A stretch of 37,505 nt of DNA, from positions 1 through 37,505 of the IMG/VR virus record IMGVR_UViG_3300031876_000003; one strand, written 5' to 3'. The translations under genes and the position numbers were made by a program. Position 1 is the first letter of the stretch, and every line of letters begins with the position of its first letter. This stretch comes from a virus. The notes beneath the pieces are model-generated. The model made no database searches. It saw only the letters and a program-made list of their open reading frames with translations, and was not told the DNA's origin. Of the stretch, positions 1-37,505 are shown piece after piece.

Positions 1-2
1 CA

Positions 3-674
3 TTTACTTTTACTTCGAGCAACTTCTACAAATATAAGAACATCATATTTACTGGTGCTGCTGCAGACGTGTTTATTGGTAACGCTGTAGAATGTATAAA
101 TTGCTCATTCTACAATACCTCCACTACTACTAGTCGGTATGCCTTTAGAGGAACAGCTGCAGGACCTCTTCTGGTACACTGTGAAATTGTTAGCACTAAC
201 GGCTTTGCTGTTTCATTTCATACCGAGGGCAATAGTAGGTGTATATGCTGCTACATACATGACTCAGTAGTAGGTATGAGGTATGGCACTGCTATAGGCT
301 GTGTCATTGACTCTTGCAGCACTGCAGGTATCCAATTAGGAACAGGCATCGCAGTACAAGTGTCAATATATGGTAACACCATATATAATTGCGGTAATGG
401 CATTGATGGAGGTACTTCCATTTTAGTTAACTTGCTTAACAACATTATTACTAATTGCACAGTTGGAGCAACTTGGACAAGTAGTGCGCCCTGGGTCTAT
501 GCAAACTACAATTGCTGGAACAATACTACTGATGTAGTGAATATAGTAAAAGGGCCAAATGATATTACGGCAGATCCTAAGCTAAATGACCCAGCAAACG
601 GTGTCTTTGCACTTGATGGCGGAAGCCCCTGTTTCGATACTGGCTTACAGATAGGAGCTGCTGTAGGATTGTAG
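3..674 (+). CDS. Beta-helix virion protein, 5'-truncated
   Basis: The reading frame is open from the first complete codon of the window, so the gene begins upstream; the GTG near base 69 is probably internal. The visible 223 residues are rich in Asn, Cys, Thr and Gly, with short beta-prone repeats such as 'IDSCSTAGIQLGTGIAVQ' and 'IYNCGNGIDGG'. This is the look of a right-handed parallel beta-helix (pectate-lyase-like coil repeats), a fold common in phage tail spikes and appendages. The C-terminal part (LNDPANGVFALDGGSPCFDTG) matches the typical end of such helices. It lies 2 nt upstream of the tail-tip gene, in the same operon. The role, host-surface binding or polysaccharide contact, is inferred from fold and position; no catalytic residues can be assigned. 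Confidence 0.7.
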   Translation, partial: FTFTSSNFYKYKNIIFTGAAADVFIGNAVECINCSFYNTSTTTSRYAFRGTAAGPLLVHCEIVSTNGFAVSFHTEGNSRCICCYIHDSVVGMRYGTAIGCVIDSCSTAGIQLGTGIAVQVSIYGNTIYNCGNGIDGGTSILVNLLNNIITNCTVGATWTSSAPWVYANYNCWNNTTDVVNIVKGPNDITADPKLNDPANGVFALDGGSPCFDTGLQIGAAVGL

Positions 675-676
675 AT

Positions 677-3250
677 ATGCTAGTAGTAGTAGGCAATAGA
701 ATAACAACTCCAACCCCAGCATCTGTCTGGTACTACAGTGACTCCGGCCAGCTTGTATGGACTTATAATACAGGGGGCAATACTTACAAATGTGCCATAG
801 ATAATGATGGTAACGTATACGTTGCTGGGGTAGCAGCTGACAATGGCGATGGAAACGGGGTTCGTAATTGTTGGAAGTTGAGTAGTAATGGTTCATATAT
901 AGTTGGCCTGAAGATAGGTGATGCGGCCGAGGCATATGATATTGTAGTAGATGCTGCATTTGTATATGCAGCAGTTTCAACTGGGGCATATCGTCTTGAT
1001 CACAACTTAGGAAACCAAACACTCATTAAGAGTTCTGGAGCAAATACTACTGAGTCTATTCAAGTAGATGTAGATGGCAATATCTACTTTGGTATAGGTG
1101 GATTTAGTTATGACTTATATAAATACAATGCTCTACTACAGGTTCAATGGGCAAAAGGAGCCGCTGGAAATAACAAACCTTTAGGTATAGAGATATTGTC
1201 TAACAAAGATGTCATTGTAGTAGCAAGCACTACCTACTCTATCCGTTACTACAAAGCAGACGGATCAAGCCCGGATATGGGTACGTGGAGCTACACCTTT
1301 GCCGGCGCTACACGTTGCGCCATTGATAGTAGTGATAATATATATGTAGTCAGAAGTGCAACTGGATTCTACGAAAGGCTGATATGTTTGAACACGTCAG
1401 GTGTTCGTCAGTGGGGTATATATACAGTAAGTGAGAATCTGCAGGACATAGTCATAGGGTGGTCGAATACTCCCTTTGTTTGTGGCGCCGTAGGTTACAA
1501 GTACACTGTTTGGTCAGCGGATATTGTTAATAAAACTCTGGTAAGTCTGTGGAAGGTAGATACAATTCTCTACGGGCTCGCTGGCAATGGTGCTAATCCG
1601 CCCCTAGCGTTTGTAGGTATAGATTACAAAGTAAATATTGGACCGCACCAGTCTGACCAGTTTGGGCTGGATTATAATGTAAATATTGGCATCGACCAGA
1701 GGGACGCTGCAGCTGACTTTTACTTTACACCGACCGGCTTTTTAATAAAGTTTGGAGCCTGGCGGAATGAATCTGCTATGTTCAAGATAACAAGAGATGA
1801 CCTCTACTATGATGGCTCAAACCCCCCTGTAACTATATCGAAGAGATCTCCAAAAGATACAATCAATAAGGTAATAGTCAAAGGAACAGACATATACAAG
1901 GACCACGGGTTCATCATCGGCATTGCCAGCGATAAGGTAGACCAGGACATAACCAATACTGTGAGAAAGCGTGTATATGATCTACTTGGATTAGTGTCTA
2001 ACGAAGCAGTGGCTAAGGCAGCTTATAGATATTTGGCAGAATCTCTATACAGATATACTAGCTACAAGTTTTCTTTGGCCTATAGGAACATGACCCTGGA
2101 GGCGGGAGATGTTGGATTACTAAGTGATGGTTTCAACATCGATAGACAGCTAATTAGGATCCTAAGCATTTCTGAGGAAGCTGACGGGAAAAGGTTAGAG
2201 ATAGAAGCGATAGAAGAAAAGAGCCATCTATACTTACTGCCTGGCCAAAACTATGTCTCTAATATCCATGATAGATATTTTTACCCGATGCCAGTTGCTC
2301 CAAACGTATACTTCACGGAGAGTAAAACCGAGCCAGTAGTACACCTTCATATCTGCCCCCAGGATAGTAATTTCAACGGATTTATAATATACTACTCCCA
2401 CGACAATGAAACATACACGTATGCCGGTAGGTGTAATTCTAATTCTCTGGATTGCAACATAGATGGAACTACATTATCTACACTACCCGAGGCAACTGCT
2501 GTAGTATATAGACCAAGTGAGTCAGTTGACGTACACCAAAATACCACCTTCTTACCCATACAGCCAGCAAACGATTTTCAATTCTTCAATAACTTATCCT
2601 TAATAAGAGTTGGTGAGGAAGCTATTGCGTTCAAGAACGTTAGCTCTATAGGCCCTGATTATCGGTTAGGAACACTAATAAGGGGGCTGTTTAATACTTC
2701 TCCAGTATCTCATTCAGCAGGCTCGGTCTGGCATACATTAAAAATTGATTTTGATTTTCGATACAACATAGAAGATATTGGTAAAACTATTTACTTCAAG
2801 GTCCTCCCATTCTATGGAACAAAGATGATACAGCTTGAGGACGCCACCCCTGTTACCCATCAGATAGGGGGATTTACTAAACCTGCCCCTGCATCATTAA
2901 CAAGAATTACTGAGTATCCCGGCTTTGAAGTGTATAGTACAGCTGACTTTGACTTGTCCGTCAATTTAGCTGGCAAGGAGCAAGGCTTCAATATTGGGGG
3001 ATTTGATGTGGCCCTGTGGGGTAGTTATACCAGAGACCCTTCGGTGTCCTCAATGGAGCTAAGAGTAGAAAAGCCCAATGGAGATTTATTATATTTAGAA
3101 TCAGAGTCGATTGATGGATCTATAGTAGATGAGTTTACTAAGACTGTTACGGCTGCAATGCGGGCTGGTCAAGATCCAGTAGTAGTGTTCCTAACCCCTG
3201 GAGCAATAGTATTGGCAGATAGACGGAAAATAAGCGCTGATCAATTATAG
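677..3250 (+). CDS. Tail-tip / baseplate protein with beta-propeller N-terminus
   Basis: An 857-residue structural protein. Residues about 1-310 carry repeats of the type 'DNDGNVYVAG', 'DVDGNIYFGIGG' and 'DSSDNIYVVRS' separated by Trp/Tyr-rich strands, the pattern of a PQQ/SBBP-like beta-propeller. From about residue 360 the sequence looks like the phage tail-tip family (lambda gpJ / GTA tail component type): a 'KVIVKGTDIYKDHG' strand, 'TLEAGDVGLLSDGF', 'ILSISEEADGKRLEIEAIEE', then fibronectin-like strands ending in 'IRVGEEAIAFKNV' and 'LIRGLFNT'. It should sit at the distal tail end and help recognise the host. It starts 2 nt after the beta-helix gene with only a weak TAGGA upstream, suggesting translational coupling. 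The propeller fused to the tail-tip core is the odd element. Confidence 0.72.
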   Translation: MLVVVGNRITTPTPASVWYYSDSGQLVWTYNTGGNTYKCAIDNDGNVYVAGVAADNGDGNGVRNCWKLSSNGSYIVGLKIGDAAEAYDIVVDAAFVYAAVSTGAYRLDHNLGNQTLIKSSGANTTESIQVDVDGNIYFGIGGFSYDLYKYNALLQVQWAKGAAGNNKPLGIEILSNKDVIVVASTTYSIRYYKADGSSPDMGTWSYTFAGATRCAIDSSDNIYVVRSATGFYERLICLNTSGVRQWGIYTVSENLQDIVIGWSNTPFVCGAVGYKYTVWSADIVNKTLVSLWKVDTILYGLAGNGANPPLAFVGIDYKVNIGPHQSDQFGLDYNVNIGIDQRDAAADFYFTPTGFLIKFGAWRNESAMFKITRDDLYYDGSNPPVTISKRSPKDTINKVIVKGTDIYKDHGFIIGIASDKVDQDITNTVRKRVYDLLGLVSNEAVAKAAYRYLAESLYRYTSYKFSLAYRNMTLEAGDVGLLSDGFNIDRQLIRILSISEEADGKRLEIEAIEEKSHLYLLPGQNYVSNIHDRYFYPMPVAPNVYFTESKTEPVVHLHICPQDSNFNGFIIYYSHDNETYTYAGRCNSNSLDCNIDGTTLSTLPEATAVVYRPSESVDVHQNTTFLPIQPANDFQFFNNLSLIRVGEEAIAFKNVSSIGPDYRLGTLIRGLFNTSPVSHSAGSVWHTLKIDFDFRYNIEDIGKTIYFKVLPFYGTKMIQLEDATPVTHQIGGFTKPAPASLTRITEYPGFEVYSTADFDLSVNLAGKEQGFNIGGFDVALWGSYTRDPSVSSMELRVEKPNGDLLYLESESIDGSIVDEFTKTVTAAMRAGQDPVVVFLTPGAIVLADRRKISADQL

Positions 3251-3259
3251 GAGCTGACT

Positions 3260-5014
3260 ATGACTATATCATATACCAGTGAAGGCAAGTTTCCCCTTCT
3301 AGACACCGGGGCGAGCAACTGGGGTGCAGTAATCAACGGAGTATTAGAGCAGTTAGACAAGGGCATTGAACTGTCCTTTATTGCTGGAGAGAATCTATTA
3401 CAATATGACACTGTGTATATATTCAGCGCCAATATTGTTAAGAAGGCATACGCTGGTGGAGCAGGCACCAAACCTGCAATAGGATTAGCGCTTAGCGCTG
3501 CAGTTAGCAGTGCCCCAGTTAAAGTAAGAGTGTGGGGCTGGGTAGATTATGATGACACTGCCTTTGGCGATCTCGGGGCTTCTGCAGGGAATACTATCTA
3601 CCTTGCTAATATAGCTGGTAAGCTGACTATTACACCCTATACTGACTACCCACAAGTAGTTGGTATAGCTAAGACAGCAACGGTATCACACATCACGCGT
3701 ATTTGTCTAAATCCAGTTACCCACGTGCATCAGTTAGTGGACAAAACAAGTAGCCCGACATTTGCTGGTCTTACACTAACTGGCTTCTCTGGTGTGATTA
3801 AAGCTACTGCTGGAGTTCTAGCAGGTAATGCGGTACATGGGGATCTTGGGGGTATTACAGCTGACCAGCATCATGCTCAAGTACATGGGTTAGTGTCGGC
3901 TAATCATACTGTATCCGGTCTAACTATCGGACATGTTTTACGTGCTACTGCTGCAGACGCCTTTGGTTTTGGGACAGTTACTTCTGCCGTAGTAAGTGAT
4001 TTTAATGAGGCTGCTCAGGATGCAGTTGGAGGAATTCTAACAGACTCAAGCTCAATAGATTTCACCTATGATGACAATGCTAATACTATTACTGCTGTTG
4101 TATTGCCCGGGGGTGTTGACCATAATTCTTTACAAAATTTTGTGGCCAATAAACACATAGACCATAGTGGGGTATCAATTTCTGCAGGAACAGGACTAGC
4201 AGGGGGTGGAGATATAACATCATCCAGAACTCTTTCATTATCTCATCTTGGCATTGAATCTCTCGCCGATCCTAATGCTGATAGGATATTATTCTGGGAT
4301 GATTCCGAGACTGCAAGTAAATGGCTTCTCTGTGGTGATTCGGTATCTATCTCTGGAACTACATTAGATACAGTACAAGATATAAGAGCTTCCGCTTCTC
4401 CAACATTTGCTGGATTAACTCTTACTGGATTAACAACGGGCCAAATTTTGATGGGGGTGGCAGGAGTAATAACAGGTTATTCTAACCTATCCTGGAATCA
4501 GGGGGAGGAGCGGTTAGTAATTAAATCGACAGCTGCGACATGGGTTCGTACTCTTTCTATCTATAATGCTACAGCAAATAGTTGTCCTTATTTACAAATT
4601 GGTTGGAGTGATGCCTCTACTGGCTTAACAGTAGGCTATGTTGTTCCCAATCCCGCTGGAGCAAATTATGGATGGATTAGTCATTCAGGGTTGGACCCAA
4701 CTTCTCAAGGAATGATAGTTCATAATTCCGGCAGATTTGGCATTTGGACAAACAACCCTGGAGCATTATTACACATCGACCAAAGCTCAGCAACAGGTGC
4801 AATTCCAGTTTTAACAGTTGACCAAGCCGACGTAAGTGAGGAATTCATACGATACATAGGTACATCAGCTAATGGAGTGCTTACCCAGTCACTAGTTGAG
4901 GCAGCCGATGTTTCAACAGCAACGCTGGTCGGCTATAAGAAAATCTATGTTGTAGATGATGGGGATCAGATTACAGACGGTCCGTACTTTGTACCTTTTT
5001 ATACTTTAGCATAG
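3260..5014 (+). CDS. Tail fibre-like structural protein
   Basis: A 584-residue protein preceded by a clear AGGAG 6 nt before the ATG. The N-terminus (to about residue 150) resembles phage appendage attachment domains, with 'GVLEQLDKGIELSF' and a following beta-rich module. The rest contains imperfect repeats built on 'SPTFAGLTLTG' (near residues 165 and 378), each followed by a Gly/Ala-rich 'GVL/GVI' segment, typical of trimeric phage fibres. The C-terminal part (about 400-584) has 'NLSWNQGEERLVIKS' and 'GRFGIWTNNPGALLHID', the signature of a fibre distal domain seen before intramolecular chaperone regions. I see no chaperone cleavage motif. Location, directly after the tail-tip gene, supports a receptor-binding or side-fibre role; the receptor is unknown. 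Confidence 0.68.
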   Translation: MTISYTSEGKFPLLDTGASNWGAVINGVLEQLDKGIELSFIAGENLLQYDTVYIFSANIVKKAYAGGAGTKPAIGLALSAAVSSAPVKVRVWGWVDYDDTAFGDLGASAGNTIYLANIAGKLTITPYTDYPQVVGIAKTATVSHITRICLNPVTHVHQLVDKTSSPTFAGLTLTGFSGVIKATAGVLAGNAVHGDLGGITADQHHAQVHGLVSANHTVSGLTIGHVLRATAADAFGFGTVTSAVVSDFNEAAQDAVGGILTDSSSIDFTYDDNANTITAVVLPGGVDHNSLQNFVANKHIDHSGVSISAGTGLAGGGDITSSRTLSLSHLGIESLADPNADRILFWDDSETASKWLLCGDSVSISGTTLDTVQDIRASASPTFAGLTLTGLTTGQILMGVAGVITGYSNLSWNQGEERLVIKSTAATWVRTLSIYNATANSCPYLQIGWSDASTGLTVGYVVPNPAGANYGWISHSGLDPTSQGMIVHNSGRFGIWTNNPGALLHIDQSSATGAIPVLTVDQADVSEEFIRYIGTSANGVLTQSLVEAADVSTATLVGYKKIYVVDDGDQITDGPYFVPFYTLA

Positions 5015-5023
5015 GAGGTTACT

Positions 5024-5212
5024 ATGAATGTGTATCAGAAACTGATTCAGATGAATCACGACTACCATATATTGGTTGAAGAAGTACTACAGCTAGAAGT
5101 AGGTGAAGTAGAGCAACGTGTAAAAGTAAAAACTGAATTCTCTGCACGTGCTGCGGATGTTATGCAGTCAATGACTCGAGCCAACAATATTTTGAAACCT
5201 TATTTTCAGTAG
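5024..5212 (+). CDS. Small helical protein after tail fibre
   Basis: A 62-residue protein with a strong ribosome site (AGGAGG, 6 nt before ATG), 9 nt after the fibre gene. It is predicted to be mostly helical and rich in Glu, Gln and Val (for example 'DYHILVEEVLQLEVGEVEQR'). It has no signal peptide, no membrane segment and no cysteines. I do not recognise the family. Its position between a fibre gene and a lipoprotein gene suggests a late function, such as a fibre-assembly chaperone or a small lysis or exclusion accessory, but nothing in the sequence decides this. The strong Shine-Dalgarno and lack of competing frames make it a credible gene. Confidence 0.55.
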   Translation: MNVYQKLIQMNHDYHILVEEVLQLEVGEVEQRVKVKTEFSARAADVMQSMTRANNILKPYFQ

Positions 5213-5223
5213 GAGCAACACAC

Positions 5224-5718
5224 ATGAGAACTAAGCTGTTAAGTTACGTAATGTTAGCCCTGGGCCTTCTGTGTATGACAATACTGGGCTGCAGAACCTT
5301 GATAGATAGTCTAACACCGGTGATAATACCAGAACAAGCCCTCCAATATGTAGGTCGTTCTAATGGTTGGACTTCCTTGAGAGATGCACGTGACATTAGA
5401 ACTAATATTCTCATCACACATAGAGATAAACAACTAGAGCTAATCCGTAATGTAGAAGACGATAAATATGCCTACGAGGACGCTCTCCAACTAGTAGAGT
5501 ACAATATCAGGGAGGCAGAGGAGCTGCAGGCACTAGTTATAGGTAGCTCCGAGCAGCCCTTTTCGATACTGGGTATATTAGCTGGGGCCTTTCCCGGACT
5601 AGCTATCGGATCACTGTTACTAAAGCGGCCGCAGGACTATACTAAGGACCAAGTAGAAGCTATAGTAGCTAAGAGGTTAGCCGGGGCATACAACCAGGTC
5701 AACAGCAAGCCCGTTTAG
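5224..5718 (+). CDS. Lipoprotein with C-terminal hydrophobic segment
   Basis: A 164-residue protein. The N-terminus has two basic residues, a hydrophobic stretch and a lipobox 'TILGC' with Cys23, so it should be exported and lipidated by Lgt/LspA. The mature part is charged and helical (about residues 45-110, likely a short coiled coil), followed by a Gly/Ala-rich hydrophobic segment near 118-140 ('ILGILAGAFPGLAIG'), possibly membrane-inserting. It is the last gene of the rightward tail operon, followed by a terminator. Phage lipoproteins at this place can be outer-membrane spanins or superinfection-exclusion factors. No endolysin or holin accompanies it here, so the choice is open. SD: AGGAG about 8 nt before ATG. 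Confidence 0.55.
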   Translation: MRTKLLSYVMLALGLLCMTILGCRTLIDSLTPVIIPEQALQYVGRSNGWTSLRDARDIRTNILITHRDKQLELIRNVEDDKYAYEDALQLVEYNIREAEELQALVIGSSEQPFSILGILAGAFPGLAIGSLLLKRPQDYTKDQVEAIVAKRLAGAYNQVNSKPV

Positions 5719-5762
5719 GATTACAAATAAAGCACGGCGTTGGCCGTAAGAGGCGCCCAATA

Positions 5763-5797
5763 GAACCTACCTATGGTAACCATGGGTGGGTTCTTTT
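5763..5797 (+). terminator. Rho-independent terminator of the tail operon
   Basis: Bases 5763-5793 form a near-perfect inverted repeat: a stem of 12 or more pairs starting GAACC/GGTTC and including two G-U pairs, with a loop around GGTAACC, followed directly by TTTT. It lies 45 nt after the lipoprotein stop, between converging transcription units, and would stop rightward late transcripts. Confidence 0.8.
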
Positions 5798-5803
5798 AAG
5801 CTC

Positions 5804-5835
5804 AAAAAAGGAGCCAGGTAGGCCTCTTGCCTACC
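5804..5835 (-). terminator. Rho-independent terminator of the leftward operon
   Basis: On the minus strand a 7-bp perfect stem (GGTAGGC, pairing 5817-5823 with 5829-5835) with a 5-nt loop is followed 7 nt later by six U residues (A-run at 5804-5809 on the plus strand). It lies about 40 nt after the last leftward gene. The small gap between stem and U-run makes it weaker than its rightward partner. Confidence 0.55.
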
Positions 5836-5874
5836 CCAGCCACTGGAGAGAAGGAGTGGTAAAAACTACATATG

Positions 5875-6237
5875 CTATCTATCCTTAGATTGCCCCTTTA
5901 ATCCACCTCTGATGCCAAGTCGTCTTAGCTGTGCTCGAATCTTACGAGCTTGACATGGATCTTTAGCTGACCTAAGCTGACTAATTAGGTCCTGGGTCTT
6001 CCCGGGTGGAAGTGAATAGTTAATACTGCCTCGGTCTGGGGTAGTAATAGGCTCACTTAGATCTTTCTTGATTGGAACCCTAAGTATTGCAGCCATCTGA
6101 CTGCCTATCTTAATAGCCTCCCTCGAAGAGTCAAAGGCAAAAGCTAAATATGATTTACCCTCCTCGTTTATACGATAGATTCCTGCTTCATCTCCCAGTG
6201 TAATTTTGACTAAAAGCTTTTTGCAACCTTTTATCAT
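5875..6237 (-). CDS. Unknown protein with C-terminal LRRLGIRGG motif
   Basis: A 120-residue protein, last gene of the leftward operon, with SD TAGGAG 8 nt before the ATG. The N-terminal 60 residues look alpha/beta ('SYLAFAFDSSREAIKIGSQM'). The C-terminal 35 residues are basic and helical and end in 'IRAQLRRLGIRGGLKGQ'. The same motif, including the preceding 'DP...RKIR', recurs in the neighbour at 6331-7176 and in the TS-fold protein at 10499-11359. It is likely a small nucleic-acid or protein docking module. I do not recognise the family and assign no function. Confidence 0.55.
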   Translation of the reverse strand: MIKGCKKLLVKITLGDEAGIYRINEEGKSYLAFAFDSSREAIKIGSQMAAILRVPIKKDLSEPITTPDRGSINYSLPPGKTQDLISQLRSAKDPCQARKIRAQLRRLGIRGGLKGQSKDR

Positions 6238-6251
6238 GTATGCTCTCCTAA

Positions 6252-6257
6252 ATTATA
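6252..6257 (-). promoter_or_regulatory. Possible -10 element before the last leftward gene
   Basis: A perfect minus-strand TATAAT lies 14 nt before the start codon at 6237, with only a poor -35 (TTAGAA, 16-nt spacer). It sits between the tRNA-like hairpin and the gene, so it could reinitiate transcription there. Weak evidence. Confidence 0.3.
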
Positions 6258-6279
6258 GTCTCTACTTATAAACTTCTAA

Positions 6280-6321
6280 GGCCGCCTGCGGGAGTCGAAC
6301 CCGCAGATGCCACTGGCGGCC
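6280..6321 (-). ncRNA. tRNA-like minihelix (acceptor stem plus T-arm)
   Basis: Read on the minus strand: a 7-nt arm GGCCGCC (6321-6315), a 9-nt linker (6314-6306), then a T-arm consisting of a T-A pair plus stem GCGGG/CCCGC around the canonical loop TTCGACT (6305-6287), followed at once by GGCGGCC (6286-6280), which pairs perfectly with the first arm. This is the coaxial acceptor and T-arm half of a tRNA without D- and anticodon arms and without encoded CCA. It lies in the gap between two leftward genes. It could be a tRNA remnant, a 3'-end processing or stabilising element, a tRNA mimic, or an attachment-site relic. The pairing is seen; the function is not known. Confidence 0.5.
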
Positions 6322-6330
6322 GGAGCAGCA

Positions 6331-7176
6331 CTAATCTTCGTTAAGCTCTTCACTATCGAGATCCTCATCTACATCGTCGATGTCCTCTAGTCTCGAAGTT
6401 TTAGCTGGTTTCTGGGAACTAGGCCTGCCCTGAGAGGTCTTGCCCTTCTTCTTAGGCTGTTCATCATTCTTGGTAGTCTTCTTGGCAAATGTCTTGGGCT
6501 GATTCAGCCCCCCTACATGCCCCAGCTCCCGAAGCGCCTTGCGAATCTTTCGCTTCTCGGCTGGATCGGTAGATTTCTTCAGCTGCTTAAGTAGCTTCTC
6601 AATTTGCTCTTTCTTTTCTACTTTACTCATTGTACTCTCACTTTCTTGATGGACCTCGGGTTGATTTGCTATAGGACTCTGAGGAGGCCTAGCTCGGAGC
6701 CCTAATATTTTATGGTATATTGCTAGCTCTTCAGATCTAGCATACTTGAGCAACCTGTCACTTTCTTGCCATATTTCCAGATACCTACTAGCGTTATCCA
6801 CATAGCCTGGTATTGACTCTATATAATATATAATAGATCTCGTTGCCGTGTAGATCCTATAGCCCAGGTCCTTAATAACTCGGCGACCCAACCAGAAGTT
6901 GTCAACGGCCTGGCCTAACTCCTTCTGGGCCTGGGCTACGGGCTTCTTGAACTCCCTGGGTATGCTAACCTTGCCATAGGAGTGACGTAGTTTACTAAGA
7001 TGACCCCTCGAAGTTATGATATTTGAATCTACCCTAATCTGAGTAAGCTGATTTACTAACATATCTAGCTGTGCTATTGTGTCGCATATCTCTTTGAGCC
7101 TGGGCTCTACATCGTTCATAATACTATGACAGTTGACCGTCACAGTTTCGAGGTCTAGCTCAGAACTCTTGCTCAT
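6331..7176 (-). CDS. Unknown helical protein with basic LGHVGG module and acidic tail
   Basis: A 281-residue protein. Residues 1-170 are predicted helical. A linker rich in Pro, Gln and Ser follows, then from residue about 181 a basic module 'KKEQIEKLLKQLKK', 'DPAEKRKIRKALRELGHVGG', a Lys-rich stretch, and a very acidic last 20 residues (Asp/Glu repeats). The basic module recurs in the 120-residue neighbour and in the TS-fold protein at 10499. An internal ATG at about residue 180 follows GAGAG, so a short C-terminal product is conceivable. The start overlaps the stop of the upstream gene (ATGA). Lys-rich plus acidic-tail architecture suggests nucleic-acid binding. Family not recognised. Confidence 0.55.
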   Translation of the reverse strand: MSKSSELDLETVTVNCHSIMNDVEPRLKEICDTIAQLDMLVNQLTQIRVDSNIITSRGHLSKLRHSYGKVSIPREFKKPVAQAQKELGQAVDNFWLGRRVIKDLGYRIYTATRSIIYYIESIPGYVDNASRYLEIWQESDRLLKYARSEELAIYHKILGLRARPPQSPIANQPEVHQESESTMSKVEKKEQIEKLLKQLKKSTDPAEKRKIRKALRELGHVGGLNQPKTFAKKTTKNDEQPKKKGKTSQGRPSSQKPAKTSRLEDIDDVDEDLDSEELNED

Positions 7177-7358
7177 TCTTCACCCCCTATCCCCACCAAT
7201 CTTTCTATTAGAGCCTCTTTCCTACAAAGCTCTCGAAGTGCTGCGAGTTGTATGCATAGGTCCTTATTACTATATTTACCTTGAAGTAAAGCCTCACTGA
7301 TGACGACTATGCCCTCCTTGACCTCCCACAGCTTCATTTTACTAGTTAACTCTGGCAC
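7173..7358 (-). CDS. Small protein of unknown function
   Basis: A 61-residue protein starting with GTG, preceded by AGAAGG at 6 nt. It overlaps the upstream gene by 13 nt and the downstream gene by 4 nt (ATGA), the tight packing typical of this operon. The sequence is helical with two Cys ('DLCIQLAALRELCRKEALIE'). There is no membrane segment. I do not recognise the family. An alternative ATG at residue 8 lacks a comparable ribosome site. Confidence 0.5.
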   Translation of the reverse strand: MPELTSKMKLWEVKEGIVVISEALLQGKYSNKDLCIQLAALRELCRKEALIERLVGIGGEE

Positions 7359-7540
7359 TGCGAACCTTCTCCCCTAGCCCTGTTAGAAAACTCAGCCATC
7401 CTTTCATAAGGCTTGAATTCTTGGCAACTCTTACAAGCCTTCTTGTCCTCCGGAAACTTCTTACCTCTCGGGCAGCTAAGTAAGTTGCCATATCCTAAGT
7501 TAGACCACTGTGCTTTTTGACATTCTAGATAGTGTTGCAT
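7346..7540 (-). CDS. Small Cys-rich protein, possible zinc binding
   Basis: A 64-residue protein starting at the ATG at 7540, chosen because AAAGGAG lies 6 nt upstream; the frame is open 20 codons further up but without a ribosome site. Cysteines occur as 'YLECQ', 'LLSCPRGKKF', 'KKACKSCQEF' and near the C-terminus ('SQCQS'). The pattern C-x(n)-C...CxxC could form one zinc site, as in many small phage zinc-ribbon proteins. Its role is unknown. It follows a short membrane peptide gene and overlaps the next start. Confidence 0.5.
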   Translation of the reverse strand: MQHYLECQKAQWSNLGYGNLLSCPRGKKFPEDKKACKSCQEFKPYERMAEFSNRARGEGSQCQS

Positions 7541-7551
7541 TGTTTGCTCCT

Positions 7552-7653
7552 TTAACAAAGTGCTATATATGCAAGAATGGTTAGTACTACTAACTCCCAC
7601 TCGATGCCTATTAGATTACATAGTCTTTTGAATATTTGTTGGTTCTGTGCCAT
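7552..7653 (-). CDS. Small membrane peptide (33 aa)
   Basis: Reads MAQNQQIFKRLCNLIGIEWE, then a hydrophobic segment LVVLTILAYIALC and stop. It is a single-pass peptide with a polar, positively charged N-terminus. It sits exactly between the stop at 7675 and the ribosome site of the next gene, whose AGGAG follows its TAA, so it fits the operon spacing. Upstream there is a G-rich AAAGGGG about 12 nt before ATG, longer than ideal. Small membrane peptides are common in phage early operons; function unknown. Confidence 0.4.
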   Translation of the reverse strand: MAQNQQIFKRLCNLIGIEWELVVLTILAYIALC

Positions 7654-7674
7654 ATACCACTACCCCTTTCTGGT

Positions 7675-7866
7675 TTATTGAAGCTCCCTGACCTCTACTG
7701 CTACTACTCGAACGTCTTTGTCCATGATACATACTGATGCTTGAGCCATTGACTCCTCAAGTATCTCTGCGTCCCTCAAAGAATTACTAAAGCAGGGTAA
7801 CCCTCTACTATAGCCTATGAAGTATTTAGCACCTCTCTTAATTATATAGCGCTTTGAAGCTTTCAT
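7675..7866 (-). CDS. Small protein of unknown function
   Basis: A 63-residue protein. The start at 7866 is chosen because GGGAG lies 9 nt upstream and because it avoids overlap with the preceding Cys-repeat gene; the frame is open 17 codons further up. The sequence is mixed alpha/beta: a basic strand 'RYIIKRGAKYFIGYSRG', then 'FSNSLRDAEILEESM' and a terminal beta pair. The layout (short strands, 'ya.f.s...Ae.l' helix) resembles small phage proteins that pass on display-type residues, but I cannot name the family. Confidence 0.5.
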   Translation of the reverse strand: MKASKRYIIKRGAKYFIGYSRGLPCFSNSLRDAEILEESMAQASVCIMDKDVRVVAVEVRELQ

Positions 7867-7885
7867 TTTAATTACTCCCACTAAA

Positions 7886-8413
7886 CTATCTTGAGTTACG
7901 GTGTTGGATCCATCCAAAATATTCAGTTTCAGTTAACTGAATATTAAGTACCATATACTTCTTATTTGCTTGGTTAAAGCAGTAAGAGCAGCGAGAGCAG
8001 TCAGAGCAGTCAGAGCAGTCAGAGCACTTAGAGCAGTGAGAGCAGCAAGAGCAGTCAGAGCAGTAAGAGCAGTAAGAGCAGTCAGAGCAGTCATAGCAGC
8101 AAGAGCAGTCAGGGCAGTTAGAGCAGTCAGAGCAGCGAGAGCAGTCAGAGCAGTCGGAGCAGTGAGAGCAGCAAGAGCAGTCGGAGCAGTCAGAGCAGCA
8201 AGAGCAGTCAGAGCAGTCATAGCAGCAAGAGCAGTCGGAGCAGTCATAGCAGCGAGAGCAGTCAGTATTACTCGACTTAGCCTTAAGAGCCACTGAGAGG
8301 TTTACATACTCATCCCTTAGCTCTGTCTCACTCATACTTAAAACTTTTTTTACCTCAGCTTTCATTTTTTGAGTCCTTAACTTAATTTTTAATTTGTCTA
8401 TTTCTTTTGTCAT
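7886..8413 (-). CDS. Cys-triplet repeat protein (DCS repeats)
   Basis: A 175-residue protein. Residues 1-50 are a charged helix. Residues 51-145 are a strict three-residue repeat with Cys at every third position from 52 to 145 (32 triplets, 37 Cys in all), mostly Asp-Cys-Ser with the variable residue D, R, Y, C, H, N or K. The last 30 residues are ordinary. Over the array the TGC codon is kept while the first codon of each triplet varies, which argues that this frame is the coding one. Such proteins may fold as a cross-linked beta-solenoid or bind metals; no function is established. No Shine-Dalgarno is visible, and an extended -10 promoter lies 9-18 nt before the ATG, so the message may be nearly leaderless. 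Confidence 0.6.
   Translation of the reverse strand: MTKEIDKLKIKLRTQKMKAEVKKVLSMSETELRDEYVNLSVALKAKSSNTDCSRCYDCSDCSCCYDCSDCSCCSDCSDCSCCSHCSDCSDCSRCSDCSNCPDCSCCYDCSDCSYCSYCSDCSCCSHCSKCSDCSDCSDCSRCSYCFNQANKKYMVLNIQLTETEYFGWIQHRNSR
7979..8263 (-). repeat. Tandem 9-nt repeat array (GACTGCTCT units)
   Basis: About 32 head-to-tail copies of a 9-nt unit, GACTGCTCT on the minus strand (AGAGCAGTC on plus), with point variants mostly in the first codon. It encodes the Cys-triplet part of the gene at 7886-8413. The array also creates long open frames in other phases (Ala-Val-Arg and Thr-Ala-Leu repeats) that are not genes. Copy number could vary by slippage. Confidence 0.85.
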
Positions 8414-8422
8414 ATCAATTAT

Positions 8423-8431
8423 ATTATAACA
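8423..8431 (-). promoter_or_regulatory. Extended -10 promoter for the Cys-repeat gene
   Basis: Minus strand TGTTATAAT: a perfect TATAAT preceded by TGn, 9 nt upstream of the ATG at 8413. No good -35 is seen 17 nt upstream (TTTTAG). A start site 6-7 nt after the hexamer would leave a leader of only 2-3 nt, in keeping with the missing ribosome site. Confidence 0.45.
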
Positions 8432-8508
8432 TATATTCAGGACAACTAAAAAGAAAAATTCTTTGGAAACTCAGAAAAATTCTAAGATTACTTAGTGGAA
8501 GTAGGGTA

Positions 8509-10449
8509 CTAGTGGAAGGTCTTAATATCCTTGACCTTTTCCTTCTCACTCCAGCGCTGCTTAGCTACCTCTATGCCTACCAGTATCGGCACATAGAACT
8601 TCGTGTGGTCCTCCATGAGTTTAACTACCCAGGGTATTACCCGGGGCACTTCGCTACGAGGTATCTCGATTACTAACTCGTCATGGATCTGCATCAGAAG
8701 GCGAGCCCGAAACCCACGGCATCTTAGCCAGTTGTCGATATTTACCATAGCTAGTTTGATCTGATCAGCCGACGTACCCTGGCAATAGTAGTTCAGCACT
8801 TTGTAGCCTAGCTCTGCTGGAATGTAGTACCGTCTACCATAGGGGTTAGTAACATAGCCCCTCTCCTCTAACTCTCGAGCTAGTCTTTTGATAGTAAGTG
8901 GTACTAGAGGATATGTTCTAAAGTACCTTCTCTTCAAGCTACCTGCCTCCTCTACTGTAGTAGGCGAGCCTTTTTTGGTGAGTGTCTCGGATAGGGTAAA
9001 ATCTCCGGCACCGTAGATGATAGCAAAGTTAACTGTAGCTGCTCGGTCCCTCTCCTCTTTAGTTATAGACTCGGGAGGTTTAGAGTAGATGTCCGAGGCT
9101 GTTTGTAGGTGAAGATCGTAGGGTAACCGAGCTAACATCTTGTCGTCTTTGGCGAAATGAATATAGAACCTCATCTCTACTTGTTTATAGTCAAAATGCC
9201 AGAAGTAAGTACCTCTTCTAGGCACAAAGCACTCACGGGGTCCTAAGAGGCGTGGCATATTCTGTAAATTGGGATCCGTACTACTAAATCTACCTGTGGC
9301 AGCTGTACTCTGGTTGAAGTTGCAGTGTAAGATACCATACTCTCTACCGCTGAATCTCCACCTATCTATTGAATCATTAATAATATGGTCATAGTAAGTG
9401 GTAATGAGTTTTGAGTATTCCCTGTGTTTGATAACAAGAGGGGGCAGCCACTGGCTTGAGGGTAAGCGGTGCTTCTTCAGAGTATTACCTACGGCTCTAT
9501 AGTACTTATCAAAAGGCCAACTCTCGAGGCCCGATTGATGAACAATCTCTGCCAAAGGTGCTGCTACATACCTAACCAAAGAGAATTCATCAAAAGACCA
9601 TCGACCCCCGCCTTTCTTAGTTCTTGACTTTTTATCTTTCTTTGGTTTTGTCTTGTAGATGAGGTCTATGCCGAGTTTCTTGAAAGCAGTTACCATTTGA
9701 AGAGAGCTGCCGGGATTGAACACCTTAGTTATCTTCTCAAGGCCCTTCTTCTTCTCTATAATAAGAGGCAGAGTCAATTTGTTTAACTTGGCCTGAATTA
9801 TGTGCAGATTCTTCAGACATTCTGTTCTAAGCTCCTTAGCACGAGTAATGTCCACTGGTACACCCCGAAGTTCCATCCTAAGGCAAGTAAATATCAATTG
9901 GCGTTCTGTCTCATACAGCTCGGGGCAAATCCTCTGAATCTTGGGCCAGAGAGCCAAGTATAAGTCACGTGCCGTACGGGCGTCCCATTTGCAACGTTCA
10001 ACAATAATGTCTCGAGGCACGTCGGCAAAGTTAGGGAGCCTACCCTGTTCCTTCAGGAACTGTTTAGTGTGAGACTTGATCCAATCCTCAGCATCTTCTT
10101 TGAAATAGTAGTCACGGTATAGGTATCGACGAGATACAACCCTGATATTATGGTACTGAGCACACGAGTCAAGTACCTTAGACATGACCATTGTGCAGTC
10201 GACCCGTGCCTTAATATGGTCAAGATCTAGCCCGTCGAAATGGAGAGCCTTCAAGTCGTGCTTCGCATTATGGAATACTAGTATGTTACTCGTATTATTG
10301 AACAGTGCAAACAGTTTTTTGAGGCTCCTCTGGGTTTTAGGTATGTAGACTGGCTCAGCTCCTTTTTTGGCAATAGACCAACAGAAAACTCTATCACCAT
10401 GATAGAAGTCAAGACCCGTCCCTTCAGTATCCAGGCCGTAAAGTATCAT
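8509..10449 (-). CDS. polA: Family A DNA polymerase with 3'-5' exonuclease domain
   Basis: A 646-residue replicative polymerase. The N-terminal exonuclease domain shows ExoI 'GLDTEGTGLD' (D7, E9), ExoII 'FHNAKHDLKAL' (D65) and ExoIII around D156. The polymerase domain shows 'TAATGRFSSTDPNLQNMP' (382-399), motif A 'FDYKQVEMR' (D420), motif B at 467-480 and motif C 'QIHDELVIE' (D590, E591). There is no 5' nuclease domain, as in T7-type enzymes. In motif B the order is R467...A471...F475...Y479: the Lys that family A polymerases keep in helix O (K758 in E. coli Pol I, K522 in T7 gp5) is Ala here. Phe475 at the 762 position predicts discrimination against dideoxynucleotides. A basic insert lies at 265-282. 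The start follows the remnant methylase end, with no strong SD. Confidence 0.93.
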   Translation of the reverse strand: MILYGLDTEGTGLDFYHGDRVFCWSIAKKGAEPVYIPKTQRSLKKLFALFNNTSNILVFHNAKHDLKALHFDGLDLDHIKARVDCTMVMSKVLDSCAQYHNIRVVSRRYLYRDYYFKEDAEDWIKSHTKQFLKEQGRLPNFADVPRDIIVERCKWDARTARDLYLALWPKIQRICPELYETERQLIFTCLRMELRGVPVDITRAKELRTECLKNLHIIQAKLNKLTLPLIIEKKKGLEKITKVFNPGSSLQMVTAFKKLGIDLIYKTKPKKDKKSRTKKGGGRWSFDEFSLVRYVAAPLAEIVHQSGLESWPFDKYYRAVGNTLKKHRLPSSQWLPPLVIKHREYSKLITTYYDHIINDSIDRWRFSGREYGILHCNFNQSTAATGRFSSTDPNLQNMPRLLGPRECFVPRRGTYFWHFDYKQVEMRFYIHFAKDDKMLARLPYDLHLQTASDIYSKPPESITKEERDRAATVNFAIIYGAGDFTLSETLTKKGSPTTVEEAGSLKRRYFRTYPLVPLTIKRLARELEERGYVTNPYGRRYYIPAELGYKVLNYYCQGTSADQIKLAMVNIDNWLRCRGFRARLLMQIHDELVIEIPRSEVPRVIPWVVKLMEDHTKFYVPILVGIEVAKQRWSEKEKVKDIKTFH

Positions 10450-10458
10450 AACTTTTTT

Positions 10459-10532
10459 ATGTTACTTTCTACTTCATTACCCCCCCACATGTCCCAGTCT
10501 AGTGTTTTCTTGTGGGGCAAATAGCTCTATTC
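10459..10532 (-). pseudogene. Remnant duplicate of the MT-A70 methylase 3' end
   Basis: This stretch is a diverged direct repeat of 11405-11474, the last codons of the MT-A70 methylase. Shared blocks on the plus strand include ACTTTCTACTTCATT and the CCCC-rich block after it. In the methylase frame it would read I-E-(stop)...K-K...W-D-M-W-G, but it has an in-frame TAG and a run of seven G that shifts the frame before N-E-V-E-S. It overlaps the last 11 codons of the TS-fold gene in another frame and ends just before polA. It is a leftover of the methylase end, produced by duplication or by insertion of the TS-fold gene between methylase and polA. Confidence 0.6.
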
Positions 10533-11359
10533 AATGTCTTTTTACCTCTTATGATGAAATCCTTGGGCCTATATAACTTATAGGGGGGTTGTATCAAACC
10601 TCTATATAATAAGGGGTTAGTACAAAATTTAACTGTTAAGTCTTTGGCTTTCCGTACTGCTTTATAACTAGTATCACTTATCTTAATAGTCTTATCAGTA
10701 AATGCTGCTAACTCTGGTATCATGGCTACAATTAGAGGGATATGATAATGCGGCATCCAAGCTAGGCCAAAATTCATTTCAACTTTGTTGACAGTAGTAT
10801 ACCATTTGCCCAAGATAAACCTAAGTACATTATCTATCATGCCTAAGTCAGCTTGGAGTCGTCGTACTGTTTCTACTGTCCGAAATACTATCAAAGGAAC
10901 TGTTTCATCTCGTGAAACTCTAAGAACTAGAGCTACCAAACATAACCCAGTTTTGTGCATCTTAGCATCTATGGTACCACCACTATGACCTAATTCACGA
11001 AGCTCTCTACGTATAGCCAAAGCGCGGGGGCAACTAGAACTAGGTTGTTGCTTAAGCTCGCCCACTAGTTTTATTATGTGTGGGTTTGAGGGAAGAGTAT
11101 TACCAAACAGAAAAGTCAATGCAAAGTCTCTACTTGATCCCCATCGCTCTGTCAATTGGTCGCGAACGGCCTGTAGATGATTAAAGTCAATATATAAGCC
11201 TTGTAAAACAGGTATTTTCTGGTTGCCGTAGCCCGAGGCACTCCATACGTCCCAGAGTCTCCATCGGGTTAGGTAGTCTAAGTTGTAGTTAACTCTAAGA
11301 TTAGGAGATTGTAGAACTCTCTTATTTACATCTTTGTAAGCTTCTATTAAGTCCCACAT
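10499..11359 (-). CDS. Thymidylate-synthase-fold protein C (divergent)
   Basis: A 286-residue protein that I place in the thymidylate synthase superfamily from active-site spacing: Cys140 in 'HKTGLCLVALVLR', Arg160 in 'LIVFRTVETVRRLQADLG' (+20), Glu163 (+23) and Asp171 (+31). These match E. coli ThyA C146, R166, D169 and N177. His204/His206 follow near the expected third motif. The +5 Gln is Val, so catalysis may differ. Residues 112-128 carry the basic 'LRELGHSGG' motif shared with two other proteins of this operon, placed just before the Cys. The gene is bracketed by two copies of the methylase 3' end, so it may be an insertion. The ribosome site is poor. It could be a modifying enzyme or an inactive partner of the 258-residue paralogue. 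Confidence 0.55.
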   Translation of the reverse strand: MWDLIEAYKDVNKRVLQSPNLRVNYNLDYLTRWRLWDVWSASGYGNQKIPVLQGLYIDFNHLQAVRDQLTERWGSSRDFALTFLFGNTLPSNPHIIKLVGELKQQPSSSCPRALAIRRELRELGHSGGTIDAKMHKTGLCLVALVLRVSRDETVPLIVFRTVETVRRLQADLGMIDNVLRFILGKWYTTVNKVEMNFGLAWMPHYHIPLIVAMIPELAAFTDKTIKISDTSYKAVRKAKDLTVKFCTNPLLYRGLIQPPYKLYRPKDFIIRGKKTLNRAICPTRKH

Positions 11360-11394
11360 ACTTAAGAGTCTCGGTGTCTATGCCATATAACTTT

Positions 11395-11940
11395 TCATAA
11401 TGCTATGTCACTTTCTACTTCATTGCCCCACACGTCCCAACCAGAACTTTTCTTACGAGCAAAGAGTTCTATCTTATTAACACAAGGAAACATGTCTTCA
11501 ATTCGTTTTCGTGCTGATCTCGGCTTAGTAGAGTGCGTAGTACGAATTGCTACTATTAAGCTACGAGTGCTCCGGTGGCTAAGAATTTTGTGTGGTCTGC
11601 CTCTAGTACCAAATAGACACAGTTCTGTACTTTTCATAAACCAGGGAGAAACTACTACTACTGGCCTACCTGTTCTGTGTATCTTGACCCAAACAAAGGC
11701 TACAGTAGTATATTTGAATCCCCAAGATTGCATCACAGTAATACCTGAGTCCAGGCGTCCATCAGTTACCCATAGAAACAGTACAGAACTTGGTGCAGCA
11801 ATAGACTTTACATCCAGTTGACATAACTCCGAAGTACTCATTCTTGGGTAGTGTAGTATGTCACGAGACTTGTTATGACTTCGATATCTACCCAGATGCT
11901 TCCAAGGTGGATCGGCATATATGACCTGGTACTTCTTCAC
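11395..11940 (-). CDS. MT-A70-family N6-adenine DNA methyltransferase
   Basis: A 181-residue protein with the beta-class motif IV 'YADPPW' (D10-P-P-W13) near the N-terminus, followed by 'RDILHYPRMSTSELCQL', 'VLFLWVTDGRLDSG', 'GFKYTTVAFVWVK' and 'ELCLFGTRGRP', the standard order of the MT-A70/Ime4-type phage adenine methylases. The C-terminus 'IELFARKKSSGWDVWGNE' is the usual closing strand. It should transfer a methyl group from SAM to N6 of adenine in a short DNA motif, protecting phage DNA or marking it. GTG start overlapping the previous stop by one base. No cognate restriction enzyme is present. Its 3' end is duplicated at 10459-10532. Confidence 0.88.
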   Translation of the reverse strand: MKKYQVIYADPPWKHLGRYRSHNKSRDILHYPRMSTSELCQLDVKSIAAPSSVLFLWVTDGRLDSGITVMQSWGFKYTTVAFVWVKIHRTGRPVVVVSPWFMKSTELCLFGTRGRPHKILSHRSTRSLIVAIRTTHSTKPRSARKRIEDMFPCVNKIELFARKKSSGWDVWGNEVESDIAL

Positions 11941-12716
11941 TAAAAGATACCCCGCACCTTCAGGTCCTTATAGTATGCATGAAGCGACCCAACGAAGTAG
12001 GTGAACCGCCCAACTCCCAATTCTATTTTCTCGGCAAACCAGTTCTGCAACTTTAGCGCTAATAGCACATCGACTGGGAAGTGAGTCAAAAAGTCGCAGG
12101 ATCTCATAGCGTAGATGAGGTCTATTTTACCTTCCCGAAGCAGTATCTGATAGTATATCGAACACGGAACTCGGCCCTGTCCACCTATATTGTCAAGGTC
12201 CTTAGAACGGTTCACCACATTGGTCTCGGCATGCTCGGGCCAATAGTCTAAGGGACAGATGTTGCTATGGATGTTGATAATCGCCTGCCTAGTATTGGGG
12301 TTCTTACGGAGCTCGTCTAAAACAGTATCAAGCTGAGGAGAGATCCTCTCGGAGTAGGTATAGGCAAACTTACCTTCATGTAAGAATTCCTCCCATAGCC
12401 CAAGGCGGTGTTTATAAGAGCTGCCTGGATTTGTAGGAATTTCCGACGTACGGTTTAAGAACTCCTCCTCAATATAGCTCCGAACACTGTCTGAGTCACC
12501 GGGAAAGAAATAAGCTAATATCCTCTCGACATCTTTCTCTTCCCAAGCCCAGTTTGCAATCATGAAGGAGTAACCTCTTAGCTCCTTGGTGCAATAGTCG
12601 GGATTATTCTTTATATACTTGTCCTGCATGGTCTCAGGATGGACTTCAATGCCCATCTCCCAGAGCTCGCGTTCAACCTCTTTGAAGGCCTCACTTGGTC
12701 TTTGATATATTCTCAT
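11940..12716 (-). CDS. Thymidylate synthase / dCMP hydroxymethylase-like enzyme
   Basis: A 258-residue ThyA-fold enzyme. It has 'NPNTRQAII' (R143, phosphate site), the catalytic loop 'GRVPCSIYYQ' (C185, Q190), 'YAMRSCDF' (R205, S206, D208), Asp216 at +31 from the Cys, and 'GSLHAYYKDL' (H246, Y248). In dUMP-specific ThyA the +31 residue is Asn177. Asp there is the hallmark of dCMP-specific enzymes such as T4 gp42 (D179), and the stretch MRS..D to Asp aligns to gp42, as I recall it, without gaps. The protein should therefore methylate or hydroxymethylate C5 of dCMP using methylenetetrahydrofolate. Strong SD GGAGG. Neighbours: MT-A70 methylase, UDG, two other TS-fold proteins and an NTP pyrophosphatase. 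Without biochemistry, dCMP versus dUMP and methyl versus hydroxymethyl remain inferred. Confidence 0.8.
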   Translation of the reverse strand: MRIYQRPSEAFKEVERELWEMGIEVHPETMQDKYIKNNPDYCTKELRGYSFMIANWAWEEKDVERILAYFFPGDSDSVRSYIEEEFLNRTSEIPTNPGSSYKHRLGLWEEFLHEGKFAYTYSERISPQLDTVLDELRKNPNTRQAIINIHSNICPLDYWPEHAETNVVNRSKDLDNIGGQGRVPCSIYYQILLREGKIDLIYAMRSCDFLTHFPVDVLLALKLQNWFAEKIELGVGRFTYFVGSLHAYYKDLKVRGIF

Positions 12717-12722
12717 ATTTAT

Positions 12723-13304
12723 TTACCTCCACTCTGGTTGTCTATTTACTAACTTCTTTGCTCTCTGTAGTGCAAGAGCTAGCTCTTTGGCTGATTCTCG
12801 ACCTGCACGTAGACAGTAGGCTGGATGGTAAGCAGGTACAACCCAGCAATCAGGCCAGGGCTCTAACCAAAATGGCTTAGTTTGAGCATTCACATCACCT
12901 CCCAGACCTAAAGATTTCATAGCCACCCTACCCAGTAGTACAATTACACTGGGCCGGATCAGTTCTATCTCTTTTTTGAGATAGGGCAGACAAGCTGTCA
13001 GCTCCTTAGGTGAGGGCTTCCTGTTATCAGGTGGACGGCATTTCACAGGGTTAGTGATATACACATATTTCTCAATACCCATTATTTCGTTGAACCTATT
13101 AAGAAACTGACCTGCCTTGCCCATGAACGGCTTGCCTGTTTCTTCCTCGGCTATACCCGGGGCTTCACCCAGCTCTAATATCTTAGCACGCAGACTACCC
13201 CGCCCCCATATACAAATGTGGGTGGTTGACTTCCACAGACTACAACGGCGACAGTTGTAATCTCTACCTAATGTTAGTGGTTCAGCCGTTGCATTTGTTG
13301 ACAT
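12723..13304 (-). CDS. Family 4 uracil-DNA glycosylase (4Fe-4S)
   Basis: A 193-residue enzyme with family 4 UDG motifs: 'LGEAPGIAEEETGKPFMGKA' (45-64), 'YITNPVKCRPPDNRKP' (82-97) and 'AYHPAYCLR' (H160). Cys18, Cys21, Cys89 and Cys105 match the four ligands of the [4Fe-4S] cluster. It excises uracil from DNA (deaminated C or misincorporated dU), leaving an abasic site. Together with the neighbouring dUTPase/dCTPase-like protein it would keep uracil out of the phage genome, a likely need if dUMP and dCMP pools are being remodelled by the adjacent TS-fold enzymes. It starts 39 nt after the upstream stop, with TAGGA 6 nt before ATG. Length is normal for the family. Confidence 0.88.
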   Translation of the reverse strand: MSTNATAEPLTLGRDYNCRRCSLWKSTTHICIWGRGSLRAKILELGEAPGIAEEETGKPFMGKAGQFLNRFNEIMGIEKYVYITNPVKCRPPDNRKPSPKELTACLPYLKKEIELIRPSVIVLLGRVAMKSLGLGGDVNAQTKPFWLEPWPDCWVVPAYHPAYCLRAGRESAKELALALQRAKKLVNRQPEWR

Positions 13305-13343
13305 AATCGTCCTACCATACCTGCTATATAAGCAAGTTGTGCT

Positions 13344-14246
13344 TTAGTTAATTTTTTCATTTAGTACTTCTAGATATTTAGGCGGCAGTTCTAGGCTACT
13401 AACTTGTATAGGGTTCTTCCTTAGCCCCCTTCTGTACTCTCTGTACCGCCTAAATATACGTTTGAAGCGGCCCCTTTTGAAATTCTTGAGCTCCTCTGGA
13501 TCGAGTAGTTCCCGGAGTTTTACACAGCTACCATCTAATTGGCTATCGGTATAGTGTTTCAGCTGAACTTCCTTCTGCCTTAATAGCCGCAGAAATTTGA
13601 TGAACCGAACATAACTTACCCAATCCTTGGAGATCTTACCTTGTCTGTAGTTGAGTATATAGGGCCAGACAGTCCATATAGTGATATTCGGATCTTCTAT
13701 CACCCATCTGAACCTAATAAGTGAAGAGCCAGGCCTTGGCTTTGGCACATATTTGAGCAGCATAGGAGCTATCACTTGCCTTAATATAACACAGGCCAAG
13801 GCTGCATCCACAAAGCATGTGTAGCCAAGTAGTGTCACTCGACTATGCAGCACGACCTCGTAATAATCGGGGTTCCGAAGGAAGACAAGAGAAAGTAGAC
13901 AGTTACCAGCAAGATGTGTCTTATTAGTAGCTGTTATGTCTTTGAATATCAAAGCTGCAGAGGTAGGTATTGAACTCTTGTTGAATCTTTCTATACTCCT
14001 TACAAATCTCCCCAGAGCATGGGGAGTTAAGTACAGGTTGACCAACTTAGTCCACCTTTGATGAGTAAGCCAGATACTTCTGAGGTCGAAGTCATAGTTT
14101 ATTGTGCTAGCGGTTAATATCAAAGGAGGCAACTTTAGTGTTAAAGCTTTCAACCTGGCCTTTGTTGTAGTCAGTCCCCAGTTTGTAGCCTCGAGGAGTA
14201 CCTGGTCTATAGTGGTTGCCCTTAATATCTTGTATTCTGCCGCCAC
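13344..14246 (-). CDS. Thymidylate-synthase-fold protein B (divergent)
   Basis: A 300-residue protein with the same active-site spacing as the TS-like enzyme at 11940: Cys116 in 'HLAGNCLLSLVFLR', Ser135-Arg136 (+20) in 'VVLHSRVTLLGY', and Asp147 (+31) in 'FVDAALACVIL'. The pattern GNC...LHSR...D.AL resembles a phage family I have seen but cannot name. A later 'LIRFRWVIEDPNITIW' could match the third TS motif. The +5 Gln and +23 Asp are missing, so the chemistry may differ from ThyA. The C-terminal 50 residues are very basic (FKRIFRRYREYRRG). GTG start with a strong GGGAGGT 6 nt upstream, overlapping the previous gene by 25 nt. TS superfamily membership is inferred from spacing, not from overall similarity. 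Confidence 0.55.
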   Translation of the reverse strand: MAAEYKILRATTIDQVLLEATNWGLTTTKARLKALTLKLPPLILTASTINYDFDLRSIWLTHQRWTKLVNLYLTPHALGRFVRSIERFNKSSIPTSAALIFKDITATNKTHLAGNCLLSLVFLRNPDYYEVVLHSRVTLLGYTCFVDAALACVILRQVIAPMLLKYVPKPRPGSSLIRFRWVIEDPNITIWTVWPYILNYRQGKISKDWVSYVRFIKFLRLLRQKEVQLKHYTDSQLDGSCVKLRELLDPEELKNFKRGRFKRIFRRYREYRRGLRKNPIQVSSLELPPKYLEVLNEKIN

Positions 14247-14845
14247 TTGTTAACCTCCCACTTCTTAGCATAGTATTTGTACATCTCTTCAGGTCCCAGC
14301 CCAAGTTCAACAAGCAACAACCTAAACAGGGCACGCCAGGCATCTAATAATAGACCGTAAAATCGGTTCTTGTCAGTTGGTACCTGTGTCTGCTTATGAG
14401 GCTTGTTCTTTAGGCAATTAGCTGCTAAACCTAAGTAGTAGACAACAGACCAAGCAGCTGCATCTAGTCCCACAGAATCAACTGGTACTGGGTCGTTATG
14501 CACATCTCGCAAACAGTTCTGAACATCCTCGGGACTCATATTAGTTAGTATGCCCGCTCCTTCTACTAAGAAGTGAAGGGCGTCCATTACTTCTTCTACT
14601 ACATGTAATTTATCCTGTTGACATTCTACTGCTTCGGTAAGTTCCTCAGTAACTCGCCAGAACATATCCTTGATTCTGTACTGAACCCGAGGATTGTCTA
14701 AGTTGTAAGGAGGCTTGGGCGCAATAGGCATGCCCAAGACCTCGTTCTCTATCTGGTCATATTTTGTTATTAGGATTTGCTGATACTCGAAGAGCTCGGC
14801 CATGCTATTGGGAGCCCTATCAAGATTTACGTCATTTATGTTCAT
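14222..14845 (-). CDS. All-alpha NTP pyrophosphatase, dUTPase/dCTPase-like
   Basis: A 207-residue protein with the metal-binding signature of the MazG/dimeric-dUTPase superfamily: 'TEELTEAVE' (E67, E68, E71) and 'EEVMDALHFLVE' (E84/E85, D88), and the C-terminal 'KWEVNKWRQNTRY' resembling the K...N..RQ..GY end of dimeric dUTPases and T4 gp56 dCTPase-dUTPase. It should hydrolyse a dNTP (dUTP and/or dCTP) to dNMP and pyrophosphate. That would supply dUMP or dCMP to the TS-fold enzymes encoded next door and remove the unmodified triphosphate. There is an unusual insertion (about 115-165) between the conserved halves. SD AAGGAG 9 nt before ATG. Substrate is inferred. Confidence 0.72.
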   Translation of the reverse strand: MNINDVNLDRAPNSMAELFEYQQILITKYDQIENEVLGMPIAPKPPYNLDNPRVQYRIKDMFWRVTEELTEAVECQQDKLHVVEEVMDALHFLVEGAGILTNMSPEDVQNCLRDVHNDPVPVDSVGLDAAAWSVVYYLGLAANCLKNKPHKQTQVPTDKNRFYGLLLDAWRALFRLLLVELGLGPEEMYKYYAKKWEVNKWRQNTRY

Positions 14846-14874
14846 GGGTATTTACTCCTTAGATTTGTGATTGA

Positions 14875-15363
14875 TTATTCTCTGTCATAATAACCCCCAA
14901 GTGCCAGATAATAGCCTAAGACACAATAGCCAATAATATCCTCCAGCTCTCGAGTAATTGATTCTACCATGCCCGAAATCTCATCTAGGGGCAAGTCGGG
15001 ATTTAGCTGATTCTTTACGCGCCAGAGTTTGCCCACGATTCTTACTAAGGGTTCTAGAGTTCTTACCATTAGTAAAGGCTCTAAGCCATAAACTAAATGC
15101 TTGGACAACAGAAATCGACTGAACTCTATATGGTTCAAACCAGTAGGCACGGTTAGTTTATACAGTTGGATACCTACAGAACCCATCAACAAATAGAACC
15201 TGTCCCAGGTTAAGGGTCGAGGCACGCTCGCCATATTATTTGCCAGTTTGATATAGGTGTCTAGAAACGCAGGTGTTAGTTCTACAGATGGAGTTGATAG
15301 AGACTCTATCTCTTTCAGCGCAACTAAGATTGGCTCGGGCTTGGTAAATAGATACCCAACCAT
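14875..15363 (-). CDS. Helical protein, weakly Nmad1/DUF1599-like
   Basis: A 162-residue, mostly helical protein. The segment 'LVRIVGKLWRVKNQ' followed by 'ESITRELEDIIGYCVLGYYL' resembles the layout of DUF1599 (nucleotide modification associated domain 1): a K.xRL helix followed by ..D..GY.L. The similarity is weak and the expected second Asp is replaced. If real, it would be a nucleotide-binding accessory of the modification island. The start is set by GGAGC 7 nt upstream, inside the end of the ssDNA-binding gene, with a 1-nt gap between the genes. Otherwise unknown. Confidence 0.45.
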   Translation of the reverse strand: MVGYLFTKPEPILVALKEIESLSTPSVELTPAFLDTYIKLANNMASVPRPLTWDRFYLLMGSVGIQLYKLTVPTGLNHIEFSRFLLSKHLVYGLEPLLMVRTLEPLVRIVGKLWRVKNQLNPDLPLDEISGMVESITRELEDIIGYCVLGYYLALGGYYDRE

Positions 15364-15364
15364 T

Positions 15365-16177
15365 TTACTGGCTCCTAATAGCTTTTATTACTCTTCGGAT
15401 TAGTTTAGTTGGTTCGTTAAAACGTCCCGTCAGACCGTGGTAGTCAGCCAAGTCACAGAGTAGCTCCTCTGACGAGCCATAGTTATCCGGGTCGAAGGCG
15501 TTATCTGATTCTTTTGCTAGCTTAAGAACTAACTTGCGTTCCTCCTTGCTTAATTTGCCCTTCAAACTTACTGCAGGGGTTCTATCTTTCTCGGTCTCAT
15601 CTTTATTGTCAGATTTGGCCCCCCGCTGCTTCTTACTATTGCCACCAGAAGTCTTTTCAGGGTCTACATCAATATCTATATTGTTAGCGCCAAGTAACGT
15701 AGTAGACTCATCCTCAGTTAAATCATCGGTCACTTCGTTAGCATCAAGAGCCTTAATTATCTTCTTGTTGCTAAATTCTCTAACTTCTCCTGTATCTTGT
15801 GACTTTCTCTTACGAGTAGAAACTTGGAGTAACAAGTACGTCGGTCCCCCCAGGATTTCCTCTATTACCTTGTAGAACTCTTTCTTACTCCCAGGCACTT
15901 CATACCCAAGCCTCCCCAGAGTACCTTTGAAGAATGAGACTCCATTCTCCGTGTCCAAACCATCATGTTTGAATATATGACGAGCTCTATGCTCTCCCTC
16001 CAACACGACACAGTCCCAAGAACACTGAAGCCGACCACTTGATTGCGACTCATTAAGTGCCATTCCCACTACTTTACAGGGATACCTACCATTGGGCACT
16101 TCCTGGTAGTCCCGAGGCTCACTATCACCCCAGTAATCATCGAACATTTTATCTAGCGCTTCATCTAATGAACTCAT
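15365..16177 (-). CDS. DUF669-like ssDNA-binding protein
   Basis: A 270-residue protein. Residues 25-140 follow the DUF669 phage pattern: 'VPNGRYPCKVVGMALNESQS', 'LQCSWDCVVLEGEHRARHIF', then 'FKGTLGRLGYEVPG'. This family has an OB-like fold and is treated as a phage single-strand-binding protein, encoded beside recombinases and replication genes. Residues 145-205 are acidic and low-complexity (linker), and the last 65 residues form a separate helical domain starting 'KLSKEERKLVLKLAKES'. That domain replaces the usual acidic tail. SD AAGGAG 7 nt before ATG. The upstream neighbour is the Sak4-like ATPase, a usual partner. Confidence 0.7.
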   Translation of the reverse strand: MSSLDEALDKMFDDYWGDSEPRDYQEVPNGRYPCKVVGMALNESQSSGRLQCSWDCVVLEGEHRARHIFKHDGLDTENGVSFFKGTLGRLGYEVPGSKKEFYKVIEEILGGPTYLLLQVSTRKRKSQDTGEVREFSNKKIIKALDANEVTDDLTEDESTTLLGANNIDIDVDPEKTSGGNSKKQRGAKSDNKDETEKDRTPAVSLKGKLSKEERKLVLKLAKESDNAFDPDNYGSSEELLCDLADYHGLTGRFNEPTKLIRRVIKAIRSQ

Positions 16178-16208
16178 AGTTTAGCTCCTTAAAAAAAAAT
16201 AGTTGTTC

Positions 16209-16931
16209 TTATCTACTAACCCGAGCTCTGCCAAAAGTGGCAACAAAGTCCAGGCCTTTTAGCAATTCCCAGCCAGACTCAGGATGGGTACGTAGAGTGC
16301 GGTCTTTAGCGTAAATAGACTCAGTGGGCTGTGTGGTAATTATGCGTATCTGGCCAGTCTTGATAGTTCGAAAACCACAATACCCCACAATGTCACAAAT
16401 TGGAATTACTACCTTCCAGGCTCCTTTTGACAGGTCTGGCATTATTCTCTCAGTCTCTATTTTTCTCATTCGCAAAGTTTTTATAGATTCGTGTGCAATT
16501 AGCACTAGCCCCGTGCCCAGATTTAGAATACGTTGTAGTAACTTCCAGAGCTCCTTGCGGTGAGCTCTCCAGCCTTTGCCAAATCCTACCTCCTCCAAAG
16601 AATCAACTCCTAACTGACTACAAACGTGCAGTTCTACTATGTTACTAATATCATCGACATGATCTAGAGCAACCATATCATAAGCTAACTCACCCTTTCT
16701 TTTTTGGTTCTCTAACATTGTTATTACCCGGTCGATCTCTTGCCAAGTGCCTACTTCAACTCTTAATGCCTTAAGATGACGGCTTCCTCTGTCAGTAGAG
16801 ATGAAAAGTACGTTGTCTGCCAAACCATTAGTGAATGTACTCTTCCCAACTCCTGGAGGCCCGTATACCAAAATAATATGATCCTTAACAGATCCAGTGA
16901 TAGTAGTTTTTTTAGTGGGTAAAGTTATCAT
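16209..16931 (-). CDS. Sak4-like RecA-type ATPase (AAA_24)
   Basis: A 240-residue P-loop ATPase: Walker A 'VYGPPGVGKSTF' (K30, S31), 'NVLFISTDRGSRHLKAL', Walker B 'YDMVALDHVDDI' (D90), and 'GLVLIAHES' as sensor strand. This is the order in the phage Sak4 / AAA_24 group of single-strand-annealing, RecA-core proteins. It likely works with the adjacent ssDNA-binding protein and PD-(D/E)XK nuclease in recombination-dependent replication. Strong SD GGAGGAG 6 nt before ATG; the start overlaps the previous stop (ATGA). Length is normal for Sak4 proteins. Confidence 0.82.
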   Translation of the reverse strand: MITLPTKKTTITGSVKDHIILVYGPPGVGKSTFTNGLADNVLFISTDRGSRHLKALRVEVGTWQEIDRVITMLENQKRKGELAYDMVALDHVDDISNIVELHVCSQLGVDSLEEVGFGKGWRAHRKELWKLLQRILNLGTGLVLIAHESIKTLRMRKIETERIMPDLSKGAWKVVIPICDIVGYCGFRTIKTGQIRIITTQPTESIYAKDRTLRTHPESGWELLKGLDFVATFGRARVSR

Positions 16932-17944
16932 TCTTGACTCCTCCTATTATATGTACTCTGCTCATAGAAGTGCGCCGTACCGAGATCAAGCCCGCTTATG
17001 CACAGTTCCAAGTAAGGACAGTTACGATGATATAGGTCACATATGGTATCATGACAAGGCCAGGCCTCCGGACCAGCAAACCTGAGCCTGCCGATTGTAC
17101 GCAGGTGTGATAGATACTCCTCATTAGTTAGCACTAGGTCTCGTTCAAAAGACTCAAGATCCTCAGGATTGAAAGTGAGTGTCTCTCTCTTAAAATAGAA
17201 GTCATATCGAGCCGCTTTCAAGTAATCCTTCTTAATCCTGTCCCGGAAGGCCTCCGAGGACTCGGCAGACCTCTTTCTTAGTTTACATTTTCTTACAATG
17301 TTATAAATTACTTTGACAGGCTTCAGTTTGCAGTGAGGGTCGTTTCTGAGGCCCCAAATATACCCCCTGACTTCAGTGTCCAGGGGTAGTCGCTCGGAAT
17401 AGGCTTCATTAGGGTTGCCTAAAAACTTGTGCTCGAAAATAACAGCTTTACCTGACTTCCTATCGCAGGGCACCCAGTCAACTCTACCACGGAACTCAAA
17501 GCCCAGTTTACTAGTTGGCACACTAAAGTTGGCCTCTGCTGACTTGGAATTAAATTGCCAATGAGCCTTGTCTATGTCATAATACTGGGCATAGCCTAAT
17601 AACATGCCTTCCACTGTAGCAAAACTACGCATTAGGTTGTCATAATCGTCCTGGTCATAAAACTTAGAGGACTTACTCAAAACTCCAGCCCAGTGTTCCA
17701 CCAATTGTTTGGCAATAGTTTTCATACCTCTACAGCCACTGTTGTACCACTTAGCCAAACCTTCATGGTTGATTGCACCTATTACAAGAGGAGGCTCTGT
17801 TGCCTTGGGTCGCAGCCCTAATATAGTAGACCAATAAAATTTCCGCTTGCAAAGTCTAAATACTTTCAGCTTAGAAATAGACCACTTAGGCTGTGCTGGC
17901 GGCTTTCGAAGCTCAAAGGGCTGATGCAACTTGATTAGTCTCAC
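16928..17944 (-). CDS. PD-(D/E)XK nuclease, RecB/Cas4-like with Fe-S cysteines
   Basis: A 338-residue protein starting at GTG 17944, chosen for the GGGAGG 6 nt upstream; the frame extends 21 codons further but without a ribosome site. Motifs: 'SKLKVFRLCKRKFYWS' (Cys32), 'GAINHEGLAKW', catalytic 'GRVDWV' (D156) and 'AVIFEHKF' (E171, K173), and a C-terminal cluster 'CHDTICDLYHRNCPYLELC'. One N-terminal and three C-terminal cysteines are the AddB/Cas4 arrangement for a [4Fe-4S] cluster. It should be a 5'-3' or end-processing DNA exonuclease feeding the Sak4-like annealing system. It overlaps the SNF2 helicase gene by 32 nt. This is a phage recombination gene; there is no CRISPR array nearby. Confidence 0.83.
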   Translation of the reverse strand: MRLIKLHQPFELRKPPAQPKWSISKLKVFRLCKRKFYWSTILGLRPKATEPPLVIGAINHEGLAKWYNSGCRGMKTIAKQLVEHWAGVLSKSSKFYDQDDYDNLMRSFATVEGMLLGYAQYYDIDKAHWQFNSKSAEANFSVPTSKLGFEFRGRVDWVPCDRKSGKAVIFEHKFLGNPNEAYSERLPLDTEVRGYIWGLRNDPHCKLKPVKVIYNIVRKCKLRKRSAESSEAFRDRIKKDYLKAARYDFYFKRETLTFNPEDLESFERDLVLTNEEYLSHLRTIGRLRFAGPEAWPCHDTICDLYHRNCPYLELCISGLDLGTAHFYEQSTYNRRSQE

Positions 17945-19325
17945 TATACGCCTCCCGTAAGTCCTGTAGAATCTTATCTGAAGACTGTTGTAATATATAG
18001 GACGCAAGTGACTTCTTGCGTTGTAAACACTTTAACACTAGTAAGTCCACGGACCCCTCAGTCAATAGATCCCAGTAGGTAATCAGCGAGTGCTTCTGTG
18101 AGCCTTCTCGGCAGATCCGAGCTTCTGACTGGATGCGGGACTCACCCCGGTAGGAATTAGAGAAGTAGACTGCTGTATCTGCCACTATTAGCTCGTTCAT
18201 ACCCAGCCCGGAGTCGACCTGTCCTATGAACCAGTGTACAGAACTGTCGGTAGCGAAGGATACCCTGGCTGCTATGTTAGCTTCCTTTGAGTTGGAGCCA
18301 TAATAGGTAACGGCCTTAACTTTTAACTTCTTACTAAGCTCATAGATTTTATCAATCTCGGCCAACCATGTACACCAGATCACCAGCTTTGGCTTGTTAA
18401 GCAAATAATCTGGGCTAGTCAATAACTCCTCCAACAATTTTAGTTTGGAAGAGTTTAACCACTTGATGGATCTATCTGATAGCCATTTGTTAGACGGACC
18501 ATAGATAAAACCAGAGGCTACCTGTCTCAGTTTAGTAAGCCGTTGTAGTGTATTGTTAAGTTCTATAGTTCTACCCTTATGTGTCTCATATTCCCATTTA
18601 TTGAGCAGAGATTCATAATACCTTTGCTGAAGCCCGCTCATGGGCACAAATTTAGTCAAATATCTCTTAGAAGGCAGTTTGACACGGGGACACTCAGTAA
18701 ATACTATGGGCTGGATCAAGTTTCTGATTTGTTGGCGAGCCCCATGTCTTATATACCAGCCAGGGCCTGACTTAATATAATACCTATTTTTGAACTTCCA
18801 ATAGCTATAGCCCAATGTATATCCATCATCTACGAAGAGACACTGGCTAAATAGATCAATAGGCTCCTCCGTAGCAGGTGTACCTGTCAACGCCAAGCGA
18901 ACGGGAATACGCCGAGTTGATCTTATGATAGCTTTAGTCCTAAGTGTTCTCCAGTCTTTGATCTTATGACTTTCATCTACTATAGCTGCTGTAAAGCCCG
19001 AGCTCGACACTTCCTTAACAAACTTTCTCACCAAGTCATGTGTAATCAGAGTCCATTGGGATAGAGGCCTATGAAACACTGGAGCATCTTCGAAGGATCT
19101 AACGTAGCTTATGTGATCAGGAGATATACCCCACTTAGTAAGCTCAAGCGTCCAAGTCACAAAATCATCACGTCGGCAAATAATCAAATTATAGTCTAAA
19201 TCTCTCGTGGCATCTATCGCTATTCGAGTCTTACCAGTTCCGGGGGGTAGGAATATTCCGGCCTGGCCTCTACGAGACCTAATAAAGTCAAGAGCTTTGA
19301 TTTGATGCTCCATTAGTTCTTGCAT
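17913..19325 (-). CDS. SNF2-family DEAD-like helicase/translocase
   Basis: A 470-residue SF2 protein. Start set at ATG 19325 because AGGTGAT lies 5 nt upstream; a GTG three codons earlier overlaps that site. Motifs: I 'FLPPGTGKTRIAIDA', II 'AAIVDESHKIKD' (DESH), III 'RLALTGTPA', and VI 'QSEARICREGSQKHSLITYW', the SNF2 form of the arginine-finger motif. No RING or other insertion is seen and the protein is short, as is usual for phage SNF2 translocases. It is predicted to move on double-stranded DNA and remodel or displace proteins during replication or recombination. Neighbours are the nuclease (downstream, overlapping) and an HD hydrolase. Confidence 0.88.
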   Translation of the reverse strand: MQELMEHQIKALDFIRSRRGQAGIFLPPGTGKTRIAIDATRDLDYNLIICRRDDFVTWTLELTKWGISPDHISYVRSFEDAPVFHRPLSQWTLITHDLVRKFVKEVSSSGFTAAIVDESHKIKDWRTLRTKAIIRSTRRIPVRLALTGTPATEEPIDLFSQCLFVDDGYTLGYSYWKFKNRYYIKSGPGWYIRHGARQQIRNLIQPIVFTECPRVKLPSKRYLTKFVPMSGLQQRYYESLLNKWEYETHKGRTIELNNTLQRLTKLRQVASGFIYGPSNKWLSDRSIKWLNSSKLKLLEELLTSPDYLLNKPKLVIWCTWLAEIDKIYELSKKLKVKAVTYYGSNSKEANIAARVSFATDSSVHWFIGQVDSGLGMNELIVADTAVYFSNSYRGESRIQSEARICREGSQKHSLITYWDLLTEGSVDLLVLKCLQRKKSLASYILQQSSDKILQDLREAYSETNQVASAL

Positions 19326-19334
19326 AGTAATCAC

Positions 19335-19907
19335 CTATGTCTCAACTTCGGTATCGACAGAACTTTTCCATCCATAGCCGTAGTATAACTCAAGAAACTT
19401 CTGTTCAGCCTCGCTGGCTGACTGGGGTATTATGACTGTATTACTATGCAAGGGAGGTATCTCCGGGCAACCAAAGCAAAAACTAGATTTCTCCAGTGAT
19501 ACTAACTCTTGCTCCTTATGTTTTATCATCTCAAGAACCTGAATAGTTGGGGTCAAGCCAAAGCGTCTATAGATAATAGTTTGGATTTCACTTTCTAGTT
19601 GAGTTAAGCCTATTATTCTACTACTATATTTAACATCCTTGATTATGTCCCCCGTGTAGGCCTCAGAAGCATCATGAAGTAGAGCTATAACCGCTAGCCT
19701 ACTACGAACCCACTTGTACTTCATCATCGAGTATAGATTATTGGACAAAATACAAGAGTGTTGTGCCACCGAATAGTGTACTCGGCAGTGCCCACCATAT
19801 CGACATATTAGTGAGAGCGCGTGGGCTATATCCTCGATATGTACTTGGTTGGGCTGTAACCCAGTATCAAGATTCAACCTCTCACCCATAGGATAAGTTA
19901 CAATCAT
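19335..19907 (-). CDS. HD phosphohydrolase, DatZ/YfbR-like
   Basis: A 190-residue HD-domain protein; start at ATG 19907 with AGGAG 8 nt upstream. Conserved features: 'VHIEDIAHALSLICRYGGHC', 'HYSVAQHS' (first metal His), 'ALLHDASEAYTGDI' (His-Asp pair) and later Asp/Glu residues. This layout matches the phage HD hydrolases that include the dATP triphosphohydrolase DatZ and bacterial YfbR-type deoxynucleotidases. It should remove phosphate(s) from a deoxynucleotide. Substrate cannot be read from the sequence. DatZ works in phages that replace adenine by 2-aminoadenine, but no PurZ is seen in this window, and such HD proteins are widespread without it. Confidence 0.78.
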   Translation of the reverse strand: MIVTYPMGERLNLDTGLQPNQVHIEDIAHALSLICRYGGHCRVHYSVAQHSCILSNNLYSMMKYKWVRSRLAVIALLHDASEAYTGDIIKDVKYSSRIIGLTQLESEIQTIIYRRFGLTPTIQVLEMIKHKEQELVSLEKSSFCFGCPEIPPLHSNTVIIPQSASEAEQKFLELYYGYGWKSSVDTEVET

Positions 19908-19908
19908 T

Positions 19909-20307
19909 TTAATCACTCCTGCTTAACAAATACCTTGCCACAATGAGAGCATACCTGCCACTTCTTGTTAGGCTGTGTAGCAAATTTGCCACTGTTCCAT
20001 CTACTACCTCATTCAGCTTAGCTCTGTTACCATATACCATAAGCGCAGCAGAGTTATATGCCAGAGCAGCCTCTTTTGGTGTGTCAAATATACCTAAGTA
20101 CACGCAACGCTGTTTATAGGTTATGCGAGCAACCCACCTTTGCCTACTTCTACATACACCTCTATATCCTGTTTTATTAAGGAAAAACCTTTGCTGATTG
20201 GCTTCAGAAATTGTACGACGTGGGCCAAAGAGCTGGTCAAGGTCTACCTTGGAGGACTGGTCTCGCAACTCCTCCAATGTAATAGGTAGTTTATAATTAT
20301 CTTGCAT
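19909..20307 (-). CDS. AP2-domain protein, probable frameshifted C-terminus
   Basis: A 132-residue protein with an AP2 DNA-binding domain at about 50-100: 'GYRGVCRSRQRWVARITY', 'YLGIFDTPKEAALAYNSAAL', 'GNRAKLN'. In phages AP2 usually accompanies an HNH homing nuclease, but no HNH is seen here. After 'RAKLNE' the encoded tail is unremarkable, whereas the -1 frame reads 'NKKWQVCSHCGKVFVKQE' and stops at 19913-19915, a plausible CxxC zinc knuckle. This suggests that the gene suffered a one-base shift near 19995, or is read by frameshifting; no slippery heptamer is visible. SD AGGAG 9 nt before ATG. It may act as a DNA-binding regulator or be a homing-nuclease relic. Confidence 0.65.
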   Translation of the reverse strand: MQDNYKLPITLEELRDQSSKVDLDQLFGPRRTISEANQQRFFLNKTGYRGVCRSRQRWVARITYKQRCVYLGIFDTPKEAALAYNSAALMVYGNRAKLNEVVDGTVANLLHSLTRSGRYALIVARYLLSRSD

Positions 20308-20402
20308 TAGTAAAAAGCTCCTGTAACAATGCTGTAAATTTTATTAACTACTACTATCGCTCCGCTCCTGTAATAATAAACTATGGACTTAAATATGACT
20401 TC

Positions 20403-21269
20403 CTAACTTTTAACACCAGGCACCTCTACTTCTGACTCTTGAACCGACCAAATACAGTGCCGACTATATACGTCCTCGTCACCACAACGTATGAGACTAC
20501 CACCGATTTGGGGTAGTGTTCGTCTTGCCCCGGCAACACGATAGGTTAAAGGGGTTCGCAGCTGCCATCCAGCAGTAGTACAGGCTGTGGCAAACCCGTA
20601 CCGCTCACCCTTCTTCACCCTCACTCTAGTCTCACAACTTCTATGACGGTGGGAGCGCACTATACAGTCCGGGGGCTCAGTGCCCCATCTAGCAGCCTCG
20701 GTATACATCTGCTCCAATTCTTTTTGGATGGCTGAAGTCTCGTAAGCCAAACTACCAGATATGCTAATATGATGTGTTAGGTGTACTAGTCCTATTCCAA
20801 TACGAATCCAGAGTTCCCAGCGTGAATACTGCCCTGCTTCATTTGGTATAGCGCCCGAACGCTTGGCCAGCAATTCTTCATATTCTCCAGCCTTGCCACC
20901 ATGTGCCTCAGTGCCTCGCAGGTAATAGAGGCCTTTGGACCGAGCTATATAGGGCTTGAGTAGAGATTCTGTTAGATTCAACTGGTCTGCTATATTACTG
21001 GAGATCAATGTATTGACATCGTGGTGTAGACCATCCAATGCATCACCGTTAACTGCTATTACATAGGGTTCTCCGCGACAGACTACTGGTACCCACTTAT
21101 CCCAAAAGAACTGCCAACAATCGAATAACATCATCTGATACTTTGTGGGCTGGTAGTAGGCTCCTCCATCTAATAGAACGGGCTCCTTAGTGCAAAGGCC
21201 ATAGCGACAGCCTGCATGTAAGTCTGAGACTACGATCAAGTTATTGATGGAACTTCGGGGGCCATTCAT
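20403..21269 (-). CDS. Calcineurin-like metallophosphoesterase
   Basis: A 288-residue protein. Start at ATG 21269, favoured because GGGAGG lies 7 nt upstream and because it overlaps the previous stop as ATGA; another ATG two codons earlier abuts the SD. Motifs: 'LIVVSDLHAG' (D-x-H), 'AVNGDALDGLHHD' (GDxxD), 'YYLRGTEAHGG' (in place of GNHE), 'LVHLTHHIS' and 'CIVRSHRHR' (GHxH-like). This is the metal-dependent phosphoesterase fold seen in phage DNA- or RNA-processing enzymes and Mre11 relatives. No capping or SbcC partner is present. A DNA phosphodiesterase or nucleotide phosphatase is possible; substrate unknown. Confidence 0.78.
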   Translation of the reverse strand: MNGPRSSINNLIVVSDLHAGCRYGLCTKEPVLLDGGAYYQPTKYQMMLFDCWQFFWDKWVPVVCRGEPYVIAVNGDALDGLHHDVNTLISSNIADQLNLTESLLKPYIARSKGLYYLRGTEAHGGKAGEYEELLAKRSGAIPNEAGQYSRWELWIRIGIGLVHLTHHISISGSLAYETSAIQKELEQMYTEAARWGTEPPDCIVRSHRHRSCETRVRVKKGERYGFATACTTAGWQLRTPLTYRVAGARRTLPQIGGSLIRCGDEDVYSRHCIWSVQESEVEVPGVKS

Positions 21270-21430
21270 GTCCATACCTCCCTAATTATCTTAATTAGTT
21301 GCACGTTGTCATGTAATACCCCAGCCAGCACTTTGTTAGAAATCTGCTTGCTCTCGGCCTGCTCTTTGAGTTCCTTTTCGGAAACTAACTGGAGTCGATA
21401 GCTAGTCCAGGGTATTTTGACGGTTTTCAT
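21266..21430 (-). CDS. Small protein (54 aa), overlapping both neighbours
   Basis: Reads MKTVKIPWTSYRLQLVSEKE and continues to 54 residues, ending in a helix with Lys, Ile and Arg. The start overlaps the previous stop (ATGA), and its TGA overlaps the next ATG, so it fills exactly the space between two genes. SD GGAG lies 6 nt upstream. The N-terminal 'IPWTSYRLQLVSEKELK' resembles the short phage proteins that sit beside phosphoesterase genes, but I cannot name it. Its exact fit argues strongly that it is translated. Confidence 0.6.
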   Translation of the reverse strand: MKTVKIPWTSYRLQLVSEKELKEQAESKQISNKVLAGVLHDNVQLIKIIREVWT

Positions 21431-21657
21431 TTATCACTCCTACGTCGACTAGGTGAGTAGTCCAGGCATATATTTGTGGTCGCCCCCGGGCCAGGAAAAT
21501 CACAAGTAAATATTCTAGCCTCTGCTAGATGAGCTAAGCAGATGATCTTGCCTATACTATTTTTGCGTTTCTTCCATAACACTTGGCTACTACACCACTT
21601 CCCTTTGAACCTGAAGTAGCATTGGTGACGATAAACTGGTTCATTCACTAAAGCCAT
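21427..21657 (-). CDS. Small Cys/His protein, possible zinc finger
   Basis: A 76-residue protein with GAGGAG 6 nt before ATG. Cysteines and histidines occur as 'YRHQCYFRFKGKWC', 'IICLAHLAEARIFTC' and 'TNICLDY', consistent with one zinc site (CxxxxxxxxC...CxxH type). The C-terminus is Arg/Ser-rich. It overlaps its upstream neighbour by 17 nt and its downstream neighbour by 4 nt. Role unknown; many phage early operons carry such zinc-binding proteins that bind host transcription or replication factors. Confidence 0.55.
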   Translation of the reverse strand: MALVNEPVYRHQCYFRFKGKWCSSQVLWKKRKNSIGKIICLAHLAEARIFTCDFPGPGATTNICLDYSPSRRRSDK

Positions 21658-21898
21658 AAAATCTCCTCGACCTACTGAAAGTGCTACATAGTACCTCCAG
21701 CCAGACTAGGGTATAAAGCCCGACTGGCACTAGCATCAGATACTGACGAGAGCTTATATACAACAATGTATAGAATATTTGGCCGACCAAACCAAGTATA
21801 CCACTTGCTCGTTTGCAATTTCTACTATCACGACTAATCAACCAGACTGCAGGCACACTTATGCTGGTTATTAGGATTTGATATAACAAATTATTCAT
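21641..21898 (-). CDS. Small integral membrane protein
   Basis: An 85-residue protein with three likely membrane helices: residues 3-20 ('LLYQILITSISVPAVWLI'), about 30-48 ('RASGILGLVGQIFYTLLY') and about 52-72 ('YLMLVPVGLYTLVWLEVL'). The loops are basic. The pattern of a first helix followed by a 'G.vgQ..w' helix resembles a small phage membrane family sometimes next to nucleotide-metabolism genes, but I cannot assign a name. It is not an obvious holin: there is no endolysin nearby and it sits in the early operon. It overlaps both neighbours. Confidence 0.55.
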   Translation of the reverse strand: MNNLLYQILITSISVPAVWLISRDSRNCKRASGILGLVGQIFYTLLYISSRQYLMLVPVGLYTLVWLEVLCSTFSRSRRFYGFSE

Positions 21899-22493
21899 TG
21901 TGATTATTTCCTAAAATAGTATCTAAATTAACTCGTTGAGAGGCTACATAATCTGCCAGGTACACAACTAAAGGTACTAAGTCTAGTGGTTGTAGCTGGG
22001 GTATTGCGCTAACAGGAGTGGTCCACCTTCCCATGTGGCCAGCGATAGCCCTAACTATCTTGTCAAGATATTCACTTTCTATGTGCTGGGGTCCAAAGAC
22101 AAAGCTCCAGAGTTGGTCACTTAGTATGTCATAGGCCAACATTGCTCCATGTCGAGCAATAATCTGTTCGTGTGTTAACTCGGGAAACACCTTAGTCTTG
22201 TACAGGTCGTGTAACAGCACAGCAGCCCTCACACAATCTGCATCACTCAAATCTAGTGCAAAACAATCTATGAAACGTTCGGCCCACCAACAAGTAAGTT
22301 TGATGTGCCTAACTAGCCCGCCTTCACCGAGGCTGCATTCTGGGTGGTGTTTACCAGTAGAACTAGCTGGTGCTGTGTAAAAGTCATTGGGTGCAAAGTG
22401 TTCAAAACAATAATAGACAAAGTCCTTCAGGTTAGAATTTTGGATGTTAGTTAGCTCACACCTGAAGTAATTTATTGCCATGGATTCCATCAT
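21891..22493 (-). CDS. HD-domain hydrolase (second HD protein)
   Basis: A 200-residue protein; start at ATG 22493 chosen for GAGAGG 5 nt upstream (the frame is open 8 codons further to a GTG). It shows 'GEGGLVRHIKLTCWW', 'AAVLLHDLYKTK' (His-Asp), 'AIAGHMGRWT' and 'YLADYVASQ', the order H...HD...H...D of metal-dependent HD hydrolases. The 'GGL..H' and 'GH.GRW' features recall phage and archaeal HD proteins related to YhaM or nucleotide hydrolases. It is unrelated in detail to the DatZ-like protein at 19335. Substrate unknown; likely a nucleotide or RNA/DNA phosphoester. Confidence 0.7.
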   Translation of the reverse strand: MMESMAINYFRCELTNIQNSNLKDFVYYCFEHFAPNDFYTAPASSTGKHHPECSLGEGGLVRHIKLTCWWAERFIDCFALDLSDADCVRAAVLLHDLYKTKVFPELTHEQIIARHGAMLAYDILSDQLWSFVFGPQHIESEYLDKIVRAIAGHMGRWTTPVSAIPQLQPLDLVPLVVYLADYVASQRVNLDTILGNNHNE

Positions 22494-22529
22494 TTTGTCC
22501 TCTCTGTTCCATGCCACCGCCGGGTTATT

Positions 22530-22694
22530 TTATTTACACATCTCCTTAATACCTCTCTCTGTCCACTCTTGAGAAACAGGATTCCAAAATCCTTCATCTA
22601 TCATCCTTTGCCAATATGGGCGACACTCATCGCAAGCATTTATTTGACTGCAAGGATAGCCACAAGGATTATTTGCTGACTCATCTTCAGTCAT
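22530..22694 (-). CDS. Small Cys-rich protein (54 aa)
   Basis: Reads MTEDESANNPCGYPCSQINA, then CDECRPYWQRMIDEGFWNPV, ending EMCK. Four Cys as CGYPC and CDEC can form one zinc site. The pattern of CxxxC...CxxC followed by W, then 'G.W.p' is common in small phage zinc proteins. It starts 2 nt after the previous stop, with AAGG 6-7 nt upstream. Function unknown. Confidence 0.55.
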   Translation of the reverse strand: MTEDESANNPCGYPCSQINACDECRPYWQRMIDEGFWNPVSQEWTERGIKEMCK

Positions 22695-22696
22695 AA

Positions 22697-22861
22697 CTAC
22701 CTTTTTTCAAAAGCTCGGCTTCGAGCCATTGTTCTAACCCAGGCTTTCTTTTCTTCGGCCACTTCTGTTAATTCTGGACAAACATGCACAACGTGGCCAA
22801 GAAATTGCATTAGAGACTTGAAATTGGAAGAAACTTCTTTGGCTTCATCATTCATCGGCAT
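22697..22861 (-). CDS. Small helical protein (54 aa), first gene of leftward operon
   Basis: Reads MPMNDEAKEVSSNFKSLMQF and continues as a helix rich in Glu, Lys and Val to ...ARSRAFEKR. It is the first gene after the leftward promoter and is followed at 2 nt by the next gene. A second ATG two codons in (22855) is an alternative. No clear Shine-Dalgarno. First genes of phage early operons often act on host transcription, but nothing here shows this. Confidence 0.45.
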   Translation of the reverse strand: MPMNDEAKEVSSNFKSLMQFLGHVVHVCPELTEVAEEKKAWVRTMARSRAFEKR

Positions 22862-23105
22862 ACCATATTGAACATGTTTCTGACATAGTTATTAAGTCCA
22901 ATTTATTGATTGTCACTATTCTAATACAAATAGTATCTCTTGTAAATAAAAAAATTTTTCAATTTTATGATATTCTTATAAGTGTTTATAAAATAAGGAC
23001 TTAGTAAGTAATTTTGTACCCCAATTTTGTGCTAGAGATTATATGAGGAAGTTTTCATCGTTAACTTTTTTAATATATAATAAGGACAATCTCAGGAAGT
23101 TGACT
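22862..23105 (-). other. Divergent, AT-rich control region
   Basis: The only long gap between diverging transcription units. It contains the leftward promoter (22918-22946), an A7T5 tract near 22948-22959, a likely weak rightward -10 (TATAAA at 22987) with poor -35, and a direct repeat AATTTTGT at 23011 and 23022. No coding frame is convincing here, although the primase frame stays open to an ATG at 23043. It is a plausible site for early regulation; an origin is also possible. Confidence 0.5.
22918..22946 (-). promoter_or_regulatory. Sigma70-like promoter of the leftward operon
   Basis: On the minus strand: -35 TTTACA (22946-22941), a 17-nt spacer, and -10 TAGAAT (22923-22918). Each hexamer has five of six consensus bases. 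It lies 57 nt upstream of the first leftward start. A second, weaker set (GTGACA...TAATAA) follows just downstream. It likely drives the whole 17-kb early operon ending at the terminator near 5804. Confidence 0.65.
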
Positions 23106-25226
23106 ATGCTATATGAAAAACTATGTAAGTCTGCATTAGACTACTATACTAAGTATGGCTGGCTGTCAATTCCACAGCGGGCTGACCGAAAGCCATTCGA
23201 GCCTCATAAGAACTTCAAACCTACTAGAGAAAATCTACATAGACTATTTACTAAGTGGAGACAGTGCAAGTATATCGCCATAGTGGCTGGCGAGCGTAGC
23301 AGCCTTATTGTGCTAGATATAGATGTTAAGAATGGCTTGCCAGGCAGGAAGAGTCTAACTCGGTTAGAGAATACCTATGGCAAGCTGCCCAAGACTTACA
23401 CAGTAAGAACTAAAAGCGGGGGGCTGCATTATTATTATCATTATGAGTGGCCGGAAGACAGAAGTACTTGGCCTAGATCTGGTGAGCTGGAGAGTTACCC
23501 TGGCCTCGAAGTTAAGGGCAACAATCAATTAGTTACGGCACCCCCGAGCGAGAAATATAAGCTAACAGTAGATGCCAAACTAGTTAAAGCCCCCGACTGG
23601 CTCATTGAATTAGCGCGGCAAGCCAAATCTGTAGATATGGATGACCTGGAGCCCAGTGAGGCCAGTCATAACCGTAATGAATATCTAACACGTCTGGCGG
23701 GTAGCCTGCGAGCACAAGGCTGTGATACAGAAGAGACCCAACGAGAGTTATTAAAGGTTAACGCAAAAATTGATAAACCCCTTAATGAAGCAGAAGTGGT
23801 GGGGCTTGCAAAAAAGACAACCCGATGGAGAGTGCCCGAGTGGAATGATCTAACATTAGCCGACATCTATGCCAAGGCATACCAAGGTCAGGTTTACTAC
23901 AATACAGATACCAAAAGCTGGCTAGTATATGAGTCAGGCCGCTGGGTTATTGACAAGAGGCTCAAGACTGAGCGGTTAGCAGAAGAGCTAGTAAGGTATT
24001 TACGTAAGCAATGCAATACCAAAAAGCAACGTGTGCAGCTCAGTAAATACTTTAGCAATTATGGCATACGCGGGTTTTTAGATAGAGCCAGAGCACGAAA
24101 AGTACTACAGACAGAGCAGAGTAAACTCGATACTCAGGGCCACTTATTCAACTGCATCAACGGCACTATTGATCTAAGGACTGGAATACTGCAAAAGCAT
24201 AGCCCTGATGATTTTATTACCAAGCTTGCCCGAGTAGAATACCCCTATAGAATAGGAGAGAAGCCACGTATAGGTGCCAGTCTTACTGCTGCTATGGACT
24301 GGCATAGATGTCTTAGGGAATGGATGGATAACAACAAAGACTTGTTAAGATACCTACAGGACATATTTGGGTATTGCTTAACAAGCCACACATTAGCCAA
24401 GATATTCATTATGTTCATAGGCCCGCCTGATACAGGCAAGACTACCTGCGTAGAAACTATCGCTCGGCAAGTGATGGGGCCCGACTATGCTAGTGTTGCT
24501 CCGCCGAACCTATTTGCCAGTAGCGGTCTCCATGATAGACACCCAGCAGAGCTTGAAACGCTACGAGGGAAGCGTTTGATTTTCCTCGACGAGCCTGAAT
24601 CTAATCGTAGAGCTCGTACTAATCTGATTAAGACCTTGACTGGCAGCTCAGTGATACAAAGCCGTGCCATGCGACAAGATTTTAGCCCCATGGAGCTTCA
24701 GGCCAAAATCATTATGATGTCCAACCAGGATATTCCCATGGAGGAGGACGATGCTCTTTGGAGACGTATCAAAAAAGTCCCCTGGTCATGTCCAGTACCG
24801 CTTGAGAAGCAAGACAAATATCTCCAGGAGGACTTAACAGAAAATGCTGGCTGGATACTGGCTTGGCTTGTAGAAGGTGCTATGAGATGGTATAAAACGG
24901 AAGATATTGTCACTCCTACTATAGTAGAGCAGGCTACGGAAGAATATAGGCTTAGTCAGAACCCATTGAGAGATTTTGTTGAGGAATATCTGAATAAGAC
25001 TCAGGATACGAAGGACACACTCTCTAGCAAAAGAATGTATAGGCTGTACATCAGCTGGACAAGAAAACGTAGGCAAGCAAAGCTGTGCCAGCGTGACTTT
25101 GGCTCTCAGCTTAAACGGCTTGGATTTGAAAGCGCCACTATCAGAGGTGAAGATGGCCGTGGTAATTACTGGATGGGAGTTGAGATAACTAAATACGAGG
25201 CTCTAGATGATATATTTGGCAGCTAA
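23106..25226 (+). CDS. PrimPol-SF3 primase-helicase
   Basis: A 706-residue replication protein. Start at ATG 23106 is chosen because AGGAAG lies 6 nt upstream and the family begins with this 'A..YY.KYGW.SIPQ' helix; the frame is open from an ATG at 23043. Residues 1-170 are an archaeo-eukaryotic primase-type PrimPol domain: 'LIVLDIDVKNG' (D71, D73), 'KSGGLHYYYHY' (S104, H108) and 'GLEVKGNNQLVTAPPS'. A primase-C-terminal-like helical segment follows (about 190-245). The SF3/D5 helicase has Walker A 'GPPDTGKTTC' (about 438-447), 'RLIFLDEPES' and 'KIIMMSNQDIP'. It should unwind the origin and make primers. It is the first rightward gene and is followed directly by a 9-bp repeat array. Confidence 0.92.
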   Translation: MLYEKLCKSALDYYTKYGWLSIPQRADRKPFEPHKNFKPTRENLHRLFTKWRQCKYIAIVAGERSSLIVLDIDVKNGLPGRKSLTRLENTYGKLPKTYTVRTKSGGLHYYYHYEWPEDRSTWPRSGELESYPGLEVKGNNQLVTAPPSEKYKLTVDAKLVKAPDWLIELARQAKSVDMDDLEPSEASHNRNEYLTRLAGSLRAQGCDTEETQRELLKVNAKIDKPLNEAEVVGLAKKTTRWRVPEWNDLTLADIYAKAYQGQVYYNTDTKSWLVYESGRWVIDKRLKTERLAEELVRYLRKQCNTKKQRVQLSKYFSNYGIRGFLDRARARKVLQTEQSKLDTQGHLFNCINGTIDLRTGILQKHSPDDFITKLARVEYPYRIGEKPRIGASLTAAMDWHRCLREWMDNNKDLLRYLQDIFGYCLTSHTLAKIFIMFIGPPDTGKTTCVETIARQVMGPDYASVAPPNLFASSGLHDRHPAELETLRGKRLIFLDEPESNRRARTNLIKTLTGSSVIQSRAMRQDFSPMELQAKIIMMSNQDIPMEEDDALWRRIKKVPWSCPVPLEKQDKYLQEDLTENAGWILAWLVEGAMRWYKTEDIVTPTIVEQATEEYRLSQNPLRDFVEEYLNKTQDTKDTLSSKRMYRLYISWTRKRRQAKLCQRDFGSQLKRLGFESATIRGEDGRGNYWMGVEITKYEALDDIFGS

Positions 25227-25243
25227 TTTTTACGTCCGGACTC

Positions 25244-25486
25244 TGGCAAGTATGATGGCAAGTATGGCAAGTATGGGTACCTTTTTGGCAAGTGAGTGGC
25301 AAGTATTGGCAAGTATCAGTAACTTGCCACAGGATTGTCTTATAGTGCCTTCGGGAACCACAAAAGTCTTATTGGCAAGTATGGCAAGTATGAACGGCCG
25401 CTTAATGCCTATACGCGCATATTCCCAAAAGGTAAAATTCCATTATATAGACAATCATATACAAAACATACTTGCCATACTTGCCA
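25244..25486 (+). repeat. Array of 9-bp TGGCAAGTA repeats (candidate iterons)
   Basis: At least eleven copies of TGGCAAGTA or one-mismatch versions in 243 bp. Direct copies begin at 25244, 25256, 25265, 25286 (TGGCAAGTG), 25297, 25307, 25373 and 25382; inverted copies occupy 25321-25329 (TGGCAAGTT on minus), 25469-25477 and 25478-25486. Several are back to back at a 9-bp step. The array lies immediately after the primase-helicase gene, starting 18 nt past its stop. It resembles iterons of a replication origin or a cluster of operator sites. It also produces artefactual Gly-Lys-Tyr and Ala-Ser-Met peptide repeats in open frames. Confidence 0.8.
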
Positions 25487-25559
25487 GGCAAGCAAAATTA
25501 CTTATAGAAATGGGAAAGTGTATATACAATGTCCAAAAACTGGATTAGGAGGTATAAAC

Positions 25560-26360
25560 ATGCCGACGTTAAGGGATCCAAAGCAAGAAGGAACTAATCT
25601 CTGGGACTGTATACCACAGAGAGGTCCGTGTCCAATGAACTGCAACCAGTGCTACTATAATCGTACTACTACTTGTCCTAACTGTCATGGGGCTGGTGCG
25701 GATAAGGGTTGTAGAATATGTAAGGATATAGGAGTACTCCCGGCCTACTATGCCGACTGGGAGCCTTTAATACCAACACCGCAAGAGGTAGGAGATGGTA
25801 TTGTTAGAATGAACTGCGGACATGATAGCAACATACAGCGAGATTTAATTATCAAGACTGCTCAGTTATATAAGCATGTATTCTTCAACACGAGCATAGC
25901 ACGATTTGGCTTTCCTGGCCTAGTAGTATTTACAGCCAACCCAGATGAGGAGTCTCCCGTTTCTAATCCGTATAGGCTTGGACTAGGGGTATATGATATA
26001 GACCAGTTGATGTTTGTTAGGCTGAGAGTATCAGCAAGTAACTTGGAGTTGATAGAAGAGGGTGTCAGAATTTGGACGGACAAAGATATAGAAATTCCAG
26101 TAGTGCTAACATTTATGGCCTATTACGATATACCTCCGCAGGATCCTAACGGAGACAGGCCCTATATCTGGAAGATTAGGCACATCAATAGCTACTGGTG
26201 TGCTACACCTGAGTTCGTACGTAAAGTGCTACGTCGTATGAAACGTGTCAACGATAGGCTTGTTACGATGTGTGGCACACCAGAAAGCAATTATTGTAGA
26301 GACTGTAGAAACTGTGAATCTTATTATTGGCAAACTATTAAGCGGTTGAAAGAATGTTAA
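25560..26360 (+). CDS. Radical-SAM-like protein with zinc finger insert
   Basis: A 266-residue protein. Start at ATG 25560 is chosen for the TAGGAGG 8 nt upstream; the frame is open to a TTG at 25335 across the repeat array, and that part includes a CxxC...C stretch. The motif 'GPCPMNCNQCYYN' (C24, C28, C31, then Tyr) is the CxxxCxxC signature of radical SAM enzymes. A DnaJ-like zinc insert follows (C39, C42, C51, C54). The C-terminal end has another cluster, 'YCRDCRNCESYYW'. Middle strands 'FFNTSIARFGF' and 'LVVFTANPDEE' fit a TIM-barrel-like body. It could carry out a radical modification of nucleotide or protein. Substrate unknown; identification rests mainly on the Cys motif. Confidence 0.55.
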   Translation: MPTLRDPKQEGTNLWDCIPQRGPCPMNCNQCYYNRTTTCPNCHGAGADKGCRICKDIGVLPAYYADWEPLIPTPQEVGDGIVRMNCGHDSNIQRDLIIKTAQLYKHVFFNTSIARFGFPGLVVFTANPDEESPVSNPYRLGLGVYDIDQLMFVRLRVSASNLELIEEGVRIWTDKDIEIPVVLTFMAYYDIPPQDPNGDRPYIWKIRHINSYWCATPEFVRKVLRRMKRVNDRLVTMCGTPESNYCRDCRNCESYYWQTIKRLKEC

Positions 26361-26382
26361 TATGAGATGTCAGGAGATAGAA

Positions 26383-26814
26383 ATGGGAAAGAAAAGCTCT
26401 AATCCACCACCGCCGCCATTAAGTGTAAAGCCCTCGCCCCCACCGCCACCTCCACAAGATTCAGGCAAGAGAATCAGGTTCAAAACTGGTGCTATTCGAG
26501 AGAACACTATTAACGAGGGCCGTTATGACATGATGTTTACTAGAGCCATATATAGAGTAGCCCTACGATACGAACTTGGCGGTATCAAATATGGCGATAG
26601 TGACAATTTCCTAAAAGGTCAGCCTCTTAGGGTGTATGTCGGGCACGCTCTTAAGCACATCAACCAGGGGTTGCAGGGCTTGCAAGATGAAGACCACTGG
26701 GGTGCGGCAGCTTGGAACATACTGGCTCTGATGGAGACGCAGGACCGTATTAGAGAAGGATTGTTGCCTAAGGAGTTGGATGATTTACCTTATATAGGAG
26801 GTTCTTCAAAATGA
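26383..26814 (+). CDS. dATP/dGTP diphosphohydrolase (MazZ) N-terminal-like protein
   Basis: A 143-residue protein; start at ATG 26383 set by AGGAG 6 nt upstream. After a Pro-rich N-terminus (residues 6-28, runs of Pro), it follows the DUF5664-type layout: 'EGRYDMMFTRAIYRVALRYE', 'GIKYGDSDNFLKGQPLRVYV', 'HALKHINQGLQGLQDEDHWG', 'AAAWNILALMET'. Phage proteins of this layout include the N-terminal part of MazZ, a dATP/dGTP diphosphohydrolase, but the family is broader and the biochemistry of most members is not known. It overlaps the RuvC-like gene by 4 nt. It may adjust the purine dNTP pool together with the HD protein at 19335. Confidence 0.7.
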   Translation: MGKKSSNPPPPPLSVKPSPPPPPPQDSGKRIRFKTGAIRENTINEGRYDMMFTRAIYRVALRYELGGIKYGDSDNFLKGQPLRVYVGHALKHINQGLQGLQDEDHWGAAAWNILALMETQDRIREGLLPKELDDLPYIGGSSK

Positions 26815-27299
26815 GAATATTAGCAATAGACCCCGGCTTTAGGAGTTTAGGCTGGGCCTGCTCGGACTCGGGTATTATTATTGCCAAAGGCGTGATACGT
26901 CACAGGGGAGCTGAGACTAACTGGATGACTCGTTGGGCGGACTTAGTTCTCAGAGTTGAGAGCTTAGTCATAAGACTGGTTGTTAAGGAGATAGTTATTG
27001 AGGAGCCTCAGCTATTTATATCTTCTAGCAAAGGAAGTGCAGCGGCCAATAGTGGCGCTATTATGAAGCTAACAGCATTAGTTTATGGCATAGCAGGTCG
27101 TATGATGGGCAGAGTCGAGGTAATAATAGTGCCTGTAAGGACTTGGAAGGGGAACTTACCCAAGGACATCACTCGCTTAAGAGTGTTTCATCACTGGCCA
27201 CAGCTGAAAGGTGAAGAGTTGGCTCTAGATACGTGGGATGCACTAGGGTTGCTGTTGTGGAAGATCAAACATCCTGAAATTAGGGGGTTCCATAAGTAG
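26811..27299 (+). CDS. RuvC-like Holliday junction resolvase
   Basis: A 162-residue RNase H-fold nuclease: 'MRILAIDPGFRSLGWA' (D7), 'EIVIEEPQLF' (E64/E65), 'VRTWKGNLPKD' and 'ALDTWDALGLLLW' (D140/D143), the RuvC order of acidic residues. In phages this enzyme trims branched DNA before packaging. Strong SD AGGAGG about 8 nt before ATG. It is the last gene before the promoter of the packaging operon, so it may be expressed with the replication genes. Length is normal. Confidence 0.87.
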   Translation: MRILAIDPGFRSLGWACSDSGIIIAKGVIRHRGAETNWMTRWADLVLRVESLVIRLVVKEIVIEEPQLFISSSKGSAAANSGAIMKLTALVYGIAGRMMGRVEVIIVPVRTWKGNLPKDITRLRVFHHWPQLKGEELALDTWDALGLLLWKIKHPEIRGFHK

Positions 27300-27347
27300 T
27301 AGACACTACAGAAGTTATAAAAATCTGAAAAAATTTTTTGGGGATTA

Positions 27348-27377
27348 TTGACAAAAAGTTGCCTGTTGTTATATAAT
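27348..27377 (+). promoter_or_regulatory. Sigma70-like promoter of the packaging/head operon
   Basis: A perfect -35 TTGACA (27348-27353), 18-nt spacer, and perfect -10 TATAAT (27372-27377). It lies 53 nt upstream of the small-terminase candidate, in the only gap of this region (27300-27429). A near-consensus promoter suggests reading by host polymerase. The AT-rich stretch AAAAAATTTTTT just upstream may act as an UP element. Confidence 0.75.
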
Positions 27378-27429
27378 TAAGTTTGAAATCTATGACACAG
27401 AAAAACTGTCGTTCCGTTGAGAAGGAAGC

Positions 27430-27861
27430 ATGAGAAGGAAGAGCCCAAAACCAACTGATCCAATCAAGGCACGCCAGGAGAAGTTAGAGCGTGACATAGG
27501 AGCGGAGAAGCACATAGCGAAACGCAAAGCTTCCAGTTATCGTCGCCGAATACGAGAGCGTTACACCACTCGGATCATCTACACGCCTCAGCACCTGATG
27601 AGCATCATAGCAAAAGTTGGAGCCGAGTACAAGTGCGATATACTTGAGCACTATGTAAGAGAAGCCTATAAGGATCACAAGGTCTTGATCTCATTGATGG
27701 GTAAGATCCTACCTGACCTCACTCTTGATATGATTCAAAGCATTATGCATCCAGGTATGACCGATGGAGAGGCCAACCAAGTGATGCGAGCACTCAGAGC
27801 TCGTATAGAAATTTCCCTCAGCAAGACTGGAGCAGATAATGGCAACGGCAGCCTTTCTTAA
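27430..27861 (+). CDS. Probable small terminase subunit
   Basis: A 143-residue basic protein directly upstream of, and overlapping by 23 nt, the large terminase gene. It has a Lys/Arg-rich N-terminus ('KRKASSYRRRIRERY') and a helical middle ('LMSIIAKVGAEYKCDILEHY'), with a possible HTH-like pair of helices. Small terminases recognise the packaging site as oligomeric rings and vary greatly in sequence; the call rests on position, size and basic character. SD AAGGA 5 nt before ATG. It could also be a regulatory DNA-binding protein. Confidence 0.55.
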   Translation: MRRKSPKPTDPIKARQEKLERDIGAEKHIAKRKASSYRRRIRERYTTRIIYTPQHLMSIIAKVGAEYKCDILEHYVREAYKDHKVLISLMGKILPDLTLDMIQSIMHPGMTDGEANQVMRALRARIEISLSKTGADNGNGSLS

Positions 27862-29200
27862 AAGAATCAAAGTTTGCCAAGATGCTAAATCTGGTCTGTT
27901 GAGTTCTCGGCCAATCAAACAGGTTGGTGCTGCCGTCAGTCTCTATAGACCTCTGTCAGCAGAACTAGCTCGGTTTCATTGCAGTCAAAAGACCTTCCGC
28001 TGGATCATGGGCGGCAACCAATCGGGCAAGAGCTACACTAATATGATGGACTTGGCTATGGTAGCTCTGAAGGTTCATCCATATAGATTTGTGTCTCCAG
28101 AGGGTGGTCGTATCTGGGTGGGTATCGAGAGTTGGGAGCAAGTTCGAGATGTGCTTTGGGAGGACTACCTGAAGAAGTTCATACCCCCCTGGCAGACCCT
28201 GAAATTCGTTTGGGGCCAGGGCCGGGTCATACGCAAGCTTAAGATGCGGAACGGGATCACTATTGAGTTCAAGGCATTCAATCAGGGAAGATCCCTGTTT
28301 CAGGCTCGCCAGGTCGATGCCTTCTATGGTGACGAGCAGTGCTTGAGTGACTTCGAAGGTATTCTTTCGGAGATACAAGCTCGGCTTATGGCGAAGAGAG
28401 GCTATCTGTCTTGGTCTATGACTCCTATAATACCTCAGGCCGAGCTAGAGGCTCGAATAGAGAGTCTGCCTGCGACTGATGAGGTGTTCCAGCCTAACCT
28501 GAATCAGAACCGAATTAGTCGGGGTGGCTACATACCAGACGAGCGAGTAGATCAGCTAATAGCCGAGTGGCCTGAGGAGATGCATGCGCCTCGAATCGAG
28601 GGTAAGTTCGCAACTTATTGCGGCTCTGTGTATAGAAGCTTCAGCCGCAGCGTGCACCGCATACCAGAGAGGCAGTTGCCTATTGAGTGGCCTCGTTATA
28701 GAGGTATAGATTTTGGCTTCACCAACCCCTTTGTTTGTGTATGGTTAGCTCGAAGCCCCGATAATGAATGGTATGTCTATCGAGAGTATTATCGAGCTCG
28801 TACATTGATGCCCGAGCATATAGAAGCCATCAAACGGCTAAGTGGTGCTGAGCAGTATCAGGCCACTTATGCCGATCCTGAGAATGCAGAAGATAGAAGG
28901 CTTCTGCGTGATGCTGGAATGCCAACACTATCGGCTCGTAAAGAAGTGGCCCGTGGCATAGAGACAGTCCAAAGCAAACTCAAAATAAAGCCGAACGGTA
29001 AGCCCAGTCTATATGTTATGTCCAACTGCACTAACACACTCCAAGAATTTCCCCTCTATAGCTATGCTACGGGCCGCGTGCCAAAGGACTTGCCCGCTCC
29101 AGGGAATGATCATACATTGGATGCGATACGCTATGTGATCTATAGTGTTGAGCATAGAGGGCCGCCCAGTCGAGTCTCTTTGCCGGGAGATGACAAATGA
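27839..29200 (+). CDS. terL: Large terminase subunit
   Basis: A 453-residue packaging motor and nuclease. ATPase: Walker A 'MGGNQSGKSYTN', Walker B 'VDAFYGDEQC', and a coupling motif near 'GYLSWSMTP'. Nuclease: 'RGIDFGFTNPFVCVW' (first Asp), 'YADPENAEDRRLL' and 'GNDHTLDAIRYVIY' (last Asp), an RNase H-like fold. It cuts and pumps DNA into proheads with the small subunit and portal. ATG with GGAG 6 nt upstream, overlapping the small terminase gene by 23 nt; its TGA overlaps the next ATG. Length is at the short end of the family, but all motifs are present. Confidence 0.93.
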   Translation: MATAAFLKRIKVCQDAKSGLLSSRPIKQVGAAVSLYRPLSAELARFHCSQKTFRWIMGGNQSGKSYTNMMDLAMVALKVHPYRFVSPEGGRIWVGIESWEQVRDVLWEDYLKKFIPPWQTLKFVWGQGRVIRKLKMRNGITIEFKAFNQGRSLFQARQVDAFYGDEQCLSDFEGILSEIQARLMAKRGYLSWSMTPIIPQAELEARIESLPATDEVFQPNLNQNRISRGGYIPDERVDQLIAEWPEEMHAPRIEGKFATYCGSVYRSFSRSVHRIPERQLPIEWPRYRGIDFGFTNPFVCVWLARSPDNEWYVYREYYRARTLMPEHIEAIKRLSGAEQYQATYADPENAEDRRLLRDAGMPTLSARKEVARGIETVQSKLKIKPNGKPSLYVMSNCTNTLQEFPLYSYATGRVPKDLPAPGNDHTLDAIRYVIYSVEHRGPPSRVSLPGDDK

Positions 29201-29787
29201 AAAAGTTGATTGTGCTCTTGGTATTATTATTCGTTGGCCTACTCGTGAACGAACTGAAACTGCGAAGAGGTCCAGTCCCAGTGATAGTCATAGTGGAGTC
29301 TCGTGACTTGGGTATTTGGGGTAACGGGTTCTTCATTCAGGATGATTTAGTATTGACTGCTTATCATTTGATAGCAGATTCCAACATGGTATTTATTGAT
29401 GGGCAAGCTGCCCAAGTTTATTGGTCCGAACCAAATCAAGACTTGGCTCTGCTCAAGGTTAAGACGCCTAAAGTAGAGCCCGAGGTGAAGTTCGCCAAGC
29501 TCAAGACTAGGCTGCACCCCGTACGATGTTTGAGCAAACTACGCGGGCCTGAGGAAGTCCAGATTGAAATACAGGGCAGTACTGCCGCTGTAGATGTGAA
29601 TGATGTACGGGCTAGCTCTAAACCAGTAATTTACTTGGACATGACTTGCCAGCCGGGTTTTTCAGGCAGTCCAATACTAGATGACCATAGTAAAGTTGTT
29701 GGACTAGTTTCAAGTTCCTACCATAGGTTAGTTATTTGCATACCTGTAGAAAGGAAAAAAGAATGGCAGAGCAACTATACAAAGTAA
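29197..29787 (+). CDS. Membrane-anchored trypsin-like serine protease
   Basis: A 196-residue protein. Residues 2-18 form a signal anchor ('KKLIVLLVLLFVGLLVN'). The rest is a chymotrypsin-fold (S1/HtrA-like) protease with a complete triad: His57 in 'DLVLTAYHLIA', Asp82 in 'NQDLALLKV', and Ser156 in 'CQPGFSGSPIL'. 'GNGFFIQDD' matches the strand before the His. There is no PDZ domain. It starts at the terminase stop (ATGA). This is unusual: prohead proteases in phages are normally of other folds, and the XkdF-like one is present downstream. It may act outside the cytoplasm on a host protein, or on the virion. Confidence 0.78.
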   Translation: MKKLIVLLVLLFVGLLVNELKLRRGPVPVIVIVESRDLGIWGNGFFIQDDLVLTAYHLIADSNMVFIDGQAAQVYWSEPNQDLALLKVKTPKVEPEVKFAKLKTRLHPVRCLSKLRGPEEVQIEIQGSTAAVDVNDVRASSKPVIYLDMTCQPGFSGSPILDDHSKVVGLVSSSYHRLVICIPVERKKEWQSNYTK

Positions 29788-30149
29788 ATAGCCCGATTCG
29801 TGTAGATTACCAGGCTACAATAGGTAGCACTACAGCGACGATGGATGTATATGATGAGACTAACACTAAAGATGTGTCCCAGTCGGGTGTGATGAGTCAA
29901 GTTGGGGCGACTAGGATTTGGAATAAAAGCTTCACCCCTGACGAGATTGGCGACTGGCGAGTTGAGTGCAAGGATGATAAGGGTGGCCAGGTAATTCGTA
30001 GTTTCAGCGTAGGCGTGAAAAACATTCAAGACATCGGTACTGAGATGGCTAAGGATTCAACTGTTGCCAAAGAGACAACTCTTAATTCAAGACTGGATGG
30101 TATCTTGGCTATACTGGACTCTATTGCATCACCACCCATGATAGGCTAA
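29763..30149 (+). CDS. Small virion-associated Ig-like protein
   Basis: A 128-residue protein; ATG 29763 is chosen for AAAGGA 7 nt upstream, overlapping the protease gene by 25 nt. The N-terminal 90 residues are beta-rich ('YKVNSPIRVDYQATIGST', 'DEIGDWRVECKDDKGG', 'VIRSFSVGVKN'), like an Ig-type sandwich of phage head decorations. The C-terminal 40 residues are a helix of the type 'MAKDSTVAKETTLNSRLDGI', often found in phage structural proteins as an oligomerisation tail. The position between terminase and portal suggests a virion protein; function inferred. Confidence 0.55.
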   Translation: MAEQLYKVNSPIRVDYQATIGSTTATMDVYDETNTKDVSQSGVMSQVGATRIWNKSFTPDEIGDWRVECKDDKGGQVIRSFSVGVKNIQDIGTEMAKDSTVAKETTLNSRLDGILAILDSIASPPMIG

Positions 30150-30153
30150 GAGC

Positions 30154-30393
30154 ATGTCTAGTCCTGATATTCGCTATTTCTTCTATCGTAGCAAGACTTT
30201 TAGGACTGGTCTACATATAACGGCAACTATATGGGATGGACAATTTCAGATTGTGAACAGTACCCCGATAGTTGCAATAGAACTTGGTGATGGAATTTAT
30301 GGTCTAACACTGCCTATGGCAAGCGGTAAGAATGGCGTGCTAATAAAGGAGAACGGTATCCCGAGTTTGTTCATAGTTCTAGTCAGGCACTAA
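30154..30393 (+). CDS. Small beta-rich protein of unknown function
   Basis: A 79-residue protein, predicted beta-rich ('YRSKTFRTGLHITATIWDGQ', 'VAIELGDGIYGLTLPM'). It starts 4 nt after the previous stop with AAGAG upstream. No cysteines, no membrane segment. The segment 'I.ELGDGIYGLTL' recalls phage structural proteins that follow Ig-like modules, and the gene stands just before the portal. It may be a second half of the same head-associated unit. Function unknown. Confidence 0.5.
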   Translation: MSSPDIRYFFYRSKTFRTGLHITATIWDGQFQIVNSTPIVAIELGDGIYGLTLPMASGKNGVLIKENGIPSLFIVLVRH

Positions 30394-30394
30394 T

Positions 30395-31777
30395 ATGTCA
30401 AACAAAAGAAACCCCAGTAAAGCACACGTAGTTAAGCCCAGTAGACCTTTTCGTCGACTAGAGCAATTACTAAAGGGTTCTGACCAGGAGTCCAAGCAGT
30501 TAATTGAAGTTGAGGAGTGGACCGCTTTGCAGGGGCTAGTCGAGCCCCCTTACAATCTAATGCAATTTCTAGCTCTCTATGAGTCTAATGCTATCTATGC
30601 AGCCTGTGTTAGACAGTTAGCCAGAGATGTAGCGGGTATTGGCTGGCAGTTAGAACTCTTACCCGATCGGAAGGAGGTCCAAGAGGAGAAAGATAGGCTG
30701 ATAAAATATCTTAATAGACTGGCTAACTTACGACAACTATTTAGACAGCTATTTGAGGACTGGGGTACGGCCGGCTACTTTGGTATTGAGGTGATTCGAG
30801 ATTCTGCTGAAGAGATTATTAAGCTATGCAGGGTGCCAGCTTACACCCTACGTGTTCATAAGGATAGAACTAAGTATTGCCAGATTCGTAGAGAAAAGAG
30901 GGCTTGGTTTACGGCGTTTGACCCTAACTCCGAGACTCGACAGAACATTTCAGTCGCTACTGGCAGGGCTGGGGAATATAGCCTACAAGATAGAGCCAAT
31001 GAGTTAATATATTATATGAATCCATACCAAAAGTCTGACTACTATGGAATCCCCAATATAGTATCTGCCTTAGGTGAAGTGATAGAATGCATTTCGAGCA
31101 GAGACTACAATATAGCCTTCTTTGAGAACTATGGTATACCAGCTAGTCTAATTATGATGAGGGGTAATTGGGATCCAACAACTGTTAGCACTATCAAACG
31201 GTTCTTGTCCACTGAGGTCAAAGGTGCTGAAAATGCCTTTAGATCTCTAATAGTAGAGCAGACCAGTGATGAGGATAACCTGGAGATCAAGCCTCTAGAC
31301 GTTGGCACAGTACGGGAGGGACACTACACTAATTCTGAAAAACTTTGGCGAGAAGCTATAATGGCCGCCTATTCCATGCCGCCACAAAGAATAGGGCTAC
31401 AAGTCACCGGGGCGTTAGGTGGTAACTTAGCGGAGGAGGCAACTAAGATTTACATCTCTGGTGTTGTTGACCCATTACAAGAAGATCTAGAGGATATTGT
31501 CAATAATTTGTTGCCCAAGGACTGCCATTACAAGTTCAAACTGAAGGACATTGATATTCGTAATATTGATGCTCTAACCGTTAGGCTCATCAATCAGATT
31601 CGATGTGGCCTACTCACTCCCAACGAGGCTAGAGCCGAGTTAGGAAAGCCCAGTTACCCCGAGGGAGACAAGTTCTACATTGATCCAGGGCTAGTTGAGG
31701 TGGGCGGGCCCGAGCAGCCCGAAGTAAGAGAGTTTGAGCGACACAACCATGGCCGCAAAGCTGACCAAACGTCATAG
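30395..31777 (+). CDS. Portal protein (HK97/PBSX type)
   Basis: A 460-residue protein with portal hallmarks: 'ALYESNAIYAACVRQLARDV' near the N-terminus, 'DWGTAGYFGIEVIRD', 'YYMNPYQKSDYYGIPNIVSA', 'FENYGIPASLIMMRG' and the C-terminal 'AYSMPPQRIGLQ' with 'GGNLAEEATKIYISGVVDPL'. It forms the dodecameric ring at the capsid vertex through which DNA passes. It is followed, overlapping by 29 nt, by a Mu gpF-like head morphogenesis gene. ATG start has no strong ribosome site and follows the previous stop by 1 nt (translational coupling). Confidence 0.9.
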   Translation: MSNKRNPSKAHVVKPSRPFRRLEQLLKGSDQESKQLIEVEEWTALQGLVEPPYNLMQFLALYESNAIYAACVRQLARDVAGIGWQLELLPDRKEVQEEKDRLIKYLNRLANLRQLFRQLFEDWGTAGYFGIEVIRDSAEEIIKLCRVPAYTLRVHKDRTKYCQIRREKRAWFTAFDPNSETRQNISVATGRAGEYSLQDRANELIYYMNPYQKSDYYGIPNIVSALGEVIECISSRDYNIAFFENYGIPASLIMMRGNWDPTTVSTIKRFLSTEVKGAENAFRSLIVEQTSDEDNLEIKPLDVGTVREGHYTNSEKLWREAIMAAYSMPPQRIGLQVTGALGGNLAEEATKIYISGVVDPLQEDLEDIVNNLLPKDCHYKFKLKDIDIRNIDALTVRLINQIRCGLLTPNEARAELGKPSYPEGDKFYIDPGLVEVGGPEQPEVREFERHNHGRKADQTS

Positions 31778-32534
31778 CATACTGCTTAAGCGTCGAGCAG
31801 TCTGGGAGCGCAGATTAGTACATGCGCTACGGAGATGGTTCAAGTTGCTGCGTGAAGAGTACATGATTGGCCTCACTAAAGATGTGGCTAGTGACATAGC
31901 CGACTGGGATGGGTTCGGACTTAGGGGTGTAGAGCTACTTAGACCGCTGTTGCTACAGATAGCAGTGGACGGGGCTCTGGTCGGTGCTAAGGACCTTAAA
32001 TTAGACTTAGAGACCTGGGATGTGATAAATCCAGAGATGTTGGCCGCTGTTGACAAACACTGTGCCTGGTTGGTTAGAGAAGTGACTAACGAGACCAAAC
32101 AAGCTGTATGGGATGCTATCAAAGCGGGCATGGCCGAAGGTGAGGCGTTAGGCACTATAGTTACACGCCTCAAAGAGACTGTTGGTCTAACACAGCGAGG
32201 CATGACAGCAGTAGAGAACTTTCGAGGCTGGTTGTTAGATAAACATCCAAAGCTAACGCCCGCCCGGCTTGAGAGTAAAGTGAGAACCTATACACATACC
32301 TTACATCGTAGGAGGTTAGAAACTATAGTTAGGACTGAAACTGCACATGCCCAAAACGTAGGCTATGCTCAGCTGTTAGAGCAGCAGGATATAGCCAAGG
32401 TCGAATTCTCGCCTTACCCGGGCTGTTGTGACGTGTGTGCTGCCCTGGAGGGTAGGCAGTATAACCCAGGAGAGGCAGGAGATGTAATTCCTGTGCATCC
32501 ACAATGTCGCTGTGTACTGTTGCCCGTAGTATAA
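31749..32534 (+). CDS. Mu gpF / SPP1 gp7-like head morphogenesis protein
   Basis: A 261-residue protein; ATG 31749 is preferred over an upstream TTG at 31734. The C-terminal domain has the MuF signature: 'RLETIVRTETAHAQNVGY' followed by 'YPGCCDVCAALEGRQY' and 'VIPVHPQCRCVLLP' (C..C, HP.CRC). The N-terminal 150 residues are helical and charged, the usual pilot-type part. In SPP1 the homologue is packaged with the DNA and affects ejection. Next to portal and a large polyvalent protein, it is a typical minor head gene. SD is weak. Confidence 0.85.
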   Translation: MAAKLTKRHSILLKRRAVWERRLVHALRRWFKLLREEYMIGLTKDVASDIADWDGFGLRGVELLRPLLLQIAVDGALVGAKDLKLDLETWDVINPEMLAAVDKHCAWLVREVTNETKQAVWDAIKAGMAEGEALGTIVTRLKETVGLTQRGMTAVENFRGWLLDKHPKLTPARLESKVRTYTHTLHRRRLETIVRTETAHAQNVGYAQLLEQQDIAKVEFSPYPGCCDVCAALEGRQYNPGEAGDVIPVHPQCRCVLLPVV

Positions 32535-32535
32535 T

Positions 32536-32643
32536 ATGGCCAGCAAAAAGAAAAGTTATAAAAGTCCTCTTTGTATGGGGACATACGAATCGCGTAAGAA
32601 GTTCAGGCGTAAGTTGTACAGGGGATTAAGGGCTAAGGCATAG
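32536..32643 (+). CDS. Tiny basic protein (35 aa)
   Basis: Reads MASKKKSYKSPLCMGTYESR and ends KKFRRKLYRGLRAKA. The charge is very positive (Lys and Arg). It starts 1 nt after the MuF-like stop and ends 2 nt before the next ATG, so it exactly fills the gap. No clear ribosome site; coupling is possible. It could bind DNA in the head. Function unknown. Confidence 0.45.
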   Translation: MASKKKSYKSPLCMGTYESRKKFRRKLYRGLRAKA

Positions 32644-32645
32644 TC

Positions 32646-35354
32646 ATGCACATAGAGGAGATTACTACTACCAGACTTTCGGATGTACCTGATCGGGAGC
32701 TCTATAGCCTAAGGCTGCGTTTTATTCAACTGTGGAACAGAAACTTTGCCGAACGAGACAAGGACACTGACATCACCGTTGGTAAACTGACTCGTTCTCA
32801 GTTCTTGTCAAAGTATAGACTACTCGTTTCTGAGATAAGGTCCCGTCGCTTGAAGTTCAATGCTTCCGAGATCGACCACGCTCTCTTTGGTAAAAGGATG
32901 TCAGTGCATAAGCTGGGCTTTGATACTGGAGCATTGGAAGAGACGACTTTGATACCTGAGTTCGTATCTCTTGTAGGCTCTTATGTAGTAGATCCGGAAG
33001 AGGCGGAAGACCTGGACATTCTAGTACGTAAGAACACACGGGACGAGTCCATCGAGATGAAAGTCTCCAGAGCATTGGCTCAGCAGATAGAGAAGTACTG
33101 TCATTACATCTATGCTCCCGCTGGTCCTCATGGTAGCTATGTACCCTTGTTTGATCTAGTACTAAAGCCCAGGTCAGAGATTAATAAGGTGATTGTTAAG
33201 TCAGATACTAGTAAGACCCAGTCCTATTATGAGGGATTAGATGAATGGTCTGAGGAGTTTGTGGCAGAGTTTGCTATTCTGCTGCCTTACTTCAATAAAG
33301 GAGACAAGGTTATTGACCTGGGCTGCGGTAGTGGCCGCATACTAAGGATGCTAAAACGGCTGGGTTTTGAAAACTTAGTTGGAATAGACGTCAATGAGCA
33401 GGCCCTCGAGCTATGTGAAAAAGTAGGACTTGAAGTAAAGAAGGTCGATCTGTCAAAAGACAAACTACCCTTTGACGACCAATCATTTGATGTAGCAGTC
33501 TGCACCCACGTGCTAGAACATGTAGAAGATGAGGCGTATCTGCTTAATGAAGCACAACGGATTGCTAAACTGGTACTATTTGTCGTGCCCCTTGGTAAGA
33601 GGGAGTGTCGGGGACACAAACATGAGTATGAGGATATATCTGCCATACGAGAGGAGTTAGGACTGAGTCAATCGGTAATGTCAATAGAAGGTACTAACTC
33701 AGCTCTTATTGCGCTGTCCTTGGAAGGCCCTAAGAAAGCAAACCTGAAGCCCTTTGGTAGATTCACCCCACCCAAGCCTGCTATGGCTAGTCTAACGGAG
33801 GCCTTCAAATTCGAGGACATCCAGAACTGGATCAAGGATCGCTGGCCAGTAGACGTCGAGGAGAAACTTAATGGCTTTCGTGCTATTATAGAGAAGTTAG
33901 GTAACAGACTTCGCATCCAGACAGAGGGCAAGCAGGATAGAACCAAAGTGCTACCCACATTGGTAACCATACTCGAGAAGATTCCTGACGACTTCATCTT
34001 GGACTGTAGCCTGGGTATAGTCAAGAGTGGTAAACCTCTGCCTCGGATTAAACTAATGACTATAATGGCTGACCAGCCTAAGTTTGCCGAGGACGAGAGG
34101 CCACAAGCTACTTGTTTTGACTTGCCATACTGGAATGAGAACCTACATGAGAAGCCACTGGCCGAGCGACGAAAGCTGCTCGAGGAATTCTATAAGAAGT
34201 ACCTTAAGTCTCCAGACTTCGAGTTGACTTCTTACAACCAAGCAGAGAATAAGGACGAGCTCGAGAAGCTATTCAATAAACTTTCTAAGCTACCCCAAAG
34301 TGAAGGCGTGGTGATTAAGGATTTGAGCAGTATCTGGGATACCTCGGGTTCTACCAATGACTGGTCTAAGATTAAGCTTGAGTTGGAGATCAAGGTCATA
34401 GTGATAGGTGTCTTTGAGACCAAGGTGAAAGACGTCTATCGTTACGGCTCTGGTTTGCTCATAGGTAATAGTGATTATACTAATATCATAGAAGTTGGTG
34501 ACCAGAAGTATATTGACCTGGGCCGTACCTTCAGCACAGCGCTCAAGGCTAAGGTTGGAGATATATTGACTGTAGGAGTCGAAGAAATAATCATCAATGA
34601 AAAACGGAATGAGTTAGACTGGTTAGGGCCGCGAGTGATTGATATTGACGAGGATAGGACTACACCCTATTCAGCCAATCAAGTAGTAGAGTTGGCTAGC
34701 CGAGGGCCTGTGTTGCAAAAAGGCGGAGAAGGCTCAGGGTTCTTTGGACATGCTGGAAGACCAGGTGAAGTAGGAGGTAGTACTTTAGGACCAGGAGGAG
34801 GTACGGTGAGTAGTAGTAGTAGCGACTTAAATGCTGAACTATATAGTAGTACCTACAAAAGATTGTCTGCAGGAGAGAAAAGATCTGTCAGTAGCTGGGT
34901 CCGCACAGGCCATAATTACATGAAGGCAGCTGATAAAAGAGGGGACAACCCAGAATCGCTTAGGGATCTTAAGTCGGCCTTGAATAAGTCTCCTGTATAC
35001 ACAGGTGATATTTATAGAGGTGTGCAGAAAGACTTAGATGTAGAGGCAGGTGATACCTTTAGCTATGATACCCTTACTAGTTTCACAGCAAGCCTGGACA
35101 CAGCTAAGGCTTATTGTGTGAGAGATATGCATAACAGATTAGTACCAAGGAGCGCAGAACTAAGCCTGATCACTGTAAAGTCTCACAAGGGAGCTTCGGT
35201 ACTACCCATAGAACCTCTCCAACTGGAAGAGAAGGACTTAGAAGTTGTAATCACTAAGAACAGGCCCTTCGAAGTACTAGAGGTTAAGAGCAAGACCATA
35301 ACAGTGGAAGATCGTAAATACAGGATTAAGCATATCACTGCTAGAGAGGTTTAA
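32646..35354 (+). CDS. Polyvalent protein: NTase, methyltransferase, ligase-like and ADP-ribosyltransferase domains
   Basis: A 902-residue multidomain protein. (1) Residues 1-185: nucleotidyltransferase-like, 'LVGSYVVDPEEAEDLDILVR' (G111-S112, D122, D124) and D170 in 'LFDLVLK'. (2) 195-360: class I SAM methyltransferase, 'KVIDLGCGSGRIL', D248, 'LPFDDQSFDVAVCTHVLEHV'. (3) 385-680: ATP-dependent ligase-like fold, 'DVEEKLNGFRAII' (K407; KxNG for the usual KxDG), 'ILDCSL', 'SEGVVIKD', 'DWSKIKLE'. (4) Gly-rich linker 690-720 with 'KGGEGSGFFGHAGRPGEVGG', a link seen before effector domains in phage head proteins. (5) 730-902: ADP-ribosyltransferase, 'IYRG' (R791), 'TSFTAS' (S812) and 'DLEVV' (E866). 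It sits with portal and MuF genes, as do polyvalent proteins that are injected with the DNA. Ligase motif III is degenerate. Confidence 0.75.
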   Translation: MHIEEITTTRLSDVPDRELYSLRLRFIQLWNRNFAERDKDTDITVGKLTRSQFLSKYRLLVSEIRSRRLKFNASEIDHALFGKRMSVHKLGFDTGALEETTLIPEFVSLVGSYVVDPEEAEDLDILVRKNTRDESIEMKVSRALAQQIEKYCHYIYAPAGPHGSYVPLFDLVLKPRSEINKVIVKSDTSKTQSYYEGLDEWSEEFVAEFAILLPYFNKGDKVIDLGCGSGRILRMLKRLGFENLVGIDVNEQALELCEKVGLEVKKVDLSKDKLPFDDQSFDVAVCTHVLEHVEDEAYLLNEAQRIAKLVLFVVPLGKRECRGHKHEYEDISAIREELGLSQSVMSIEGTNSALIALSLEGPKKANLKPFGRFTPPKPAMASLTEAFKFEDIQNWIKDRWPVDVEEKLNGFRAIIEKLGNRLRIQTEGKQDRTKVLPTLVTILEKIPDDFILDCSLGIVKSGKPLPRIKLMTIMADQPKFAEDERPQATCFDLPYWNENLHEKPLAERRKLLEEFYKKYLKSPDFELTSYNQAENKDELEKLFNKLSKLPQSEGVVIKDLSSIWDTSGSTNDWSKIKLELEIKVIVIGVFETKVKDVYRYGSGLLIGNSDYTNIIEVGDQKYIDLGRTFSTALKAKVGDILTVGVEEIIINEKRNELDWLGPRVIDIDEDRTTPYSANQVVELASRGPVLQKGGEGSGFFGHAGRPGEVGGSTLGPGGGTVSSSSSDLNAELYSSTYKRLSAGEKRSVSSWVRTGHNYMKAADKRGDNPESLRDLKSALNKSPVYTGDIYRGVQKDLDVEAGDTFSYDTLTSFTASLDTAKAYCVRDMHNRLVPRSAELSLITVKSHKGASVLPIEPLQLEEKDLEVVITKNRPFEVLEVKSKTITVEDRKYRIKHITAREV

Positions 35355-35355
35355 G

Positions 35356-36417
35356 ATGAATCGCTTCTGTGACTTTAACTTGAACTACCTAACTATAAAA
35401 AGAAAGTCAGACAGGGATATAGTCAAGGCCGAAGCTAATATTGACTATGAACTTGATGACTCTGGTCACGGTGTTGCTCAGCTTCACATCATGGGTATAG
35501 AGGAGGATAAAATTGAAGCCTTGCGGAAAGTCTCCCGAGAAGCAGTCGCCAATAGGGTCAATTACAAGAAGCTGAAGATGTTGCTCAAGGGTGCTATTGG
35601 CGAGCAAGGCTGCCACATAGACATTAGGCTAGTTCGGAAAGGAGATAACTATTTTGAGGGTGGTGAAATCATGCTTGGCAACTTCTCTGGCTTGGACAAG
35701 TTAGAGGGCTTTTTGGCTGGTACTAAGAAACTGCGTTTTGGCTGGAAGACACCCCATGCTGAAGAGATGGAGGTAGGCACTATACGTGGGCCGACGACTT
35801 GGATGAAAGTGGGCAGTAGATCTATCGAGATCTTTGAGCCTGGTGCCGTTGGGGCTTTAGCTAAGACCTATGCAGCTATGCTTGTGATAGATACTTTTGA
35901 CTGGAAGTTGATACAAGCAGACCGACACGCCAAGAAACTTGAGATTAACAACTCTGAACTATTCGGCGACTGTGTACTGCTGATAGGTTACGTACCCGTG
36001 AAGATAGGTGGACGGGTGTGGATGATCTCAAAACTCAAACTAGAAAAGTTAGAGCGTGAGCTTACTTTAATCAAGGGTAATGCTGCCCAACAGATCGTCT
36101 TCGGCATCGTCTACGAGCCTGATGAAGTTGATGCACAGGGAGATACAACTACTGCTAATGAAATCGAGAAGGCTTGCTACTATTTTATGGAGAACTCACA
36201 AACCTTCAAAGTATCACATAGAGGCGAACCTGTTAAAGTCCAAGTGCTGGAGAACTATATAGCCCCTGTTGATTTTGTTGTTGGGGGCAGACCCGTAAAG
36301 AAGGGCTCCTGGCTCCTGACAGTTAGAGTGCTAGATAAGGTAGTATGGAACAGAATTGAATCTGGTGACCTGCAAGGCTATAGTCTTGCTGGTTACGCTT
36401 TAGGAGAGAAGCTATGA
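35356..36417 (+). CDS. XkdF-like prohead protease with long N-terminal domain
   Basis: A 353-residue protein. The C-terminal 120 residues match the XkdF-type phage serine protease layout: 'VYEPDEVDAQGDTTTANEIE', 'FKVSHRGEPVKVQVLENYIA', 'KKGSWLLTVRVLDKVVWN', 'SGDLQGYSLAGYA' (candidate His and Ser). It should process scaffold or capsid proteins during prohead maturation. The first 230 residues are a separate mixed alpha/beta domain I do not recognise. It starts 1 nt after the polyvalent protein stop; its own stop overlaps the next start (ATGA). It is directly upstream of scaffold and capsid genes, as in other phages. Confidence 0.72.
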   Translation: MNRFCDFNLNYLTIKRKSDRDIVKAEANIDYELDDSGHGVAQLHIMGIEEDKIEALRKVSREAVANRVNYKKLKMLLKGAIGEQGCHIDIRLVRKGDNYFEGGEIMLGNFSGLDKLEGFLAGTKKLRFGWKTPHAEEMEVGTIRGPTTWMKVGSRSIEIFEPGAVGALAKTYAAMLVIDTFDWKLIQADRHAKKLEINNSELFGDCVLLIGYVPVKIGGRVWMISKLKLEKLERELTLIKGNAAQQIVFGIVYEPDEVDAQGDTTTANEIEKACYYFMENSQTFKVSHRGEPVKVQVLENYIAPVDFVVGGRPVKKGSWLLTVRVLDKVVWNRIESGDLQGYSLAGYALGEKL

Positions 36418-37253
36418 GCCAACCCAAGCAAAGATTGTTTAACATCAAACCTGATGAAGTATCATTTGTAAAAAAGCCTGCAACCGGTCGTCCATTCTTG
36501 CTCTGCAAGGCTGATGGTACGAAGCTTGCGGTACAGTTTGAGAGCGATGGCACTGTTGAGGGCACTAGCATAGTAATAAATGGAGAGAAATTGAAAGATG
36601 CCTCATCTTTCTATCTAAGTTATGACTCCCTTATTACTTGCTCCGGATCTACTGGCCCGAATCTAAACTGTAGCTACTCAAAAGTTGTGGAGATCGAAGA
36701 TGGCTTTCAGCGCACTGAATCGTATGTCTTAGCAAGAACGAAAGGGGAACATAATATGGACGAACTATTGAAAGTACTAAAGGAGTACTTAGAAATTAAG
36801 GATGATAAAACAGAGGTCTTAGTAACAAAAGCAGACTTGTCCGATAAGGCCTTGGAGGCTTTGAAGAAAGCTTTGGAGATCTTGAAGAAGTACAAAGCTG
36901 ACTTCCCAGATGATCTCAAAGAAGCTGTTGACACTATCTCGAAATACGCTGTTAGCTACTATGGCTACGGCCACCCTGAGAAGAAGGATTCAACGGATGT
37001 CAACATCAAGAAGGAAGACGATAAATCTAAGAGTCAATCAACATCCGAGGTAAAAGATTCCAGAGTAGACCAGTTAATTACTCAAGTCACTGAGCTGGCC
37101 AAATCTCTTGAAGTACTCAAGACTCTCCAGGATCGCTTAACAGTTGTCGAGAAGGCTACTACAGTCAGCAAGACTATAGTTGGACAAGATCAGAACCAGG
37201 ATAATGCTAACCAGTCTGATTCTAAGGACAAGTTCAAAAGTATACCTCTGTAG
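36414..37253 (+). CDS. Probable scaffold / capsid assembly protein
   Basis: A 279-residue protein. The N-terminus 'KPDEVSFVKKPATGRPFLL' is of the 'V.lV..PA....f' type common in prohead proteins of the XkdF/scaffold group. After a beta-rich part (30-105), the remainder is helical and charged with probable coiled coils (about 115-165 and 210-250) and a polar Gln/Asp/Ser-rich end. This is the usual look of a scaffold. It starts within the protease stop, with AGGAGAG 7 nt before ATG, and lies just upstream of the major capsid gene. An internal ATG near 36756 after AAAGGGGA could yield a shorter scaffold-only form. Confidence 0.6.
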   Translation: MSQPKQRLFNIKPDEVSFVKKPATGRPFLLCKADGTKLAVQFESDGTVEGTSIVINGEKLKDASSFYLSYDSLITCSGSTGPNLNCSYSKVVEIEDGFQRTESYVLARTKGEHNMDELLKVLKEYLEIKDDKTEVLVTKADLSDKALEALKKALEILKKYKADFPDDLKEAVDTISKYAVSYYGYGHPEKKDSTDVNIKKEDDKSKSQSTSEVKDSRVDQLITQVTELAKSLEVLKTLQDRLTVVEKATTVSKTIVGQDQNQDNANQSDSKDKFKSIPL

Positions 37254-37306
37254 GTATAGAGTCTAGTAGGGTGTATTACAACCAGTATATAAAGGAGAAC
37301 TAAAAG

Positions 37307-37505
37307 ATGTTTAGTAATAAGAAGCTACTGTCAAAGGCTGAATTTATCGAGAAGATGATCTCGCTTCCTACTATTCAGCTATTAGGTGAGGAAGCAGATG
37401 CCTTCTTGGATTACATGGTAGATGAGTCAGTCTTGAAGAATAATGCTCGAATCGTCAGGATGGCTAAGACTACTAAGGTCATTCGAGCTATCGGTTTTGG
37501 CACGG
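37307..37505 (+). CDS. Major capsid protein, 3'-truncated (XkdG-like)
   Basis: The first 66 codons of a gene that runs off the window. The sequence starts MFSNKKLLSKAEFIEKMIS, then 'LDYMVDESVLKNNARIVRM' and 'KTTKVIRAIGFGT'. The 'F.dy.vDes.l..naR...M' pattern is the N-terminal arm of XkdG-type HK97-fold major capsid proteins. SD AAAGGAG 8 nt before ATG. Position after protease and scaffold supports the call. The rest of the gene and the head completion genes are outside the window. Confidence 0.7.
   Translation, partial: MFSNKKLLSKAEFIEKMISLPTIQLLGEEADAFLDYMVDESVLKNNARIVRMAKTTKVIRAIGFGT

Follow-up and report, generated by a model that had tools for sequence, protein, structure and literature searches.

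The O-helix lysine of motif B is regarded as an invariant residue of family A DNA polymerases and serves as a filter for recognizing real polymerases. An IMG/VR virus contig of 37,505 bases (IMGVR_UViG_3300031876_000003; hereafter the window, the whole stretch of DNA analysed) raises the question of whether a family A enzyme lacking this residue can still work as a polymerase. The gene and its polymerase motifs, the latter placed by a Klenow-numbered alignment, are as follows:

8509..10449, minus strand: family A DNA polymerase with a 3′–5′ exonuclease domain, 646 aa, identified by profile matches, PDB alignment and an AlphaFold2 model
9169..9192, minus strand: motif A, D420–R427 (DYKQVEMR)
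9109..9111, minus strand: His447, the kept triphosphate contact (Klenow H734)
9010..9051, minus strand: motif B, R467–G480 (RDRAATVNFAIIYG), aligned without gaps to Klenow R754–G767
9037..9039, minus strand: Ala471 codon GCT at the Klenow K758 position
8677..8685, minus strand: motif C, H589-D590-E591

The encoded protein matches Pfam PF00476 (DNA_pol_A) with an E value of 1.4e-70 and 238.6 bits against a curated cut-off of 34.3, its exonuclease domain matches PF01612 (DNA_pol_A_exo1; E 6.8e-09), and phrog_17 is a further family match. The AlphaFold2 model (pLDDT 93.9, pTM 0.92) adopts a Klenow-like right-hand fold (Foldseek E 4e-31 to 1d8y), with Klenow and Bst Pol I as the top PDB matches. 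Motifs A and C are intact as originally predicted, with D420, E425 and the family A signature H589-D590-E591 all present, and R387 (R668 in Klenow), H447 (H734), R467 (R754), F475 (F762), Y479 (Y766) and Q557 (Q849) are kept as well. The window polymerase thus shares with Klenow and Bst Pol I the fold, motifs A and C, these contact residues and the four exonuclease carboxylates, and differs from them in having Ala for Lys758, an acidic residue at 755, Arg for the ExoIII residue Tyr497 and Arg at 726. The motif B consensus R-x3-K-x3-F/Y/L-x3-YG retains its R, F and YG and has Ala in place of K; because of this replacement we file the protein as a family A variant rather than a canonical member, its homology resting on profile, fold and remaining motifs.

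Motif B reads R467-D-R-A-A471-T-V-N-F475-A-I-I-Y479-G and aligns with the corresponding Klenow segment RRSAKAINFGLIYG with no gap, so that the K758 position falls on Ala471 and the absence of the lysine, the central claim of the original prediction, is certain. Residues 465–482 contain no other Lys; K464 directly precedes motif B and is His in one close relative (L090). In a final alignment of 127 sequences, comprising the window polymerase and relatives from viral contigs, phages and a plasmid collection with columns numbered by Klenow, the K758 column holds Lys in 123 sequences, Ala in three and Gly in one, and the four exceptions are a single group formed by the window polymerase and its three nearest relatives: L008 (Gly; IMGVR_UViG_3300009034_000050), L088 (Ala; IMGVR_UViG_3300033141_004908) and L090 (Ala; IMGVR_UViG_3300033156_000251). 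These relatives are 51–53% identical to the window polymerase and 63–66% identical among themselves, and the comparison with close phage homologs proposed at the outset accordingly finds the lysine missing throughout the sub-clade. A sequencing, assembly or translation artefact is refuted as the explanation because the relatives share the absence: the state recurs on four separate contigs whose codons differ (GCT, GGC), every one of them two base changes from a Lys codon, as in the step from AAR to GCT.

A codon-level scan of 2.9 million viral contigs recovered a lysine-less motif B only in the three relatives and in one truncated fragment. The pattern, R-x2-A-[non-Lys]-x2-N-F-[G/A]-x2-Y-G run as DNA on all viral contigs, covers motif B sequences of the N-F type in which position 757 is Ala, position 763 is Gly or Ala, and the codon at 758 begins with C, G or T. 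Its AGR version returned exactly L008, L088 and L090 and doubles as a positive control, while the CGN version gave one match, L127, and at least 120 matches in viral contigs when a Lys codon was substituted. The L127 match is a 174-aa family-A-like fragment with Gln at the lysine position (8361–8882, plus strand, in a 363-kb contig) and is probably truncated or decayed. A single-protein scan yielded no close relatives of the window polymerase, bacterial and archaeal genomes yielded no relatives with either alignment, and named phages yielded distant matches only, all below 60% identity, with lysine in every sequence retrieved.

The lysine-less four belong to a wider clade with five distinct lysine-bearing sisters, L106, L107 (with a near-copy, L251), L249, L250 and L174, which are 41–50% identical to the window polymerase by tblastn. 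All nine distinct sequences group in one clade (support 100/100), and in a tree built with the fingers region omitted the five sisters make up one side of a branch supported at 98/97, a topology compatible with the lysine-less four as either a clade or a grade. All other family A sequences in the alignment have Lys, which makes the lysine ancestral, and since all outgroups carry it the most parsimonious history would be a single loss inside the clade. The lysine-bearing polymerase of L174 (445–3390, plus strand) also carries, between TGRF and SSS, an insert of ~306 aa that begins with Cys, ends with His-Asn and looks like an intein.

Across six clade members, pN ranges from 0.23 to 0.39 and pS from 0.78 to 0.88, and we give no dN/dS ratio because synonymous sites are saturated. 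This pattern points to strong purifying selection on the clade polymerase genes and, together with the preserved metal-binding carboxylates and other phosphate-contacting residues, upholds the earlier view that the gene is not decaying; the window polymerase is likely active. An unlikely alternative is that the polymerase site is idle or nearly idle and the protein is kept for its exonuclease, DNA binding or scaffolding, with replication left to the host polymerase or to a PrimPol-D5 protein. Such a reading draws on the loss of most activity in Klenow K758A (PMC6181923) and on the PrimPol-D5 protein encoded in the window, but D420, D590, E591, R387, R467, H447, F475, Y479 and Q557 remain conserved among sequences 51–66% identical, the exonuclease is altered as well, and PrimPol-D5 occurs in the window record alone among the records searched. 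Those six records (the window, L008, L088, L090, L106 and L107), which may be fragments, encode one family A polymerase apiece and no family B, PolIII-alpha or second family A polymerase. Most of the phage replication could also be carried out by the host polymerase.

The exonuclease domain departs from the canonical pattern in one residue, as seen in the Klenow-numbered alignment of its motifs:

10423..10431, minus strand: ExoI, D7-T-E9
10255..10257, minus strand: ExoII, D65
9982..9996, minus strand: ExoIII, R152-C-K-W-D156, with Arg replacing the usual Tyr497

The prediction of intact exonuclease residues stands for the four metal-binding acidic residues D7, E9, D65 and D156 (D355, E357, D424 and D501 in Klenow) and fails for the ExoIII tyrosine, where the Y-x3-D arrangement of DEDDy enzymes is replaced by Arg152 in R-x2-W-D156. 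The Y497 column has Tyr in 116 of the 118 sequences from outside the clade and Arg in all nine clade members, and because the change is common to all nine it preceded the loss of the lysine. The role assigned to Tyr497 in Klenow, helping to position the substrate, is a secondary one (PMC9629493), and an exonuclease lacking it may accordingly be modified without being inactive.

Set against the five lysine-bearing clade members, the lysine-less four show substitutions in and near the polymerase active site that accompany the loss of the lysine. In Klenow numbering these are 714 F to Y, 726 A/E to R, 733 I to L, 753 Q to E, 755 K to D/E, 758 K to A/G, 759 to S/T, 763 G to A and 824 H to Y; the changes near the active site gather around the O-helix and His734, and the other columns separating the two groups lie elsewhere in the protein. 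Two of these positions lie in the window polymerase gene as follows:

9046..9048, minus strand: Asp468 (Klenow 755), Lys in all lysine-bearing sisters, acidic in the lysine-less four (Asp or Glu)
9127..9129, minus strand: Arg441 (Klenow 726), six residues ahead of His447

Arg441 is present in 4/4 lysine-less members, in 0/5 lysine-bearing sisters and in ~1% of other family A sequences, and is the sole uniform basic gain that coincides with the loss. A single lineage amounts to one event and so offers no independent replication of the co-changes, which may be hitchhiking. Arg469, put forward originally as a compensating residue, does not act as a specific one, because every lysine-bearing sister has it too (RKRAK or RKRGK); it also occurs in some unrelated lysine-bearing enzymes. 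Lys437 was rejected as a co-change, being Lys also in sisters L249 and L250 and dropping out of the larger comparison.

These comparisons bear on whether another basic residue of the chain, Arg441 or the conserved basic loop 490–498, has taken over as a relocated general acid, a possibility that we judge less likely than not. The gain of Arg441 in precisely the lysine-less four is what such a replacement would leave behind, but arginine is a poor proton donor owing to its high pKa, and loop 490–498 is basic in the lysine-bearing sisters too and thus not specific. A relocated donor is known from Pol kappa, where a functionally equivalent lysine (Lys25) is supplied by the N-clasp (PMC6181923), and X and Y family enzymes place a third metal ion where the lysine would sit (PMC5718519). 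These examples show the lysine's part taken by a metal ion or by a residue that does not belong to an O-helix; they come from other polymerase families, however, and provide only a model for filling the gap.

A close precedent within family A is Klenow K758A, which carries the same substitution at the same position and shows a kcat reduced 30–3000 fold with Km little changed (PMC6181923). Activity there is reduced rather than abolished, leaving room for a slow lysine-less enzyme, although that mutant was made in the laboratory, whereas the state of the window polymerase is natural, long maintained and accompanied by extra changes in the fingers. Because K758A retains activity and other families show that substitutes exist, we favor, at a probability of about 0.62, a working phage family A polymerase that naturally gave up the O-helix lysine as general acid and neutralizes the pyrophosphate in another way. 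The clade first acquired the altered exonuclease, seen as the ExoIII Tyr-to-Arg change in its nine distinct members, and on the simplest history one lineage then lost the lysine, now Ala or Gly, as the fingers around the triphosphate site were rewritten. Two-metal chemistry would go on with the triphosphate still held by R467 and H447, and the leaving pyrophosphate would be neutralized by something besides the O-helix lysine. Arg441, swung in from the helix leading to His447, is a candidate for this role; alternatively, the space left by the lysine would be taken up by water or a third divalent metal ion. The expected cost would be slower chemistry and slower pyrophosphorolysis, and a weakened exonuclease would keep a slow polymerase from idling. 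By analogy, chemistry without the O-helix lysine is probably slower, and the slower or more accurate synthesis suggested originally is a fair prediction from the Klenow K758A data. That the lysine-less four represent a natural family A lineage combining all three features, no O-helix lysine, a phosphate site rebuilt around Arg441, a third metal ion or solvent, and an exonuclease without the DEDDy tyrosine, we consider an even bet.

The neighborhood of the polymerase gene bears on an explanation of a different kind, the adaptation of the enzyme to modified dNTPs:

11940-12716, minus strand: thymidylate-synthase-like protein in which Asp216 aligns with Asn177 and Cys185 is conserved

Asp216 replaces the dUMP-binding Asn177 of the E. 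coli enzyme, which we take to suggest a cytosine substrate, and the protein may act on dCMP. On this explanation, loss of the lysine would suit the polymerase to hydroxymethyl- or methyl-cytosine nucleotides made through this nearby protein, an idea to which the dCMP-deaminase-like gene that L008 also carries (identified by eye) would lend itself. We regard it as very improbable. The thymidylate-synthase-like gene is common to the window, L008, L088, L090 and L106 (it was not found in the L107 record), and L106 has the equivalent Asp yet encodes a lysine-bearing polymerase; a glycosylase and a MazG/dUTPase-like gene are likewise also present in L106. In the records compared, losing the lysine thus shows no association with base-modification genes, leaving the suspected tie to modified nucleotides without support, and the O-helix lysine touches the phosphate and not the base.

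Several other features of these loci were recorded. An MT-A70 adenine methyltransferase gene (window 11395-11940, minus strand) adjoins the thymidylate-synthase-like gene, and directly downstream of the polymerase gene lies a 175-aa ORF (window 7886-8413, minus strand) with a long run in which Cys occurs at nearly every third residue (DCSDCSCCSDCS...). A short KIRKxLRxLGHxGGL-like motif appears in three different window proteins (5875-6237, 6331-7176 and 10499-11359, minus strand) and in several proteins of the relatives. In L008, the region between the thymidylate-synthase-like gene and the polymerase (4560-5385, plus strand) contains an extra ORF resembling a homing endonuclease together with the dCMP-deaminase-like gene, both recognized by eye.

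A search of the open literature, which took in few subscription journals, turned up no natural family A polymerase described as lacking K758. The survey of viral PolA by Keown et al. (2022), which included IMG/VR version 3, required K758 (PMC9069017); as only sequences with this residue were kept, the lysine-less clade was excluded by design. Its metagenomic phage family A polymerases, partly from IMG/VR and including the F762 type, resemble those described here and, unlike the lysine-less clade, all have K758. The clade argues for dropping K758 from active-site filters. The lysine-less four and their lysine-bearing sisters also offer a natural before-and-after pair for testing general-acid catalysis by the lysine and its replacements. 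A small group of uncultured phages has long kept a well-preserved polymerase without this residue, a natural test of the need for it, and if these enzymes carry out nucleotidyl transfer, the O-helix lysine would be dispensable in natural family A polymerases.
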